The notes beneath the pieces are model-generated. The model searched no databases, was not told the origin of the DNA, and worked only from the letters and a program-made list of their open reading frames with translations. The position numbers and the translations under genes were made by a program. Positions 1 to 64,000 of a stretch of 64,000 bases of DNA are shown here, one piece after another. This DNA is from Desulfurobacterium sp. TC5-1 (GTDB lineage: Bacteria > Aquificota > Aquificia > Desulfurobacteriales > Desulfurobacteriaceae): the NCBI RefSeq assembly GCF_000421485.1, contig NZ_ATXC01000001.1, positions 1,109,087 to 1,173,086 of the forward strand, given 5' to 3'. Each line of letters starts with the position of its first letter. The stretch's first letter is position 1.

Positions 1-951
1 AAGAACGGTTTTTACCGCAATCTTATCCGGAAAACTTGCGAAATTTTTGTAAAGCACTGAAACTAAAATGTCTTTTATCTTTGAATTAATTTTTGCATAT
101 AGAGCATTTTTGCTTGATGTTTCAAGGTTTATCTCGCCGCCAGCTGTAAAAGATGTGGAAAATAGGGAAAATCCTTTTAAGCCTGTTTGGAATCCAAGTA
201 TATAGGATGAATCGTCCGTGTAGATATAATAGGGGCTCAGAGTAATTGTTTTATCATCTGATTTTCTTTCATAAAAGGGAGATAAAGAAATGTAGTCTAA
301 AAATCTATTGTCTCTGTTTATCTGATAAGATACGAATGTTTTTACTCCCCATGAGGAATTCCTGGAAATTGCCGAATATTTAAAGCCTGTGTTAATCATC
401 CAGCCACCGAACGTCTCCTTGAATTCATCCTCCGGTATAAACAGAGGGTTTGAGTCATATTGTATGGTAGAAAATACTTTTACAGTTTTTACAGGCAGTC
501 CTGTTTTCAGTTTTAGTTCCGGATTTTTAATTTGTTCAGCTATTGACTTTGCCGTTTCATTTTTATTAAGTGCCCTGTAAGACAAAGCAGTCAGAAGTTT
601 TACTTCATCAGGAACATGCCTGCCGAGCTTTTTGTATATTTCTATAACTTTCTGATAGTTTCTTCTTGAAAAGTAGATTTCTGCTAAAATTTTCCCCGTT
701 TCGGGGAGGGGCTTTTTCTGGAAAGATAGCCGGAGAAGTCTTTCCCCTTTTTTGTAATTTCCGGTCATTAACATGGAAAATCCAAGATAAAGTAGCTCCT
801 CTGCTGAAAGTCTCTGCTCCGGAACATTTTGGAGAATTCCAATTATTTCATCGTAGTCTTGATTTTTAAACATATTTCCTAAATTTTCTGCTGGAAAAGC
901 GGTGCCTGTAAATACAATGAGAGATAGATATACCACTGCCAGTTTTTTCAT
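1..951 (-). CDS. TPR-containing outer-membrane beta-barrel-like protein, C-terminus cut by window edge
   Basis: An open frame of 317 codons runs from an ATG at 951 off the left edge without a stop. It begins with a signal peptide (MKKLAVVYLSLIVF, cleavage probably after AFPA). About residues 25-125 are helical and TPR-like, with spaced motifs such as LLYLGFSMLMTGNYKKG and AEIYFSRRNYQKVIEIY. From about residue 150 the sequence becomes alternating, aromatic-rich strands (IQYDSNPLF, NTGFKYSAI), as in outer-membrane barrels. TPR plus barrel recalls exopolysaccharide exporters or Slam-type assembly proteins, but the family cannot be fixed from the visible part. It is followed by 76 bases without a gene before the dnaB stop. 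Confidence 0.65.
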   Translation of the reverse strand, partial: MKKLAVVYLSLIVFTGTAFPAENLGNMFKNQDYDEIIGILQNVPEQRLSAEELLYLGFSMLMTGNYKKGERLLRLSFQKKPLPETGKILAEIYFSRRNYQKVIEIYKKLGRHVPDEVKLLTALSYRALNKNETAKSIAEQIKNPELKLKTGLPVKTVKVFSTIQYDSNPLFIPEDEFKETFGGWMINTGFKYSAISRNSSWGVKTFVSYQINRDNRFLDYISLSPFYERKSDDKTITLSPYYIYTDDSSYILGFQTGLKGFSLFSTSFTAGGEINLETSSKNALYAKINSKIKDILVSVLYKNFASFPDKIAVKTVL

Positions 952-1027
952 TAAATCCCCGTAGATGTTTTAATTAAAATTTATAATCATACAAACAGAA
1001 TATCAAGTTGGTTTAATTAAATTGAAT

Positions 1028-2479
1028 TCAAAATTCGAACCCGTAATCTTCATCCCCTTCATCAAATGTAAAGTCAGGCGGTGAGGAAGGTTTTGACTCC
1101 TCCATTATTATTGGCGGTTCTTCTTCAAGGTTCTCTTCTTCACTTTTTATAAGTTCTGTTTCTTTCAGGTTTTCAAACCTTGTAAGATCTTTTATAAAGG
1201 AAAGAGTTATCGTTCCGGTAGGACCGTTTCTCTGTTTTGCTATGATGATTTCTGCTATTCCCCTCTCTTCTGGCGGTGGATCTTTTTTGTAGACTTCCGG
1301 CCGGTGGATGAACATTACGACATCCGCATCCTGCTCTATTGAACCACTTTCTCTCAAATCTGCAAGCTGGGGTCTTTTGTCTGAACGGTGTTCAACCTGA
1401 CGGGACAGCTGGGATAGTGCTATTACAGGTATGTTCAGCTCTTTTGCCAGTCCTTTAAGGGAGCGGGAGATTTCAGATACTTCCTGTTGTCTATTTTCCG
1501 TTTTTCTTATTCCCCTCATAAGCTGAAGGTAGTCAACGATTATAAGATCGACGCTTTTTTCACTTTTAAGTCTTCTTGCTTTTGCCCTCATCTCAAGGAC
1601 GGATATGCCTGGTGTGTCGTCGATGTAGATGGGTGCTTCCCTTACTGTGTCTGCCGCTTCTATAAGTCTGTCAAGTTCCTGTGAGGACAGGAATCCAGAA
1701 CGGATTTTGTGAAGTGGAACGCCAGAGGCCTGGGCTAAAAGTCTTGTTATTAACTGCTCTTTTGACATTTCAAGTGAGAAAACGGCTACGCTTTTTCCCC
1801 TTTCAACAGCTACATTGTAGGCTATGGATAGGGCAAAGGCTGTTTTTCCCATAGATGGCCTTGCCGCTATAATTATCAGGTCTGAGTCTTGAAGTCCTGA
1901 AGTTTTGGTGTCGAGATCAGAAAAACCGGTTGGAATGCCGGTAACCATTTCTCTTTTAACGGCGAGTTCTTCTATTTCCTCAATAACTTTTGGGACGATT
2001 TCCGACACAGGAACTAATGTGTTTGTTACTCTTTCTTCAGAGAGGGCGAAAACCTTCTTCTCTATGTCATCTATCAGCACGTCCGGGTCAGGTGTTTCTT
2101 CTATCTTTTTTGGAATTTCTTCTGTGATATCAATAATCTTTCTCAAGAGGGCTTTATCTTTAACTATTTTACAGGCAGATTCAAACTTCTCATAGTTGTC
2201 AAGGGCAAATTCTAACATGTACGAGAGGTATTCTTCGCCGCCAACATTTTCAAGTAAGCCCCTCTTTTCGAGTTCATCTTTGTAGAAAATTTCATTCAAC
2301 TGATTTTCTGTGTATCCTTCTGCCAAAAGCATCTTGAGAAACTTGAAGAACTGTTTATGTTCTTTTTTGAAGAAATCTTCTGGATTTAAAAGTTCTACCG
2401 CCCTGAAAGCAAATGAAGGCTGAATAATTACTGTTCCGAGAACTTTCAGTTCGGCTTCTATGTCAAAGGGTTTCATCAT
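1028..2479 (-). CDS. dnaB: Replicative DNA helicase DnaB
   Basis: Hexameric 5'-3' helicase that unwinds DNA at the replication fork and recruits primase. The 483 residues match the usual DnaB length. The N-terminal helical domain covers about 1-150 and the RecA-like C-terminal domain starts near 180. Walker A is at about 206-213 (ARPSMGKT), with a downstream Walker B-like DLIIVDYLQLM and the DnaB-specific LKGLAKELNIPVIALSQLSR. An acidic, proline-containing tail ends in GYGFEF-like residues. Two ATGs stand in tandem at the start; the second (2476) has the better spacing from GAGGT. It lies 18 bases downstream of trpE and is probably co-transcribed with it. Confidence 0.95.
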   Translation of the reverse strand: MMKPFDIEAELKVLGTVIIQPSFAFRAVELLNPEDFFKKEHKQFFKFLKMLLAEGYTENQLNEIFYKDELEKRGLLENVGGEEYLSYMLEFALDNYEKFESACKIVKDKALLRKIIDITEEIPKKIEETPDPDVLIDDIEKKVFALSEERVTNTLVPVSEIVPKVIEEIEELAVKREMVTGIPTGFSDLDTKTSGLQDSDLIIIAARPSMGKTAFALSIAYNVAVERGKSVAVFSLEMSKEQLITRLLAQASGVPLHKIRSGFLSSQELDRLIEAADTVREAPIYIDDTPGISVLEMRAKARRLKSEKSVDLIIVDYLQLMRGIRKTENRQQEVSEISRSLKGLAKELNIPVIALSQLSRQVEHRSDKRPQLADLRESGSIEQDADVVMFIHRPEVYKKDPPPEERGIAEIIIAKQRNGPTGTITLSFIKDLTRFENLKETELIKSEEENLEEEPPIIMEESKPSSPPDFTFDEGDEDYGFEF

Positions 2480-2497
2480 TTACCTCTTATTAAAGTG

Positions 2498-3994
2498 TCA
2501 GTCATGAAATTTAAGTCCTTTTTCGGCGAACTCAACGGCTTTGAATACTGCTCTTGCCTTGTTCAGAGTTTCCTTCACCTCAAGTTCCGGTTTTGAGTCT
2601 GCGACAATTCCGGCACCTGCCTGAACGTAAACCTTGTCCTTTCTAACGATAGCAGTTCTTATTGCTATTGCGGTATCCATGTTTCCGTCAAAGGAGAAAT
2701 ACCCTACGGCTCCTGCGTAAACACCCCTTTTCGAAGGTTCCATCTCTTCAATGATTTCCATTGCACGAACCTTTGGTGCGCCTGATACTGTTCCTGCCGG
2801 AAAGCACGCTTTCAGGACGTCAAACGCATCAAAACCTTTTTTAAGCTTTCCCACGACATTTGAAACAATGTGCATAACGTGGGAGTATCTCTCTATGATC
2901 ATAAGGTCTGTTACCTTTACGGTTCCATTTTCTGCTACTCTACCAACGTCGTTTCTTGCAAGATCAACTAACATAATGTGTTCCGCCTTTTCCTTTTCGT
3001 CGGATAAGAGCTCCCTTTCCATTGCAAGATCTTCTTCTTCTGTCTTTCCCCTGCGCCTTGTACCGGCTATCGGCCTTGTTTCAATTTTTCCGTCTGTCAA
3101 TCTTACCAATACCTCTGGTGATGCACCTACGATTTGGAAATCGTTATAGTCAAGCAGATACATGTAAGGAGATGGGTTGATGAACCTTAAAGCCCTATAG
3201 AGGGTGATGGCATCGCTTTTAAAAGGTTTTTCAAACCGTCTTGATAAAACCACCTGTATGATGTCGCCGGCTCTTATGTACTCTTTTGCCCTTTCAACGG
3301 CTTTTACAAAGTCTGAGTCGGAGAAGTTCACCTTCCACTCTTCACTTGGAGCTATTGCTTTGTTAACAAGTTTTTCCGGGGTGTTTTCAGAGAGGTTGTT
3401 TTCTATCTCTTCGATGGATGATACAGCTTCTTCGTATATTTCCTCTATTGGAGAATAATCCCTTTCTATTATGTATCCTATTATTTTTATGGTTTTTGAA
3501 ACGTTATCGAAAATTATTAAATTTCTTGGTATTGAAAAGACCATATCATACAGCATGGAGTCTTCTTTGTCTCTTTTAGAAAAACCTGCCACTCTTGGTT
3601 CAAAGAACTTAACGGTATCGTAACCTAAGTAACCAAAAAAACCACCCCACATTCTGGGTAAGTTTTCGTCTTTAAAAGGTCTGTACCTTCTAAACTCTTC
3701 TCTCAAGATTTCTAAAGGGTCGGTTTCTATCTCTATTACTTCTATTCTTCCATTACGGTTTATCTCAACAAACCGTTCCTTGCTCTTAACAGTTATCAAG
3801 TTTCCAATGCCTATGATGGAATATCTTCCCCACTTTTCCCCACCTTCTACACTTTCAAGCAGTATGCTGGCACCTATATTTTTGAGCTTTACAAAAGCAG
3901 ATAATGGTGTTTCAAAATCTGCTACAATCTCTCTGTATACAGGTATAAGGTTGAAGCCTCTTGCTGCAATCTCTTTTACGTCTTCCAATTTCAT
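2498..3994 (-). CDS. trpE: Anthranilate synthase component I
   Basis: Converts chorismate plus glutamine-derived ammonia to anthranilate, the first step of tryptophan synthesis, together with TrpG. At 498 residues it has normal length. The N-terminal regulatory/anthranilate synthase I domain is followed by the chorismate-binding domain, with signatures ETRPIAGTRRRG, LVDLARNDVGR, FPAGTVSGAPKVRAMEIIEE and QAGAGIVADS. Start ATG is preceded by GGAG. No trpG is adjacent, and trpA lies 26 kb away on the other strand, so trp genes are dispersed here. PabB is a paralogue, but length and N-terminal domain favour TrpE. Confidence 0.9.
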   Translation of the reverse strand: MKLEDVKEIAARGFNLIPVYREIVADFETPLSAFVKLKNIGASILLESVEGGEKWGRYSIIGIGNLITVKSKERFVEINRNGRIEVIEIETDPLEILREEFRRYRPFKDENLPRMWGGFFGYLGYDTVKFFEPRVAGFSKRDKEDSMLYDMVFSIPRNLIIFDNVSKTIKIIGYIIERDYSPIEEIYEEAVSSIEEIENNLSENTPEKLVNKAIAPSEEWKVNFSDSDFVKAVERAKEYIRAGDIIQVVLSRRFEKPFKSDAITLYRALRFINPSPYMYLLDYNDFQIVGASPEVLVRLTDGKIETRPIAGTRRRGKTEEEDLAMERELLSDEKEKAEHIMLVDLARNDVGRVAENGTVKVTDLMIIERYSHVMHIVSNVVGKLKKGFDAFDVLKACFPAGTVSGAPKVRAMEIIEEMEPSKRGVYAGAVGYFSFDGNMDTAIAIRTAIVRKDKVYVQAGAGIVADSKPELEVKETLNKARAVFKAVEFAEKGLKFHD

Positions 3995-4121
3995 CCGTTT
4001 TCTCCACAGATAGTTGTAAGATAGAATTATAACCCTTAAAGAACCTAAAATGTTGTTTTAACGGTTTATGTATAATTAAACTCTGAAATTCTAAACCTTT
4101 TTTCTTTCAGGGGTTGATGTA

Positions 4122-4685
4122 ATGAAAGACGCTATTTTAAAGGCCGCTGATAAGGTTTTCTCTACTTTTGGCTATCATGAGGCAAAAGTTGCTATGATTG
4201 CCCACGAAGCAGGTGTAGCCGTTGGAACTATATACAGATTTTTCAGTGGTAAGGATGAACTTTACAGGGAAGTCGTCAGGATGAAACTTTTTGAAATGGA
4301 AAGGCGCATCGTTAATGCTATCTCGGATAAACCGCCTCTTGATGCTCTGAGAGCTTATATTCACGAAGCTTTTACCTTCTTCGAAGAGAACAAGGAGTTT
4401 TTTAAGTTTTTTCTTCGAGATGTCGGGACGTTTTCGGTCGCTGACCTTGAAAAGTTCGGTCTGTCGTCATGGTACGACAATTTTATAAACAAGCTTACAA
4501 AGATGATAGATAGGGGAAAGCAGGAAGGAATTTTTAAGGATTTTGACAGTAAAATCGTAATGCTTTTCTTGTCCGGTGCGGTTAAGAATCTTGTATATTC
4601 TGAAGCCAAAGGCAGAATAAGGCAAAATATAGATTCAATAGAGGAAACCATATTTAAGATAATTACGGAAGGAATTAAGAAATGA
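4122..4685 (+). CDS. TetR/AcrR-family transcriptional regulator
   Basis: A 187-residue one-component regulator. The N-terminal helix-turn-helix occupies about residues 1-50: ILKAADKVFSTFGYHEAKV, then the recognition helix region GVAVGTIYRFFSGKDELY, a classic TetR pattern. The C-terminal about 130 residues form the helical ligand-binding/dimer domain. It is divergent from trpE, with about 127 bases between them. Its stop overlaps the start of the next small gene (ATGA), so that gene is a likely co-transcribed partner. The ligand and target are not visible from sequence. Confidence 0.88.
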   Translation: MKDAILKAADKVFSTFGYHEAKVAMIAHEAGVAVGTIYRFFSGKDELYREVVRMKLFEMERRIVNAISDKPPLDALRAYIHEAFTFFEENKEFFKFFLRDVGTFSVADLEKFGLSSWYDNFINKLTKMIDRGKQEGIFKDFDSKIVMLFLSGAVKNLVYSEAKGRIRQNIDSIEETIFKIITEGIKK

Positions 4686-4918
4686 AAAGGAGAAATACCA
4701 TTAAAAAACGATTTTTATTTGCGGCAATTGCTGCTGCTCTTTCGCCTTATGCCTTTGCAGGAAAAGGCTCTAAAAGTGGCTCCGGGAGCGGCAAAAGCAT
4801 AATGATTCAAAATCATGGTGAGGAGCATAAAATCCGGCGGAGGACAAGGGCAGGCAACTGTACGGGAATAGTTAACGCGACAATGAACGAAACAATAATG
4901 AAAATCCATCATCAGTGA
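4682..4918 (+). CDS. Small secreted Gly/Ser/Lys-rich protein of unknown function
   Basis: A 78-residue frame whose ATG overlaps the TetR stop by four bases. It begins with a clear signal peptide: basic MKRRNTIKKR, hydrophobic FLFAAIAAAL, then SPYAFA cleavage site. The mature part starts with a low-complexity GKGSKSGSGSGKS stretch and ends in an unremarkable basic tail. I do not recognise a family. From about 4885 a different plus frame stays open to 4970 with Asn/Glu-rich then hydrophobic residues, so the gene's 3' half may be frameshifted or simply short. Existence is supported by the signal peptide and translational coupling. Confidence 0.5.
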   Translation: MKRRNTIKKRFLFAAIAAALSPYAFAGKGSKSGSGSGKSIMIQNHGEEHKIRRRTRAGNCTGIVNATMNETIMKIHHQ

Positions 4919-5011
4919 AAAGTTTTGGCCATGCCAGTTGGAATGGGATTTCCGCCTTTTTATTTATCCTTTAGCGTATAATACAGCTAACACTTTATCA
5001 GGGCGGTTGTC

Positions 5012-5605
5012 ATGATAAGTTCCACTAACATTAAACTCAAAGTTCAGAAAATGCTAAAGCCTCTTGCAGAAGCTTTTGATACGGTTGGCGTTACGCCGAA
5101 TATCCTGACTGTGATGGGTTTTTTTCTCTCTCTGATTAGTGCTCTTCTTATATACAGGAGAATGTTTGCCATTGCCGGCTTTGTTTTTCTTTTCGCCGGA
5201 GCATGTGATATGTTAGACGGCATTCTCGCACGGGTTAAAGGAAGAGTTACAAAAGCAGGTGCTTTTATGGATTCTTTCTTCGACAGGTACGCTGACTTCT
5301 TTCCCCTTGCAGCTTTTGTTATTCTTTCTATTGATAGACGGGATGTAACTATGGCCGTTTTAGGATTGCTCTCTATTGTTGGTTCCTTTGCTACCAGCTA
5401 TGCCAAAGCGAAGGCAGAATCTTTAGGTATCGAGTGTAAAGTGGGATTAATAGAAAGGCCGGAAAGATTTTTTATTATTCTTTTTGCTCTGTTTACAGGG
5501 TTTATCAGTGAGATGCTTCTATTTCTTGCCATATTTTCAAACTTTACCGCCTTTCAGAGATTCTTCTACACAATTAAAGCCTTAAAGAGAGAGTCCCAAA
5601 ATTGA
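5012..5605 (+). CDS. CDP-alcohol phosphatidyltransferase family enzyme
   Basis: Integral membrane enzyme transferring a phosphatidyl group from a CDP-lipid to an alcohol in phospholipid head-group synthesis. The family signature D-x2-DG-x2-AR-x8-G-x3-D-x3-D is present at about residues 67-97 (DMLDGILAR then GAFMDSFFDRYAD). Five or six hydrophobic segments span the 197 residues. The alcohol acceptor (glycerol phosphate, inositol phosphate or other) cannot be decided from sequence. A TATAAT at 4977-4982 lies just upstream. The stop overlaps the mltG TTG start by four bases, beginning a tightly packed run to tlyA. Confidence 0.85.
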   Translation: MISSTNIKLKVQKMLKPLAEAFDTVGVTPNILTVMGFFLSLISALLIYRRMFAIAGFVFLFAGACDMLDGILARVKGRVTKAGAFMDSFFDRYADFFPLAAFVILSIDRRDVTMAVLGLLSIVGSFATSYAKAKAESLGIECKVGLIERPERFFIILFALFTGFISEMLLFLAIFSNFTAFQRFFYTIKALKRESQN

Positions 5606-6612
5606 AGAGATATTTGTTTATTGCAGTATGTTTAATTCTTGCTATTTTTATGCTTAAATCAATCCTATTTTTTGCATACAATAGAAAAATAAATACACGA
5701 TTTTACGTTGACAGGGGAGAATCTACCAACGAGGTTATTGTTAAATTATCCCGAAGTGGCATTATAAAATCAGCATTTTTATCTAAATTTTATGCGAAAT
5801 TTAAAAAGATTAAAGTTAAAGCTGGGGAATACTCTATAAATGGAATTTATTCAGATAAAGACATTTTAGACATTCTTTCAAAAGGTCAGGTCCACTATGC
5901 GAAGTTTGTCATACCTGAAGGTTATAATCTTTTTGATGTGGCAGCCGTCGTAGAGGCTTCTTTTCGTAACTGCAAAAAGGAAAGTTTTTTAAAACTTGCC
6001 TTCAATGCTACGTTTGTCCATTCTAAAGGTTTTAATTCCACATCTTTAGAAGGTTTTCTCTTTCCGGATACCTATCTTGTGAGTGATGACGCTTTCTGTA
6101 AAGATGTTATCGATGCAATGGTTGAAAATTTCAAGAGGAAGACGAATCCTCTGTTTAGAGATTACAAACCACCCCCCGTTGTTGAAAAGGCACTGGGTAG
6201 CGTTGACATAAAGAAACTAATAACGGTAGCTTCAATTGTTGAAAAGGAGACTTCCGTTAGGTCAGAAAAACCGATAATAGCAGGCATCATTTATAAAAGA
6301 CTCATAAGAAAAATGCCTCTTCAGTGTGACCCGACAGTTATCTATGCTTACAGATTAAAAGGGATTTTAAAAAGGGAATTAAAAGGGAAGGATATAGAGA
6401 AGATAAAGTCACCCTACAATACCTATTTTAGAAAAGGTTTACCACCAACACCTATATGTAATCCAGGTATCGATTCTATAAAAGCTGCCATGTATCCTGC
6501 AAATACACCGTTCCTTTACTTTTTTGCAGTGGACGGGAAACATATATTTTCAAAAACATATAAGGAACATCTTGCGAAAATGAGAAAGTATTACAATAGA
6601 CATGTAAGGTAG
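5602..6612 (+). CDS. mltG: Endolytic murein transglycosylase MltG (YceG family)
   Basis: Membrane-anchored lytic transglycosylase thought to release nascent peptidoglycan strands. 336 residues: an N-terminal membrane helix (YLFIAVCLILAIFMLKSILFF), a LysM-like region, and the YceG catalytic domain with GYNLFDVA, GFLFPDTY, the catalytic-glutamate motif ASIVEKETS near residue 214, and the terminal SPYNTY and NPGIDSIKAA motifs. The start is TTG overlapping the preceding TGA. Length and motifs are typical of the family. Confidence 0.92.
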   Translation: MKRYLFIAVCLILAIFMLKSILFFAYNRKINTRFYVDRGESTNEVIVKLSRSGIIKSAFLSKFYAKFKKIKVKAGEYSINGIYSDKDILDILSKGQVHYAKFVIPEGYNLFDVAAVVEASFRNCKKESFLKLAFNATFVHSKGFNSTSLEGFLFPDTYLVSDDAFCKDVIDAMVENFKRKTNPLFRDYKPPPVVEKALGSVDIKKLITVASIVEKETSVRSEKPIIAGIIYKRLIRKMPLQCDPTVIYAYRLKGILKRELKGKDIEKIKSPYNTYFRKGLPPTPICNPGIDSIKAAMYPANTPFLYFFAVDGKHIFSKTYKEHLAKMRKYYNRHVR

Positions 6613-6626
6613 TTTCTGGAGGAGAC

Positions 6627-7781
6627 TTGAAGAAAAAGAGGCGTTATGTAATAAGTGATACAGGTGAACGATATCCCTTTTCTCGGGGTGTTTTAGTCAA
6701 GTCTCTTATGAAACTGGGGCTTTCCATAGATGATTCCTACAAGGTTGCAGATAGAGTTGCTAAAACTTTTAAAGACGAGATAACACTTAAAGAACTTTCA
6801 AAGAGAGTTTATAAAGAGCTTAAGGAGTCCTATGGTAAAGAAATAGCAAAAAAGTACAAAAATTATCTTAAAAACAAAGAGATCTTAGTTGAAGAGGATA
6901 ACTGCAGAGCCTCAGTACCATTTTCAAAAGGTATTCTTGCCAACTCAATAAGGAGTGCCGGCCTTGACACCGCTGAAGCTTTCCAGATAGCTAAAAGCGT
7001 TGAAAAGGTTTTAAGACTTTCCGGAAAGCAGAGTGTTAAGCGTAAAGAGATAAGATCTCTCGTTGAAAGAATTTTGACCGAGAGATACGGTAAAGAGGTG
7101 GCGGCAAGGTACCTTGTATGGAGGAAACTTAAAAATCTGAAAAAACCGATAATTATTCTGATTTCTGGTGCCACCGGCGTCGGAAAGTCAAAACTTGCCG
7201 CAGAGCTTACAACGATTTTTGACATCAACAGGATGGTTTCTACCGATTCTGTTAGAGAAGTTATGAGAAAGATGATTTCAAAAGATCTTGTTCCTTCTAT
7301 TCACGTTTCAAGTTACGAGGCCGGTAAAGTCATTTACCGTTTCGGGGAAATGCCTAAAGAGGAAAAGATAATTTATGGTTATCTTGACCAGTCTGAGAAA
7401 GTATTGACAGGCGTTCAGGCTATTATTGATAGAGCCATAAAGGAAAATGTCAGTTTGATAGTTGAGGGCATTCACCTTATTCCCGGGGCTTTTAAAGAAT
7501 CTAAAGAAATTGAGAAGGCCCATATTGTTCCAATACTTCTCACCACACTTGATGAAGATATTCACAAAAGCCGGTTTAAGACCCGGGAAAAGATTTCTCA
7601 GAGAACGAGTAAAAAGTATTTAAAAAATTTTAAATCCATAAGGCTCATTCAGGACTACCTCTATAAGCTTGCAAAAGAAGAAGGAATCCCTATAATAGAC
7701 AACATAGACTTTGACCAGTCAAGGCAGAAGGCAATAGAGGTTATAACGGACAGACTACTCAAAGAGGTGGAAATATCATGA
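6627..7781 (+). CDS. 2-phosphoglycerate kinase with two N-terminal ATP-cone domains
   Basis: 384 residues. Two tandem ATP-cone-like repeats precede a P-loop kinase: repeat 1 at about 7-85 (DTGERYPFSRGVLVKSLMKLGL) and repeat 2 at about 92-165 (ASVPFSKGILANSI). The P-loop GATGVGKS is at 181-188, followed by STDSVREVMR and a C-terminal region like archaeal 2-phosphoglycerate kinases, which make 2,3-bisphosphoglycerate on the way to cyclic 2,3-diphosphoglycerate. ATP cones sense nucleotide in other enzymes, so allosteric control is an inference. Start is TTG after TGGAGGAG. It overlaps the fluC start by four bases. No cyclic-DPG synthetase is seen in the window. Confidence 0.75.
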   Translation: MKKKRRYVISDTGERYPFSRGVLVKSLMKLGLSIDDSYKVADRVAKTFKDEITLKELSKRVYKELKESYGKEIAKKYKNYLKNKEILVEEDNCRASVPFSKGILANSIRSAGLDTAEAFQIAKSVEKVLRLSGKQSVKRKEIRSLVERILTERYGKEVAARYLVWRKLKNLKKPIIILISGATGVGKSKLAAELTTIFDINRMVSTDSVREVMRKMISKDLVPSIHVSSYEAGKVIYRFGEMPKEEKIIYGYLDQSEKVLTGVQAIIDRAIKENVSLIVEGIHLIPGAFKESKEIEKAHIVPILLTTLDEDIHKSRFKTREKISQRTSKKYLKNFKSIRLIQDYLYKLAKEEGIPIIDNIDFDQSRQKAIEVITDRLLKEVEIS

Positions 7782-8155
7782 TATTTCTCTACGTTGGAAT
7801 TGGAGGATTTTTAGGGGCCATTTCAAGGTTTCTTATTGCTGGCTTTGTTCAGAAGCTTACCGGGAGCACATTTCCTTTCGGTACGCTTACAGTGAATGTT
7901 CTGGGGAGTTTTATCATCGGTATCCTTGCGATGCTGTTCAAAGATATCATTGCCCCTGAATGGAAGGGCCTTTTTATCACCGGTTTTTTAGGAGCTTTAA
8001 CCACATTCTCATCATTCAGCTATGAAACGGTTGCTCTTATTCAGGATGGCCTTGTTCTTCAGGGCATTATGAATATTGCTCTGAATGTATTTCTCTGCTT
8101 AACGGCAACAGTTACCGGCATGTATCTTTACACGAAATTCTTGAGAATGGTATGA
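7778..8155 (+). CDS. crcB: Fluoride ion channel FluC/CrcB
   Basis: Small membrane protein that exports fluoride passively as a dual-topology dimer. 125 residues with four hydrophobic helices. Family motifs are visible: GGFLGAISRF near the N-terminus, FPFGTLTVNVLGSFIIG (conserved Asn) and GFLGALTTFSSFSYE (Thr/Ser track and Phe box). ATGA overlap with the kinase upstream and with tlyA downstream places it in the 5.0-8.9 kb operon. No fluoride riboswitch is seen ahead of it, as expected for an internal gene. Confidence 0.93.
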   Translation: MIFLYVGIGGFLGAISRFLIAGFVQKLTGSTFPFGTLTVNVLGSFIIGILAMLFKDIIAPEWKGLFITGFLGALTTFSSFSYETVALIQDGLVLQGIMNIALNVFLCLTATVTGMYLYTKFLRMV

Positions 8156-8943
8156 AGAAAGAGAGACTGGATAGGGTTCTTGTTGACAGAGGATTTGTAA
8201 AAAGCAGGGAAAGAGCACGTGCCCTTATAATGGCAGGCAAGGTTTTAGTCGATGGTAATATTGTTGACAAAGCGGGAACAAAGATTTCTGTTGACGCGAA
8301 GATAGAACTGAAAGGTAAAGATATTCCTTACGTTTCAAGGGGTGGATTAAAATTAGAAACTGCCCTAAAAGCCTTTAACATAAAACCTGAAAACTGGGTT
8401 TGTCTGGATGTTGGTGCATCAACTGGTGGATTTACAGACTGCCTTTTGAAGCACGGTGCAAAAAAGGTTTATGCTGTTGATGTAGGTAAGGGTCAGCTTG
8501 ACTGGAAGTTGAGAAATGATGAAAGGGTTATTTCAATAGAACAGTTTAACGCGCGCTATTTAACAGACAAAGAGGTGCCTGAAAAGGTTGATCTGATAGT
8601 CATAGATGTTTCTTTTATCTCTTTAACTAAAATATTGCCTGTTGTTAAGCAGTTTTTGAAGGATGACGGGCGGATAGTTGCACTTATAAAGCCTCAGTTT
8701 GAACTATCCAAAAAAGAGGTGGACAGGGGAAGAGGCGTTATTAAGTCACCGCAACTTCACAGGAAAGCGATAGACAAGATAATTGCTTTTTCAAAGGAAG
8801 AAGGGCTTTATCCTGTTAATCTCGTTCTGTCTGAGCCGAGGGGTCCCAAGGGAAATAAGGAATTTTTAATTCTTTTAACCAGAAATCCTGAAGATGATTC
8901 TTTGACAGACGACCGGATTGAAGAAGAAATATTAAAGAGTTGA
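8152..8943 (+). CDS. tlyA: TlyA-family rRNA 2'-O-methyltransferase (S4 + FtsJ-like)
   Basis: Predicted SAM-dependent ribose methyltransferase of rRNA; the family was first named hemolysin. 263 residues: an N-terminal S4 RNA-binding domain at about 1-65 (RLDRVLVDRGFVKSRERARALI) followed by a Rossmann methyltransferase with SRGGLKLETAL, the SAM motif DVGASTGGFTDCLL, DVSFISL and ALIKPQFE. ATG overlaps the crcB stop. Length is that of the family. Confidence 0.9.
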   Translation: MKKERLDRVLVDRGFVKSRERARALIMAGKVLVDGNIVDKAGTKISVDAKIELKGKDIPYVSRGGLKLETALKAFNIKPENWVCLDVGASTGGFTDCLLKHGAKKVYAVDVGKGQLDWKLRNDERVISIEQFNARYLTDKEVPEKVDLIVIDVSFISLTKILPVVKQFLKDDGRIVALIKPQFELSKKEVDRGRGVIKSPQLHRKAIDKIIAFSKEEGLYPVNLVLSEPRGPKGNKEFLILLTRNPEDDSLTDDRIEEEILKS

Positions 8944-9041
8944 AATTTTATAAAAAAGTCACAAATTAAAGGCAAAAATTAAACTAAAAAAGGCGGGTTG
9001 TGATTTTAACTATTTCCGCCAAACAATTTTCAGGAGGAACA

Positions 9042-11159
9042 ATGGAAAAAAGAATTTTCGAAGCTTTACATAAATTGAACAAACCCCTTAAAGCAAGAGA
9101 GATAGCAAAGTTTTTAGGCATACCGCCTGAAGAGAGAGAGGCTTTAAGAGAAAAGCTGAAAGAGATGGCTAAAAGCGGGAAGCTTGTAAAACTTAAAGGT
9201 GCAAAGTATGCCCTTCCGGAGAAGTTAAACCTAATTGTAGGTAAATTATGTGCTTATAAGGAAGGTTTTGGTTTTGTTGATCCGCTTGAAGGCGGCAAAG
9301 GCGTTTTTGTTCCAGGAAGAAACATGGCAGGGGCGATGAACGGAGATATTGTCGCTGTTCAAGTAGTAAAAGAAGGGAAAGATGGAAAGCGAGAAGGAAA
9401 AATTGTTTCTATCATTGACAGGGCTGTGAAAAAAGTTGTTGGAAGGGTTGAAAAGTATAAAAAACACTGCTTCGTTGTTCCTGAGGACAAAAGGATACGG
9501 TACGACGTTATTCTCACATCTGAAGATTTCAAAAACGTTGAAGACGGAGATTACGTTGTTGCAGAGATAATTTCTTATCCTTCAGAGACGAGAGGTCCTG
9601 TTGGTAGGGTTGTTGAAAATCTTGGTAAAAGCGGTCCAAAACTTGATATAGAACTGATTATCAGAAAGTATGATCTTCCCGTTGAATTTCCGCAGGAGGT
9701 TTTGGAAGAGGCGGAAAAGATACCTCAAGAGGTTTCAATATCTGATATTAAAGGGAGGGTTGATTTAAGAGAGCAACTGACATTTACAATAGATGGAGAA
9801 ACTGCCAGAGATTTTGACGACGCGGTTGCCATAGAAAAATTACCAAACGGTAATTACAGGCTTTTTGTTCACATTGCAGATGTTTCCCACTACGTTAAGC
9901 CGGGAAGTGCCCTTGATAAAGAGGCTTACAACAGAGGGACGAGTGTCTATTTTCCTGATAGATGTATTCCTATGCTTCCCGAAAGACTTTCAAACGGTAT
10001 CTGTTCCTTAAATCCTGATGTTGACAGATTGACCTTCACCTGTGAGATGGAGATAAACAGGCACGGCATAGTTGTTGATTACAAGATTTACGAAAGTGTT
10101 ATTCACAGCAAAGCAAGACTTACTTACAATATAGCTCAGAAGATAATAGACGGTGATGAGGAAGCTAAACGTGATTTTCCCCATGTAGTTGAGTCTCTTA
10201 ACCACATGTACCGGTTAGCACAGATTCTTCACAGAAAAAGGTACAAGAGGGGGAGTATTGACTTTGATCTTCCGGAGCCTGTAGTTGTTCTCAATGCGGA
10301 AGGGGAACCAATAGACATATACAAAGCGGAAAGACTTTGGTCTCACAGGCTGATAGAGGAATTTATGATTATTGCCAACGAGACTGTTGCAGAGTTTATG
10401 TTCTGGGCTGACTATCCGTCTGTTTACAGGATTCATGAATCGCCGGACAGGGAAAAACTTGCAGAGTTTCTGAACTTTGTTAAATCCCTTGGCATAAAAG
10501 TTCCAAATATAAAAAACGATGTTCAACCCAAACTTCTTCAAAAGATTCTTGAACAGGTTGCAGGAAAACCGGAGGAAAAACTTGTTAATTATCTCATGCT
10601 AAGGACAATGGCAAGGGCAAAGTATTCCCCTGATAACATAGGGCATTTTGGACTTGCTTCAACCTGCTATACGCATTTTACATCGCCTATAAGGCGTTAT
10701 GCTGACCTTCAACTTCATCGTTTGATTAAAATGGCTTTGAAGGGCGAATTTAATAGTGACAACATATCTTTTTGGGAAGAAAAGCTTGAGAGGATATGTA
10801 AACACATTACGGAAAGATCCATTAACGCCGATGAAGCCGAAAGGGATGTTGTTCAACTTAAACAACTTCAGTATGCAGTAAACCACGTAGGCGAAGTGTT
10901 CGAAAGTATAGTTACAGGTGTTTCTGAACAGGGGCTTTTTATAGAAACCGTGGAGGAGCTGATTCCGGGTTTTGTTCATGTTTCTTCCCTTAAAAACGAC
11001 TACTATATCTGTATTCCAAAGCAGTACTGCCTTTTAGGAGAAAGGACGAAAACTCTCTTTAGAATAGGTGACAGGGTATTAGCCAAACTTATTGGCGTGG
11101 ATGTTGAAAACAGAAAGGCAGAGTTTGAGATTGTTAAGAAACTTCAACCGTCACGGTAA
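9042..11159 (+). CDS. rnr: Ribonuclease R (RNB-family 3'-5' exoribonuclease)
   Basis: Processive 3'-5' exoribonuclease of structured RNA. The ATG at 9042 follows AGGAGG at ideal distance and is preferred to an upstream GTG at 9000, giving 705 residues. N-terminal winged-helix-like region (about 1-65), two cold-shock/OB domains (GFGFVDPLEGGKGVFVP), the RNB catalytic domain with TIDGETARDFDDAVAIE carrying the metal-binding aspartates, HIADVSHYVKPGS, and YTHFTSPIRRYADLQLHR, and a C-terminal S1 domain (LIPGFVHVSSL). It stands alone between tlyA and rpsT. Confidence 0.94.
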   Translation: MEKRIFEALHKLNKPLKAREIAKFLGIPPEEREALREKLKEMAKSGKLVKLKGAKYALPEKLNLIVGKLCAYKEGFGFVDPLEGGKGVFVPGRNMAGAMNGDIVAVQVVKEGKDGKREGKIVSIIDRAVKKVVGRVEKYKKHCFVVPEDKRIRYDVILTSEDFKNVEDGDYVVAEIISYPSETRGPVGRVVENLGKSGPKLDIELIIRKYDLPVEFPQEVLEEAEKIPQEVSISDIKGRVDLREQLTFTIDGETARDFDDAVAIEKLPNGNYRLFVHIADVSHYVKPGSALDKEAYNRGTSVYFPDRCIPMLPERLSNGICSLNPDVDRLTFTCEMEINRHGIVVDYKIYESVIHSKARLTYNIAQKIIDGDEEAKRDFPHVVESLNHMYRLAQILHRKRYKRGSIDFDLPEPVVVLNAEGEPIDIYKAERLWSHRLIEEFMIIANETVAEFMFWADYPSVYRIHESPDREKLAEFLNFVKSLGIKVPNIKNDVQPKLLQKILEQVAGKPEEKLVNYLMLRTMARAKYSPDNIGHFGLASTCYTHFTSPIRRYADLQLHRLIKMALKGEFNSDNISFWEEKLERICKHITERSINADEAERDVVQLKQLQYAVNHVGEVFESIVTGVSEQGLFIETVEELIPGFVHVSSLKNDYYICIPKQYCLLGERTKTLFRIGDRVLAKLIGVDVENRKAEFEIVKKLQPSR

Positions 11160-11161
11160 AC

Positions 11162-11188
11162 TTGAAAAGTTTTGCCTTTTGCTATAAA
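11162..11188 (+). promoter_or_regulatory. Candidate promoter of rpsT
   Basis: TTGAAA at 11162-11167 and TATAAA at 11183-11188 are separated by 15 bases, short but plausible for a sigma-70-type promoter, and lie about 40 bases ahead of the rpsT start in a gap where a promoter is expected. Prediction by eye only. Confidence 0.35.
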
Positions 11189-11227
11189 CTTTGACACTGC
11201 AAAATAGAAAGAAAGGAGGTGTTTTTA

Positions 11228-11509
11228 ATGCCAAATATAAAATCTGCAAAGAAGCGTCTTCGCCAGAGTATTAAGAGACGTGAAAGAAATAGAATGTACG
11301 TGAAAAGGCTTAAGACAGAATCCAAGAAAGTTCTCAAGGCAGTTGAAGAAAAGAATCTTGAGCTTGCTAAAGAACAACTTAGAATCGCTATGAAGTATAT
11401 TGAAAGAGCGGCTGCGAGAGGCGTTATTCACAAGAACGAAGCTGCAAGAAGAATGTCAAAAATTGCCAAATCAGTTGCCGAGCTTGAAAAAGAACTTGCG
11501 CAGGGCTAA
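11228..11509 (+). CDS. rpsT: 30S ribosomal protein S20
   Basis: Primary 16S rRNA-binding protein of the small subunit. 93 residues, strongly basic at the N-terminus (MPNIKSAKKRLRQSIKRRER) with the family's ANIKSA-like start, and a helical C-terminal half with GVIHKNEAARRMSKIAK. The ATG at 11228 follows AAAGGAGG; an upstream in-frame GTG is not needed. It ends at a hairpin shared with the convergent gene. Confidence 0.95.
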   Translation: MPNIKSAKKRLRQSIKRRERNRMYVKRLKTESKKVLKAVEEKNLELAKEQLRIAMKYIERAAARGVIHKNEAARRMSKIAKSVAELEKELAQG

Positions 11510-11518
11510 TCGGCCCTG
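11501..11518. terminator. Short hairpin at the rpsT 3' end
   Basis: CAGGGC (11501-11506) and GCCCTG (11513-11518) form a six-bp stem that overlaps the rpsT stop, followed on the plus strand by TGCCTTATTTAT. The stem is short and the U-tract poor, but its place between convergent genes suits a terminator. Confidence 0.4.
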
Positions 11519-11530
11519 TGCCTTATTTAT

Positions 11531-14413
11531 CTACCATCTGGCGTTAACTGTAATTCCCGCTGAAAGTACATCACCTGTAGGTGTGTAACTCAGATATCCA
11601 TTTGCCGTAAAGTATTCGCTTATTTGCCAGAAAGCGTTACCGGTATAAGCTCGCCTGTCATTACTTGATGCCACTTTGAAACTGTATTTTATATCACCAC
11701 CTTTAGGAACCACAGAAAGGCTCAAGTTAGTGGTAGAGGTATTTTCACCGTCCTCTCTTCGAATATAACCCTGGGATACACTTATCTTCAGTATTTCAGA
11801 TGGCGTCCAGGTAGCTGCTATAGAATAAACATCCGTTGTAGTTGTTGAAATATTATGCTGGATAGAACCTGCAACATTTAAACTCGGGAAAAGTTTTGCG
11901 TTAATGTTAAGCTTCGTCATATAACTTGTAGCGCTGATTTTAGTTATTTCATTCGTTGTTTTAACAATATCGTTTGAAAGTCCTGCATTCAGTCCAGTGA
12001 ATAATTTTGCATTTAACCCTGAACTTACAATGAATGATGAAGAGGTTTTATCGTAGTTTATAAAGTTTTCTATGTATCCTGTTCCGGCCCGGAGCGAGAG
12101 TGTTCTCAGCGGTTGAGCTTTTATTTCTATGTTCGCTCTTTGAGAACTCCGCGTGTCCTGATCCTTTATAAAATAATCCGTTCTTCCAGCCCCTGCCCCT
12201 ATCTGTATGTACCTATATCGCCACAGGCCGGATAGTGTATGAGAAAGCTTACTGCTCAATTCTTCACCAGCCCTACTTGTTCTTTCGTAATGAAAAGAAT
12301 AACCTAATTTTAAAGGAAGCTTTATCCTGAGGCCTACTTTAGTGGTGTCGCCGTGGGTTGACAAGTCATTAATTACCGTAGTTGCGTTTACTGCTCGCTC
12401 GTAGGCCTCAACTTCCGTCACATATCCGGTATTGACAACGGAAGTGGCGGTCAAAACAAGCTTTATGTAGTTGTCCTCTATTCTCTGAGGGAGAACAAAG
12501 TTTAATGTTTGCGTCTGATTATCGTATGAGAATGGAATATCTGAAGCTACTATGTTCCATACATTACCGTCACTGCTTGTATAAAGATCCCAGTGTAGTG
12601 TTGATATATCTGTAGCGGTTAGATTTCCACCGATGTAAAGAGTTATGAGATCGACCGGTTGATAATTTGCATTTATTGCTATGTTTTCATAAACCGTTTG
12701 AAGATTTATACCAGCATCTGTACTGTAATCGTTATCTGTTAGTAATGCATTTGGTGTCAGCGTTCCTATTGCCGGTGAAGTATCAACACCGCTTAATCCT
12801 GAAATGGAAGTTACTTTTTGGTAGAAAAATCCGTTAACACTCTTTAGTGAATATCGACTGTTAGAATAGTAGATGCTTTCTGTAGCAGAGAAGAAAACGC
12901 GACCATTGAGAAAAGATTTTTTTGCCGAGATATTAATATTGTGGTTGGTTGTTTCGGTAAATACTTGCCTTATGTGATCTTCTGTCCTTGAATGACTGTA
13001 AGAGTAACCTATCGTAAATTTTCTTTTGTAGCTGTAGCCTGTTGACAGTCTCCTTGTATATGTATCTGCATCTGTAGAGTCGGAGTACGCTGAATTCCTT
13101 GATACTGCGGCTGTAATGTAGGGATATTTTGGCTCCCACATTGAGGAGAATAGGAGCTCGTAGTTTGTATTTTTTCCATCATATCCAGATGATGTTTTTG
13201 ATTCCACCAAGTTTACCGAAGAGGAAAGATGAAAAATATCATTTATTAACCGTCCATTTATTCCTGGCCGAAATGTTGACTGCCACGCGCCGGTGTCCAA
13301 GTGGTATTTAGAATATCCTACAGAAACAAGGTACTTTATGCCATCAGTTATTTCGCCAGGCGTGTTTAAGTTGTAATTTTCATTGAAAGAACTACCTTTT
13401 TCACTGTCTTTGTAAGAAGTGTTGTACTGCCATTGGGCAAAAATATTAAGAGTCCTGTCTATTAAAGGAAAAAGTGTGGAAAACTCTTTTTTTCCTGTTA
13501 TATAAGGTTCCTTTTCCGGAACAGTTACTTCTCCAGAAAGTTTTGTTCTTATTACCTTAAGCTTGTTTGCCTTTATGAGCTTCGTAGATTCCATTACTAT
13601 TTGTTTAAGTTCCTTTTGCATTTTAAAACTATTAATTGTTGAATTTTCTTTTTCAGGGGCAAGTGGATTATTTATCTCTTTTAATTTGATTTTCTCAACT
13701 TTCTCTTTAACTTCCGGTGGTACTGCCTGAATTACAACTTCTGCCTTACTTCCTGGAACAACTGGAGCTTTTATGACCGGAACGGACGAAGGAACTAATT
13801 CTTTCTTTGCTTCCTTTAGCTTTTCCTGTTGTCTCTCAAGTCCAAGTTTGGTTGGAGAGGTGGGCACTATGCATGTTTTAATTGGTAAGAAAGTTAACTT
13901 TGCTTGCAGTCTTTTTGCCTCTTCCCGGGTTCTGGCAAGAAATACTCTTACAGTGTAGTATCCTGCATCTGTTTTATACAGGAAGGCCTCTTTTTTTATC
14001 TTTACTGGAAGCCGATCGAGAAGTTTTTGGGCTGTTTTTTTGTTATTAGTGGTTATTAACTGAACAGAATATAGAAAATTATCAGGGGTTTTTACCAATT
14101 TTACAGGTAAACCGCTGGCTTTTAAAATAGATTTGTATCTATAAAGGACAGATGGCGATGTTACAAGAAAAACTCTTATACTATATTTCTTTCCTTCCTG
14201 ATATATGTATGCGCTTTTTCTTAAATTTTCTGGTAGAGAGAGAATAAATTCAAAAGCCTTTCTCTTATCTTTAAATATTGCAACTTCAAATGAGTATAAA
14301 TAACCCTTCATTTCAATATCTTTGTAAGTTAACGGCGGTACAGCGTAGGCGGCATTTCCTATCCCCAGTCCCAAGAAAAAAGCTACCAGTATAACTTTCC
14401 CTGTTCTCTTCAT
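11531..14413 (-). CDS. SPOR-repeat outer-membrane beta-barrel protein with a discoidin-like insert
   Basis: 960 residues from the ATG at 14413, which gives a clean signal peptide (MKRTGKVILVAFFLGLGIG, AAYA). An in-frame GTG nine codons upstream is the alternative. About residues 38-185 hold two SPOR-like repeats (LYSFEVAIFKDKRKAFEFI and LYSVQLITTNNKKTAQKLL), a fold that binds denuded peptidoglycan. A linker rich in Lys/Pro follows, then many alternating aromatic strands typical of a large beta-barrel (GYSYKRKFTIGYSYSHSR), ending in a C-terminal strand closing in NARW. At about 565-675 an insert with DLYTSSDGNVW resembles F5/8 type C (discoidin) domains. Family not recognised; an envelope-spanning role is inferred. 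Confidence 0.7.
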   Translation of the reverse strand: MKRTGKVILVAFFLGLGIGNAAYAVPPLTYKDIEMKGYLYSFEVAIFKDKRKAFEFILSLPENLRKSAYIYQEGKKYSIRVFLVTSPSVLYRYKSILKASGLPVKLVKTPDNFLYSVQLITTNNKKTAQKLLDRLPVKIKKEAFLYKTDAGYYTVRVFLARTREEAKRLQAKLTFLPIKTCIVPTSPTKLGLERQQEKLKEAKKELVPSSVPVIKAPVVPGSKAEVVIQAVPPEVKEKVEKIKLKEINNPLAPEKENSTINSFKMQKELKQIVMESTKLIKANKLKVIRTKLSGEVTVPEKEPYITGKKEFSTLFPLIDRTLNIFAQWQYNTSYKDSEKGSSFNENYNLNTPGEITDGIKYLVSVGYSKYHLDTGAWQSTFRPGINGRLINDIFHLSSSVNLVESKTSSGYDGKNTNYELLFSSMWEPKYPYITAAVSRNSAYSDSTDADTYTRRLSTGYSYKRKFTIGYSYSHSRTEDHIRQVFTETTNHNINISAKKSFLNGRVFFSATESIYYSNSRYSLKSVNGFFYQKVTSISGLSGVDTSPAIGTLTPNALLTDNDYSTDAGINLQTVYENIAINANYQPVDLITLYIGGNLTATDISTLHWDLYTSSDGNVWNIVASDIPFSYDNQTQTLNFVLPQRIEDNYIKLVLTATSVVNTGYVTEVEAYERAVNATTVINDLSTHGDTTKVGLRIKLPLKLGYSFHYERTSRAGEELSSKLSHTLSGLWRYRYIQIGAGAGRTDYFIKDQDTRSSQRANIEIKAQPLRTLSLRAGTGYIENFINYDKTSSSFIVSSGLNAKLFTGLNAGLSNDIVKTTNEITKISATSYMTKLNINAKLFPSLNVAGSIQHNISTTTTDVYSIAATWTPSEILKISVSQGYIRREDGENTSTTNLSLSVVPKGGDIKYSFKVASSNDRRAYTGNAFWQISEYFTANGYLSYTPTGDVLSAGITVNARW

Positions 14414-14567
14414 TTTCAACCTTTGTGCGGTTAAAATCACAGAGATTTTATACCTTACTGGAGGGTTTTTGTCAACATATGAACAAATTTATTGTAGTGT
14501 GAGTATATGCAGATTCTTTTTGTTACAATTGTAATCGCAACCTGTAAATTAACAGCAAGGAGGAAGT

Positions 14568-15620
14568 GTGAGGAAGTTAATTATTGCCTTTTTCACTTTA
14601 ATTTTCTCTTTTTCTCTCTGCTTTGGAAGTACCTTTGATAATATGATAGAAGCATTGAAAAAAGGAGAAATTGAAAAGGCTTACTACTATCAGAAAAGAT
14701 TGCCAGAAAGCGAAAAGAAACTTTTAGAAATTCTTATTCTCTTGCATCAAAATCGATTGTTGGATGCGGAATTTCTTTCAGGGAAATATGTCCCTTGTAA
14801 CGTGCTATACCTTCCGGCGGGAACATATGCACTTGTGGTAGATAAAGTAAATGAAATTTTATACGTTTTAAAAGAGCAGGAAGGTATTCCTGTAATAGTG
14901 ACAAGATTTAACTGCATAACCGGTAAAAAACCAGGTGATAAATTAAAAGAAGGAGACCAAAGAACACCGGAAGGGATTTACATTCCTCTTTATTGGCGGA
15001 CGCACCTTCCAAAAATCTACGGACCCGGAGCTTATGTTCTTAACTACCCAAACCTTATAGACAGAAAAATCCTTCACAGGGGCGGTCACGGGATATGGAT
15101 TCACGGTATGGATACACCGTCCCGTCCACCTCACAGCACGAACGGCTGTATCGTTCTTGAAAACAAAAATTTAAGGAAACTTAGAAAATATATAAAGCCG
15201 AAAGAGACACCGGTAATAATAGTTGATGAGCTGTGCAAAGAACCTTTAAAAACGTTTATTTCAGAAAGAAACTCTCTTGTAGACTTTGTCTATAAATGGA
15301 AAACAGCCTGGGAAAATTCGCCTAAAAATTTGCAAAAGTATTTTTCCTTCTACTCCCGTCATTTCGTCACGGATAAATACAACTTTAATGAGTGGAAAAA
15401 GTACAAAGAAAAAGTTACATCCCATAAAAAATGGGTTAAAATAAAGGTGTCAAACCTCACAATTAGTAGAGACGGTAGATTATTGAGTTTTGGCCGCCTA
15501 TATTTAATATCGTTTGATATGAAATATAGGTCAAACAACTATAATTGGCAGGGACATAAGTTGCTCTATGTAACAAAAGAAGGTGACAAATGGAAAATAC
15601 TGGGAGAAGAGAGTTTTTAA
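14568..15620 (+). CDS. L,D-transpeptidase/carboxypeptidase (YkuD) with NTF2-like C-terminal domain
   Basis: Secreted peptidoglycan enzyme. 350 residues: signal peptide ([18 protein letters not shown]), a helical region, a YkuD domain at about 85-225 and a C-terminal NTF2-like domain (about 240-350). The catalytic motif [19 protein letters not shown] holds the His and Cys of the family. This arrangement matches Helicobacter Csd6 and Campylobacter Pgp2, which trim tripeptide stems to dipeptides and set helical cell shape. GTG start follows AAGGAGGA. It overlaps the next gene, a Csd4/Pgp1-like peptidase, supporting a joint job in stem-peptide trimming (inference). Confidence 0.85.
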
Positions 15621-16693
15621 AAACTACGTTTGTAAAAATATTGGGGTTCTCCACTATCTCATTTCCCGCCAGGGCAGCGGCTTCTTCTAACAGGAAAGAC
15701 CGTCTTCACTTTGTGTTTCCGGACAAACCTATGGAGATTTCCTGCAAATCTGGTGTTAGAAAGGGCGGCAGGATAGTTGTAATAGGTGGTATTCACGGCA
15801 ATGAGCCCGGTGCCTACAAAGCTGCCGATATGCTCATGGACGTAGAAGTTGAAAAAGGTGAATTAATCATTCTGCCCCGAAGCAACTTTACGTCCATACT
15901 TGCGTTTAAGCGGGGATACAATGGCGATATGAATAGGAAGTTTGCACACCTTTCACAGAACGACCCTGATTATCCTAACGTTAAGAAAATAAAAGAAATT
16001 ATCAGAGAATATAAACCCGACGTAGTCCTTTCACTTCACGACGGCTTCGGTTTCCATTCCGTCAATAAAAACGCGTGGGGGCAGTGCATCGTTATAGATG
16101 AGAAGATTTATAAAAGCTTCAATCTATATTCTGTCGCCTCTAAAGTTTCTTCTTATGTTAACAGTTTTATCAGCAGAAAAGAGTGGAAAATTCCAGTCTA
16201 TTCGACCAGAACTTTCAGTCCGGATACGAAGCATAAGGAGCAGAGAAAGTCTCTCACCTACTTCTGCCTGTCAAAGTGTGATACGCCTGCCTTTTGTCTT
16301 GAGGTTTCAAAACAGCTTCCCTCTTTAAAGGAAAAAGTTAGATTTCACCTTTTAATGATTAAAAGATTTTTCGATATTTATGGTGTAGAAATAAAACCAT
16401 CATTTGAGCAAATTTACGCAGACTTTCTGAGGGAAAAAGAAACTGAAAAAGGGTGTATAGCTGTTAAGCTAAACATTAACGGAAGGAATCTTCTTGTTTC
16501 TAATTCTAAAACCTTTAAAATTCCGGCTGGCTCAGAAATTTCTTTTGCATCTTTTATCGGTGGCAGAGGAACATTTGGCGTACCAAGAGGAGTTAATCTA
16601 AACTGGAAAGCATTTTACATAAAGAATGGCCTTTCTGTTGACGTAAAAAACGATTTTGAAAGGATTTTTAGCCTGCATTTTCTAAGAGCTTAG
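15590..16693 (+). CDS. M14-family carboxypeptidase-like protein with twin-arginine signal
   Basis: 367 residues. N-terminus [10 protein letters not shown] followed by a hydrophobic stretch and ARAAA is a Tat export signal. The catalytic domain has zinc-ligand motif [15 protein letters not shown] (HxxE) and a later HDGFGFH that could supply the third ligand, plus CLEVSKQLP with a possible catalytic glutamate. M14 members of this kind include succinylglutamate desuccinylases and the cell-shape D,L-carboxypeptidases Csd4/Pgp1. Adjacency to a Csd6/Pgp2-like gene (31-base overlap) favours the latter. The 3' end overlaps the convergent SPOR gene by 26 bases. Confidence 0.75.
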
Positions 16694-17678
16694 AGGTTTT
16701 TTTCCTGAATTCTTCTGCCTTTTTGAGATAGTTTTCTGCTGCTTCCGGTCTTGCGTTTTTTCTTAAAATTTCTGCAAGTTTCTCACAGGCAGTGGCAGCT
16801 TCTGAAAATATACCCAATTGAGATAGTACCTCTATGTATATTTTCCACACTAAAATGTCATCGGGATGTTTAAGTAAATAACGAGGTGTTTCTCTAAGAA
16901 TAAAGTTAAAGTCCTGATCTTGAAGTTTCATCAGTATAAGAGACCGAAAATCACCTATTTTTCTATAATGATATTCCAGGATTTTTTTGGATGTTTTTAG
17001 AGGTATGCATTTAAGAGCGTTAACATATACATTCTGAAATTTGTCTCCAATACAACACAGGGTTTCCTCTACATTATATTTTCTTAATAGCATTACGGCC
17101 ACAGCAGCGGCGCTTATTCCGGATACTGCCATTACCACGTAGAGTAAATACTTTTTAAACATAGAACTGTTTATGATTTCCTTTCTAACAGATTTAGTGG
17201 GCTTAAGCTCCTTTTTAACTTTAACCGAATTTCCTTCTCTGGAAACTGATGATCTTTGATTGTATTGCTGCTTTTTATTTGATATTTCTGGTTTATTTAT
17301 ATTTGGTTGCTCTCTCTTTTTTTCAGGTGGAAAAAAACCCTTTTCTATCGTTCTTTCAGGGTCATAATAATTTAAAGTTATATAAGCAGTGGGAGATATC
17401 TTTTTTATCTCCGGATGCTTTTTAAGGTAATTTCTCGCTTCCTGCTTCGTTTTAAAAAATCCCACCCTAACCTTGTATCTGGTTTTTACCTTATCGATTC
17501 TTGAGTATTCTAATTTTTCTATCTTCTTAAAGACAATCTCGGCTTCTCTTTTATCTTTTGTGTTTACTAACTGTATTGTATACACGGGCGTTTCTTTTGC
17601 GTATACATCATTTAAAAAACTAACAAAGAAAATAAGTGATAAAGTGGCTATCAAAAAAATCTTAAAGATTTTTTTCAT
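16668..17678 (-). CDS. SPOR-domain protein with one membrane helix and TPR-like tail
   Basis: 336 residues from the ATG at 17678 (GAGGT upstream). A signal peptide ([21 protein letters not shown], cut after DVYA) leads to one SPOR-like domain at about 30-105 ([19 protein letters not shown]). A charged Gln/Lys/Pro linker follows, then a membrane helix at about 178-200 ([21 protein letters not shown]), then a helical TPR-like tail ([30 protein letters not shown]). This topology puts SPOR in the periplasm and the repeats in the cytoplasm. It resembles the SPOR region of the 11.5 kb protein. No family name assigned. Confidence 0.65.
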
Positions 17679-17897
17679 CAAATTACCTCTCTTTTAAAGA
17701 GAATATACCCGCCTAAATTTTTAACATCGTCTAATTATATATAAACTTCATCCGTCTTTCCACTACCCGACTTCAGATATAAATTTAGATTTTAGATGGA
17801 TTTAACTTAGTGAGAAGGATAATCTCGCTTTTGATAGTTCCACAACGGCGATATTTTTTTATAATTTACATATATGCTTTTCGTCAGGAGTCCAGAA

Positions 17898-18668
17898 ATG
17901 TCAAAAGTATCCATAGATGAAACCTTTGTTAAGCTTTTAAGTCATTACGGTCTGACATCTTATGAGGCAAAAGCCTACTATGCACTTCTTGTTCTTGGAG
18001 AATCGACTGCTACAAACATCGCAAAGCTGGCCGGAATTCCACAACAGAGAGTTTACGATGCTCTTGCCTCTTTAGAAAGAAAGGGATTTATACATACCCG
18101 ACATACAAATCCTAAAAAATTCCTGCCTTTTAATCCTAAAGAGGCTCTTGAAAATAGAATTAAGCAGTTAAGACTTGAATTTGAGGTTAAAGAACGGGAA
18201 TTAAAAAAATTGATTCCTGTAATAGAAGAGAAAGTGCCGGAGTTCAGGGAGAAGAAATACATACGTTCTCAGGTTAGAATTTTAGAAGGAAATGAATCCA
18301 TCGTTTCAAAAGTTATAGAAATGCTTTCTTCTGCCAGAGAGGTTGTGAAGGTTAGTGGTATTAAGCCGCTCTACGTTCTTGGTTGCAAGGGTAGCCTTGG
18401 AAAGTATATAAAGCCGGGCGTAAAAATATTTGCCATGGGAAAGTTTGATAAGGAATGTACAGAGGAGATTAAAAAGTTTAACGGTGAGATAAAGAATGTT
18501 GATGTATCCTTCAGGTATCAGCTCATCGTTGATAACAAAAAACTTTTAATGGTTTATGTAGATAACGACAACATGCCTTACGGCTTTTATACGGAAAATC
18601 CGCTTCTCATAGAACCTTATATTTTCTACTTTGACAAAGCCTGGGAAAGCGGCAGTGAGAACTGTTAA
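17898..18668 (+). CDS. TrmB-family transcriptional regulator
   Basis: 256 residues from the ATG at 17898, which follows AGGAG; an ATG 24 bases upstream lacks a ribosome site. The N-terminal winged helix (LTSYEAKAYYALLVLGESTATNIA, IPQQRVYDALASLERKGFI) is the TrmB signature. A coiled coil spans about 85-115 and a C-terminal phospholipase D-like effector domain follows. TrmB regulators usually sense sugars, and the convergent neighbour is a sugar-nucleotide epimerase, but a link is only inferred. The 216-base upstream gap holds a TATAAT at 17860. Confidence 0.85.
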   Translation: MSKVSIDETFVKLLSHYGLTSYEAKAYYALLVLGESTATNIAKLAGIPQQRVYDALASLERKGFIHTRHTNPKKFLPFNPKEALENRIKQLRLEFEVKERELKKLIPVIEEKVPEFREKKYIRSQVRILEGNESIVSKVIEMLSSAREVVKVSGIKPLYVLGCKGSLGKYIKPGVKIFAMGKFDKECTEEIKKFNGEIKNVDVSFRYQLIVDNKKLLMVYVDNDNMPYGFYTENPLLIEPYIFYFDKAWESGSENC

Positions 18669-19636
18669 ACCTTAACCTCTTTAAGCCATTTGGCGTTCTC
18701 TTTGTGCCACTTTACAGTTCTTCTTATCCCTTCTTCCAGAGAAACTTTTGGTTGCCACTTTAAGAGTTTTCTTGCCTTTTCTATGTTTGCCCATGTGGCT
18801 TTCATGTCTGCCCTGTGAAATTCCTTATAAACCTTTTTGGCCGTCTTCCCGGTAAATTTTTCTATCAGCCCTATCATGTAATTTAGTTTGTAAGGCTTGT
18901 TGCCACCTAAATTGATTATCTCATAACCCGTTTCTGTTTCTAACGCTTTTATTGTTCCTTCCGCTATATCATCTACATAGGTGAAATCCCTTTCCTGGGT
19001 TCCGTCTCCGAATATAGTTATAGGTGTTCCTTCTTCTATCCACTTTATAAATCTGAACACACTCATATCAGGTCTTCCGGCGGGTCCATAGACGGTGAAG
19101 TATCTCAAAACTGTAACGTCTATTTTGTAAAGGTGATGGTACGTGTATGCCATGGCTTCCGCACCTTTCTTGCTTGCGGCATAGGGGGATATAGGGGTGT
19201 TAACCGGAAGGTCTTCTGTAAAAGGCATCTTTTGTCCTGCGTATAAAGAGGAGGTTGATGCTAAAACGAACTTTTTTACACCGTATCTGTGCATAAGTTC
19301 AAGAAGGTTTGTTGTTCCTAAAGTGTTTGTTGTTACGTAGATAAACGGATCGACAATACTGTATCTGACACCTGCCCTTGCTGCAAGGTTGATAACACCG
19401 TCAAAAGAATGGTCTTTGAAAAGGATTTCGAGGGCTTCAAGGTTTTCTATGTCTAACTTATAGAACTTAAAGTTGGAGTATCTTTCAAGTTGTTTCAGTC
19501 TGTACTCTTTTACCTTTACATCGTAGTAATCGTTCATGTTGTCAATGCCGACAACTTCATATCCTCTCTCTACGAGCATTTGAGCGGTTTTAAATCCTAT
19601 GAATCCAGCCACACCTGTTAGAAGAACTTTATTCAT
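18665..19636 (-). CDS. NAD-dependent sugar-nucleotide epimerase (UDP-glucuronate 4-epimerase-like)
   Basis: 323 residues from the ATG at 19636 with AAGGGAG upstream; 19 codons further upstream are open but non-coding in character. Extended SDR: Rossmann motif TGVAGFIG, then DNMNDYYDVKVKEYRLKQL, which is characteristic of UDP-glucuronate 4-epimerases, catalytic YAASKKGAE (Tyr/Lys), and YGPAGRPDMSVFRF. Acts in the cytoplasm on nucleotide sugars for surface polysaccharide. It ends convergently with trmB (four-base overlap). Confidence 0.85.
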   Translation of the reverse strand: MNKVLLTGVAGFIGFKTAQMLVERGYEVVGIDNMNDYYDVKVKEYRLKQLERYSNFKFYKLDIENLEALEILFKDHSFDGVINLAARAGVRYSIVDPFIYVTTNTLGTTNLLELMHRYGVKKFVLASTSSLYAGQKMPFTEDLPVNTPISPYAASKKGAEAMAYTYHHLYKIDVTVLRYFTVYGPAGRPDMSVFRFIKWIEEGTPITIFGDGTQERDFTYVDDIAEGTIKALETETGYEIINLGGNKPYKLNYMIGLIEKFTGKTAKKVYKEFHRADMKATWANIEKARKLLKWQPKVSLEEGIRRTVKWHKENAKWLKEVKV

Positions 19637-19711
19637 TGCAGACTCCCTTATATAAGCTAAATATTGTAAAATTAATGTAAATCCATAAATCATAGCTTAG
19701 GGGAGGCAAAA

Positions 19712-21607
19712 ATGAGTGAAGAAAAGTTTCAAAATCTGCTCCACGTATCAACGGTAATTAATCCTCCGGAGTCGTTTGTTCAAAATGCAAACGTAAAAAG
19801 CTACGAGGAAGAGTATAAGAAATTTCTTGACAATCCTGAAGCTTTCTGGGCAGAAGTTGCAGGAAACCTTTTCTGGTACCGCAAATGGGACAGGGTTCTT
19901 GAATGGGAGCTTCCATACGCTAAGTGGTTTGTTAACGCTCAGACCAACATAACGGTAAATGCTCTTGACAGACACGTTAAGAACGGAAAGAAAAACAAAG
20001 TAGCATTTTTCTGGGAAGATGAATTCGGCAACGAGAAGGTCGTTACTTACGGAAGTCTTTACACGCTTGTTAACAAACTTGCCAATGCACTTAGAAAAGC
20101 CGGTATTGGAAAGGGTGATAGGGTTGTAATCTATATGCCCCTTGTCATTGAGCAGGTTGCTGCGATGCTTGCCTGTGCAAGAATAGGCGCCGTTCATTCT
20201 GTCGTTTACGCTGGATTCAGTGTTCCAGCCTTAAGACACAGGATTGAAGATGCTGAAGCAAAGATGGTAATCACGGCCGATGTAACGATTAGAAGGGGAA
20301 GAGCAATTCCTCTAAAACAGATAGTTGACGAAGCCATCAGGGACCTTGAAACGGTTGAAAAAGTAGTTGTTCTAAGGAGACTAAAGCCCAGGGTTGACCT
20401 TATAGGTGAAAAAGAGATTGACTTTTACAAATTCATTGAAAATGAACCATCATACTGTGAACCTGAAGTGATGGATTCAGAAGACCCCCTTTTTATGCTC
20501 TACACTTCCGGCTCAACCGGCAAGCCCAAGGGTGTTATTCACACGACAGGCGGTTACATGGTCGGAACTTACTATTCCATGAAAACAGTTTTTGACCTTA
20601 AGGATGATGATATTTTCTGGTGTACTGCTGACCCTGGCTGGATTACAGGACACAGCTACATCGTTTACGGGCCGCTCGTTGCAGGTGCCACTCAGGTTAT
20701 AGCAGAAGGTGCGCCAAACTATCCGGACTTTGGAAGATGGTGGAAGCTGGTTGAAAAGTACGGTGTAACTATCTTTTATACGGCACCTACCGCAATAAGA
20801 ATGTTTATGAGAGCAGGTGAAGAGTGGCCCAATAAGTATGACCTCTCTTCTCTCAGGCTTTTAGGTTCTGTTGGTGAGCCAATAAACCCTGAAGCGTGGC
20901 TCTGGTATTACAAAGTTATAGGCAAGGAGAAATGTCCTATTGTTGATACCTGGTGGCAGACTGAAACCGGCGCTGTCATGATAACGACCATAGACGGCCT
21001 TCCAATGAAGCCTGGAAAAGCTGGTAAACCCGTTCCCGGTGTGATCGCCGATGTTGTTGATAAAGAAGGGAATCCCGTTGAACCTGAAAAAGGCGGGTTC
21101 CTCGTTGTTAAATATCCATGGCCATCTATGATGAGAAGGATTCATAAAAATCCTGAAAAATATGAGAGTTACTGGAAGACAATCCCAAACTGCTACTTTG
21201 CCGGTGATGTTGCGACAAAGGATGCAGACGGTTACATAATGATCTTAGGCAGGGCTGATGATGTTATTAACGTTTCAGGACACAGAATTGGAACGATGGA
21301 GGTGGAATCTGCCCTTGTTTCCCATCCTGCTGTTGCTGAAGCAGCTGTTATCGGAAAACCTGACCCTGTAAAAGGAGAAGCAATAAAGGCGTTTATCATC
21401 CTTAAAGCCGGTCATGAACCGTCTGATAAGCTGGTGGAAGACCTTAAATATCACGTTCGTATGGAGCTTGGTGCCCTCGCCGTTCCTTCAGAAATAGAGT
21501 TTGTTGATAAGCTTCCAAAAACAAGAAGCGGTAAGATAATGAGAAGGGTTCTTAAGGCTAAAGAGCTTGGAATGGATCCGGGAGACCTCTCTACACTTGA
21601 GGATTAA
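19712..21607 (+). CDS. acs: Acetyl-CoA synthetase (AMP-forming)
   Basis: Activates acetate to acetyl-CoA via acetyl-AMP. 631 residues, typical length. The AMP-binding P-loop motif YTSGSTGKPKGV, the acetate/adenylate motif DTWWQTETG, the hinge ILGRADDVINVSGHRIGT and the C-terminal PKTRSGKIMRR, whose lysine is the family's acetylation site, are all visible. GGGGAGG precedes the ATG. It stands alone, ended by a hairpin, and would feed acetate carbon into an autotrophic or mixotrophic cycle. Confidence 0.96.
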   Translation: MSEEKFQNLLHVSTVINPPESFVQNANVKSYEEEYKKFLDNPEAFWAEVAGNLFWYRKWDRVLEWELPYAKWFVNAQTNITVNALDRHVKNGKKNKVAFFWEDEFGNEKVVTYGSLYTLVNKLANALRKAGIGKGDRVVIYMPLVIEQVAAMLACARIGAVHSVVYAGFSVPALRHRIEDAEAKMVITADVTIRRGRAIPLKQIVDEAIRDLETVEKVVVLRRLKPRVDLIGEKEIDFYKFIENEPSYCEPEVMDSEDPLFMLYTSGSTGKPKGVIHTTGGYMVGTYYSMKTVFDLKDDDIFWCTADPGWITGHSYIVYGPLVAGATQVIAEGAPNYPDFGRWWKLVEKYGVTIFYTAPTAIRMFMRAGEEWPNKYDLSSLRLLGSVGEPINPEAWLWYYKVIGKEKCPIVDTWWQTETGAVMITTIDGLPMKPGKAGKPVPGVIADVVDKEGNPVEPEKGGFLVVKYPWPSMMRRIHKNPEKYESYWKTIPNCYFAGDVATKDADGYIMILGRADDVINVSGHRIGTMEVESALVSHPAVAEAAVIGKPDPVKGEAIKAFIILKAGHEPSDKLVEDLKYHVRMELGALAVPSEIEFVDKLPKTRSGKIMRRVLKAKELGMDPGDLSTLED

Positions 21608-21613
21608 TGCAGA

Positions 21614-21633
21614 AGAGGGGGAATCCCCCCTCT
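21614..21633 (+). terminator. Hairpin after acs
   Basis: AGAGGGGG (21614-21621) pairs with CCCCCTCT (21626-21633) over a four-base AATC loop. There is no strong U-tract; instead CTGCTATAAT follows, so a candidate -10 element for smc at 21638-21643 sits directly behind it. Confidence 0.55.
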
Positions 21634-21672
21634 CTGCTATAATTACGGTTACAGGTTTTTCCCGGAGGAACA

Positions 21673-24600
21673 ATGCATATTAAGTCCTTAAACTTAAAGG
21701 GATTTAAGTCTTTCGCAGATGAGACTGAAATCAGATTTTCAAGAGGCATAAACTGCATAGTGGGTCCAAACGGTTGCGGGAAAAGCAACATCGTAGATGC
21801 TCTCAAATGGGTTACCGGTGACACTTCTTCAAAGGGAATGAGAGCCTCCAACATGAAAGATATGGTCTTTAAAGGAGCTGTTGGACGGCGGGCTGCAAGA
21901 ACTGCTGAAGTTTCCATAACCCTTTACAGAGACGAGCTTCTTCCTATAAAGGAAAACGAAATAACGATAACCAGAAAAATAAAGTCAAACGGTGATTCTG
22001 AATTTCTCATTAATAACAGAAAAGTGAGGCTTAAAGATATTCAGGAGTTTTTTGCCTCTATTGGCCTTGGGCATAAGGACTATGCATTTTTTGAACAGGG
22101 ACAGATAGATAGGATTTTAAAACTTAAACCCGAAGATAGAAGAGGCTTAATTGATGACGCTGCAGGTGTTGGTCCCTTTAAGGAGAAAAAAGAGGAAACG
22201 CTTAAAAAGCTTGAAGACGCCGAGACAAACCTTGAGAATGTGAGGAAAGTAATAAATGAGGTGGGCAGAAACTTAAAAACTCTTAAGAATCAAGCGGAAA
22301 AGGCAAAAAGATATGAAGTTTTAAAGCAGAAAGAAAGGGAATTTGAGAAAAAGCTTTTAGGCTTTGAAATAAGAGGAATAAGGATAAAGAAAGAGTTTAC
22401 AGAAAAGGAACTTGCAGTTTTAAGAGAGGATAGAGTTTCCCTTGAAAAAGAACTTTCCACACTTCAGGTTGGTCTGGAAAATTTAAGAAAAGAGGTTGAG
22501 TCCGTTACAAAGGAGATTGAAGAAACCTCGAAGGAACTCTATGAACTTGAAAAAACGAAAAAAGAATCTTCCGTAAGGAGGGAGTTTTTAGGGAAAGAGA
22601 TAAAACGGACAGAGTCTGAACTGAAAGAGCTTGATTCTGAGGAACTTTTAAAGATAGAAAGGCTTAAGAAAATAAAGGAAGAGACAGAAAGCCTTGTGGC
22701 TGAAAGGAAAAAGCTGAAAAAGAAGGTTTCCTCTTTAGAAGAGGCAGTCTCTTTTAAAAGACAACAACTAAAAGATTTTGAGGCTGATAAGAAAGCCCTT
22801 GAAGAAGAGATATCTAAAATCCGCCGCTTTATATCTGAAGCAGTTAGCAGGTACTCAAAGATTGAAATGGAAATGGTTAGAGAGGAAGAGAAGGTCAGGT
22901 CGTACTCCCGCCAGATAGAGAAGCTTCCTTCGGAGATAGAAAGCTGTGAGAAGGAAAAAAAATACTATCTTGAACAAAAAAATCGCCTTGAAAAAAGATT
23001 ATCTTCTGTTTTAAGAGAAATAGAGACTCTTAAAGAGGAAAAGAAGAAGCTGCTTCTCCTGAAAGATAAAAAAGAGGAGAAAGTATCAGAGGTAAAACGA
23101 GCCATACAGGAAAAAGAGAAAGAGATTGTTTCTGTATCTTCAAAAATAGAGAGTATGGAAAAACTGCTTGAAACTCTTGATTTTGGAAAACTTGAAAACA
23201 GTATAGTTGAAAGTGGAAAGCACGGGAAAGTTAAAGGATATATAGGCCTTTTGATAAACCTTATAAAGGTTGATGAGGGTTGGGAAAGGATTGTAGAGTC
23301 TTACCTTTCCACTTTTGGCGCAGGTATTGTTGTCAAAACCTTTGACGATATTATCTGGATAAAGGAAAGGATTAAAGGTAACGGTAGAGTTCTGCTATTT
23401 GCGGCAGATGTAACGCCTGTCAAGAACAAATATATAGAGGATGCAACCCCACTTATTTCCCATGTTAAACCGATCGATACCCGGGTGAAAGACCTTGTTT
23501 CTGTTGTATTTTCAAATGTTTTCTTTACATCTTCAGATGCTGAAAAGTTAGCGAAAGAACATCCAGATTGTATCTTTGTTGATAAGGAACTTAACCTTTA
23601 CAGCGGTAAAGGCTCCTTCATAGGTAAGTTTAAAGCCCGTGGTATTTTGGAGATAGAGAAAGAGATTGAGAATTTGAAAAAACGGAAAACTGTGCTTGAA
23701 CAGGAATTGGAGGAAATAAATAAGAAACTTTCACCTGCCTGGGAAGAGCTTTCAGAGGTAGAAGAGTCCATATCGGAGATCAACATAAAGTCTGAATCGT
23801 TAAGGGTTGAAAAGGTAGAGATTGAGGGTAAACTGCGGGAAGTGGAAAACAGAATAGAAGTTTTATCGTCAGATATAGAGAGTTTAAAAGGGCGTTTAAA
23901 AACTGCAAGAGAAGCCGTTGTTTCGTTTTCAAGTAAAAATGAACTTTACGAGAAAAAGTTATCCGAACTTTCCTCTAAAAAAGTAGCGCTTGAAAAGCAG
24001 CTTACAGAGAAAGAAAAAAAGTTAAAAGAGGTTGAAAAGGGAATAGAAACTTTTAAAGAATCTCTATCTGCTCTTCAGTCAGATCTATCCCTTTACAGGG
24101 AAAAACTAAGGAATCTTGAAGAGAAGCTAACAGGCAAGGAAAGGGCAGTTAAGGCTATTAAGGATGAGATAAAGACGATTACGGAGAAGAGAGAGCGGTT
24201 GCTTTCTGAACTTGAAAAGGCGCGAAAAGGCATAGAAGAGGCAGAGAGAATCCTTTCAGGGATAGATGAGGCGATAGAAGATACAAAGAACGACCTGAAA
24301 GCGTTAGAAGAGAGAAGGAACGAATTGTCAGTAATTATAAAACAAAAGGAAGAGGCCTTAAAGCAGAAAGAATCAGAGTTAAAGGCGCTTCAGAAAAAGA
24401 TAAAAGAGTACGAAATAGAGCTTGCAAAGCTTAATGTTAAAGAGGAAGAAATCGTTCAAAAGATACTTGAAATTGAATCAACAGTTACGGAAGCGATAGA
24501 AGCGGCAGCAGACGTTGATAATGAAGAAGAGCTAAAAAGGGAATTAATCTCTGTAAAAGAGAAAATTTCAAGACTCGGTGCTGTTAATCTTCTTGCCATA

Positions 24601-25179
24601 GAAGAGTATAACAAGGTAAAAGAGCGGTACGAATTTATTCTTGAACAGGAAGAGGACCTTATAAAATCCATTAAAGATCTTAAAGAGGCAATAGAGAAGA
24701 TAGATGAAGAGATAAACCGAAGATTTTTTGCCACGTTTAAAGCGGTTAATAAGGAGTTTAGAAAAACATTTAAGAAGGTTTTTGGTGGTGGTTCTGCAAG
24801 ACTTGTTCTAACATCAGATGATCCAGCTGAAGCAGGTATAGAGATAGAGGCAAAACCACCAGGTAAAAAACATTCAAATATTAATCTGCTTTCAGGTGGT
24901 GAAAGGACGCTGGTTGTTATTTCTTTGCTTTACGCCCTCTATTCAATTCATCCAGCGCCGTTCCTCGTTCTTGATGAGATAGATGCTGCCCTTGATGAGA
25001 TTAACATACTCAGGTTTACAGAGCTTCTTAAAACCATTTCAGAAAAAACGCAGGTTATAGTTATTACTCACAAGAAAGTTACCATGGAAGTGGCTGATGT
25101 TCTTTACGGCGTAACGATGGAGATTCCGGGAATATCAAAGATTGTAGGCGTTTCCTTCGCCGTTTCGGAAGCTGTCTAA
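21673..25179 (+). CDS. smc: Chromosome segregation protein SMC
   Basis: Structural maintenance of chromosomes ATPase for chromosome condensation and segregation. 1168 residues, as usual. N-terminal Walker A GPNGCGKSNIVDAL, long coiled coils at about 170-500 and 660-1000, a central hinge at about 505-640 (KVKGYIGLLINLIKV, FDDIIWIKERIKG), and a C-terminal head with signature LLSGGERTLVVISLLYAL and Walker B FLVLDEIDAALDE. ATG follows CCGGAGGA. No scpA or scpB is adjacent. Confidence 0.96.
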   Translation: MHIKSLNLKGFKSFADETEIRFSRGINCIVGPNGCGKSNIVDALKWVTGDTSSKGMRASNMKDMVFKGAVGRRAARTAEVSITLYRDELLPIKENEITITRKIKSNGDSEFLINNRKVRLKDIQEFFASIGLGHKDYAFFEQGQIDRILKLKPEDRRGLIDDAAGVGPFKEKKEETLKKLEDAETNLENVRKVINEVGRNLKTLKNQAEKAKRYEVLKQKEREFEKKLLGFEIRGIRIKKEFTEKELAVLREDRVSLEKELSTLQVGLENLRKEVESVTKEIEETSKELYELEKTKKESSVRREFLGKEIKRTESELKELDSEELLKIERLKKIKEETESLVAERKKLKKKVSSLEEAVSFKRQQLKDFEADKKALEEEISKIRRFISEAVSRYSKIEMEMVREEEKVRSYSRQIEKLPSEIESCEKEKKYYLEQKNRLEKRLSSVLREIETLKEEKKKLLLLKDKKEEKVSEVKRAIQEKEKEIVSVSSKIESMEKLLETLDFGKLENSIVESGKHGKVKGYIGLLINLIKVDEGWERIVESYLSTFGAGIVVKTFDDIIWIKERIKGNGRVLLFAADVTPVKNKYIEDATPLISHVKPIDTRVKDLVSVVFSNVFFTSSDAEKLAKEHPDCIFVDKELNLYSGKGSFIGKFKARGILEIEKEIENLKKRKTVLEQELEEINKKLSPAWEELSEVEESISEINIKSESLRVEKVEIEGKLREVENRIEVLSSDIESLKGRLKTAREAVVSFSSKNELYEKKLSELSSKKVALEKQLTEKEKKLKEVEKGIETFKESLSALQSDLSLYREKLRNLEEKLTGKERAVKAIKDEIKTITEKRERLLSELEKARKGIEEAERILSGIDEAIEDTKNDLKALEERRNELSVIIKQKEEALKQKESELKALQKKIKEYEIELAKLNVKEEEIVQKILEIESTVTEAIEAAADVDNEEELKRELISVKEKISRLGAVNLLAIEEYNKVKERYEFILEQEEDLIKSIKDLKEAIEKIDEEINRRFFATFKAVNKEFRKTFKKVFGGGSARLVLTSDDPAEAGIEIEAKPPGKKHSNINLLSGGERTLVVISLLYALYSIHPAPFLVLDEIDAALDEINILRFTELLKTISEKTQVIVITHKKVTMEVADVLYGVTMEIPGISKIVGVSFAVSEAV

Positions 25180-25186
25180 AATAGAA

Positions 25187-25224
25187 AAAGCCCGGCGCGG
25201 GCCGTTTCTACCGCACCGGGCTTT
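25187..25224. terminator. Strong bidirectional terminator between smc and csp
   Basis: AAAGCCCGG (25187-25195) pairs with CCGGGCTTT (25216-25224), extended inside by GCGG/CCGC, around loop GCCGTTTCTA (plus strand). Read on the minus strand it is followed by TTTTTCTATTTT, a good U-tract, so it ends the cold-shock mRNA; on the plus strand it can end smc. Its loop is complementary to the loop of the hairpin upstream of csp. Confidence 0.85.
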
Positions 25225-25239
25225 GATTTCCAGTCTAAA

Positions 25240-25446
25240 TCAGGCTCTTTCTACGTTTATAGCTTTAAGTCCCTTGTCACTTTCGGTAATGTCAAAAACG
25301 ACTCTTTCACCTTCCTCTATTGTTTTAAATCCTTCACCATTAATGCCTGTGTAGTGAACGAATACGTCATGTCCGTCATCTGTTGTGATGAAGCCGTATC
25401 CTTTGCTTGAGTCAAACCACTTTACTGTTCCTGTAAATCTTTCCAT
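25240..25446 (-). CDS. Cold-shock domain protein (CspA family)
   Basis: Single OB-fold nucleic-acid-binding protein; family members bind single-stranded RNA/DNA, melt hairpins and act as antiterminators. 68 residues with both RNP motifs: KGYGFITTD and [25 protein letters not shown] is the canonical start and AINVERA the end. Strong ribosome site GAGAGG lies upstream. It is flanked by two hairpins with complementary loops, described separately, suggesting autogenous control. Confidence 0.95.
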
Positions 25447-25487
25447 GTTAAAAAACCTCTCTAAATTAGTGTTCTTGAAATGAAAAA

Positions 25488-25524
25488 GGGCCTTGAAGGT
25501 AGAAACGGCACACCTTCAAGGCCC
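25488..25524 (-). terminator. Perfect hairpin with U-tract in the csp leader
   Basis: On the minus strand a 13-bp perfect stem (GGGCCTTGAAGGT with ACCTTCAAGGCCC) closes an 11-base loop GTGCCGTTTCT and is followed by TTTTTCATTT, so it has the form of an intrinsic terminator. It may end the upstream Wzz-like gene, and, because a promoter-like pair lies just upstream (25545-25572), may also serve as an attenuator in the cold-shock leader. Confidence 0.8.
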
Positions 25525-25544
25525 GTCCTTCCACTTCACATCTT

Positions 25545-25572
25545 AACTTATGAAATTATTCTTCTTTGTCAA
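25545..25572 (-). promoter_or_regulatory. Candidate csp promoter within the end of the Wzz-like gene
   Basis: On the minus strand a perfect TTGACA (25572-25567) is followed after 16 bases by TAAGTT (25550-25545), a weak -10. Transcription would begin near 25537, placing the 25488-25524 hairpin at the very start of the cold-shock leader. The 41 bases between that hairpin and the csp start are too short for a full promoter. By-eye prediction. Confidence 0.4.
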
Positions 25573-26347
25573 TATCTGATTTTAGAAAAATAATTATCAT
25601 TCCGGCAATGAATCCTAAAATTCCCCCTATAAGGATGACAATAATTCTTGAAGGTTCTTCTTTTAAAAGGTGAGTGGAAACTATTGTATACCCTTCTAAA
25701 TTTTCCAGCTGATACTTTAAAAAATTTAATGTTTGTTGAGTTTTAGCAAGATTAAGTTCCATGTTTATCGGGTTAAAACCTATAATATGTATTTTTTTTC
25801 TCTTTATTTGAATATCTACATTTGATATTATATCTTTCATCTTTGGAATTTTTGACGAATATACCCTGATATCTTTCTCTATAAGCTCTTTTTCTTTTTT
25901 AAGTTTGTTTCTCGTATAACTCAAGTTATTCAAGTACTCTGCAAGTTTGTCCAAAAGACTAATCATCCCTTTCTGTTTTAGAGAAATAATTTCTATTTCA
26001 GCAAATCTGCCTTCAATCGATTTAGTTTTGATACTTTTCAAATTTTTTAAAACATTTGGCGGGACAGGTATGATATTCTGGACATATTGATAATCATTGT
26101 TTTTTATACCATCCATTAAAATCTGGGTTGTTTCCTGAACAAAAGATATAGGAATAATAACTTTTTCAGTCCTTGACGTTGTTATTATATGTGGCAGAGA
26201 TATTATTGCCTTCAAGTGGTATGAAGGTTTTATAAAACAAGAACCCACTAAGCCCAAGCAGATTCCCAAAAGAGTTGCTGAAAATAGTTTCGCTTTACTT
26301 TTCCAGACTATGCAGAATGCTTCAATAATTGAAATCTCCTCTTTCAA
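25556..26347 (-). CDS. Wzz/chain-length-determinant-like membrane protein
   Basis: 263 residues from a TTG start after CGAGGT. Two membrane helices bracket a periplasmic part: about 17-40 (AKLFSATLLGICLGLVGSCF) and about 233-256 (IIVILIGGILGFIAGMIIIFL). The periplasmic part has coiled-coil character (KLKKEKELIEKDIRVYSSKI). This is the polysaccharide co-polymerase topology of Wzz/FepE, which sets O-antigen length. No O-antigen genes are adjacent, so the polymer is unknown. It lacks a tyrosine-kinase domain. Confidence 0.65.
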   Translation of the reverse strand: MKEEISIIEAFCIVWKSKAKLFSATLLGICLGLVGSCFIKPSYHLKAIISLPHIITTSRTEKVIIPISFVQETTQILMDGIKNNDYQYVQNIIPVPPNVLKNLKSIKTKSIEGRFAEIEIISLKQKGMISLLDKLAEYLNNLSYTRNKLKKEKELIEKDIRVYSSKIPKMKDIISNVDIQIKRKKIHIIGFNPINMELNLAKTQQTLNFLKYQLENLEGYTIVSTHLLKEEPSRIIVILIGGILGFIAGMIIIFLKSDIDKEE

Positions 26348-26378
26348 GTTTACCTCGAATTATCCTGCTGATATTAAA

Positions 26379-26402
26379 AAAGGGGGCTTTAAAGCCCCCT
26401 TT
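26379..26402. terminator. Bidirectional terminator after the porin gene
   Basis: A perfect 24-base palindrome: AAAGGGGGCTTT then AAAGCCCCCTTT. Read on the minus strand it follows the porin stop and continues into TTTTAATAT, an A/U-rich tail as in intrinsic terminators. Confidence 0.85.
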
Positions 26403-26421
26403 CTGTTTATTTTCCAATTTA

Positions 26422-27447
26422 TTAGAACTTAAGAGTAAGCTTGAGCTCACCTTGATAATCGAGCTTTTCACTTGGAAGGTAGAGCCCTGCTTGAATGCAG
26501 AGGTTTTTATCATACTGATACTTGGCTTTAAGGTCAACCTCATGAGCACTGCTGTAAGTTCCTGTATTATCTCCATCAAAGTTAACGTAAGCAGCACTAA
26601 GAGTTACTTTATCCATAGGCTTAACGCTTCCTTCTACAGTAAGAATTTTAGGATTCACAAAATTACCATTATCGTAGTCAAGAACTTCTGCATAATCGTA
26701 GTCTGAAAATCCTGTACCTATAACGTAGTTCGTTACAAACCCGTCTTTGTAAACATCGTATCCAATTTTGGCGCCGAACATTCCGGCATCAAGGGATGCA
26801 CCCACGCCGTAGAACTTACCATTGTTATCAGCACCTTTAGTTTTGAGGTAGGCTCCTTCAGCCCTAAAACCTACTTTCCCAAAATCTGTTGCAACAGCTG
26901 GAGTTACCTTAGCGTAAGCAAGGTTTATATCGCTTGCATCCTGATAGAGGTCAACAACCTCATATGCACCGTCAACGCCAAGTGCCTTTAGGTTACCTTC
27001 AAAAGCACCTACTCCCCATGTTTGGGCGCTTCCTCTTGCTTCAGCTGTTCCTGCAAGTGCAAGTCCATAATCTGTGTTGTATCCTGCAATTACGGCATCA
27101 AGAGTTGAGTCCATAATCTTACTGTCACCAAATACAATGTCTTGATAACCTACTTTCGCAAGAAGGTTAGGTGTGTTGAAGAGATTGTTTACCTGGAAGT
27201 ACCCTTCGTCAATTGTAAAGTTCATCTGGTCGTCATCTGCAAGAAACCTTACATGTGCAGAGATATTATCGTTCACTTTCGCGTCAAGTTGAACTTTTAC
27301 TTCTACTGAGTGGTTGTAGTCAGTCTGGTTGTCAGTAGTTATGGTCGTCTTAATTTGACCGCCTACATTGACCTCTGTAGCGTGTGCAGGAACTGCAAAT
27401 GCTGCTACAAGTCCCATGAGGGTTACTGCTGTTAGTGCTTTTCTCAT
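26422..27447 (-). CDS. Outer-membrane porin-like protein
   Basis: 341 residues from the ATG at 27447 with GGGAGGT upstream. Signal peptide MRKALTAVTLMGLVAAFA with cleavage after AHA. The mature protein is a run of alternating beta strands with Asp/Gly turns (EVNVGGQIKTTITTDNQ, VKVQLDAKVNDNISAHVRF, KLTLKF at the end), with the C-terminal Phe of outer-membrane barrels. Length fits a 16-strand porin. It is a single-gene unit with its own promoter and terminator, consistent with high expression. Confidence 0.8.
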   Translation of the reverse strand: MRKALTAVTLMGLVAAFAVPAHATEVNVGGQIKTTITTDNQTDYNHSVEVKVQLDAKVNDNISAHVRFLADDDQMNFTIDEGYFQVNNLFNTPNLLAKVGYQDIVFGDSKIMDSTLDAVIAGYNTDYGLALAGTAEARGSAQTWGVGAFEGNLKALGVDGAYEVVDLYQDASDINLAYAKVTPAVATDFGKVGFRAEGAYLKTKGADNNGKFYGVGASLDAGMFGAKIGYDVYKDGFVTNYVIGTGFSDYDYAEVLDYDNGNFVNPKILTVEGSVKPMDKVTLSAAYVNFDGDNTGTYSSAHEVDLKAKYQYDKNLCIQAGLYLPSEKLDYQGELKLTLKF

Positions 27448-27794
27448 CCTTAAAAACCTCCCTTCTTTTTGAAGTTTATTGTCAGTATCAAAATTTACCA
27501 TTTTAACCTTCAGCGTGTCAAGAAGTAAACTATTAAATATTATTTACAATTTTAACACATTATCTAATTGATTGGAAATGCTTATTCAATTGTTTGAAAG
27601 AGCAATTGTTTTTATAGCAACATTTATGCCATCAAAAATTGTTGTGTTCCTGTTTGCTTTCAGAATAGGGAAACGTTATATTTCTGACCCGAGGAAATTA
27701 ATAGACAGTAACTATACGAATGCTTTTTTAAAAAAAGACTTATTCAGGTTTTTGTTTTTATGCAAATCTCTTTGCATACCTGCACGGAGGAAGG
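27448..27794. other. Intergenic region between porin and rtcB
   Basis: A 347-base A/T-rich gap between divergent genes. It contains the porin promoter candidate on the minus strand. A 93-codon plus frame inside it (from 27572) has no ribosome site and overlaps the rtcB start, so I do not call it a gene. No RNA gene or repeat recognised. Confidence 0.5.
27492..27521 (-). promoter_or_regulatory. Candidate porin promoter
   Basis: On the minus strand TTGACA (27521-27516) is followed after 18 bases by TAAATT (27497-27492). It lies about 45 bases upstream of the porin start. The perfect -35 makes it credible; the -10 is weak. Confidence 0.4.
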
Positions 27795-28949
27795 ATGGAA
27801 CCGTTTTTAATAGAGGGAAAGGTTCCTATTTATGTTTACGGCAACGATATTGAAACAGAAGTGATGGAGCAACTTAACAGGGTTAAGGATTTGCCGTTTT
27901 TCAAGAAGCAAATTGTAATAATGCCTGACTTTCATGCAGGTAAAGGTTGTGTGATAGGTTTTACAGGGTACTTTGACGAGGTTGTTATTCCAAATATTGT
28001 GGGTGTTGATATAGGTTGCGGAGTATATACCTATCCACTTGGAAGGCTGGGAAAAATCAACCTTCAAAAGTTAGACGCTTTTGTCAAAGGCAATATTCCT
28101 CTTGGGCTTACCTGCAGAACAAAGAATAACGCCAGAAAGCTGCCGCTGTCAAAAGAAGATAGGAATTTTTTGAAAGAGATGACAGCGGTTTTAACAAAGA
28201 AGTTTGGGATAGATCTTAATGAACCGCTCCTACAGGTTGGAACTCTTGGGAGCGGAAACCACTTTATAGAGTTAGGTGTTGATGATGAAGAAAACTATTA
28301 TTTAACCGTCCATTCAGGTTCAAGAAACTTGGGTTTGAGGGTCTGCGTCCATTTTTACAAAAGAGCTGTTGAATATACTCAAAAAGTTATGCCGCATCTT
28401 CATAAGGACCTCTCCTTTCTACCTCTGAATAAAGGTGGACAAGATTACATGGAGGCAATGAAACTTGCCCAGAGGTACGCTGATATTAACAGAAAAATGA
28501 TGTTGAAACTGATAATTGAAAACTTTTTCAGACAGGAGTTTAACGAGTCTAAGATAATTAAAAGCGTTCACAACTACATAGACGTTGAGAGGGACTACTG
28601 CGTCAGAAAAGGTGCTATTTCAGCTCATAAAGATGAAAAAGTTGTTATTCCGTTTAACTTAGTTTACGGTCTGATTATAGGTAGGGGTAAGGGCGTGAAA
28701 AAATTGAATTTTTCAGCACCTCATGGTGCAGGCAGGAAGATGAGCCGCAGAAAGGCCAGGGAGAAGCTTTCTTTTAAAGAGTTTAAAGAAGTAGTTATGA
28801 AGGCAGGTGTTTACTCTTCAACAGTTTCATCTAAAACGATAGATGAAGCACCTATGGCCTATAAAAATCCTGATGAGATTCTGGAATTTCTGCCCCAAAC
28901 TGTTGAGATTGAAAGATTCGTCAGACCGATTTACAACGTGAAGGGATAG
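27795..28949 (+). CDS. rtcB: RNA-splicing ligase RtcB
   Basis: GTP- and Mn-dependent ligase joining 2',3'-cyclic phosphate (or 3'-phosphate) and 5'-OH RNA ends. 384 residues. Conserved motifs: MPDFHAGKGCVIGFTG, VGVDIGCGV (metal-binding Cys), GTLGSGNHFIEL, TVHSGSRNLG, the guanylylated-His region SAPHGAGRKMSRRKA and EAPMAYKNPDEI. ATG follows GGAGGA. No archease or RtcA gene is next to it. Confidence 0.93.
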   Translation: MEPFLIEGKVPIYVYGNDIETEVMEQLNRVKDLPFFKKQIVIMPDFHAGKGCVIGFTGYFDEVVIPNIVGVDIGCGVYTYPLGRLGKINLQKLDAFVKGNIPLGLTCRTKNNARKLPLSKEDRNFLKEMTAVLTKKFGIDLNEPLLQVGTLGSGNHFIELGVDDEENYYLTVHSGSRNLGLRVCVHFYKRAVEYTQKVMPHLHKDLSFLPLNKGGQDYMEAMKLAQRYADINRKMMLKLIIENFFRQEFNESKIIKSVHNYIDVERDYCVRKGAISAHKDEKVVIPFNLVYGLIIGRGKGVKKLNFSAPHGAGRKMSRRKAREKLSFKEFKEVVMKAGVYSSTVSSKTIDEAPMAYKNPDEILEFLPQTVEIERFVRPIYNVKG

Positions 28950-28961
28950 CGGTCAATAAAG

Positions 28962-29345
28962 TTAAGCCAGCCACTCCGGGATATACTCTCCTACAGCTTT
29001 TGTAAACTTAAATTCAGGAAACAGTGTTTGGAGTTCTTTCATCGTTCTCAGATTGAGAGTGACGATAAAGCCGTTTTCTATATGGCTGATAGATAGGTAT
29101 GGTTTTTCCATCATAATAGAGAGAAGTTCCTCTTTTAGGGATTCGGGAACAGAAAAGGTAAACACGGCATGTTCAATGACAGAGAGATGTCCCATACCTG
29201 CTACTTTTTTTATAAGTTTCCGGTTATCTTCCGGTGAGAATTTTGAGAGAAGCTCATCAACGGAAAGGCCAGAGTAGCATACCCTGGCCGCTGTTGATAC
29301 TGTTTTGAGGATATCTTGTGTAGAAGAGATAAGCTTTATCTCCAT
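28962..29345 (-). CDS. Shortened ThyX-like protein lacking the RHR motif
   Basis: 127 residues. The N-terminal half matches the start of flavin-dependent thymidylate synthase: AARVCYSG, then GMGHLSVIEHAVFTFSV, the GHxSxxEHxxFTF signature. True ThyX proteins have 210-250 residues and continue into the RHRxxSxNxxSxR motif that binds FAD and dUMP. Here that segment is absent, and the sequence goes on to NLRTMKELQTLF, which resembles the later NxRxLxxF part. It is therefore unlikely to be an active thymidylate synthase. Start overlaps the rpmE stop by one base (TAATG). Confidence 0.65.
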   Translation of the reverse strand: MEIKLISSTQDILKTVSTAARVCYSGLSVDELLSKFSPEDNRKLIKKVAGMGHLSVIEHAVFTFSVPESLKEELLSIMMEKPYLSISHIENGFIVTLNLRTMKELQTLFPEFKFTKAVGEYIPEWLA

Positions 29346-29551
29346 TAATATTTGTCTCCGTACTTGGCTTTGAACTTCTCGGCTCTACCGGTAATAGATA
29401 CCTTTCTCTGTGCACCTGTAAAGAAAGGATGGCACTTGTTGCACACTTCCACTTTAATCTCTGGAAACTTTGTTGATCTTGTTACCCATGTGTTACCACA
29501 AGCACAGATAACTCTTGTCTCTTTGTATTCTGGATGGATGCCTTCTTTCAT
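29345..29551 (-). CDS. rpmE: 50S ribosomal protein L31 (zinc-type)
   Basis: 68 residues. The four zinc-ligand cysteines of the C+ form are present in CACGNTW and [18 protein letters not shown] and the end KFKAKYG match L31. Strong CAGGAGG ribosome site. Translationally coupled to the ThyX-like gene. Confidence 0.95.
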
Positions 29552-29632
29552 TATGTAAACCTCCTGTATAATTGGTTTTCAGTTTTATAAATTGCAGTAT
29601 GAAAGTTTATTTTAGAGATTAGCAGGTGTCAA

Positions 29633-30256
29633 GTGGATGTTGCTAATGCAGTCAGTGAATCACTTAGGTATCTTGAATCAAATCCTCACATAGCCGGGTT
29701 AATAATAGGGGTGTGGGCGTTTCTTGAGACGGCTCTGCTGCTCGGGCTTGTTTTTCCCGCGGAGAAGATTTTAATAGTTGGAAGTGTTCTTGTCGCCAGA
29801 GGATATGTTTCTCCCGTGAATTTTGTCTTATCTGTTGTTTTGGGAACGGTAGCAGGCTATACCATAAGCTATTTTTTCGGATACTGGGTCGGGGAGAGAA
29901 CGCTTAAACAGATTCTTAGGAAGTTCAAAGTTGGTTCTGAAAGTTATGAAAAGGTTAGACAATTTGTTGTCAGTAAGGGAGAAATAACGCTCGTTTTCGG
30001 AAGGTTTATTGCTGTTTTCCGTTCCATACTTCCTGTCGTTATGGGTGCTTTTAAAGTTCCTTTTATTTCTTTCACTTTGTGGAATATTGTTGGAGCTTTT
30101 TTATGGGCTATCTTTTACCTTGTTGTAGGTGACTTGATAGATAAAATTTTATCCATTATTATTACCAATAAGATTTTTGCTGTTCTCTTAATTGCTGTAT
30201 CTTTAGCAGGATATTACTTCTGGAGACGTTATGAAAAGAATAGAAAAGGCGTTTAA
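29633..30256 (+). CDS. DedA-family membrane protein
   Basis: Polytopic inner-membrane protein of a family linked to lipid carrier recycling and membrane homeostasis. 207 residues, GTG start. Family motifs: FLETALLLGLVFPAEKILIVG, GTVAGYTISYFFGYWVG, FGRFIAVFRSILPVVMGAFKV (conserved R/P region), and WNIVGAFLWAIFYLVVG. The 3' end overlaps trpA by 26 bases. Confidence 0.88.
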   Translation: MDVANAVSESLRYLESNPHIAGLIIGVWAFLETALLLGLVFPAEKILIVGSVLVARGYVSPVNFVLSVVLGTVAGYTISYFFGYWVGERTLKQILRKFKVGSESYEKVRQFVVSKGEITLVFGRFIAVFRSILPVVMGAFKVPFISFTLWNIVGAFLWAIFYLVVGDLIDKILSIIITNKIFAVLLIAVSLAGYYFWRRYEKNRKGV

Positions 30257-31016
30257 GGGAAAAAAACCTCTTATAATTTATGCTACAGCCTGTGATCCTG
30301 ACTTTGATACATCTCTTGAGTTTTTCAGGATTATACTTAAGTATGCAGATGTCGTTGAAGTTGGAATGCCTTTTTCTGATCCTCTTGCCGATGGACCTAC
30401 AATACAGAAAGCTCACGAAAGGGCACTTAAGTCGGGAGCTAACACTGAAAAGGTTTTTGAACTTGTGTCTGTTCTGAGAGAAGAATTTCCAGATAAAGGC
30501 ATACTTCTAATGGGTTACTATAATCCTGTATTTGTTTATGGTGAGGAAAAGTTTATAGATGATGCGGCTGCTGCTGGAGCTGACGGATTTATTGTTCCTG
30601 ACCTTCCACCTGAAGAAGGAAAAAATTTTTCAGAGTATGCAAAGAGAAAGGGCTTAAGTCCTGTTTTCCTTGCTGCACCTACGAGTACTGATGATAGGTT
30701 GAAGTTGATAGCAGAAGTCTCCGGCGATTTTATATACTATGTTTCTCTTACGGGAACTACAGGAGCCAGGGATGAGCTTGACTATCCTTCCATAAAGGCG
30801 GATATTGAAAGAGTTAAAAAAGTTACAGAGAAAAAGGTTGTTGTTGGATTTGGTATATCAAAGAAAAAACATATAATTAGCCTTTACGGAGCAGCTGATG
30901 GTTTTGTCGTTGGAAGTGCAGTTGTGAAAAAGATAGAACAGCTGGACAGACTGGGACTTGAAGAGCTGTTAAGAGAGCTAAAAAATGGTATAAAAGAGGC
31001 TTCAAATAACGGTTAA
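30231..31016 (+). CDS. trpA: Tryptophan synthase alpha subunit
   Basis: Cleaves indole-3-glycerol phosphate to indole and glyceraldehyde-3-phosphate. 261 residues, TIM barrel. Catalytic Glu in VEVGMPFSDPLADGPTIQ and Asp in DGFIVPDLPPEEG are present, as are LTGTTGARDEL and GFGISKKKHI for phosphate binding. No trpB is next to it; instead it is within a dedA-trpA-tatA-tatC run. Confidence 0.94.
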   Translation: MKRIEKAFKGKKPLIIYATACDPDFDTSLEFFRIILKYADVVEVGMPFSDPLADGPTIQKAHERALKSGANTEKVFELVSVLREEFPDKGILLMGYYNPVFVYGEEKFIDDAAAAGADGFIVPDLPPEEGKNFSEYAKRKGLSPVFLAAPTSTDDRLKLIAEVSGDFIYYVSLTGTTGARDELDYPSIKADIERVKKVTEKKVVVGFGISKKKHIISLYGAADGFVVGSAVVKKIEQLDRLGLEELLRELKNGIKEASNNG

Positions 31017-31027
31017 CGGAGGAAACA

Positions 31028-31264
31028 ATGTTTGGTGGAATTGGAACTAACGAGCTTATTCTTATTCTTATCATTACTCTTCTCATCTTTGGTCCCTCAA
31101 AACTTCCAGACCTTGCTAAGTCAATGGGAAAAGCAATAAATGAGTTCAGAAAGGCATCTTCCGGTATCATAGATGAAGACGAGAAGAAAAAGGAAGAACC
31201 CAAAAAAGTTACAAGAGATGAAGAGGTAGAAAAGATAAAAGTTAAAGATTCAAAAGACGCATAA
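31028..31264 (+). CDS. tatA: Sec-independent translocase subunit TatA
   Basis: 78 residues: a single N-terminal helix (ELILILIITLLIFGPSKLPDL), then the amphipathic FGPSKLPDLAKSMGKAINEFRKA, then a charged tail. It forms the pore-like complex for folded Tat substrates. CGGAGGA lies upstream. It is followed by tatC. TatA/TatB distinction is not certain, but FGP and length favour TatA. Confidence 0.93.
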   Translation: MFGGIGTNELILILIITLLIFGPSKLPDLAKSMGKAINEFRKASSGIIDEDEKKKEEPKKVTRDEEVEKIKVKDSKDA

Positions 31265-31285
31265 TCAACAGCTAAAGGTGGTTTT

Positions 31286-32017
31286 ATGTCAGAGGAGAGG
31301 ATTCGTCCGGAAGAGGCACCGGTTACATACCATCTGGAAGAATTAAGGAGCAGGCTCTTTAAATCGGTTATATCTATTTTTGTAGGCTTCCTTATCTGCT
31401 GGCCTTTCAGGAAAGACATTCTTCTCTTCCTTGAAAGACCTCTCCCTGATTATTTGAAAGGAAAGCTTGTTTTCTTCTCCCCTCCGGAAGCCTTTTTCAC
31501 CGCTCTTAAAATCTGTTTTTTCGGTGGAATGATTATTGCAATGCCTTTTATCCTCTATCAGGTCTGGAAATTTATTGAGCCGGGACTTTACCCTCATGAG
31601 AAAAAGTTCGTTATTCCTTTTCTCTTTTTCTCTTTTCTCTTCTTCTCAATAGGTGTCTGTTTTGCCTATTTCATAATGATACCCTTTGCCTTAAGGTTTT
31701 TACTTGGATTTATGGGAAATCTCCTTGTTCCTCAAATTGGAATTGGCAACTACATCTCTTTTGTTATTCAGCTAACTCTCGCTTTTGGGTTTGTTTTCCT
31801 CTTACCTGTAGTTGTGGGGCTTCTTGCAAAATTGGGGGTTATAAACCATAAGCTTCTTGAAAAGAATAGAAAGTTTGCTATACTAATAATATTCATAGTA
31901 GCAGCTATCCTAACACCTCCCGATGTGGTTTCCCAGATAATGATGGCTGTTCCTTTGCTCTTTCTTTACGAACTAAGTATAATGGTTGCAAAGGTTCTCG
32001 GGAATAAGGAAGGGTAA
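31286..32017 (+). CDS. tatC: Sec-independent translocase subunit TatC
   Basis: Twin-arginine signal receptor in the inner membrane. 243 residues with six hydrophobic segments. Motifs: HLEELRSRLFKSV, FFSPPEAFFTALKI, PFILYQVWKFIEPGLYPHEKKF (conserved Glu), and AAILTPPDVVSQIMMAVPLLFLYE. At least two cell-wall enzymes in this window carry Tat signals (15590 and 50139). Confidence 0.96.
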   Translation: MSEERIRPEEAPVTYHLEELRSRLFKSVISIFVGFLICWPFRKDILLFLERPLPDYLKGKLVFFSPPEAFFTALKICFFGGMIIAMPFILYQVWKFIEPGLYPHEKKFVIPFLFFSFLFFSIGVCFAYFIMIPFALRFLLGFMGNLLVPQIGIGNYISFVIQLTLAFGFVFLLPVVVGLLAKLGVINHKLLEKNRKFAILIIFIVAAILTPPDVVSQIMMAVPLLFLYELSIMVAKVLGNKEG

Positions 32018-32115
32018 TGTTTCCAATTTCTAACATAATACTTTAGGCAGTTGGGAAAGGGCTACGTGTGTTTATTTCAATAAAAATCTTATAACCCGAT
32101 GGAGGAAAAAGCATA

Positions 32116-33384
32116 ATGGCTCAGGAAACTGAGGTTCTGTCTCTGGAACAACTTCAAAACATGAGTATTTTTGATTTGAGGAAAATAGCCAAGTCACTGG
32201 GTCTTGATGTAAAATCTGTTAAAAAACAGGATTTGATATTTAAGATTCTTGAAGAAAACGCGAGAAAAAGGGGCGCCATATACAGGGTAGGTGTTCTTGA
32301 GGTGCTCCCGGATGGATTTGGATTTTTAAGGTCGCCTGAGAACAACTATCTTCCAAATTCAACCGATATTTACGTTTCACCCTCTCAAATAAGGAAATTT
32401 GGTCTTAGAACAGGTGACACTATTGCCGGCGAGGTCAGGCCTCCAAAAGAGGGTGAGAAATACTTTGCGCTTTTAAAAGTTGATGCTGTAAACTGGGAAC
32501 CTCTCTCTAAAGCGAAAACAAGGCCAAATTTTGATAATTTGACACCCCTGCATCCTACAGAGAGATTCAGGCTTGAAACCGTCCCGGAAGAGCTTTCCAC
32601 CAGAGTGATAGACCTTATAACGCCTGTTGGAAAAGGACAGAGAGGCCTGATAGTTGCACCTCCAAGGGCAGGAAAAACGGTTCTTCTTCAGAAGCTTGCA
32701 AATGCTATCAAAACGAACGATCCTGACACTTATTTGATTATTCTGCTTATAGATGAGCGTCCCGAAGAAGTTACCGATATGAAAAGAAACACGCTTGCTG
32801 ACGAGGTTATAAGTTCAACATTTGACGAACCGCCTGAGAGACACGCTCAGGTTGCTGAGATAGTGATTGAAAAGGCTAAAAGGCTTGTAGAACATAAGAG
32901 AGATGTTGTTATTCTTCTTGACAGTTTAACGAGGCTTGCAAGGGCTTACAACACGCTTACACCACCAAGTGGAAAGATTCTTTCAGGTGGTATTGACGCC
33001 CACGCTTTCCACAAACCGAAGAGGTTTTTTGGTGCTGCAAGAAATATAGAAGAGGGGGGGAGCCTTACGATAATTGCCACTGCACTTATAGAGACAGGCA
33101 GCCGTATGGATGATGTTATTTTTGAAGAGTTTAAAGGTACCGGTAATATGGAAATTGTCCTTGATAGACAGCTTGTTGAAAGGAGAATTTTCCCTGCTAT
33201 AAACATACAAAAGTCTGGAACAAGGAAAGAGGAGCTTCTGCTTTCCGATTGGGAATTAAACAGGGTCTGGATATTAAGGAGGCTCCTTACCTCTATGGCG
33301 CCTGTGGAGGCTATGGAATTTCTGCTTGAGAAACTGAGGAAATACAAGACAAACGAAGATTTCCTGAAGGCTATGAACGCCTGA
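32116..33384 (+). CDS. rho: Transcription termination factor Rho
   Basis: Hexameric RNA-dependent ATPase that terminates transcription. 422 residues: Rho N-terminal domain ([15 protein letters not shown]), OB-fold RNA-binding domain ([22 protein letters not shown]), Walker [14 protein letters not shown]-loop and [10 protein letters not shown], Walker [17 protein letters not shown], and R-loop [31 protein letters not shown] pieces. GGAGGA precedes the ATG. gmhA follows ten bases later. Confidence 0.96.
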
Positions 33385-33394
33385 TGGAGCTGCT

Positions 33395-33967
33395 ATGAAA
33401 GAGCTTATATACTATTCATTTCTTGAAAGTGCTGACCTGAAAAGGAATTTTATTGAAGAAAATAAAGAGTATCTCTTTCTAATTTTTTCTAAAGTTGTAG
33501 AAAGAATAAGAAATGGCGGAAAGATTCTTTTATGCGGTAACGGTGGAAGTGCAGCTGATTCTCAGCACATAGCAGCTGAGCTTGTTGGAAGATTTCTGCT
33601 TGATAGGAGAGCTCTTCCGGCGGTGGCCCTTACCACAGATACGTCTATCCTGACGGCCGTTGGTAACGATTTTGGATTTGACGCTATCTTTGAGAGGCAG
33701 GTGGAAGCCTTAGGCAGTGAGAATGACGTTTTAATAGGTATCAGTACCAGTGGCAATTCGGAGAATGTAATTCGTGCAGTTATGAAGGCCAAGGAGAAAG
33801 GTATATTAACAGTTGGGTTTCTCGGAAAAGATGGTGGTAGATTGAAGGACCTGGTGGATTATCCAGTAGTTGTCAAGTCGTTTTCGACGCCGCGAATTCA
33901 GGAGGTACACATAACTATCGGACATGTCTTGTGTGATTTTATAGAGAAATCCCTGTTTGGGCGATAA
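33395..33967 (+). CDS. gmhA: Phosphoheptose isomerase (SIS domain)
   Basis: Isomerises sedoheptulose-7-phosphate to D-glycero-D-manno-heptose-7-phosphate for lipopolysaccharide core. 190 residues with [21 protein letters not shown] and a later SIS motif [16 protein letters not shown]; zinc-binding HIAAEL and EVHITIGH are present. Indicates a heptose-containing outer membrane. Confidence 0.93.
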
Positions 33968-34023
33968 ACTTTCCCCCGTTTTTTCTTACCTCTGGAGCTT
34001 ATACTTTATTAAAAAAAGAGTGG

Positions 34024-34029
34024 TATAAT
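34024..34029 (+). promoter_or_regulatory. Candidate -10 element before the class I aldolase gene
   Basis: TGGTATAATTTCCC contains TATAAT at 34024-34029, about 36 bases before the aldolase start. No convincing -35 is seen at the right spacing. A very similar TGGTATAATTCCC lies before the fumarate reductase genes. Confidence 0.35.
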
Positions 34030-34064
34030 TTCCCTTCAAACGATTTACTGTCTGGAGGAAAGAA

Positions 34065-34862
34065 ATGAAGATAGGAAAGGCTATAAGACTTGAAAGAATA
34101 ATAAACAGAGAGACGGGAAAGACCGTTATAATTCCGATGGATCACGGCGTTTCAATGGGACCAATCCCCGGGATCATTAACATAAGGGAATCTATAGATA
34201 AAGTGGCCAACGGCGGTGCTAATGCAATCATCATTCACAAGGGACTTGTAAGACACGGTCACAGAAAGAGGGGAAAAGACGTTGGCCTGATTATTCACCT
34301 TTCTGCCAGTACTTCACTTTCACCAAAGCCCAACACAAAAGTTATCGTTTGCTCTGTTGAAGAAGCGATAAAAATAGGTGCTGACGGTGTCTCTGTTCAT
34401 GTTAATCTTGGTGATATAAATGAAGATAAGATGTTAGAAGATTTTGGAGCAATAGCGGAAAGCTGCCTTGAGTGGGGAATGCCGTTAATTGCGATGATGT
34501 ACGCGAGGGGCGAAGGAATAAAAAATCCCTTTGACCCTGATGTTGTTGCCCACTGTGCCAGGGTTGCGGCTGAGCTTGGAGCCGATATTGTTAAAGTTGC
34601 CTATACGGGCGATACGGAAACGTTCAGGAAGGTTGTTGAAGGCTGCCCTATTCCCGTTGTTATTGCAGGTGGTCCAAAGATGAGCAATGATATGGAAATT
34701 CTCGAAATGGTTGAAGGTGCAATGAAGGCAGGTGGTGCTGGTGTTTCTATCGGAAGAAACGCATTCCAGCATGAAGATCCTGAAAAAATAGTCAGGGCTA
34801 TTTCTCTCATCGTTCATGAAGGAAAAACGGCAAAAGAAGCTGCAAAAGTTTTAGAAGGTTAA
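34065..34862 (+). CDS. Archaeal-type class I aldolase (fructose-bisphosphate aldolase or ADH synthase)
   Basis: 265 residues of the DhnA-type TIM-barrel family. [43 protein letters not shown], the Schiff-base lysine in [10 protein letters not shown] and [18 protein letters not shown] phosphate loops are visible. Families here split into fructose-1,6-bisphosphate aldolase and 2-amino-3,7-dideoxy-heptulosonate (ADH) synthase of the alternative shikimate route. The sequence looks closer by eye to the methanococcal ADH synthases, but substrate is not settled. Confidence 0.85.
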
Positions 34863-34866
34863 TGAG

Positions 34867-34884
34867 AGGCGCCTTAAGGCGCCT
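34867..34884 (+). terminator. Intrinsic terminator after the aldolase gene
   Basis: AGGCGCC (34867 on) and GGCGCCT form a seven-bp stem around TTAA, starting five bases after the stop, followed by TTTCTATTTTT. Symmetric, so it can also serve the convergent gamma carbonic anhydrase gene. Confidence 0.85.
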
Positions 34885-34887
34885 TTT

Positions 34888-35403
34888 CTATTTTTCGCTT
34901 AAATATTCATTCTTATATTCAACATATCTGAGTGCGTGCTCTTTCAATCCTTTTATCTCTTCCTCAGACAGTGTTCTAACGACTTTTGCAGGAAATCCCA
35001 TTATCAAACTGTTTGGAGGAAATTCTTTCCTTGGGGGAACAATGGTTCCGGCTGCAACTATCGAGTTTTTGTTTATAACGACATTATCAAGAATTATCGC
35101 CCCAATTCCTATCAGGCAATTGTCCTTTATTTCGCAACCGTGGAGTTTTACAGCATGTCCTATGGTAACATAGTTTCCAACAATTGTTGGTGCGGTCTTG
35201 TTGGTAACATGAATTACCGTTCCATCCTGAACAGAAGTGCATTTTCCTATTCTAATGTAATTCACATCACCCCTTATTATCGTTCCGTACCAGATGCTGC
35301 TGTCATCACCTATCTTAACGTCCCCGATGATTACCGCATCTTCAGCAATGAAAACCCTCTCTCCAATTTCTGGATTCATCCCTTTAAACGGTTTTATTAT
35401 CAT
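34888..35403 (-). CDS. Gamma-class carbonic anhydrase-like protein
   Basis: 171 residues of left-handed beta-helix hexapeptide repeats. Zinc-ligand histidines are in TVIHV and TIGHAVKLHGC. IWYGTIIRGDVNYIRIG is the family signature (YrdA/CaiE/Cam group). It may hydrate CO2, of use to an autotroph; many members are inactive when isolated, so activity is not certain. Last gene of the 43.3-34.9 kb minus-strand run. Confidence 0.88.
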   Translation of the reverse strand: MIIKPFKGMNPEIGERVFIAEDAVIIGDVKIGDDSSIWYGTIIRGDVNYIRIGKCTSVQDGTVIHVTNKTAPTIVGNYVTIGHAVKLHGCEIKDNCLIGIGAIILDNVVINKNSIVAAGTIVPPRKEFPPNSLIMGFPAKVVRTLSEEEIKGLKEHALRYVEYKNEYLSEK

Positions 35404-35418
35404 AGCCGTTATCCTCCA

Positions 35419-35589
35419 TTAATAGCCGCTTCCCCTGGTGAATACGGCAAGCAGCCAAATTATAAATGAAAAGATAGCGGAAACTATTAAGAGCCACTTC
35501 ATGAAAACAGCAAATTTCCTGTAAAACGTGAGCTCTTTATCTTCTTCCCTCTGCTTTTCCCTGTAGTAGTCTCTGTCGTAGATTCCCAT
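35419..35589 (-). CDS. Small single-pass membrane protein, MGIYDRDYYRE start
   Basis: 56 residues from the ATG at 35589 (GGGGGAA upstream); a longer start would run into cysS. The N-terminus MGIYDRDYYREKQREED is a motif found at the start of some rhomboid and zinc-ribbon membrane proteins. One membrane helix follows at about 30-49 (FMKWLLIVSAIFSFIIWLLA). Function unknown. It sits between cysS and the carbonic anhydrase gene with short spacing. Confidence 0.7.
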   Translation of the reverse strand: MGIYDRDYYREKQREEDKELTFYRKFAVFMKWLLIVSAIFSFIIWLLAVFTRGSGY

Positions 35590-35590
35590 T

Positions 35591-37012
35591 TCATTCCCCC
35601 TTACGGTAAACCGTTCCACTGGGTAAGTCCTCTAAGACTATTCCCATCTGCTTAAGTCTATCCCTGATTTCATCTGCGAGTTTGAATTTTTTCTCTTTTC
35701 TAAGCTGCTGTCTTATATCTATCAAGAGCTTTATAAGTTCATCTTCTAAGTTGTTTGTTGATTTTTCTTCTTCAAGTTTGAAGCCAAAAATTTTCATTAC
35801 CTCTCTAACAAACGATACAGCTGCGAGTATTGATTCTTTTTCTTCGGTGGTTGCTTTCTGTTTTTTGACGATGCTATCTTTCAGTATGTTTGTCTCTTTT
35901 ATCATTTCAAAGAGAATACCCAATGCTTTTGCCGTATTGAAGTCATCGTCCATAGCTTCGTTAAATGCCTTCCTGTATTTTTCAACGTCAACAGGAGCAC
36001 CACCTTTTCCTTCTTCCTGTACGTTTTTTATTACAGATTTAGCATTGAGAAAGTTTTTAATCCTGTCAAAGGCTGCTTTGGCCTCTTTTAGCCTCTCAAA
36101 TGAAAAGTCTATGGGGCTACGGTAGTGCGTTGATACGAGGAAAAATCTTAAAACATCCGGTGAAAAATCTTTTAGTATTTCTTTTATTGTGAAAAAGTTT
36201 CCGAGAGATTTGCTCATCTTTTCGCTATTTACCATTACAAAACCATTGTGCATCCAGTACTTTACAAACGGCTTTCCGGTGTAGCTTTCGGATTGTGCAA
36301 TTTCGTTTTCGTGATGCGGAAATATGAGGTCAAGTCCTCCTCCGTGAATGTCCATCATTTCGCCCAGGTATTTCATGGACATGGCGGAACATTCTATGTG
36401 CCAGCCGGGTCTCCCCTTTCCCCACGGTGAGTCCCATGCAGGTTCTCCTTCTTTTGATTTCTTCCAGAGCGCAAAGTCAAGAGGATTCCGTTTCTTTTCT
36501 CCGGGTGCTATTCTTGCGCCGGCCATAAGTTCGTCAATCTTCCTTTTTGACAGCTTCCCATATTCAGGGAATGTTTCTACTGCAAAGTAAACATCACCGT
36601 CGGCTTCGTATGCGTGCCCTTTTTCTATCAATCCTTTTACCATCTCTATGATTTCAGGAATGTGCTCGGTGACTTTTGGTTTAAAGGTGGGCTCTTTTAC
36701 ATTGAGTGCGGCCATATCCTCTTCAAATGATTTTATGTACTTTTCAGATATCTCTTTCCATGGCACGCCTTTCTCATTTGCCCTTTTTATTATCTTGTCG
36801 TCAACATCGGTGTAGTTTCTGACAAAAATAACGCTGTAGCCTCTGTGTTCAAACCATCTTCTTATGACGTCAAAAACCACGGCACTCCTTGCGTGCCCAA
36901 TATGAGCATCGTCATACACCGTTGGACCGCACACATACATTTTGATTCTGTTTTTCTCAAGAGGGATAAATTCTTCTTTCTTTTCGGTAAGGGTATTGTA
37001 AACCTTTATCAT
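35591..37012 (-). CDS. cysS: Cysteinyl-tRNA synthetase
   Basis: Class I aminoacyl-tRNA synthetase charging tRNA-Cys. 473 residues, family length. MYVCGPTVYDDAHIGHARS (zinc Cys and HIGH), the zinc motif WHIECSAMS, HHENEIAQSE and the KMSKS loop (EKMSKSLGNF) are present, with the C-terminal DALR helical region. Eleven bases after prfB. Confidence 0.96.
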   Translation of the reverse strand: MIKVYNTLTEKKEEFIPLEKNRIKMYVCGPTVYDDAHIGHARSAVVFDVIRRWFEHRGYSVIFVRNYTDVDDKIIKRANEKGVPWKEISEKYIKSFEEDMAALNVKEPTFKPKVTEHIPEIIEMVKGLIEKGHAYEADGDVYFAVETFPEYGKLSKRKIDELMAGARIAPGEKKRNPLDFALWKKSKEGEPAWDSPWGKGRPGWHIECSAMSMKYLGEMMDIHGGGLDLIFPHHENEIAQSESYTGKPFVKYWMHNGFVMVNSEKMSKSLGNFFTIKEILKDFSPDVLRFFLVSTHYRSPIDFSFERLKEAKAAFDRIKNFLNAKSVIKNVQEEGKGGAPVDVEKYRKAFNEAMDDDFNTAKALGILFEMIKETNILKDSIVKKQKATTEEKESILAAVSFVREVMKIFGFKLEEEKSTNNLEDELIKLLIDIRQQLRKEKKFKLADEIRDRLKQMGIVLEDLPSGTVYRKGE

Positions 37013-37022
37013 CGTTCTCTCC

Positions 37023-38142
37023 CTACTTTGCCGCTTCTGCTTTCTGCTTGAGATATCCTTCTATAAACATATCTATATCACCGTCCATCACGGCGTTTAT
37101 GTTTGATGTTTCTATGCCCGTTCTGTGGTCTTTCACCATCTGGTACGGCTGGAAAACGTAGGAGCGTATCTGGTTACCCCAAGATATCTCTTTGTGCTCC
37201 CCTTTTGCCTGGGCCAATTTTTCCTCTCTCTTCCTCATCTCAAGTTCAAAGAGTCTTGCCTTCAGTATTTTCATCGCTCTCATTCTGTTCTGTATCTGTG
37301 AACGTTCACTCTGGCATGTAACGACAATACCTGTCGGTAGATGGGTTATTCTAACGGCTGAGTCTGTTTTGTTAACGTGCTGTCCACCTGCGCCTGATGC
37401 CCTGTATGTGTCAATTCTCAGGTCTTCGTCTCTTATTTCTACCTCTATATCATCCTCAATTTCTGGAACGACTATAACGCCACAGAACGATGTGTGTCTT
37501 CTTGCATTTGAGTCAAACGGGGAAATCCTCACAAGTCTGTGAGTGCCGTGTTCAGCTTTTAAAAGTCCGTAAGCATAAGGTCCTTTTATCGCGATGGTGG
37601 CACTCTTTATTCCTGCTTCTTCATTTTCTTGAAGATCTATAATTTCTGTTTCAAATCCCTTTTTCTCCGCCCACCTTAGATACATTCTCATAAGCATACC
37701 TGCCCAGTCACAGCTTTCTGTTCCACCGGCGCCGGCGTGTATTGTAACAATGGCATTGTTTTTGTCCATCTCTCCCGAAAGGAGTGTTTTTACCTCGAGG
37801 TTACTTAGCTTCTTCTTGAGTTTTTTAATTGTCTCCTCAGCTTCTTTAAGGAGACTTTCATCGTTTTCTTCTTCAGCCATCTCAAAGAGAACTTCGATGT
37901 CCTCAATATCAGTTTCAAGGTTCTGCCACATTTTTATTTCAGACTCTATACGGTTTCTTTCTTGAGAGATTTTTTGAGCCCTTTCCCTGTCATTCCAGAA
38001 GTCGGGGGCAGACATCTCTTTTTCAATTCTTTTTAGTTTTTCTTCTTCCTTAGCCAGGTCAAAAATACCCCCGGAGCTCGTTATATTTATCCTTAACCTT
38101 TCCGTATTCTTCCTTAAGTTCCTGAAGCTTTTCAATAAGCAT
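37023..38142 (-). CDS. prfB: Peptide chain release factor 2, with programmed +1 frameshift
   Basis: Recognises UAA/UGA and releases the peptide. Translation starts at the ATG at 38142 (GGGAGG upstream) and meets an in-frame TGA at codon 28 (38061-38059). A +1 shift there continues in the long frame to 37023, giving about 372 residues. The zero frame MLIEKLQELKEEYGKVKDK leads through NELRGYF into FDLAKEEEKL, the usual RF2 N-terminus. The SPF-type anticodon motif is inside SDAVR-like ITHLPTG neighbourhood and the GAGGQHVNKTDS motif holds the catalytic GGQ. The nearest in-frame start without shifting lacks the conserved N-terminus. Confidence 0.93.
38058..38076 (-). promoter_or_regulatory. prfB programmed frameshift site
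   Basis: On the minus strand the codons read CTC CGG GGG TAT TTT TGA C. The run of G is an internal Shine-Dalgarno placed three bases before the slip codon, as in the canonical site. The slip codon is TTT rather than the usual CTT, so the tRNA-Phe can move to the overlapping TTT when RF2 is scarce at the UGA. Confidence 0.9.
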
Positions 38143-38197
38143 AATACCTCCCTGCTTTAACATTTTCACAGTTAAATTAGTGTTTGGAGCAGATTTT

Positions 38198-40372
38198 TCA
38201 AGTTTTTCCTGAATATCCTTTCGTCTCTATTTTGGTGAGAGTCATCGTCAGACGGTCAATATCTTCAGTATCTTTTTCATCTATTATATGAAGACTAAGT
38301 ATTACGCCAAGTTCCTCTTCAAGTTTTCTCATTCTGGCCTTAATGTCAACATCTTTCAGGCTTTTATCAATAAAGACAACAAAGTTATCGCCTGAATATC
38401 TTATTATGGCAATAGGGTTAAAGGTTTTTTCAAGAAGCTCTTTTAGTCTTTTAAGTATGGTATCCCCGTAATCCCAACCCTTTTCAAGGTTAAGTTCTCT
38501 TAGTTTCAGAACGTCAACGGTAATGATTTTAAAAGGTGTGTTGCTTTCCTTTAAATTGTTGAACAGGAAGAATAAATAGTTTCTGTTAAACGCGTCAGTA
38601 AGAGAATCTCTAAAGAAGTAGTCAAGTCTCCGTCTTTCAAGTTCTGACAGGCTTTTAAAGTCCTGACTTTTCGTGACGGGCGGAGTTTCTTCTTTAAATA
38701 TTGGTATTGCAGCATGAACCACATCCGAATCATACTTCTTACCTGCAAGATTTATGAGTTCTTTTATGGCTCTTTCTTTAGGCATTCCCTTCCTGTATAT
38801 TCTGTCGCTTGTCATCGCGTCAAAAGAGTCAGCAACGGCTATAATACGCGCAGCAAGCGGTATTTCCCTGCCCTTCAGCCCTTCAGGATAACCTGAACCG
38901 TCGATTCTTTCGTGGTGATATTTTATGCTGTCGATTACCGGTTTTAGAGGTTTTATATCTTTTAAAAGTTCATAACTCAGTACCGGATGGAGCTTGATAA
39001 TTTCAAACTCTTTATTTGTAAGTTTACCCGGTTTTAAAAGAATGCTGTCAGGGATTCCTATTTTTCCAATGTCGTGTAAGAGTGCCGCCATGTATATTTC
39101 TTCGATAAGCTTTTCATTTAGTCCCATGTTCTTTGCTATTTCTTTAGAATAAAATGCAACTCTTTCAGAATGGCCTCTTGTGTAAGAATCCCTGATTTCT
39201 ATACCTCTTACCATTGATTTTATCGTTGATTCAAGGAGTTCTTTTTCTTCCTTTATCTTCTCTTCGAGAGATTCTATTAATTCTTTAAGTTCGGCAGCTA
39301 CTGCAATGGATTTTGCAATGTTCTTTAAATAGACTTTTTCATCCTCATTTAAAGGGGTGGTATCTTTTCTGAAAAATATTATATACCCGTTGTTTTTTGC
39401 GAATGTAGAAAGCGGAAATCCGATTAAATACTTTATTCCGAGCTGCCTTTCAGATTCGCTCAGATAGTTAAGTTTACTGTGGGTTAGCTCTATCTCTTTT
39501 TTAACAGTATTCATATAACTTTCTATTCCTTCAAGCTGGTCGGGGATTACTTTTTTTGTTTTTTTGTCATTTTTAGTTATTATTTTTGTTTCTATAAATT
39601 TTCCTTTAGGCAGTCCGATAATTACACCGTCTATTTTATTGGTTTTTATTAATTTTCTCATTAATTCCACAAATTCGCCGTTAAAACCTTTACCGGCAGT
39701 TAAAAGATGGATAAATTGATACATAATATCCTCTTTTTGAATTTTGTCTTTTATGTTTTCTATCATTTCATTTATTTTTCTTCTTATCCCACTGAATTCA
39801 TCGGTGCCTGAAAGTGGAAGGACTGATAATTTTCCGCTTGAGATTTTTTCGATATCATTTTTTATTTGTCTTAAGGGCTTTAAATACAGGCTTCTTATTG
39901 TTAGTAATAGCGCTACCTGAAAAAGAAGAACGGTAATAAATTCAGCCATACTTATTCTTGCTGCAAGAACGGAGGTTTCATTTTCTATCTTTTCTCTGTC
40001 TAATTCTACGGCAACGGGAACAGCACCATCAGGGAAAATGAATTTTTTATATATAAGTATTCGGGCTCCTTCTTTTATTACCTTCGTCTGTACGTTTGGA
40101 GGTTTAAAAGGCAGCTTACCTATAAAGATCCTTTTTATACACGGTGTCTCTCTTAATATTTCCGGGCGTAAATCTTTTTTACTTTTTAGAATTAGTGCTT
40201 TTGACTCAAAATCGGCTTCAGCTAAATGGATAACCCTTTTTTCCATAAAATACTTGATGCTCTTTTTAACAAGTATAAAGGAAAGCATACTTATTATTAT
40301 TGATATTGCAAGAGATACTATTAATAAAATCCAGTATTTTGTTATTTCTATCTGTTCAAGTTGTCTTTTCAT
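38198..40372 (-). CDS. Membrane HD-GYP cyclic-di-GMP phosphodiesterase with degenerate C-terminal GGDEF
   Basis: 724 residues. Membrane helices at about 12-35 and 142-164 enclose a periplasmic sensor of about 100 residues. HAMP-like linker about 165-215, GAF-like region about 220-370, HD-GYP about 395-560 with HSERVAFYS, LLHDIGKIGIPDSIL and HHERIDGSGYP, then a GGDEF-like domain (about 585-715: RDSLTDAFNRNYLF). The GGDEF active-site loop reads YSGDNFVVF, so cyclase activity is doubtful. Intact HD-GYP residues predict cyclic-di-GMP hydrolysis. It lies 18 bases after a binding-protein-like lipoprotein gene, a possible input partner. Confidence 0.88.
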   Translation of the reverse strand: MKRQLEQIEITKYWILLIVSLAISIIISMLSFILVKKSIKYFMEKRVIHLAEADFESKALILKSKKDLRPEILRETPCIKRIFIGKLPFKPPNVQTKVIKEGARILIYKKFIFPDGAVPVAVELDREKIENETSVLAARISMAEFITVLLFQVALLLTIRSLYLKPLRQIKNDIEKISSGKLSVLPLSGTDEFSGIRRKINEMIENIKDKIQKEDIMYQFIHLLTAGKGFNGEFVELMRKLIKTNKIDGVIIGLPKGKFIETKIITKNDKKTKKVIPDQLEGIESYMNTVKKEIELTHSKLNYLSESERQLGIKYLIGFPLSTFAKNNGYIIFFRKDTTPLNEDEKVYLKNIAKSIAVAAELKELIESLEEKIKEEKELLESTIKSMVRGIEIRDSYTRGHSERVAFYSKEIAKNMGLNEKLIEEIYMAALLHDIGKIGIPDSILLKPGKLTNKEFEIIKLHPVLSYELLKDIKPLKPVIDSIKYHHERIDGSGYPEGLKGREIPLAARIIAVADSFDAMTSDRIYRKGMPKERAIKELINLAGKKYDSDVVHAAIPIFKEETPPVTKSQDFKSLSELERRRLDYFFRDSLTDAFNRNYLFFLFNNLKESNTPFKIITVDVLKLRELNLEKGWDYGDTILKRLKELLEKTFNPIAIIRYSGDNFVVFIDKSLKDVDIKARMRKLEEELGVILSLHIIDEKDTEDIDRLTMTLTKIETKGYSGKT

Positions 40373-40390
40373 AATTATACCGCACCCCGG

Positions 40391-41092
40391 TTATATGCAA
40401 TTTCTAAAGGCAATATCAGTTCGATGTTTTATTCCATATTTATGTAAAATGTATTTGATAGCTAAAGGATCGTATATATAAGTTATTCCATCTTCCCACA
40501 GTAAAAGTATTCTTTTTAAGTTTTCCTTTCTTGCCGCTTTACTGTTCTTTCTTACACAAAGAAGATAGGAAACCTTTCCTATCTTCTGGATTACCTGAAA
40601 GCCAGGCAAAGGTGTTTTGAAATAGATGTTATTTTTTTTGATCAGTTCATTGAAAGAATCTAAAAATACGGTGTTTTTACCAGCAAAATTCCTGTATAGT
40701 GGTGTATTTAAAGCATAGAAATAACCATCAAAAAACTGCTTATTTTTTATTAACTTATATACAGCTGGTTTTTTTTCTCCGACAGTGCAGACTTTAATCC
40801 AGCTGTTGTCCACTTTCCTTATAAAGTTATATGTCACGTTGTCAATTATCATAACATTATACTTGCTAAGGTTTAGAAGTTTTATGAAGTCAGCGGTATT
40901 TTCTCCGTAGTTCAGATTTATGATTGTGTTTTTTGTATTTAATTTTCCGTAAGCTTTCTCAACATAAAAAGGCAGCAGTATATATTCGTTTTCGGCAAGG
41001 ATGTTTATTTCTGTATATTCTTTACAACTGTAAAGCAGAATGAGAAATAGTGCCACTATTATAACCAGACCGCCCTTTAAAACTTTAACCAT
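40391..41092 (-). CDS. Periplasmic solute-binding-like lipoprotein
   Basis: 233 residues from the ATG at 41092 (AAGGG upstream). Lipoprotein signal: hydrophobic GGLVIIVALFLILLYSC, lipobox LYSC. The mature part resembles a small NMT1/ThiY-type type II solute-binding protein: INILAENEYILLPFYVEKAYG, then DFIKLLNLSKYNVMIIDN. It is shorter than transport binding proteins and no ABC permease or ATPase is nearby. It lies directly upstream of the HD-GYP gene, so a sensory rather than transport role is possible. Family assignment is tentative. Confidence 0.6.
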   Translation of the reverse strand: MVKVLKGGLVIIVALFLILLYSCKEYTEINILAENEYILLPFYVEKAYGKLNTKNTIINLNYGENTADFIKLLNLSKYNVMIIDNVTYNFIRKVDNSWIKVCTVGEKKPAVYKLIKNKQFFDGYFYALNTPLYRNFAGKNTVFLDSFNELIKKNNIYFKTPLPGFQVIQKIGKVSYLLCVRKNSKAARKENLKRILLLWEDGITYIYDPLAIKYILHKYGIKHRTDIAFRNCI

Positions 41093-41116
41093 AAACACCC
41101 TTTAAAATAAAATTCC

Positions 41117-42337
41117 TTAAAGGCACTCTGCCAAGATATCAGCAGTGTGTTTACAGGACATATTGCTTTTTGCCTTTTCAAGCCCCTCTGCAATATTCAT
41201 AATGCAACCCGGACATTCAGTTATTACATTGTCGGCGCCGGTTGCTATTATGTTTAGCGTTTTTCTTTTCTGTATCCTGTCAGAAACCGCCGGGTGGAGC
41301 ATTTTAAAGGATCCTCCCATTCCGCAACAGTTATCTGATTCTTCCATTTCGACGTACATTATACCATTTATTGATTCAAATATTTTTTTGGGTATATCTT
41401 TAGGTATGTTCTGTCCTCTAACGATGTGGCAAGGATGATGCCAGGTTACTTTTAAGGGCTTTTTAGCCCACCAGTTTTTAATAATGTCAGTGTTTTCAGC
41501 TACGATTTCCAAAAACTGAAACACAGGCTTGTTTAATTCACCATAGTTATGTTTAAGGTTGTGGCAGCAGGTTGCACAGCCGGTTACTATTCCATCTGCT
41601 TCTATATCGTTAAGCACTTCTACGTTTTTCTTTTTAAGTTCTTCAAAACCTTTTCTATCGCCGGCATGGAGAGATGGTGCACCACAACAGACTATCTGTG
41701 ATGGGACAAATACGTCGTAACCAAGGTGATTAAGAACTTTTACCATGTTTTTTGAAGTTTCGACATAGGCTCTGCTGAACATACATCCCGGGAAGTATAT
41801 AAGTTTTCCTTTTTTCTCTGATTTAGATGGAAAAAGTTTATCTTTATAATTAAATTTTCCCTCTTTTATTGCTGGAATTACTGCTGCACCTTTACCGGGT
41901 ACCGGAAATTTGCTTACGACATTTTGAGGGCTGTTTGACGGCCTGAACAAGAGATAAGATAGCCTTGAGAAACTTCCAGCACTGTCAAAAAGTTTTTCGT
42001 TTTTAAGCAAGGTTGTCACTAATTTTTCCTGAGGGAATAGACCAAATTTTTCAGTAGCGGCTTCTCTCGCCTTGAGGATTATTTCTTCATAGGGAACGTC
42101 CATTGCACATATTTCCTGGCATCTTAAGCAGGTTGTACACTTTTTAAACAGGAGAGCGGCTTCTTTATCTAACTTTCCATATCCTTTCTGTATCATGTCT
42201 ATGAGAGAGATTTTGCCTCTTGATACAGAAGGCTCTTCTTTTGTTTCGTTAAATACAGGACAGACGTTTCTGCATGAACCGCAGCGAACGCATCTATCAA
42301 GCCATTCCTGCTTTATCTGAAGGAACTTTTTATCCAT
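41117..42337 (-). CDS. Fe-S oxidoreductase with two CCG domains (GlcF/GlpC/HdrB-like)
   Basis: 406 residues. Two ferredoxin-type clusters at the N-terminus: CVRCGSCRNVCP and CTTCLRCQEICAMDVP. Two cysteine-rich CCG domains follow, with CCGAPSLHAGD/GCATCCHNL and HPCH...NCCGMGGSF. This is the architecture of GlcF, GlpC, LutA-like and HdrD-like electron-transfer subunits. No FAD oxidase partner is adjacent. It follows pyrK by 17 bases, so its partner is unclear. Confidence 0.82.
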   Translation of the reverse strand: MDKKFLQIKQEWLDRCVRCGSCRNVCPVFNETKEEPSVSRGKISLIDMIQKGYGKLDKEAALLFKKCTTCLRCQEICAMDVPYEEIILKAREAATEKFGLFPQEKLVTTLLKNEKLFDSAGSFSRLSYLLFRPSNSPQNVVSKFPVPGKGAAVIPAIKEGKFNYKDKLFPSKSEKKGKLIYFPGCMFSRAYVETSKNMVKVLNHLGYDVFVPSQIVCCGAPSLHAGDRKGFEELKKKNVEVLNDIEADGIVTGCATCCHNLKHNYGELNKPVFQFLEIVAENTDIIKNWWAKKPLKVTWHHPCHIVRGQNIPKDIPKKIFESINGIMYVEMEESDNCCGMGGSFKMLHPAVSDRIQKRKTLNIIATGADNVITECPGCIMNIAEGLEKAKSNMSCKHTADILAECL

Positions 42338-42354
42338 AAAACTCCTCTTTGTAG

Positions 42355-43095
42355 TTAAAGCTCAACAAAATCGGCTTTGAATATTGGTCCATCAACGCAG
42401 ACTCTTTTGTATCCTTCCTTAGTTTTTATAACACATCCAAGGCAGCTTCCAACACCACAGGCCATTCTTGTATCAAGGGATAAAAGACAGTCTGCGTTGT
42501 GGATTCCTGCTTTTTCCTGAACAGCTTTAAGCATTCCTGTAGGACCACAGGCTATCCATCTGAAGTCTTTAAACTCTTCTAAAACGTCGGTAACCAGACC
42601 TTTCTTTCCTTTAGAGCCGTCTTCTGTTACAACGATGCATGGTATCTTGTACTTTTCTATGAAAGGTAGTGCAGAGAGGTCTTCCTCTCTCCTTCCGCCG
42701 TAAACCACAACAACCTCTTTACCCTTTTGGTGAAATCTTTTGGCTGCTAAAAAGAGGCCTCCAATACCTATTCCACCTGCTATGAACAGGTACTTTTGAG
42801 CTGTCTCTTCTATGTAATTACCAAGGGGAAGAATTACATCTATTTCATTTTTTGCATTTGTTAAAAGCCTTGTTCCTCTACCGACAACTCTGTAGATAAA
42901 ACTCGCCACGTTATCTTCAACATCAAATATGCCAAGAGGTCTTCTAAGTAAAGGATCAAGTTGTGTTTCATCTCTAACCTGAACCATGGCAAATTGCCCG
43001 GGCTTTATCTTTCGTATTTCACCTTCTGAAAGTTGAACAGATATAACAAAGTCTTTTTCAGACAGCTGTCTGTTTTCTATTACTTTTGCTCTCAT
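42355..43095 (-). CDS. pyrK: Dihydroorotate dehydrogenase electron-transfer subunit PyrK-like
   Basis: 246 residues: FAD-binding ferredoxin-reductase domain (about 1-95, RRPLGIFDVEDN), NAD-binding domain (FIAGGIGIGGLFLAAKR), and C-terminal [2Fe-2S] cysteines in DTRMACGVGSCLGCVIK and RVCVDGP. PyrK passes electrons from dihydroorotate to NAD with PyrD type 1B; no pyrD is adjacent in the window. Start overlaps the rpoZ stop by one base. Confidence 0.85.
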   Translation of the reverse strand: MRAKVIENRQLSEKDFVISVQLSEGEIRKIKPGQFAMVQVRDETQLDPLLRRPLGIFDVEDNVASFIYRVVGRGTRLLTNAKNEIDVILPLGNYIEETAQKYLFIAGGIGIGGLFLAAKRFHQKGKEVVVVYGGRREEDLSALPFIEKYKIPCIVVTEDGSKGKKGLVTDVLEEFKDFRWIACGPTGMLKAVQEKAGIHNADCLLSLDTRMACGVGSCLGCVIKTKEGYKRVCVDGPIFKADFVEL

Positions 43096-43301
43096 TACTC
43101 TTCCTTGGGGCAGATTTTCCCTTCAGCTATTTCAAGTAGAGCGATTACTGTTTTTTTGTGTTTTTCACCTTTAATGTCAACGCCGAACGTGTAAGAGTCC
43201 TGTTCGTAGAGGTAACGGGCCCTTTTTGCTGCTACGTGGACAGTTTTGTAATAGTTGCCTACCTTTTTAACAACCGTTTCAAGTGGAATTCTCTTTGACA
43301 T
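43095..43301 (-). CDS. rpoZ: RNA polymerase omega subunit
   Basis: 68 residues that chaperone beta-prime into RNA polymerase. RIPLETVVKKVGNYYKTVHVAAKRARYL contains the omega core and the AKRAR motif, followed by KKTVIALLEIAEGKI. GGAGG precedes the ATG. First gene of the minus-strand run down to 34.9 kb. Confidence 0.9.
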   Translation of the reverse strand: MSKRIPLETVVKKVGNYYKTVHVAAKRARYLYEQDSYTFGVDIKGEKHKKTVIALLEIAEGKICPKEE

Positions 43302-43447
43302 TTTAAGCCTCCATCAGCCGATTTACAGGATAGTAATTTATAGAAAAAGTAGAAATAATTCTACCCTATTTTTCTGCCATTTAAATTTTGTAAGCATTAG
43401 CACTTACGGTAAAATATTATTCTAATATTATATTTGAGAGGTTTGTT

Positions 43448-44524
43448 GTGAGATTTAAGCCTTCTAAACCTTATACAGTTGGTCTTGAACTTGAAGTTCA
43501 GCTTGTAGATTCATTTACATTTGAGTTGACGGAGAAATCTTCCGTTATTTTTGAGAAGGCTTCAAGGAAGCTCTCTTCAGTTCTCCACAAGGAATTTCTT
43601 CAGTCTATGATTGAGCTCGTTTCACCACCCTCTTCCTCTTCAAAAGAGGCAACAGATATTATCAGAGAAGCGTACGAAGAAGTGAAGCAGATAGGAGAAA
43701 GAGAAGGATTCCATCCACTTTTACTGGGAACGCATCCGTTTGCCGATCCATGTGAGATAAGGATTACCAGGGATAAGCGGTATGAGAGATTACTAAAAGA
43801 ATTCCAGATAGTTTTAAAGAACTTTTTGATATTTGGACTTCATATTCATATAGGTGTTGAAACAGAAAAGCAGCTCTGGGAAGCTTACAACATGACGCTT
43901 AAGTACCTTCCCCTGTTTATAGCCCTTTCCTCTTCGTCACCTTTTTACAAGGGAAGGTTTACAGGACTTCATAGTTATAGGCTTAAGATTTTTGAGCAAC
44001 TACCGAGAGCGGGTGTTCCAGAGCAGTTTTTCTCAACGGAAGAGTTTGAAAGAATGTTTAACATCCTTAAAAATGCCGGGTTTGTTGATAGTTTAAAGGA
44101 TATCTGGTGGGATGTAAGGCCGAGACCCGATTTCGGGACAATAGAGCTCAGGGTTTGTGATTCCATTCCCGACTTTAACAGGATAGAGGCTGTTGCTGAC
44201 TTCTTTAGATTGCTCGTGGCCTGGTCAAAAGATAAAAAAGTGGAACGCTTTTACCATCAAATTGTCAGGCAGAACAGGTGGAATGCTGTCAGGCATGGTC
44301 TTGATGGAATGTTCATTGATTTAGATGGAGTGGAAAACATAAACAGTAAGATTCATGGACTTGTTGAAGAGTTTGATAGGGAAGGATTGATAGAGAGGCT
44401 TGGAATAAGGGCTGATAATCTATACAATATCTTCAGCAGATATCCGATTTCCTATAAGATGATTGAAGCTTATAGGAATGGTGTATCTATCAGGAAGATT
44501 GCAAGATTTGGGTTGGTTGAATGA
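43448..44524 (+). CDS. Glutamate-cysteine ligase-like carboxylate-amine ligase (GCS2/YbdK)
   Basis: 358 residues, GTG start after GAGAGG. GCS2 family signatures: YTVGLELEVQLVDSFTFEL (glutamate-binding EVE-like region), GLHIHIGVE, LSSSSPFYKG, RPDFGTIELRVCD and HGLDGMFIDLDG. The family makes gamma-glutamyl peptides such as gamma-glutamylcysteine, but YbdK-type members have weak or unknown substrates. Its stop overlaps the start of a gamma-glutamyltransferase gene (ATGA), so both likely act on the same gamma-glutamyl metabolite. Confidence 0.85.
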   Translation: MRFKPSKPYTVGLELEVQLVDSFTFELTEKSSVIFEKASRKLSSVLHKEFLQSMIELVSPPSSSSKEATDIIREAYEEVKQIGEREGFHPLLLGTHPFADPCEIRITRDKRYERLLKEFQIVLKNFLIFGLHIHIGVETEKQLWEAYNMTLKYLPLFIALSSSSPFYKGRFTGLHSYRLKIFEQLPRAGVPEQFFSTEEFERMFNILKNAGFVDSLKDIWWDVRPRPDFGTIELRVCDSIPDFNRIEAVADFFRLLVAWSKDKKVERFYHQIVRQNRWNAVRHGLDGMFIDLDGVENINSKIHGLVEEFDREGLIERLGIRADNLYNIFSRYPISYKMIEAYRNGVSIRKIARFGLVE

Positions 44525-46020
44525 AAGGAATTATTGCTGCCGGTGACAGGTTGACTGCTGAAGCCGGTATTGAGATTCTTAAGAAAGGTGGTAATGCTTT
44601 TGATGCTGTAGTTGCGGCCGTTTTTGCGTCTTATATGGCAGAGCCTGCCCTTACAAGTCCTGCAGGCGGCGGTTTTCTCCTTGCCGTTGAAACTGACAAA
44701 GAACCTGTTGTTTACGACTTTTTTGTAGATGTTCCACCTTACAGAGAAGAGAATCCTGATTTCTTCAAGATAACGGTCGATTTCGGTGATGCCCTTCAGG
44801 ATTTTCACATTGGTTGTGGTGCCGTTGCTGTCCCCGGTAACGTCGCAGGTCTTTTAAGGGTTCATAAAGAAAAGGGGAAACTTCCTCTAAAGGAAGTTTT
44901 AAGACCGGCAATCAGATATGCTACTGAAGGAATAAAACTTTCACCTCTTCAGGCCTCCTTTGTAAAACTCCTTTCACCGATTTTCACCGCCACTGAAGAT
45001 TCAAGGAAGATTTTTGCCCCTGATGGAAAACTTATTGATGAGAGGACCATTTTCAGGAATCCTCAATACGGAGAGTTTTTAAAATTAATAGAGGAAAAGG
45101 GACAGTGGGCTTTTTACGAAGGGGAAATAGCCGATAGAATTGATGAACTTTCCGTAAAGCATCATGGTCACATAAGAAAGGAAGACCTTGAAAGGTATAA
45201 AGTGGTAGAAAGAGAACCTTTAAAATTTGATTTCAAAGGTTTTAAGGTTTTGACAAATCCACCCCCCTTTCCCGGAGGGATACTGATTGCTTTCACGCTT
45301 AAACTCCTTGAAAATGAAGACCTTGATTGTTTTGGTTCTAAAAGGCACCTCCTGAAGTTAATTAAATCTATGGAGGAGACTCAAAAGTTTAGAGAAGTCT
45401 TTGTTGATGAGGGTATTTCAGGAGATTTTTATAAGTTTTTGAGAGAGGATTTCCTATCAGGATATAGAGAAAATCTTAACCGTTTTGGTAATACGACCCA
45501 TATAAGTGTAATCGATGGTGATGGTAACGCCGCTTCAATTACAACGACAAACGGTGAAGGTTCCGGGTACATCATTCCCGAAACAGGGGTTATACTGAAC
45601 AATATGCTGGGTGAGGAGGATTTGAATCCAAAAGGGTTCTTTAAATGGCCCCCCTATGTAAGACTTCCATCAATGATGTCGCCGACTGTTGTCCTTGAGG
45701 ATGGGGAACCAAGACTTGTTCTTGGTAGTGCGGGTAGCAACAGGATAAGGAGTGCCATTGTTAACGTTATTCTTAACTGTATCGTTTTTGGACTGGATAT
45801 AAAGGAAGCGGTAAAATCGCCGAGAGTTCACTATGAAAAGGGAACTGTTTTTGTAGAGCCGGGGTTTGAAGCTAAAGTTATTGGTAAATTAAAAGAGATT
45901 TATCCTGAACTGGTGGAGTTTTCCTCGTTGAACCTCTTTTTTGGTGGTGTTCAGGCAGTAAACAGTAAGTTTGAAGGGGCTGGTGATCCAAGAAGGGGTG
46001 GTGTTGTTTTAAGGGTTTAA
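44521..46020 (+). CDS. ggt: Gamma-glutamyltransferase family protein
   Basis: 499 residues of the Ntn-hydrolase family that cleaves or transfers gamma-glutamyl groups after self-processing. AGDRLTAEAGIEILKKGGNAFDAVVAA, SPAGGGFLL and the nucleophile Thr in FGNTTHISVIDGDGNA, followed by TTNGEGSG and VLGSAGSNRI. It has no signal peptide, unlike periplasmic GGTs, so a cytoplasmic role is suggested. Its stop abuts the convergent yacG stop with no gap. Confidence 0.88.
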   Translation: MKGIIAAGDRLTAEAGIEILKKGGNAFDAVVAAVFASYMAEPALTSPAGGGFLLAVETDKEPVVYDFFVDVPPYREENPDFFKITVDFGDALQDFHIGCGAVAVPGNVAGLLRVHKEKGKLPLKEVLRPAIRYATEGIKLSPLQASFVKLLSPIFTATEDSRKIFAPDGKLIDERTIFRNPQYGEFLKLIEEKGQWAFYEGEIADRIDELSVKHHGHIRKEDLERYKVVEREPLKFDFKGFKVLTNPPPFPGGILIAFTLKLLENEDLDCFGSKRHLLKLIKSMEETQKFREVFVDEGISGDFYKFLREDFLSGYRENLNRFGNTTHISVIDGDGNAASITTTNGEGSGYIIPETGVILNNMLGEEDLNPKGFFKWPPYVRLPSMMSPTVVLEDGEPRLVLGSAGSNRIRSAIVNVILNCIVFGLDIKEAVKSPRVHYEKGTVFVEPGFEAKVIGKLKEIYPELVEFSSLNLFFGGVQAVNSKFEGAGDPRRGGVVLRV

Positions 46021-46191
46021 TTAATTTTTGTCAATATCAGATTTTGCCTCTACAACATACTCTTCCGTCAGCCACTTGTGGAGGTCTGCCAATTTACACT
46101 CTTTACTGCAGAAAGGACGGAATGGGTTGTTTTCCCATTCCGTTTCTTTTCCACATATAGGACATTTTATCTTTTTTAATTTCTTTTTCAT
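46021..46191 (-). CDS. yacG: DNA gyrase inhibitor/zinc-ribbon protein YacG
   Basis: 56 residues. Zinc cysteines in CPICGKETEW and FCSKECKLADLHKWL, with the NPFRPFCS signature of YacG between them. In E. coli YacG binds GyrB and blocks DNA binding. Its ATG overlaps the fumarase beta stop (TAATG). A 10-bp inverted repeat lies inside its coding sequence. Confidence 0.92.
   Translation of the reverse strand: MKKKLKKIKCPICGKETEWENNPFRPFCSKECKLADLHKWLTEEYVVEAKSDIDKN
46117..46143 (+). terminator. Hairpin inside yacG, possible terminator for the convergent ggt mRNA
   Basis: ACGGAATGGG (46117-46126) and CCCATTCCGT (46134-46143) form a perfect ten-bp stem over TTGTTTT. On the plus strand TTCTTTTCC follows. 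It is about 100 bases beyond the ggt stop and within the yacG coding region, where it encodes NPFRPF residues. Confidence 0.5.
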
Positions 46192-46757
46192 TAGAAATCA
46201 AACAGCTCCTGGTATTCTTTTCTTCCCATTTCGTAAAGGTCGTTGCCGTATATGTCGTTTACGACAAAAGCGGGAAAATCTTCAACAACCAATCTTCTAA
46301 CAGCTTCAGGTCCTAAATCTTCGTAAGCTATAATTTCTGCAGATTTTACGCACCTTGCAAGGTATGCAGCAGCTCCACCTATTGCTCCAAAATAGATACC
46401 TTTGTATTTCTGAATGGCCTCTTTTACGGCCTTGTCTCTTTTTCCTTTTCCTATCATTCCTTTAAGTCCCCACTCAAGCATTTTAGGGGCAAAGGGATCC
46501 ATCCTGTAGCTTGTTGTAGGTCCTACAGAACCTATAGGCATTCCTGGTTTGGCCGGAGCAGGACCGGCGTAGTAGATTATCTGTCCCTCTATATCAAACG
46601 GTGGTTTTTCGCCTTTTTCAACAGTTTCTACTATCCTTTTATGAGCGGCATCTCTTGCAGTATATATTACTCCCGAAATCAGAACGAAGTCACCGGCTTT
46701 AAGGTTTTCTATTACGGAATTGTCAATAATTGGTGTTGTTATCCTTTTAGGTTCCAT
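46191..46757 (-). CDS. Fumarate hydratase class I, beta subunit
   Basis: Interconverts malate and fumarate with the alpha subunit encoded at 60.8-61.7 kb. 188 residues from the ATG at 46757, which follows GGAGGT; an ATG four codons upstream contains that site. Motifs KAGDFVLISGVIYTARDAAHKR, YYAGPAPAKPGMPIGSVGPTTS and GKG match the beta/C-terminal half of class I fumarases and L-tartrate dehydratases. Coupled to yacG. Confidence 0.9.
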   Translation of the reverse strand: MEPKRITTPIIDNSVIENLKAGDFVLISGVIYTARDAAHKRIVETVEKGEKPPFDIEGQIIYYAGPAPAKPGMPIGSVGPTTSYRMDPFAPKMLEWGLKGMIGKGKRDKAVKEAIQKYKGIYFGAIGGAAAYLARCVKSAEIIAYEDLGPEAVRRLVVEDFPAFVVNDIYGNDLYEMGRKEYQELFDF

Positions 46758-46943
46758 TTTTACCTCCATACCTCAGATATTAAGATTAGAAAGCGACTTG
46801 CTAATTAATTATAAACGACGAAGGATTTTAAAGCAAAGGTTTTTTATTATTGTCTGACAGGTTTAAAATTCATTTCTAATGGTGCTTAGTAACTGTTTCC
46901 GTTTTTGTTATACTATTTGTAGTTTTTAAATTTCTGCTTATGG

Positions 46944-46949
46944 TATAAT
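46944..46949 (+). promoter_or_regulatory. Candidate -10 element before frd/sdh genes
   Basis: TGGTATAATTCCC with TATAAT at 46944-46949, about 40 bases before the flavoprotein start. A second TATACT lies at 46909. No clear -35. The 233-base gap from the divergent fumarase beta gene holds nothing else that I recognise. Confidence 0.35.
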
Positions 46950-46990
46950 TCCCATCCGCAAATTAAATCCATGTAGAAGAGGCAGTGGAT

Positions 46991-48691
46991 ATGGCTGTTT
47001 ATTATCATGATGTTGTAATTCTCGGGACAGGGCTTGCTGGTTTAAGAGCGGCTCTTGAAATTTTGAGAAAGACAGAAGATGGCGTTTCTGTGGGTCTTGT
47101 TTCAAAGGTTCAGTTGATGAGGGCTCACTCTGTATGTGCTGAAGGTGGAACTGCAGCAGTTTTATCATCTGAAGATAGTTTTGAAAAACACGAATACGAT
47201 ACGGTAAAGGGAAGCGACTTTCTCGCTGACCAGGATGCCGTTGAGGTGTTTGTCGAAAACTGTCCAGGGGAGATCTACTTCCTTGATCACCTCGGATGTC
47301 CCTGGTCCAGAACGAAAGATGGCAAAATAGCCCAGAGACCTTTCGGCGGTCATTCTTATCCACGGGCGACCTATGCAAGTGATAAGACTGGATTTTTTGA
47401 AATGCAAACGCTTTATGATAATCTTTTGAGGTTTTCAAACTACACCCGCTATGACGAGTATTTTATCTATGATATTTTTGAAAATAACGGTGCTTATGTT
47501 CTTGCTGCTTATAAATTGAAAACCGGCGAGGTCGATTTTATCGTTGGTAATCAGCTTGTTCTTGCCACCGGTGGTTCCGGATGTATCTATTCGTTTACAA
47601 CTTACTCTGATAGTTCTACAGGTGACGGGCTTGCTTACGCCTTGAGAATGGGACTTCCGCTTGAGGATATGGAGTTTATCCAGTTCCACCCGACCGGTCT
47701 TATTCCTTCAGGAATTCTCATGTCTGAGGCGGCCAGAGGCGAAGGTGGACATCTCCTTAACAAGGATGGTGAAAGGTTTATGAAGTATTACGCACCGACA
47801 GCCATGGAACTTGCCCCAAGAGATATCGTTTCCCGTTCAATTTTTGAGGAGATCAAAAAGGGCAGAGCTTTTGAAAAGGATGGTTTAAGTTATGTTCTCC
47901 TTGACCTTACACATCTTGGTGAGGAAAAAGTAAAACACAGGCTTCACCTTATCAGAGAAGTCTGTATGAAGTTTTTAGGAATAGATCCTGTAAACGAACC
48001 TATTCCCATTAGGCCTGCTGCCCACTATTCTATGGGTGGTATAGCCGCTGATGTTTACGGCGTCACGGAAAAGCCTGGTGTCTATGCAATAGGCGAGAAT
48101 GCCAATGCTGGAATTCACGGTTCAAACAGGCTTGGAACCAACTCTACGGCAGAATGTCTTGTATGTGGTAGACTCTGTGGTGAAAAAGTCGTTGAAAATC
48201 TCAAAGAGTTTTCAGGTAAAAAGGAGCTGAGTGAATCTCTCCTTAAGGAAAAGGAAAAGATGTTCTTTTCTCATATAGGCTCTGGTTCTAACGTTTCCGT
48301 TTATGCCTTGAGAAAGAGATTAAAAGAAACGATGGATAGGTTTGTAGGTATTGAAAGAAATCAGGAAGAGCTTGAAAAGGCACTTGAAGAGATAAGAAAG
48401 ATAAAAGAAGAGGCGAAAAGTGCTAAGGTTTTAAATACATCAAAGGTTTACAATCTTGAGCTTGTAAACTATCAGGAACTTCTAAACATGGTAGATGTTG
48501 CTGAGGTTATTACCCTTTCAGCCCTTAACAGGAAAGAGTCAAGAGGGGCTCACTTTAGAACAGATTATCCTTCAAGGGACGATGAGAATTACTTAAAGCA
48601 TACGCTTGTCAGGAAAGAAGGTGAAGAGCTTAAAATCTCTTACAGAAATGTAAGGGTTACAAAATACAAACCAGTGGAAAGGAAGTACTGA
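46991..48691 (+). CDS. Fumarate reductase/succinate dehydrogenase flavoprotein subunit
   Basis: 566 residues from the ATG at 46991 (AGAGG eight bases upstream). FAD-binding ILGTGLAGLRAALEI, the flavin-attachment His in HSVCAEGGTAAVL/GGHSYPRATYA, active-site IQFHPTGL and EAARGEGGHLLNKDGERFM, and HGSNRLGTNSTAECLV. Catalyses fumarate-succinate interconversion; direction cannot be read from sequence. In a reductive TCA cycle it would reduce fumarate. First of a four-gene operon with 1-13 base junctions. Confidence 0.93.
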   Translation: MAVYYHDVVILGTGLAGLRAALEILRKTEDGVSVGLVSKVQLMRAHSVCAEGGTAAVLSSEDSFEKHEYDTVKGSDFLADQDAVEVFVENCPGEIYFLDHLGCPWSRTKDGKIAQRPFGGHSYPRATYASDKTGFFEMQTLYDNLLRFSNYTRYDEYFIYDIFENNGAYVLAAYKLKTGEVDFIVGNQLVLATGGSGCIYSFTTYSDSSTGDGLAYALRMGLPLEDMEFIQFHPTGLIPSGILMSEAARGEGGHLLNKDGERFMKYYAPTAMELAPRDIVSRSIFEEIKKGRAFEKDGLSYVLLDLTHLGEEKVKHRLHLIREVCMKFLGIDPVNEPIPIRPAAHYSMGGIAADVYGVTEKPGVYAIGENANAGIHGSNRLGTNSTAECLVCGRLCGEKVVENLKEFSGKKELSESLLKEKEKMFFSHIGSGSNVSVYALRKRLKETMDRFVGIERNQEELEKALEEIRKIKEEAKSAKVLNTSKVYNLELVNYQELLNMVDVAEVITLSALNRKESRGAHFRTDYPSRDDENYLKHTLVRKEGEELKISYRNVRVTKYKPVERKY

Positions 48692-49017
48692 TGATGGTGA
48701 TGGAAGAGAAGTTATCAAAAGCGCACAGGATTACAGGTATTTATCTATTTATCTACATGATTGTCCATGTGCTTTCAAAAGGACCTGTCTGTTTCTTTGC
48801 TGACTGGACGGCCGTTTTCGCCTTTGCATTCCATGCCTTTAACGGTATGAGGTTGATAATACTCGAACTTGGATTTTTAATTGGAAAGCCCGCCTTTATA
48901 GAGTATCCTTACTCTCCCGTTTCTATTAAGTATTCAAGGTTACTCTTTTACATCTTTATGGCGCTTGCCGTTTTATTCCTTACCGTTGTTATCATTGGAA
49001 AGGGGATGACATCATGA
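48691..49017 (+). CDS. Succinate dehydrogenase/fumarate reductase membrane anchor, SdhC-like
   Basis: 108 residues with three hydrophobic helices. SKAHRITGIYLFIYMIVHVLS and the FHAFNGMRLIILE motif correspond to the SdhC haem/quinone region (His near helix ends). The ATG overlaps the flavoprotein stop by one base. It binds the catalytic subunits to the membrane. Confidence 0.82.
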   Translation: MMVMEEKLSKAHRITGIYLFIYMIVHVLSKGPVCFFADWTAVFAFAFHAFNGMRLIILELGFLIGKPAFIEYPYSPVSIKYSRLLFYIFMALAVLFLTVVIIGKGMTS

Positions 49018-49319
49018 GAAGTGAAAGACTCTTTTACGCACTCTACCTTGGTGCTGCAGTTTTTGTATTTTTCTTCTTTATAGTACACAACCTTATGATG
49101 CATATTAAACCTCTTAAAGAGGCACTTCATCCGCATACACCTTACTTTATATACGTTCTTGATTTTTCCATTCTTGTTATGCTCTATCACGGTCTTTACG
49201 GTCTAAGATCAATTGTTGTTGAGAAAAAGGGATACAGCAAAGGTGTTGACCTATTTTTTGCCGTTGTTGGTGTCGTTCTTGCAGTCATCCTCATAGCGGC
49301 AAAGCACAAGGTTATTTGA
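49014..49319 (+). CDS. Succinate dehydrogenase/fumarate reductase membrane anchor, SdhD-like
   Basis: 101 residues, three hydrophobic helices. FIVHNLMMHIKPL and the paired YHGLYGLRSIVVE motif match the second cytochrome b-like anchor; several His could bind haem. ATGA overlap with the preceding anchor gene. Confidence 0.8.
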   Translation: MRSERLFYALYLGAAVFVFFFFIVHNLMMHIKPLKEALHPHTPYFIYVLDFSILVMLYHGLYGLRSIVVEKKGYSKGVDLFFAVVGVVLAVILIAAKHKVI

Positions 49320-49332
49320 GAGGGAGTTCGAA

Positions 49333-50073
49333 ATGGCAGAGTACACGTTTACTATTAGAAGGTTTAATCCGGCAGAAGATAAAGAACCTTACGAAAAGGT
49401 CTATAAAGTTCCGAAGCTTGCAAGTATTGTGACGATACTGGACGCTCTTAACTATATAAAGGAAAACGTTGACTCTTCTCTTTCATACCGCCATTCTTGT
49501 AGAATGGCTATTTGTGGTTCATGTGCTGTAAGGGTAAATGGTAAGCCTGCTCTTGCGTGTATTACGAAGATCGTTCATCTTGGTACGGATTCTATAAAAC
49601 TTGAACCACTTGCCAAATATCCTGTGATAAAAGATCTTGTTGTTGATCTTGAGCCATTTTTTGAGAAGCATAAAGCTGTTAAACCATTTTTGATAAACAA
49701 AAAAGAAAATATTTCAACTATTGAACCGGATTCTGAATTAAAGCAGACACCGGAAGAGCTGGAACTTTACCTTCAGTTTGCTTACTGTATCAAATGCGGA
49801 AGTTGTTACAGTGTTTGTATGGGAACGCCCGACCTTTCAGAAGGCTTTAAGGAAGGGTTCCTTGGTCCTCAGGCACTTGCGCAGGCTTACAGGTACTCTT
49901 TTGATTCAAGAGATGACGGATTTGAAGAGAGGCTTGATGTGGTAGCTTCGCCGGAAGGTGTTTTCAGGTGCCATTTTGCGGCAAGCTGTTCTGCCGTATG
50001 TGGAAAAGGTTGCGATCCGGCTCTGGCACTGCAGCTTTTAAGGAGAGCTGTTCTTTTTGGCAAGAAGCATTAA
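49333..50073 (+). CDS. Fumarate reductase/succinate dehydrogenase iron-sulfur subunit
   Basis: 246 residues. [2Fe-2S] cysteines in CRMAICGSCAVRVNGKPALAC, then C-terminal CIKCGSCYSVC and CHFAASCSAVCGKGCDP for the [4Fe-4S] and [3Fe-4S]-type clusters. The last motif has Gly and an extra Cys where most homologues have CPK, which could change the cluster type. GAGGGAG precedes the ATG. Confidence 0.92.
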   Translation: MAEYTFTIRRFNPAEDKEPYEKVYKVPKLASIVTILDALNYIKENVDSSLSYRHSCRMAICGSCAVRVNGKPALACITKIVHLGTDSIKLEPLAKYPVIKDLVVDLEPFFEKHKAVKPFLINKKENISTIEPDSELKQTPEELELYLQFAYCIKCGSCYSVCMGTPDLSEGFKEGFLGPQALAQAYRYSFDSRDDGFEERLDVVASPEGVFRCHFAASCSAVCGKGCDPALALQLLRRAVLFGKKH

Positions 50074-50138
50074 TTCTTATTATATTTAATAATATGTTAC
50101 AATGAAATTTTGCAGGTGCCAGTTTTAAAAGGAATTGA

Positions 50139-51293
50139 ATGATGAAAAGGCGCGATTTTCTAAAAGTTATAACGTTAGGGGGTCTGTTTTCCATTCCATC
50201 CTTTGATATTGCAGAGGCGAGGAGGTACATTCCTTATGTTAAACGCCTGAGGCACTCTTCCTCGTCGAAACGGGTTAGAATCGTTTTAGATTTAAGTGGC
50301 AAAGTTGATAAAAAGCGCATTTCAGATTACATAAAACATAACTATCTGGTTTTTATTGTTAAAGGTTTGAGAACAAACAGGAAGAAATACAGGATACATA
50401 GTGAATTTGCCAAGTACGTCGAGCTCATTCCCCTTACAAGAAGCAAGACGAAAGTAAGAATAAAGCTTGATGCGCCTCACAGGTATAAAATATTCGCTTT
50501 AAAAGCAAGGCATCATAAGCCTTTTCGTCTTGTTATTGATATTTTTCCCGATTTTGTCTCTTCTAATTGTAAACCGAGGTTTGGTAAGAGAATAGTTGTT
50601 ATTGATCCCGGGCACGGTGGAAAGGATCCTGGAGCTGTGTGGCCTATTCACTGGAGGCATCCAAAGTATAAAGAGAAGTACATTACACTTGCCATTGCAA
50701 GGAAAGTTAAACGCATTCTTGAGACAGACCCGAGCATTACAGTAATAATGACGCGTAACAGGGATGTTTTTGTTCCGCTTTTAAAGAGGGCTGAGATAGC
50801 GGCGAAAGCATGTGCAGACGCATTTGTAAGCATTCATGCTGACTCTATGCCAAGCCATCCAAACTGTAGCGGAGTTACCGTTTTCAAGGCATCGCCCACG
50901 CTCTTTGCAAAGGCTCAGGACACAGCTGAGGAAATTGCTAAGAACGTTAAATTGTGTTCCGATACGATGTGCTGGAGCATCACACCGGTTATTGTTTCTC
51001 TATCAAGTACTGTTACTTTTGTGGAGAGCAGGCGTCTGGCAGAATCTATTGTGAAGAGGCTTAAGGCTAACACAAATGAGAATATCGTTAAAGGTATTAA
51101 AGATATGAAACGTAATATTCTTGTTCTTAAAACACCGGGGCGTCCTGCTGTGTTGATAGAGACAGGTTTCATGACAAACAGGAAAGATAGGCACAGACTC
51201 GTTCAGAGTAAGTACCAGTGGGAGATAGCCCGTGGAATAGCCGAGGGTATAAAAGATTATCTCCATTCCCTTGATAAGGTTGCTATGTACTGA
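50139..51293 (+). CDS. N-acetylmuramoyl-L-alanine amidase with AMIN domain and Tat signal
   Basis: 384 residues. KRRDFLKVITLGGLFSIPSF is a twin-arginine signal. An AMIN domain follows (about 45-140, SSSKRVRIVLDLSGKVDK), then Amidase_3 with zinc motifs VIDPGHGGKDPGAV, AFVSIHADSM and catalytic IETGFMTN. Cleaves stem peptides from glycan for daughter-cell separation; AmiC of E. coli is also exported by Tat. Two ATGs in tandem; the first is used here. Confidence 0.9.
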   Translation: MMKRRDFLKVITLGGLFSIPSFDIAEARRYIPYVKRLRHSSSSKRVRIVLDLSGKVDKKRISDYIKHNYLVFIVKGLRTNRKKYRIHSEFAKYVELIPLTRSKTKVRIKLDAPHRYKIFALKARHHKPFRLVIDIFPDFVSSNCKPRFGKRIVVIDPGHGGKDPGAVWPIHWRHPKYKEKYITLAIARKVKRILETDPSITVIMTRNRDVFVPLLKRAEIAAKACADAFVSIHADSMPSHPNCSGVTVFKASPTLFAKAQDTAEEIAKNVKLCSDTMCWSITPVIVSLSSTVTFVESRRLAESIVKRLKANTNENIVKGIKDMKRNILVLKTPGRPAVLIETGFMTNRKDRHRLVQSKYQWEIARGIAEGIKDYLHSLDKVAMY

Positions 51294-51995
51294 TTATCCT
51301 TTCCTTTCAAGTATCAATAGTCCGTCACCTACTGGAATTATTGATGCTGTAAACCCCGGATATTCTTTCACGTGTTTTAAAAATGTTTTCAGCAGTTTTA
51401 CGCTTCTTCTGTATTTTTCAGGGTATCTGCCGCATACGTAACCTCTAAAAAGAACGTTATCAAAAACAGCAATGCCGTTGTTTTTCAAGAGAGTCTGAAT
51501 TTTAAAATTCATAAATATGTATTCTGACTTCATTGAGTCAACGAAGATAAAATCAAACTGCTTTCCTTCGGCAATGAAATTACTTATCACGTTGAAAGCA
51601 TCATCACAGATTAAGTTTACAAAGAATCCCGATTTCTGTATGAACTCTTTTGCAATTTGCACTCTTTCACCGTTAAAGTCAACTGAAGTAATTCTGGATC
51701 TTCCGTTCAGGGCAAACAGCATTGAGAGGGTACTGTATCCAATTCCTGTTCCTATCTCTAAAATCTCTTCAGGTTGTTTTGTTCTACATATGATCTGGAG
51801 AAACCGTGCTGCTGAGGGGAGGAGTATGGGAACTTTATTTTCAGAAGCAAAGGTTTCTATCTCTTTAAGGAGAAACTCCCTTTCGTTAAATTGGCTGGTA
51901 AAATCTTCTATGTCAGGCGGAACTATTTCGCTACGATTTTGCCACCTCTCTTTAAGGTAGGAGGTTTCGTGATTTTTTTTATTTCCGATACCCAT
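51294..51995 (-). CDS. Class I SAM-dependent O-methyltransferase (YrrM/TrmR-like)
   Basis: 233 residues from the ATG at 51995 (GGTGG upstream). SAM motif EILEIGTGIGYSTLSML, acidic ITSVDFNGERV, and FDFIFVDSMKSEY, then GIAVFDNVLFRGYV. These fit the caffeoyl-CoA O-methyltransferase-like group that includes TrmR (tRNA 5-methoxyuridine). Substrate not certain. Its 5' end overlaps the divergent phosphoesterase gene by 27 bases. Confidence 0.82.
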   Translation of the reverse strand: MGIGNKKNHETSYLKERWQNRSEIVPPDIEDFTSQFNEREFLLKEIETFASENKVPILLPSAARFLQIICRTKQPEEILEIGTGIGYSTLSMLFALNGRSRITSVDFNGERVQIAKEFIQKSGFFVNLICDDAFNVISNFIAEGKQFDFIFVDSMKSEYIFMNFKIQTLLKNNGIAVFDNVLFRGYVCGRYPEKYRRSVKLLKTFLKHVKEYPGFTASIIPVGDGLLILERKG

Positions 51996-52524
51996 TTTTA
52001 CCACCGAAACATCGTGAATTTAAGTGCTTTCCGTTTTGAGGGTTTTGAAAACAGGATCCTTGAAAACCTTGAGAAAATTTTAACAGAAAGGGACATTCTT
52101 TACCACTTGGGCGATTTTACCTGGCACGGAAAAGATAAAAAAGGTTTTCTAAAAAGGTGGCAGGCGCTTCCGTGCAGAAAAGTACTTGTAAAGGGAAATC
52201 ACGATGAGGTCACATCTTCCGTTCTGCCCATTTACTTTGACGAGATTATTCCGTTTTTTAAGATACTTGACATCAGAGGGAAAAGGCTTTTACTTAGTCA
52301 CTATCCTGCCCTTGATTTGAGAAAAAAGAGGCGGTACATAGATAGAATTTGCAGGGTAAGGTGGCTTTTTAATTTTTACAGGTGTGACCACCTTGTTCAC
52401 GGACATGTTCACAGGAATTTGGCGAGAATACACTGCGGCTGCTTTCTTTACGGAATAAAATGTTTTAACGTTAATCTGGAATTTACGGGTTATTGCCCCG
52501 TTTCGGTAGAGGAGGTGATAAAGC

Positions 52525-52532
<8 letters not shown>
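51969..52532 (+). CDS. Metallophosphoesterase
   Basis: 187 residues from the GTG at 51969, after AGGAGG. Metal-binding motifs: FISDTHFYHRNI (DxH), HLGDFTW (GD), KGNHDE (GNHD), LSHYP and HGHVHRN (GHxH). NVNLEFTGYCPVSVEEV is the end seen in small calcineurin-like phosphoesterases. Natural substrate unknown. Longer upstream starts would extend further into the antisense methyltransferase gene. Overlaps the epmA-like start by eight bases. Confidence 0.83.
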
Positions 52533-54331
<1,799 letters not shown>

Positions 54332-54340
54332 GGGGGGCTT

Positions 54341-55267
54341 ATGATTGCTTCTGTATGTCCAAATCCCTGTCTTGATGTTTATTACTATACAACGGTTTTG
54401 ATAGAAGATGACACAAACAGGGTAGAAAATCCCTATTTAAGCCCCGGTGGAAAAGGACTTAATGCAGCAAGGGTTATAAGCAGACTTGGTACATCACCCC
54501 ATCTGATTACGACGATAGGTGGTTGTGTTGGTGAGTGCATAATGAGAGGACTTGAGGAGGAATCTGTCCCGTTTGAGTATGTAAAGATAGAGGGTGAAAG
54601 TAGGGTAAATACAATTCTTGAACAGAGAGGGAAAAAGAGTCATGTTCTCATAGCCTGTCGAGGACCTGTTCTCAATGAGAAGGAGATAAAAGAGCTTGAA
54701 GATAGAATATGCAGTCATTCGCCGGATTTCCTGATTTTAGGCGGAAGTGTCCCACCCGGGCTTCCTGATGACTTCTATGCAAAGGTTATAAAGCACTTTA
54801 AAAAGAAAGGGTGTAACGTTCTTGTTGATGCGGATGGTGAGCTTTTAAGGAAGGCGATAATGGCACTGCCTTTTGCTATCAAACCTAATAGGCACGAGCT
54901 TGAGAGACTTGTCGGCAGACCTTTATTTGATTTTAACGACATTGTTAAAGCGTCTAAAGAAATTGTAACTCAGGGTGTTGAGGTGGTTATAACTTCTCTT
55001 GGCAGGTATGGTGCCGTTGCTGTTACGGAAGAAAAAGTCATAAGGGTTGTTCCACCTGAAGTTAAGGTTGTCAATACAGTTGGTGCTGGCGATTCTGTTG
55101 TCGGTGGTTTTATCTATGCACTTGATAAAGGTGAAAATCTTGCAGAAGCAGTAGCTTTTGCAGTTTCGTGTGGAACTGCAACGGTTATGAGAGAAGGGCC
55201 AAAACTTTGCAAACCGGACGATGTTTACGATATCTATGAAAGGGTAGTTATTTCGTATCTTGATTAG
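54341..55267 (+). CDS. PfkB-family sugar kinase, 1-phosphofructokinase-like
   Basis: 308 residues. N-terminal [27 protein letters not shown], middle [16 protein letters not shown] and [14 protein letters not shown], and C-terminal [18 protein letters not shown] with the catalytic Asp. This pattern matches 1-phosphofructokinase/tagatose-6-phosphate kinases and LacC; substrate could be fructose-1- or fructose-6-phosphate. No PTS genes are nearby. Ten bases after argB. Confidence 0.82.
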
Positions 55268-55344
<77 letters not shown>

Positions 55345-55357
55345 CGGTGGAAGAAAA

Positions 55358-55435
55358 TGGTCGGGGCAGCCCGATTTGAACGGGCGGCCTCGTGCTCCCA
55401 AGGCACGCGCTCTAACCAAGCTGAGCTATGCCCCG
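55358..55435 (-). tRNA. tRNA-Pro (anticodon UGG)
   Basis: Minus-strand cloverleaf: acceptor CGGGGCA/TGCCCCG, D arm GCTC, anticodon stem CGTGC/GCACG with loop CTTGGGA (TGG), T arm CCCG TTCAAAT CGGG, discriminator A and encoded CCA. It is 13 bases upstream of tRNA-Arg and probably co-transcribed. Confidence 0.95.
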
Positions 55436-55548
55436 AATTGACAGAGGTAAATATAGGAAATGTTCCTCCCTTTGGCAAGTCCATGTACGGGTTCAATACA
55501 TGGTGATACTTTCCTTTTTGTAATGTTAAAACGTTATTTTTCTAAAGT

Positions 55549-56811
55549 TCAAAGCCACAGAATTTTTTCACCTTCTATCAGGCTACCAAACGTTTCTCTT
55601 TCCCTTATAACCTTAAAATCTCTGTTAGAGACAAGAACTTCAGGCGGTCTAACTCTGGAATTGTAGTTTGAAGCCATTGAAAACCCATACGCTCCAGCAC
55701 TTAAAATCGCAAGGATATCCCCCTGCTCACACCTTCCCACTCTCCTGTCCTTTGCAAAAATATCACCGGTTTCACAGACAGGACCCACAACATCCACAAT
55801 TTCCACAGTTTCCTTCTTCTCTACAGGAACAATGTGGTGATAGGCATCGTAAAGAGAAGGTCTCATACAGTCGTTCATTGCAGCATCAACGATGTAAAAT
55901 GTTTTTCCTTCTTTCCTCTTAACGTACAGAATCTCTGTAAGAAGAAGACCTGAATTACCGGAAATCCTCCTTCCCGGTTCTAAAATCAACTTACAATCAA
56001 GCTCTTTTACAAAAGGAACAATCATCTCGGCAAGAGAGGAAGCAGCAGGCGGTTTTTCTTCCGGATGATAGTTTATCCCAAGACCTCCACCTGCATCAAA
56101 ATATTCAATATCAAGACCTTTATCCCTTAAAGCCTTAACTAAATCTGCCACCTTTGACGAAGCTTCTTTAAATGGAGAAACATCAAGTATCTGAGAACCT
56201 ATGTGGAAGTGAATGCCAACAGGCTCTATCCATCTCATCTCTTTAGCTTTCATGTAAACATCAAAAGCTTCATCGTAGTCAATACCAAACTTACTTGTTC
56301 TCAATCCGGTTGAGATATAAGGATGAGTCTTCGGGTCAACATCAGGATTCACCCTAACAGCTATCTTTGCCTTCTTTCCAATTTTTTCTGCCACCCTATT
56401 AAGTGTTTCTAATTCCTGACGAGATTCAACGTTAAACATAAGTATTCCGCAAGAGAGAGCGTATTCCATTTCATCTCTTCTCTTCCCAACACCTGCGAAA
56501 ACAATTTTTTCCGATGGTATTCCAGCATTAACAGCACGGAATATCTCACCAGCTGAAACGGTATCAGCACCTGCTCCCATCTCTGCAAGAAGTTTAAGAA
56601 TAGCAATGTTTGAACAAGACTTAACGGCAAAAGCAGTAAGATGTCCAACATCACCAAATGCAGAATCAAACTCATTAAACCAATAGGAAAAAGCAGCTTT
56701 ACTGTAAACATAAGCAGGTGTCCCTATCTTTTTAGCTACCGCCTGAACATCAACATCCTCAACAAAAAGTCTTCTGCCTCTATATCCTATAAACGGGAAA
56801 ATCTCTTCCAT
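55549..56811 (-). CDS. lysA: Diaminopimelate decarboxylase
   Basis: PLP enzyme converting meso-diaminopimelate to lysine. 420 residues. PLP lysine near position 64 in TAFAVKSCSN, GIHFHIGSQI, DAGGGLGI, EPGRRISGNSG, and the C-terminal DAAMNDCMRPSLYDAYH and GPVCETGDIFAKDR (substrate Cys). GGAGG precedes the ATG. First of the leftward run whose upstream genes extend to 63.6 kb. Confidence 0.95.
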   Translation of the reverse strand: MEEIFPFIGYRGRRLFVEDVDVQAVAKKIGTPAYVYSKAAFSYWFNEFDSAFGDVGHLTAFAVKSCSNIAILKLLAEMGAGADTVSAGEIFRAVNAGIPSEKIVFAGVGKRRDEMEYALSCGILMFNVESRQELETLNRVAEKIGKKAKIAVRVNPDVDPKTHPYISTGLRTSKFGIDYDEAFDVYMKAKEMRWIEPVGIHFHIGSQILDVSPFKEASSKVADLVKALRDKGLDIEYFDAGGGLGINYHPEEKPPAASSLAEMIVPFVKELDCKLILEPGRRISGNSGLLLTEILYVKRKEGKTFYIVDAAMNDCMRPSLYDAYHHIVPVEKKETVEIVDVVGPVCETGDIFAKDRRVGRCEQGDILAILSAGAYGFSMASNYNSRVRPPEVLVSNRDFKVIRERETFGSLIEGEKILWL

Positions 56812-56836
56812 GATAACCTCCAGAATTTTGTAAAGG

Positions 56837-58246
56837 CTATTTTACACTTTGTTTAAAAGTTACCCCATTTAAGCCAAGAATAGTTTCTGTATATGGAAAA
56901 ATGTAATCTGCTACAAGTGTTGAATTCCTGAACTTCTGTCCCTCTCCAGATAGAAAGTAAGAACTGTTTAAGTCTTTTCCAGAAATCTTTTCAGTAACAC
57001 CGTAAAGGTAAAATTGATTAAACAGGAGAAAAACAAGAAAAGCTGAGAAAACAAAGAAAACATACTTTACATCAAGTTCGAAAATCAAAATCACAAACAC
57101 GATAAAAGAAACAATAAATATGATTGTAAAGGGTACAGAAACATGAATAACGCCGGGATGTAAAACTTTAAAAAGCCATTTCACAAAGACTATCAAAATC
57201 TCTCCAGCCTTTTCCGTCAAAGCGGTTAAAAACTTAATCTTAAATAGCGTAACTTCCGAAAGAAAACAAAGCAGAAGAAAAAGCGTGAAAAGAGGTGTTA
57301 TAACAAACATAGAAATTGGCGAAAGAAGATTTACCGTTTTAAATCTAAAAACAACATAAGGAAGTGTAAATAAAAAAGGAAAGAGCACCAGAAAAATCTT
57401 CTTCTTAAAACCATCTGACTGCATGGCGGCAAAAATTCCCAAAGCACCAAGGAAAGAAAGTATAAAACCTGCAGAAATGGAAAAAAAGAGAGTCATCAAA
57501 AAGGCAGTCAAGACAGTTATATAGACGTAGTCAACCCTCCTGCCGTGGATTTTCAGAAAAACGGCAAAAAGGATAAAAAGGTAAGCCCTAACAGCAGAAA
57601 CGGGAAATCCTGTAAAAGGCATTAAAAGAGTAAGAATAAAAATCGCTCTTTTAAGAGAAAACATCCTGAAGAGCTTTAGCCAGACCGCTATGAATCCAAA
57701 AACGACAGCAACATGAAGACCGGATATGGCAAGCAGCGGATAAATTCCCGTCAGTGCCATGTAAGCTTTAATGCTCTCAGGAAGGTTGTATCTAACGCCA
57801 AGAGTAACTGCCTCCACAAGGGAAGAGACGGGATAATCCAAGGAAGTTTCAGCACGCTGAGACAGGGCAAATCGAGCCCTCTCAAAGAAAGAAGAAAGCC
57901 CTCCTTTTTCAACAACACTTCCGTCCTTTTCAGAAACTACATCACCGACAGAAACAGAATCAAAAACAGGTAAATACCTGCCATCCGTTAAAAGTGCAAC
58001 TTTTCCTTCTCCGCTTTCAAAAATCCACTTAACTTTCGGAACGAAAGGGAATGAGAAGAGCGAGAGAAAATAAACAAACAGTGAAACGAAAACGGCTGTA
58101 ATCAGGATCTCTTTAATACCGTACTTTGAAGTGTAAACAATAAAAACAACACCCATGAAAGGAACTAAAAACAACGCTTTCAATTTTATAGCTACTGACA
58201 GAAGAAAAAGGAAAAGAACGAAAAGCGTATGCCTACTTACTTTCAA
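56837..58246 (-). CDS. ComEC/Rec2-family DNA-uptake membrane protein, short form
   Basis: 469 residues, TTG start after GAGGCG. Multiple membrane helices. The Competence domain core is present: LTGIYPLLAISGLHVAVVFGFIA, PVSAVRAYLFILF and SAGFILSFLGALGIF. An N-terminal OB-like part is included (about 60-150). The C-terminal metallo-beta-lactamase-like domain of longer ComEC proteins is missing. Overlaps trmN6 by 14 bases. Confidence 0.85.
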   Translation of the reverse strand: MKVSRHTLFVLFLFLLSVAIKLKALFLVPFMGVVFIVYTSKYGIKEILITAVFVSLFVYFLSLFSFPFVPKVKWIFESGEGKVALLTDGRYLPVFDSVSVGDVVSEKDGSVVEKGGLSSFFERARFALSQRAETSLDYPVSSLVEAVTLGVRYNLPESIKAYMALTGIYPLLAISGLHVAVVFGFIAVWLKLFRMFSLKRAIFILTLLMPFTGFPVSAVRAYLFILFAVFLKIHGRRVDYVYITVLTAFLMTLFFSISAGFILSFLGALGIFAAMQSDGFKKKIFLVLFPFLFTLPYVVFRFKTVNLLSPISMFVITPLFTLFLLLCFLSEVTLFKIKFLTALTEKAGEILIVFVKWLFKVLHPGVIHVSVPFTIIFIVSFIVFVILIFELDVKYVFFVFSAFLVFLLFNQFYLYGVTEKISGKDLNSSYFLSGEGQKFRNSTLVADYIFPYTETILGLNGVTFKQSVK

Positions 58247-58985
58247 AGAACGCCTCGTATTTCTTTTTCATTTCAGGCGTATAGACTCTATTTCTCTTAT
58301 CCTCATATATGACAAGGGGTGGGAGAACTTCCATGCCCTTTCCACCACCCTTTCTTGCCTCCAAAAGAAACAGATTGGCCTTTTCTTCCCGTGAAGGTTG
58401 TATAAATCTTATTCTCTTAGGCTCAAGATTTTTACTGCGGCAGAAAAAGATTGTATCCACAAATCTTTCAACAGGACAGACCAGATAAAATCGCCCCTTC
58501 CACTTTAAAAGGTAAGCCGCTGCCTCTATAAAGTCTTTTAACGTACCTTCAATCTCATGTCTTGCTATTGCTTTATAGTTATCCGGATTTATCAATCCCC
58601 TCTTCACTTCTTTAAAAGGAGGATTTGTAACAACAACATCAAACCTTTCCGCGGGGAAACAGCTCCTAACATCCTTTACATTAAGACAGAAGACATCAAG
58701 TCTATCTGTAAAACCATTAACTTCTGCGTTCAGTTTTGTAAGTTCCACGCACTCTTTAACAACGTCAACTGCTGCACCTGTAATATCTTCGTACTTTTCA
58801 AGCAAAAGCAGAGGAATAACGCCGCTGCCGGTTCCAAGGTCTATAAAACGTTCACCGGGCTGACAACGGACAAAATCGGCAAGCAAAAAGGTGTCCGTCC
58901 CAAAACGAAACCCTCTCCTCTTCTGATATATAACAAGCGATTCTTTTAAAAAAGTTGTCCTGTCTAACCCGGAAATGTCAATCAC
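58233..58985 (-). CDS. TrmN6-like N6-adenine methyltransferase (YfiC family)
   Basis: 250 residues, GTG start. SAM motif FIDLGTGSGVIPLLLLEKY and the amino-methyltransferase motif VVTNPPFKE are clear, with the YQKRRGFRFGTDTFLLADF N-terminus seen in YfiC, which methylates A37 of tRNA1-Val. RNA substrate is inferred from family. Confidence 0.87.
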   Translation of the reverse strand: MIDISGLDRTTFLKESLVIYQKRRGFRFGTDTFLLADFVRCQPGERFIDLGTGSGVIPLLLLEKYEDITGAAVDVVKECVELTKLNAEVNGFTDRLDVFCLNVKDVRSCFPAERFDVVVTNPPFKEVKRGLINPDNYKAIARHEIEGTLKDFIEAAAYLLKWKGRFYLVCPVERFVDTIFFCRSKNLEPKRIRFIQPSREEKANLFLLEARKGGGKGMEVLPPLVIYEDKRNRVYTPEMKKKYEAFFESK

Positions 58986-58987
58986 AA

Positions 58988-59497
58988 CTAACCCGAAAGA
59001 GATTTAAGAACAACATAACCTATAACAAGAATGGCAAGGGTAACAAGAACTATGCCGCCGTAAGATGGCTTATAACTGCTAACGATATCTTCCCAGTTTT
59101 CAGGAAGTTTACCTTTATCAACACGCTTCCCTACCTCTTCAAGAAGATTTTTAAAGTTTTCTACAGAATCATCAATCAAATAACCATCCTTATTTCCGGT
59201 AACAATAAACAGGAATGTCCGACGGCGGGAAGAGAACCCAACGGATTCAATGTCGCTCCACTTAACGAAACCGCTCTTAAAAAGATCCCTTATCTCTATC
59301 CCTTCCTCAGAAATAACAACTTCGCGCTTCAAAAGTGCCACCAACCTTAAAAGAACGGGAACAACCAGAACCGCAAGAACGAAAAAGTTGATGTTCACAC
59401 CATATTTCACAGCAACAGATACGAGGAAAACCACATATAATAATGTCAAAACAGCATAAGCAGCAATATAGAGGGGTAAACTCCTAAACCTTCTCAT
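58988..59497 (-). CDS. Membrane protein with bacterial PH-like domain
   Basis: 169 residues. Two hydrophobic helices at about 8-45 (LYIAAYAVLTLLYVVFLVSVAV and FFVLAVLVVPVLLRLVAL), a PH-like region about 55-105 (VVISEEGIEIRDLFKSGFVKWSDIESVGF), and a C-terminal membrane helix (GGIVLVTLAILVIGYVVL). Function unknown. Its ATG overlaps the aspC stop (TAATG). Confidence 0.7.
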   Translation of the reverse strand: MRRFRSLPLYIAAYAVLTLLYVVFLVSVAVKYGVNINFFVLAVLVVPVLLRLVALLKREVVISEEGIEIRDLFKSGFVKWSDIESVGFSSRRRTFLFIVTGNKDGYLIDDSVENFKNLLEEVGKRVDKGKLPENWEDIVSSYKPSYGGIVLVTLAILVIGYVVLKSLSG

Positions 59498-60687
59498 TAC
59501 TTCTCCATTATAGCCTTAACGGTAACTTCGAATCTCTCAAGGCCTTTCTTAATGTTCTCCATCGATGTTGCGTAAGAAAACCTCATATACCCGGGATAAC
59601 CAAATGCTGAACCCGGAACCGCTGCAATTTTTGCATTTTCAAGAAGGAAATCTGCAAATTCAAAATCATCCTTGAAGCCACCTTTTTCAATTACCTCCTT
59701 AACATTTGGAAAGGCATAAAAAGCCCCTTTTGGCATTGTGCACCTAACACCGGGAACTGAATTTAACCTTTCAACCATGTAACGTCTTCTTTCATCAAAA
59801 GCTTTAAGCCAATCGTTTAGGAAATCCTGAGGCCCCTTAAGAGCGGCAACTCCAGCTTTCTGCGCTATTGCGTTAACATTTGAAATAGACTGAGAATTTA
59901 TCTTTATCATAGAAGAAATTATTTCCTCAGGACCGGCAGCGTAACCTACTCTCCAGCCTGTCATTGAATAGGCCTTTGAAAGGGCGTTTATCGTAACAGT
60001 AACGTTTTTAATTTCAGGTGAAAGAGAAGCAATGCTTACGTGCTTTTCTCCATCGTAGAGAAGTTTCTCATAACACTCGTCAGAAGCGATTAGTATTCCC
60101 CTTTCGGCACAAAATTTTCCTATTTTCTCTAACTCTTCAACAGGAATAACAGCACCTGTAGGATTACTTGGAGAACAGAGAATTAAAAGCTTCGTTCTAT
60201 CTGTAACAGCTTTTTCCAAAAGCTCAACTGTAAAGACAAAACCGTTCTTTTCAGATGTTTCAACGAAAACGGGTTTTCCGCCAGCAAACTTAACCTGTTC
60301 GGGATAGGTTACCCAGTAAGGTGCAGGAATAATAACTTCGTCTCCCTCCTCTATAACAGAAAGCATAAGTGAAAAAAGGGCAAACTTTGCACCGTCGGTT
60401 ATAACAACTTGTGAAGGGGAATAATCTATACCGTTATCCAATTTCAATTTTTCAGCAACGGCCTCCCTCAACTCAGGAATACCAGCAGCAGGCGTATATC
60501 TTGTAAAACCTTCATTCATGGCTTTTATTGCTGCCTCTTTTATATGTGACGGCGTTTCAAAATCCGGTTCTCCTGCACCAAAACCAATAACATCAATACC
60601 TTTTCTTCTCATCTCCTTTGCCTTGGCAGTAATTGCCATTGTAGGTGAAGGACTCATATTAACAACACGTCGTGAAAGTTTTACCAT
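59497..60687 (-). CDS. Aspartate aminotransferase (class I, AspC-like)
   Basis: 396 residues, PLP-dependent. FGAGEPDFETPSHIKEAA, CSPSNPTGAVI, SDECYEKLLYDG and the PLP lysine in NALSKAYSMTGWRVGYAAG. Fits the Thermus-type group that interconverts oxaloacetate and aspartate, which links to mdh upstream. Prephenate or other acceptors are possible. GGAGG precedes the ATG. Confidence 0.92.
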   Translation of the reverse strand: MVKLSRRVVNMSPSPTMAITAKAKEMRRKGIDVIGFGAGEPDFETPSHIKEAAIKAMNEGFTRYTPAAGIPELREAVAEKLKLDNGIDYSPSQVVITDGAKFALFSLMLSVIEEGDEVIIPAPYWVTYPEQVKFAGGKPVFVETSEKNGFVFTVELLEKAVTDRTKLLILCSPSNPTGAVIPVEELEKIGKFCAERGILIASDECYEKLLYDGEKHVSIASLSPEIKNVTVTINALSKAYSMTGWRVGYAAGPEEIISSMIKINSQSISNVNAIAQKAGVAALKGPQDFLNDWLKAFDERRRYMVERLNSVPGVRCTMPKGAFYAFPNVKEVIEKGGFKDDFEFADFLLENAKIAAVPGSAFGYPGYMRFSYATSMENIKKGLERFEVTVKAIMEK

Positions 60688-60782
60688 TCTTATCCTCCAG
60701 ATAATTAAATTGGAACATTTCTAAAGAAAATTATAACTTATATTTATTAACCACAGGGCAGGGAAGAAAAGGAAATTGAAAG

Positions 60783-60799
60783 GCGGGGGAACACCCCGC
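60783..60799 (-). terminator. Hairpin after the fumarase alpha gene
   Basis: GCGGGG (60783-60788) and CCCCGC (60794-60799) form a six-bp stem lying seven bases beyond the stop; on the minus strand CTTTCAATTTCC follows. Separates fumarase alpha/mdh from aspC. Confidence 0.6.
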
Positions 60800-60805
60800 T
60801 TATCG

Positions 60806-61651
60806 TCAAAGTTCTATCTCTTTATGTCTTGAAGCGTGACACTGAATATTAACGGCAACAGGTAGAGAAGCTATGTGACATGGATACCATTCTATTTTAA
60901 CATCAAGCGCTGTAACCGTCCCACCAAATCCGGCTGGTCCTATTCCTAACTTATTTATCTTTTCAAGGAGTTCCTCTTCCAGCGCCGCATATCTTGGATC
61001 GGGATTTCTGTCACCTATCGGTCTCATAAGAGATTTTTTTGCAAGATAGGCCACTTTTTCAAACGTTCCACCAATACCGACACCAACAATTATTGGTGGG
61101 CACGGATTGGGCCCAGCTTCACTTACTGTTTCAAGGACAAACCTCTTAACACCTTCTACACCATCAGCCGGTTTAAGCATCGCAAGACGGCTCATATTTT
61201 CACTTCCACCACCCTTAGCAGCCATCTTAATCTTCAACTTATCACCTGGAACAATTGAGTAGTGAATAATTGGTGGCGTATTGTCTCCCGTGTTTTTCCT
61301 GTCAAAAAGCGGATCTGTAACGATGGACTTCCTCAGGTAACCTTCTGTATAACCTTCGGCAACACCTTCTTTTATTGCCTCGTTTATATCACCACCAACA
61401 ATCCTGACATCCTGTCCTATTTCAATAAAGAGAACGGCAAATCCAGTATCCTGACAGTAGGGAATTTTCTTCTCCGAAGCTATGGCAGCGTTTTCCTTCA
61501 GAATTTCAAAAACGTTTCTTCCAACAGATGATTTCTCTTCTTTTATCCCTCTGTCAAAGGATGCAAGAACATCCTTCGGAAGATAGTAATTAACATCCAT
61601 ACAGAGATTCTTAACCGCTTCCCTTATCCTATCAACATGAATTTCTCTCAT
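60806..61651 (-). CDS. Fumarate hydratase class I, alpha subunit
   Basis: 281 residues. Iron-sulfur hydratase N-terminal half. PYCQDTGFAVLFIEIG, PPIIHYSIVPGDKLKIKMAAKGGG, GPNPCPPIIVGVGIGG and CHASRHKEIEL provide the cluster cysteines and conserved segments. The beta subunit gene is 14 kb away, next to yacG. 11 bases after mdh. Confidence 0.93.
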   Translation of the reverse strand: MREIHVDRIREAVKNLCMDVNYYLPKDVLASFDRGIKEEKSSVGRNVFEILKENAAIASEKKIPYCQDTGFAVLFIEIGQDVRIVGGDINEAIKEGVAEGYTEGYLRKSIVTDPLFDRKNTGDNTPPIIHYSIVPGDKLKIKMAAKGGGSENMSRLAMLKPADGVEGVKRFVLETVSEAGPNPCPPIIVGVGIGGTFEKVAYLAKKSLMRPIGDRNPDPRYAALEEELLEKINKLGIGPAGFGGTVTALDVKIEWYPCHIASLPVAVNIQCHASRHKEIEL

Positions 61652-61662
61652 CTCTCCATCTC

Positions 61663-62604
61663 CTAAAGAGGAAGTTTATCAACAAGGTTCTTAACAGACT
61701 CAACAGATTTCCTCCATTGAGCCCATTCTTCGTCAGAAAGTTCCAGCTTTATAACCTTCTCCACACCATTCTTACCAAGAACAACAGGCACGCCAACACA
61801 AAGACCTTCAGCACCGTAATACTCTCCTGCATCACCTTCAAGATAGACACTGCAGGAAATAATCTTCCTCTTATTCCAGAGAATTGATACTGCCATATCA
61901 AGGATGGAAGCAGCTGGTGCGTAAAAAGCACTTCCCCTTTTAAGCAGCGAAACTATTTCACCACCGGCAAACCTTGTTCTGTCAACAAGTTTGTCAAGCT
62001 CTTCATCGGAAAGGAAATACTTAACAGGAATACCGCTAACCGTTGTATATCTTCTAAGAGGAACCATGTCGTCACCATGGCTTCCTATAACAAAAGCCCT
62101 TATGTTTTCAACGGATATTCCTGTCTTTTCCGAAAGGAAATAAGCAAAACGGGCAGCGTCAAGAGCTCCAGCCATTCCCATAACTCTGTGAGACGGAAAT
62201 CCTGATACTTTGAGTGCCGTATATGTCATAGCATCAAGAGGATTCGTAACAACGATAATGAACGCTTCTGGAGAGTACTTTTTAATCTGTTCCGTTACAC
62301 TCTTAACAACCTCAAAGTTTTTAAAAAGAAGGTCATCCCTGCTCATACCTGGCTTTCTTGGAAAACCGGCCGTTATTACGACAAGGTCAGAATTTGCAGT
62401 ATCTTCGTAATTTCCAGTTCCTATAACTCTTGAGTTAAAGCCTAAAATCGGAGAAGCCTCCATAATATCAAGAGCTTTTCCTTTTGCAATTCCTTCATCG
62501 ATGTCAATAAGATACACATCGGCAACTTCTCTCCTGGCAAGAAGAAGTGCAAGAGTAGCACCTATGTTTCCGGCTCCAACTATTGTTATTTTTTTTCTTT
62601 CCAA
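61663..62604 (-). CDS. mdh: Malate dehydrogenase (LDH-like)
   Basis: 313 residues, TTG start after GGAGG. NAD motif GAGNIGATLALLLA, DIDEGIAKGKALD, TAGFPRKPGMSRDDL (Arg-type substrate loop for dicarboxylate), VTNPLDAMTY and catalytic GSHGDDMVPL. Interconverts malate and oxaloacetate next to the fumarase alpha gene. Confidence 0.95.
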   Translation of the reverse strand: MERKKITIVGAGNIGATLALLLARREVADVYLIDIDEGIAKGKALDIMEASPILGFNSRVIGTGNYEDTANSDLVVITAGFPRKPGMSRDDLLFKNFEVVKSVTEQIKKYSPEAFIIVVTNPLDAMTYTALKVSGFPSHRVMGMAGALDAARFAYFLSEKTGISVENIRAFVIGSHGDDMVPLRRYTTVSGIPVKYFLSDEELDKLVDRTRFAGGEIVSLLKRGSAFYAPAASILDMAVSILWNKRKIISCSVYLEGDAGEYYGAEGLCVGVPVVLGKNGVEKVIKLELSDEEWAQWRKSVESVKNLVDKLPL

Positions 62605-62666
62605 TTTTCGCCTCCTGAAAGTGGAATTTATGAAACGGAAGGGATAGTTATTTTATCACATCAGAA

Positions 62667-63128
62667 CTAAGCCTCTTCTTTCCCAGACACATTAAGAATC
62701 AACATAACCGTTCCTATAAAGACAGCAATATCGGCAACATTGAAAGCAGGCCAGTGATACTTCCCCACGTGAAAGTCAAGAAAATCCACGACCGTTCCGT
62801 AGATAATTCTATCATAGAGATTACCAAGTGCACCGCCAAGAATAAGAGACAAAGAAATTTTTAAATACAGAGGATACTCTTTTTTTGTCAAAAGAAGATA
62901 AATTAGAGCCACTACAATAACAGCCGGAAAAGCGATAAGCATCAAAAATCTGCCAGCACCCGTTGACGATGAAAAAATACTAAAAGCGGCGCCTTTGTTC
63001 TCCGCAAATACAAGGCTAAAAAAATCAGGAATAACAGTAACAACCTTCCCTTTCAAAAATCTCATAGCGAATATTTTGGTTATCCTATCAATAATAAAAA
63101 CTGCACTAACAACCAAAAAAGGGATCAA
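62667..63128 (-). CDS. lspA: Lipoprotein signal peptidase (signal peptidase II)
   Basis: 153 residues with four membrane helices, TTG start after GGAGGTGATG. Conserved DRITKIFA, AENKGAAFSI, and the two catalytic aspartates in LGNLYDRIIYGTVVDFLDF and FNVADIAVFIG. Cuts prolipoproteins such as the one at 40.4 kb. Confidence 0.95.
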   Translation of the reverse strand: MIPFLVVSAVFIIDRITKIFAMRFLKGKVVTVIPDFFSLVFAENKGAAFSIFSSSTGAGRFLMLIAFPAVIVVALIYLLLTKKEYPLYLKISLSLILGGALGNLYDRIIYGTVVDFLDFHVGKYHWPAFNVADIAVFIGTVMLILNVSGKEEA

Positions 63129-63131
63129 ACA

Positions 63132-63635
63132 TCACCTCCATATACCTGAAAATCTACTGAGAAAAAATCCAAGATGAAAAAGAAAGGGTGCAATGATTGA
63201 ACCGCTTTCCTCGTAAAGAATACCACAAACAATAGAAATGAAAAAATAAGAAACGGAACACAGGTTCCTTGAAATTGACAAAAAAACAAGAAAATAAAGA
63301 AAACTGGAAATAAGGTTCAACCTTGACACTCTCCAGAAGATATATTCATTTTCAAAGACAGAGTAGAAAAATCCTTTAAAGAAAAATTCCTGAGAAAAAG
63401 CATCAATAACCGCTACGGGAAGATAAATCCAGCTCGCAAATGGGAGAAAAATAAGGAACGAGAGACCATAAACAAATCCCTTTTTAAAGTTTTTAAATCC
63501 CAGTTCTTCAAACCGCTTTTTGTAAATCAGAACAGGAACAGCAACAAGACAGATAACGTTAACAAGAGGCTCTAAAAGCGGATAAAGCGTAACGGACAAT
63601 CCTTCCCCTACAAAAAAGGCGAAGTAAGGCTTCAT
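63132..63635 (-). CDS. CPBP/CAAX-protease-like membrane protein with altered active-site motif
   Basis: 167 residues from the ATG at 63635 (AAAGGTG upstream). Several membrane helices. SQEFFFKGFFYSVF stands where CPBP proteins have EExxxRG, so Glu-1 is Gln and Arg is Lys. FLFHLGFFL keeps the third-motif His. GILYEESGSIIAPFLFHLG resembles the conserved end. Catalysis is doubtful. Three bases upstream of lspA. Confidence 0.6.
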   Translation of the reverse strand: MKPYFAFFVGEGLSVTLYPLLEPLVNVICLVAVPVLIYKKRFEELGFKNFKKGFVYGLSFLIFLPFASWIYLPVAVIDAFSQEFFFKGFFYSVFENEYIFWRVSRLNLISSFLYFLVFLSISRNLCSVSYFFISIVCGILYEESGSIIAPFLFHLGFFLSRFSGIWR

Positions 63636-63725
63636 AAACTGACACCTTTCACACCGCTTCAAAAACACGACAAACCTTCCATGTGATAAAATTTTCACTA
63701 AAATTATGCAACAGAGGTGATAGAA

Positions 63726-63980
63726 ATGGCAAATTACAGTGTTAAGGTTTTCATATCTTATAGAGAGGGCATCCTTGACCCTCAAGGTGTTGCAGTGGAG
63801 AAGGCAGCTCACAGCCTCGGTTTCGAAAAGGTAAAAAACGTCCGCGTTGGAAAATACATCACACTGGAAATAGAAGCTAACTCAAAAGAGGAAGTGGAGC
63901 AGGAAATAAGAGAAATGGCAAAGAGATTTTTAGTAAACCCTGTAATTGAAGAGTACACTTTTGAAATCTCAGAAAAATAA
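63726..63980 (+). CDS. purS: Phosphoribosylformylglycinamidine synthase subunit PurS
   Basis: 84 residues from the ATG at 63726 (GAGGTGAT upstream). YSVKVFISYREGILDPQG, then VRVGKYITLEIE and the end VNPVIEEYTFEI, are typical of PurS, which bridges PurQ and PurL in the fourth purine step. Followed 12 bases later by another start. Confidence 0.93.
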   Translation: MANYSVKVFISYREGILDPQGVAVEKAAHSLGFEKVKNVRVGKYITLEIEANSKEEVEQEIREMAKRFLVNPVIEEYTFEISEK

Positions 63981-63992
63981 CAGAGGTTAAAG

Positions 63993-64000
63993 ATGAAATT
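63993..64000 (+). CDS. Start of next gene, possibly purQ (cut by window edge)
   Basis: ATG at 63993 follows CAGAGGTTAAAG, 12 bases after purS. Only MKF is visible. purQ commonly follows purS, so identity is inferred from context only. Confidence 0.4.

Follow-up and report, generated by a model that had tools for sequence, protein, structure and literature searches.

In the cold-shock protein (csp) loci of the family Desulfurobacteriaceae (Aquificota), the gene is flanked by two hairpins, T1 in the leader and T2 beyond the stop codon, the loops of which carry boxes (GCCGUUUC in T1 and GAAACGGC in T2) that are exact 8-nt complements of each other in 23/23 loci. Sequence comparison supports the assignment of T1 as a conserved csp leader element with the shape of an intrinsic terminator. 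On this basis a family-specific attenuator, in which the loop of T1 kisses that of T2 and so tunes the output of csp and of the helicase in the csp2 operon, would in our judgement stand slightly better than an even chance of being correct.

The loci were gathered by a protein search of 41 genomes, which gave 23 in the family, 4 of them of the csp1 type and 19 of a paralogous type, csp2. One of the csp1 genes lies in the window, by which is meant the whole 64,000-nucleotide stretch of Desulfurobacterium sp. TC5-1 DNA analysed here. The genome holding it has a size of 1.65 Mb and also contains a csp2 gene (L126, G000:C1:1222100-1223100). A 16S rRNA was not found in its own assembly; the closest named relatives of its csp are from Desulfurobacterium and Thermovibrio. 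The features of the csp1 locus in the window are the following:

25572-25567, minus strand: -35 element TTGACA, read from the sequence, with TTGAC kept upstream in the family
25550-25545, minus strand: -10 element TAAGTT, a weak match (3/6) to TATAAT
25527..25539, minus strand: 5' strand of a basal extension of T1, GTGAAGTGGAAGG, which pairs with the U-tract region (25487-25476) in predicted folds
25524-25488, minus strand: T1 leader hairpin, 13-bp stem and 11-nt loop, from folding, alignment and covariance model R1
25502..25509, minus strand: T1 loop box GCCGTTTC, the complement of the T2 loop box
25482..25487, minus strand: U-tract TTTTTC behind T1, T-rich in nearly all relatives
25456..25462, minus strand: ribosome-binding site AGAGAGG, read from the sequence and kept across the family
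25240..25446, minus strand: csp1, a cold-shock protein of 68 aa (Pfam PF00313, 93.7 bits)
25187..25224, minus strand: T2 hairpin 3' of the csp1 stop codon, followed by TTTTTC, from a hairpin scan and folding
25201..25208, minus strand: T2 loop box GAAACGGC within the loop UAGAAACGGC, the exact complement of the T1 loop box

The first-pass annotation had marked out TTGACA, TAAGTT, the hairpin and TTTTTC from the letters alone, and all of its coordinates are correct. The -35 element overlaps the final codons of an upstream Wzz-like open reading frame, a spacer of 16 separates it from TAAGTT, and the csp1 RNA would be expected to start near 25537 on the minus strand, ahead of the start ATG at 25446. 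The same arrangement, TTGACA-16-TAA(C/G)TT, is found at both other csp1 loci with upstream sequence. Across the family, TTGAC occurs upstream of the T1 hairpin at 22/22 csp loci with enough sequence, and inside a fixed window of -150 to -45 at 19/21 loci, against an expectation of 2.0. It should be said in this regard that a consensus scan of the window for promoters and terminators reported neither the csp1 promoter nor T1, the former because TAAGTT agrees with TATAAT at so few positions, the latter because its 11-nt loop exceeds the scan maximum of 8. Necessarily, therefore, the support for both elements is that of conservation.

This conservation is extensive. The arms of T1 in the window, GGGCCTTGAAGGT (25524-25512) and ACCTTCAAGGCCC (25500-25488), are complementary over all 13 bp (100%), enclosing the loop GUGCCGUUUCU, and the folding energy of -25.4 kcal/mol compares with -9.8 +/- 2.5 for shuffled sequences; the resulting z of -6.2 argues that T1 is not a chance fold (for the csp1 leader as a whole, z is -4.9). 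Moreover, T1 is present shortly upstream of the start codon at 23/23 csp loci of the family, and an alignment of 21 distinct hairpins has 99.3% of its pair cells paired, with 6 pairs changed on both sides. The covariance model R1, built from this alignment, returned E < 1e-14 in 136 Aquificota genomes only at csp loci of Desulfurobacteriaceae. A basal extension akin to that of the window is seen in the csp1 loci of relatives. The earlier proposal of a csp leader element lying past a promoter is thus borne out, in that both parts are conserved and the stem carries compensatory changes, as is the terminator shape that had been ascribed to it, a 13-bp stem running into TTTTTC. Indeed, promoter, T1 and gene follow one another on the same strand, as in leader attenuators that act through an intrinsic terminator, and the stable hairpin is followed by a U-tract, as in that class, the exception being L025, where the tract is weak. 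At that locus the sequence after T1 is degraded (CTATTTAAC), so that T1 would terminate poorly there, although the loop box is intact. Three features go beyond what had been annotated in the window: the complement of the T1 loop in T2, the operon of csp2 with a helicase gene, and an antiterminator box limited to csp2.

T2 in the window sits just beyond the end of the convergent smc gene (25179, plus strand), and may terminate both csp1 and smc. On the plus strand its loop reads GCCGTTTCTA, and T2 consequently resembles T1; R1 matches T2 in G002 (48 bits) and G003 (39 bits). Between csp1 and csp2 the T2 stems show no sequence relationship, the loop box being identical in the two, and in the inner stem of the csp2 T2 there are 5 compensatory pairs, changed on both sides. 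A covariance model of T2, R2, contained only 3 base pairs, owing to poor alignment of the two paralog types, and was left out of the analysis. Genus g7 has further exact matches to the T2 box, which were considered as additional T2 elements and discarded, those checked (G014:C2, G017:C38) having no T2-type terminator hairpin. At L016 a chance copy of the box lying downstream, inside smc, was not counted as T2, the true T2 of that locus being the hairpin listed above.

In the window the match between the loops is longer than the box, extending over 12 nt (GCCGTTTCTACC and GGTAGAAACGGC, the T1 side at 25509-25498), and this 12-mer has exactly two copies in the genome, one in each hairpin. Near-matches to it number 15 in the genome as compared with 21 for a control, such that there is no enrichment. 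A dispersed genome-wide motif of the uptake-sequence type was accordingly rejected, given these counts and the restriction of strong R1 matches to csp. In csp2 both hairpins typically have loops of 9 bases, made up of one U and then the 8 complementary bases, and the complementarity is not continued into the stem bases that flank them. A match which ends at the loop edges is as expected for a loop-loop contact and not for a long duplex. Random loops of these sizes gave an 8-nt match in 64 of 300,000 trials (~2/10,000), and among 87 csp loci outside the family no predicted loop pair reached 6 nt; the lone 8-base case in the non-family set was a Thermovibrio record, which in fact belongs to the same family. 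Automated loop prediction recovered the 8-nt match at 15 of the 23 family loci, the predicted fold at the others closing part of the loop or opening the stem differently.

The thermodynamics of the boxes can also be estimated. As a free 8-bp duplex they are worth -14.7 kcal/mol at 20 C as against -4.8 at 70 C, which implies that cooling should strengthen the contact considerably. The boxes are invariant across loci, and the pairing is therefore one without covariation support. Their accessibility is partial: in several csp2 T2 hairpins all 8 box bases are free with a probability of ~0.24-0.37 at 37 C and 0.42-0.60 at 65 C, owing to partial local pairing, and at 37 C two csp1 loci have a T1 box that is largely closed.

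The two paralogs differ in what surrounds T1. In csp2 (L126, L020-L034) the gene forms an apparent operon with that of a DEAD-box RNA helicase, T2 lying in the interval and the helicase starting a few tens of bases past T2 in most genomes; in other words, transcription of the helicase from the csp2 promoter would have to pass T2. Upstream of T1 in 19/19 csp2 leaders there is a box, GAAGGCAG, which can pair 8/8 with the 3' arm of T1, the variant arms of L025 and L129 included, and in 17 of the 19 it is followed by CGG, able to pair with CCG of the loop. Its pairing makes GAAGGCAG a candidate antiterminator box of csp2 leaders. In predicted folds T1 is more stable than the antiterminator by ~2-13 kcal/mol, mostly 7-10, so that use of the antiterminator would require some factor that tips the balance towards it. 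A second pairing, of CGGAAAC in the csp2 leader with the 5' arm of T2, was rejected, being good in some species and broken, as judged by eye, in L026, L028, L034 and L126. The antiterminator box is absent from csp1 leaders, that of the window included; there ~13 nt would separate the expected 5' end from T1, the stem of which continues through the U-tract.

The attenuator proposed here would operate as follows. RNA would begin at the conserved promoter and T1 would fold, such that many transcripts would stop there unless the polymerase reads through to csp. Within one csp mRNA the T1 loop would then kiss the T2 loop; alternatively, the partners could be a csp 3' end and the nascent or terminated leader of another transcript. 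Such kissing would be weak at the growth temperature and firm upon cooling, and it could lock T1 as a terminator against an antiterminator of the csp2 type, hold the two mRNA ends to each other, or both. In csp2 it would amount to feedback from accumulated csp message, favouring the terminator since the antiterminator needs the same bases of T1. In csp1 it could mainly join the ends of the message. What we infer is termination at T1 in the cell, pairing of the loops, the direction in which any effect would run and whatever part a Csp protein may play. More tentatively, and as a possibility that we consider less likely than not, the system may be a self-referential RNA thermostat, with the 3' terminator of the finished transcript serving as a ligand for its own leader and so controlling termination there. 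The leader hairpin would for its part act on the terminator that precedes the helicase gene, and the pairing would strengthen on cooling.

The same hairpins could instead form an attenuator that the Csp protein controls without any pairing of loops, the protein binding or melting T1 (and T2) to allow read-through and the loops being its sites on the RNA, a reading that we consider rather unlikely. Precedent for it exists in E. coli, in which CspA, CspC and CspE lower termination at the metY-rpsO intrinsic terminators (Bae et al. 2000, as cited in PMC9765468). The positions of the hairpins are also in keeping with it, T1 standing ahead of csp in all loci and T2 ahead of the helicase gene in csp2. 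A protein site, however, would not demand loops that are exactly complementary, and the T2 loop is purine-rich where the T1 loop is pyrimidine-rich; antitermination by Csp in E. coli is not known to need such conserved loops. Relief of T1 by a Csp protein is nevertheless plausible by analogy with the E. coli case, and would be compatible with kissing of the loops.

It is more doubtful that pairing of T1 with T2 serves only to stabilise the finished csp message, its ends being joined or capped and T1 acting as a protective 5' hairpin with little termination. The csp1 T1, so close to the expected 5' end and with a stem running through the U-tract, has the look of such a hairpin, the retention of the loop in L025 despite a poor U-tract agrees with it, and pairing of the 5' and 3' UTRs is known to protect the hbs mRNA of B. 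subtilis (PMC7821165). Against this, most family members have a good U-tract after T1, and the antiterminator box of csp2 is something that a purely protective hairpin does not need.

We give little credence to the idea that the boxes are a protein site in double-stranded DNA, inverted at the two ends of csp, with no pairing of RNA loops. They are indeed the same word on opposite strands, and as invariant as a protein site, but both copies fall exactly in hairpin loops at every locus, T1 lies downstream of the promoter and not over it, R1 has no other strong sites, and the near-matches of the 12-mer are not enriched. Hardly credible is the view that T1 is a mere terminator of the upstream Wzz-like gene, T2 the csp terminator and the remainder coincidence: the Wzz-like frame does share its strand with T1 and ends 31 bases ahead of it, at 25556, but the upstream genes differ between loci and are divergent at several, with promoter, T1 and loop kept in all, and T1 therefore belongs to csp and, as the whole story, this view was rejected. 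In the window T1 may also serve the Wzz-like gene as a terminator. At the other end of that frame, a strong symmetrical hairpin, AAAGGGGGCTTTAAAGCCCCCTTT, lies at 26379-26402, between the start of the Wzz-like frame (26347) and the end of the next (26422), and is likely a terminator.

The kissing attenuator as proposed appears to be a property of this family. Two other Aquificota families with csp have leader hairpins of other kinds, with no common loop, and loop complementarity between the 5' and 3' ends as a general csp trait was found in none of the other phyla compared. In one of those families, of the same class (f3, L035-L038), the csp leaders have a conserved long stem, GAAGATGTTTAAAG ... 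CTTTAAAC(T)CTTC, enclosing inner hairpins that vary. In the other, likewise of the same class (f4, L039-L045), the leaders have in common a hairpin around AAGGGAGGGCGCCTA.CCTT that lacks a U-tract, together with a strong upstream hairpin, which makes for a third, unrelated type of leader.

Several known systems bear partial resemblance to the arrangement. With the E. coli antitermination, as far as it is described in PMC9765468, it would have in common that Csp proteins and intrinsic terminators gate downstream cold-response genes; in that account the target is not a csp leader and conserved complementary loops do not figure, and here the effect of Csp is only putative. The csp leader of the window has no Rfam match above the gathering cut-off. 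The cspA thermoregulator RF01766, also a structured csp mRNA leader, scores 60.1, 24.5 and 22.4 bits in relatives against a cut-off of 78, in matches that span coding sequence; its fold includes the coding region and controls translation, whereas here there is a short hairpin with a U-tract. The S. aureus cspA mRNA, too, has a long hairpin close to its 5' end (PMC3386247), although that hairpin is a 32-bp RNase III substrate, in contrast to one of 13 bp with a U-tract and a loop box matched by a 3' hairpin.

Closer in kind are mRNAs whose two ends pair, as is proposed here. In S. aureus icaR an anti-RBS motif pairs with the ribosome-binding site, and in B. subtilis hbs a 14-nt pairing of 5' and 3' regions blocks an RNase Y site (PMC7821165). 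All 23 family loci have complementary stretches in the 5' and 3' UTRs of one mRNA and in this respect fall in the same class; they differ from icaR and hbs (PMC7821165) in that it is two hairpin loops which match, one of them that of an attenuator. In the RnaG/icsA system of Shigella, loop-loop contact with the nascent leader decides whether a terminator forms (PMC5394118), as in our proposal; in Shigella the loop is contacted by an antisense RNA transcribed from the opposite strand, whereas here the 3' terminator hairpin of the gene itself, on the same strand, would take that role. In the open-access literature no csp gene bracketed by two complementary terminators was found, and the putative RNA switch around csp may be previously undescribed, although a description may exist elsewhere.

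Most of what is known of cold-shock regulation comes from enteric and Gram-positive mesophiles, and little of it concerns the sensing of a temperature drop by thermophiles. More generally, a comparison of hairpin loops across both ends of a gene can reveal control elements which searches for single hairpins miss. For the Desulfurobacteriaceae, a conserved attenuator whose loop is complementary to that of the terminator at the 3' end of the same gene would be a compact RNA mechanism linking csp and the DEAD-box helicase.
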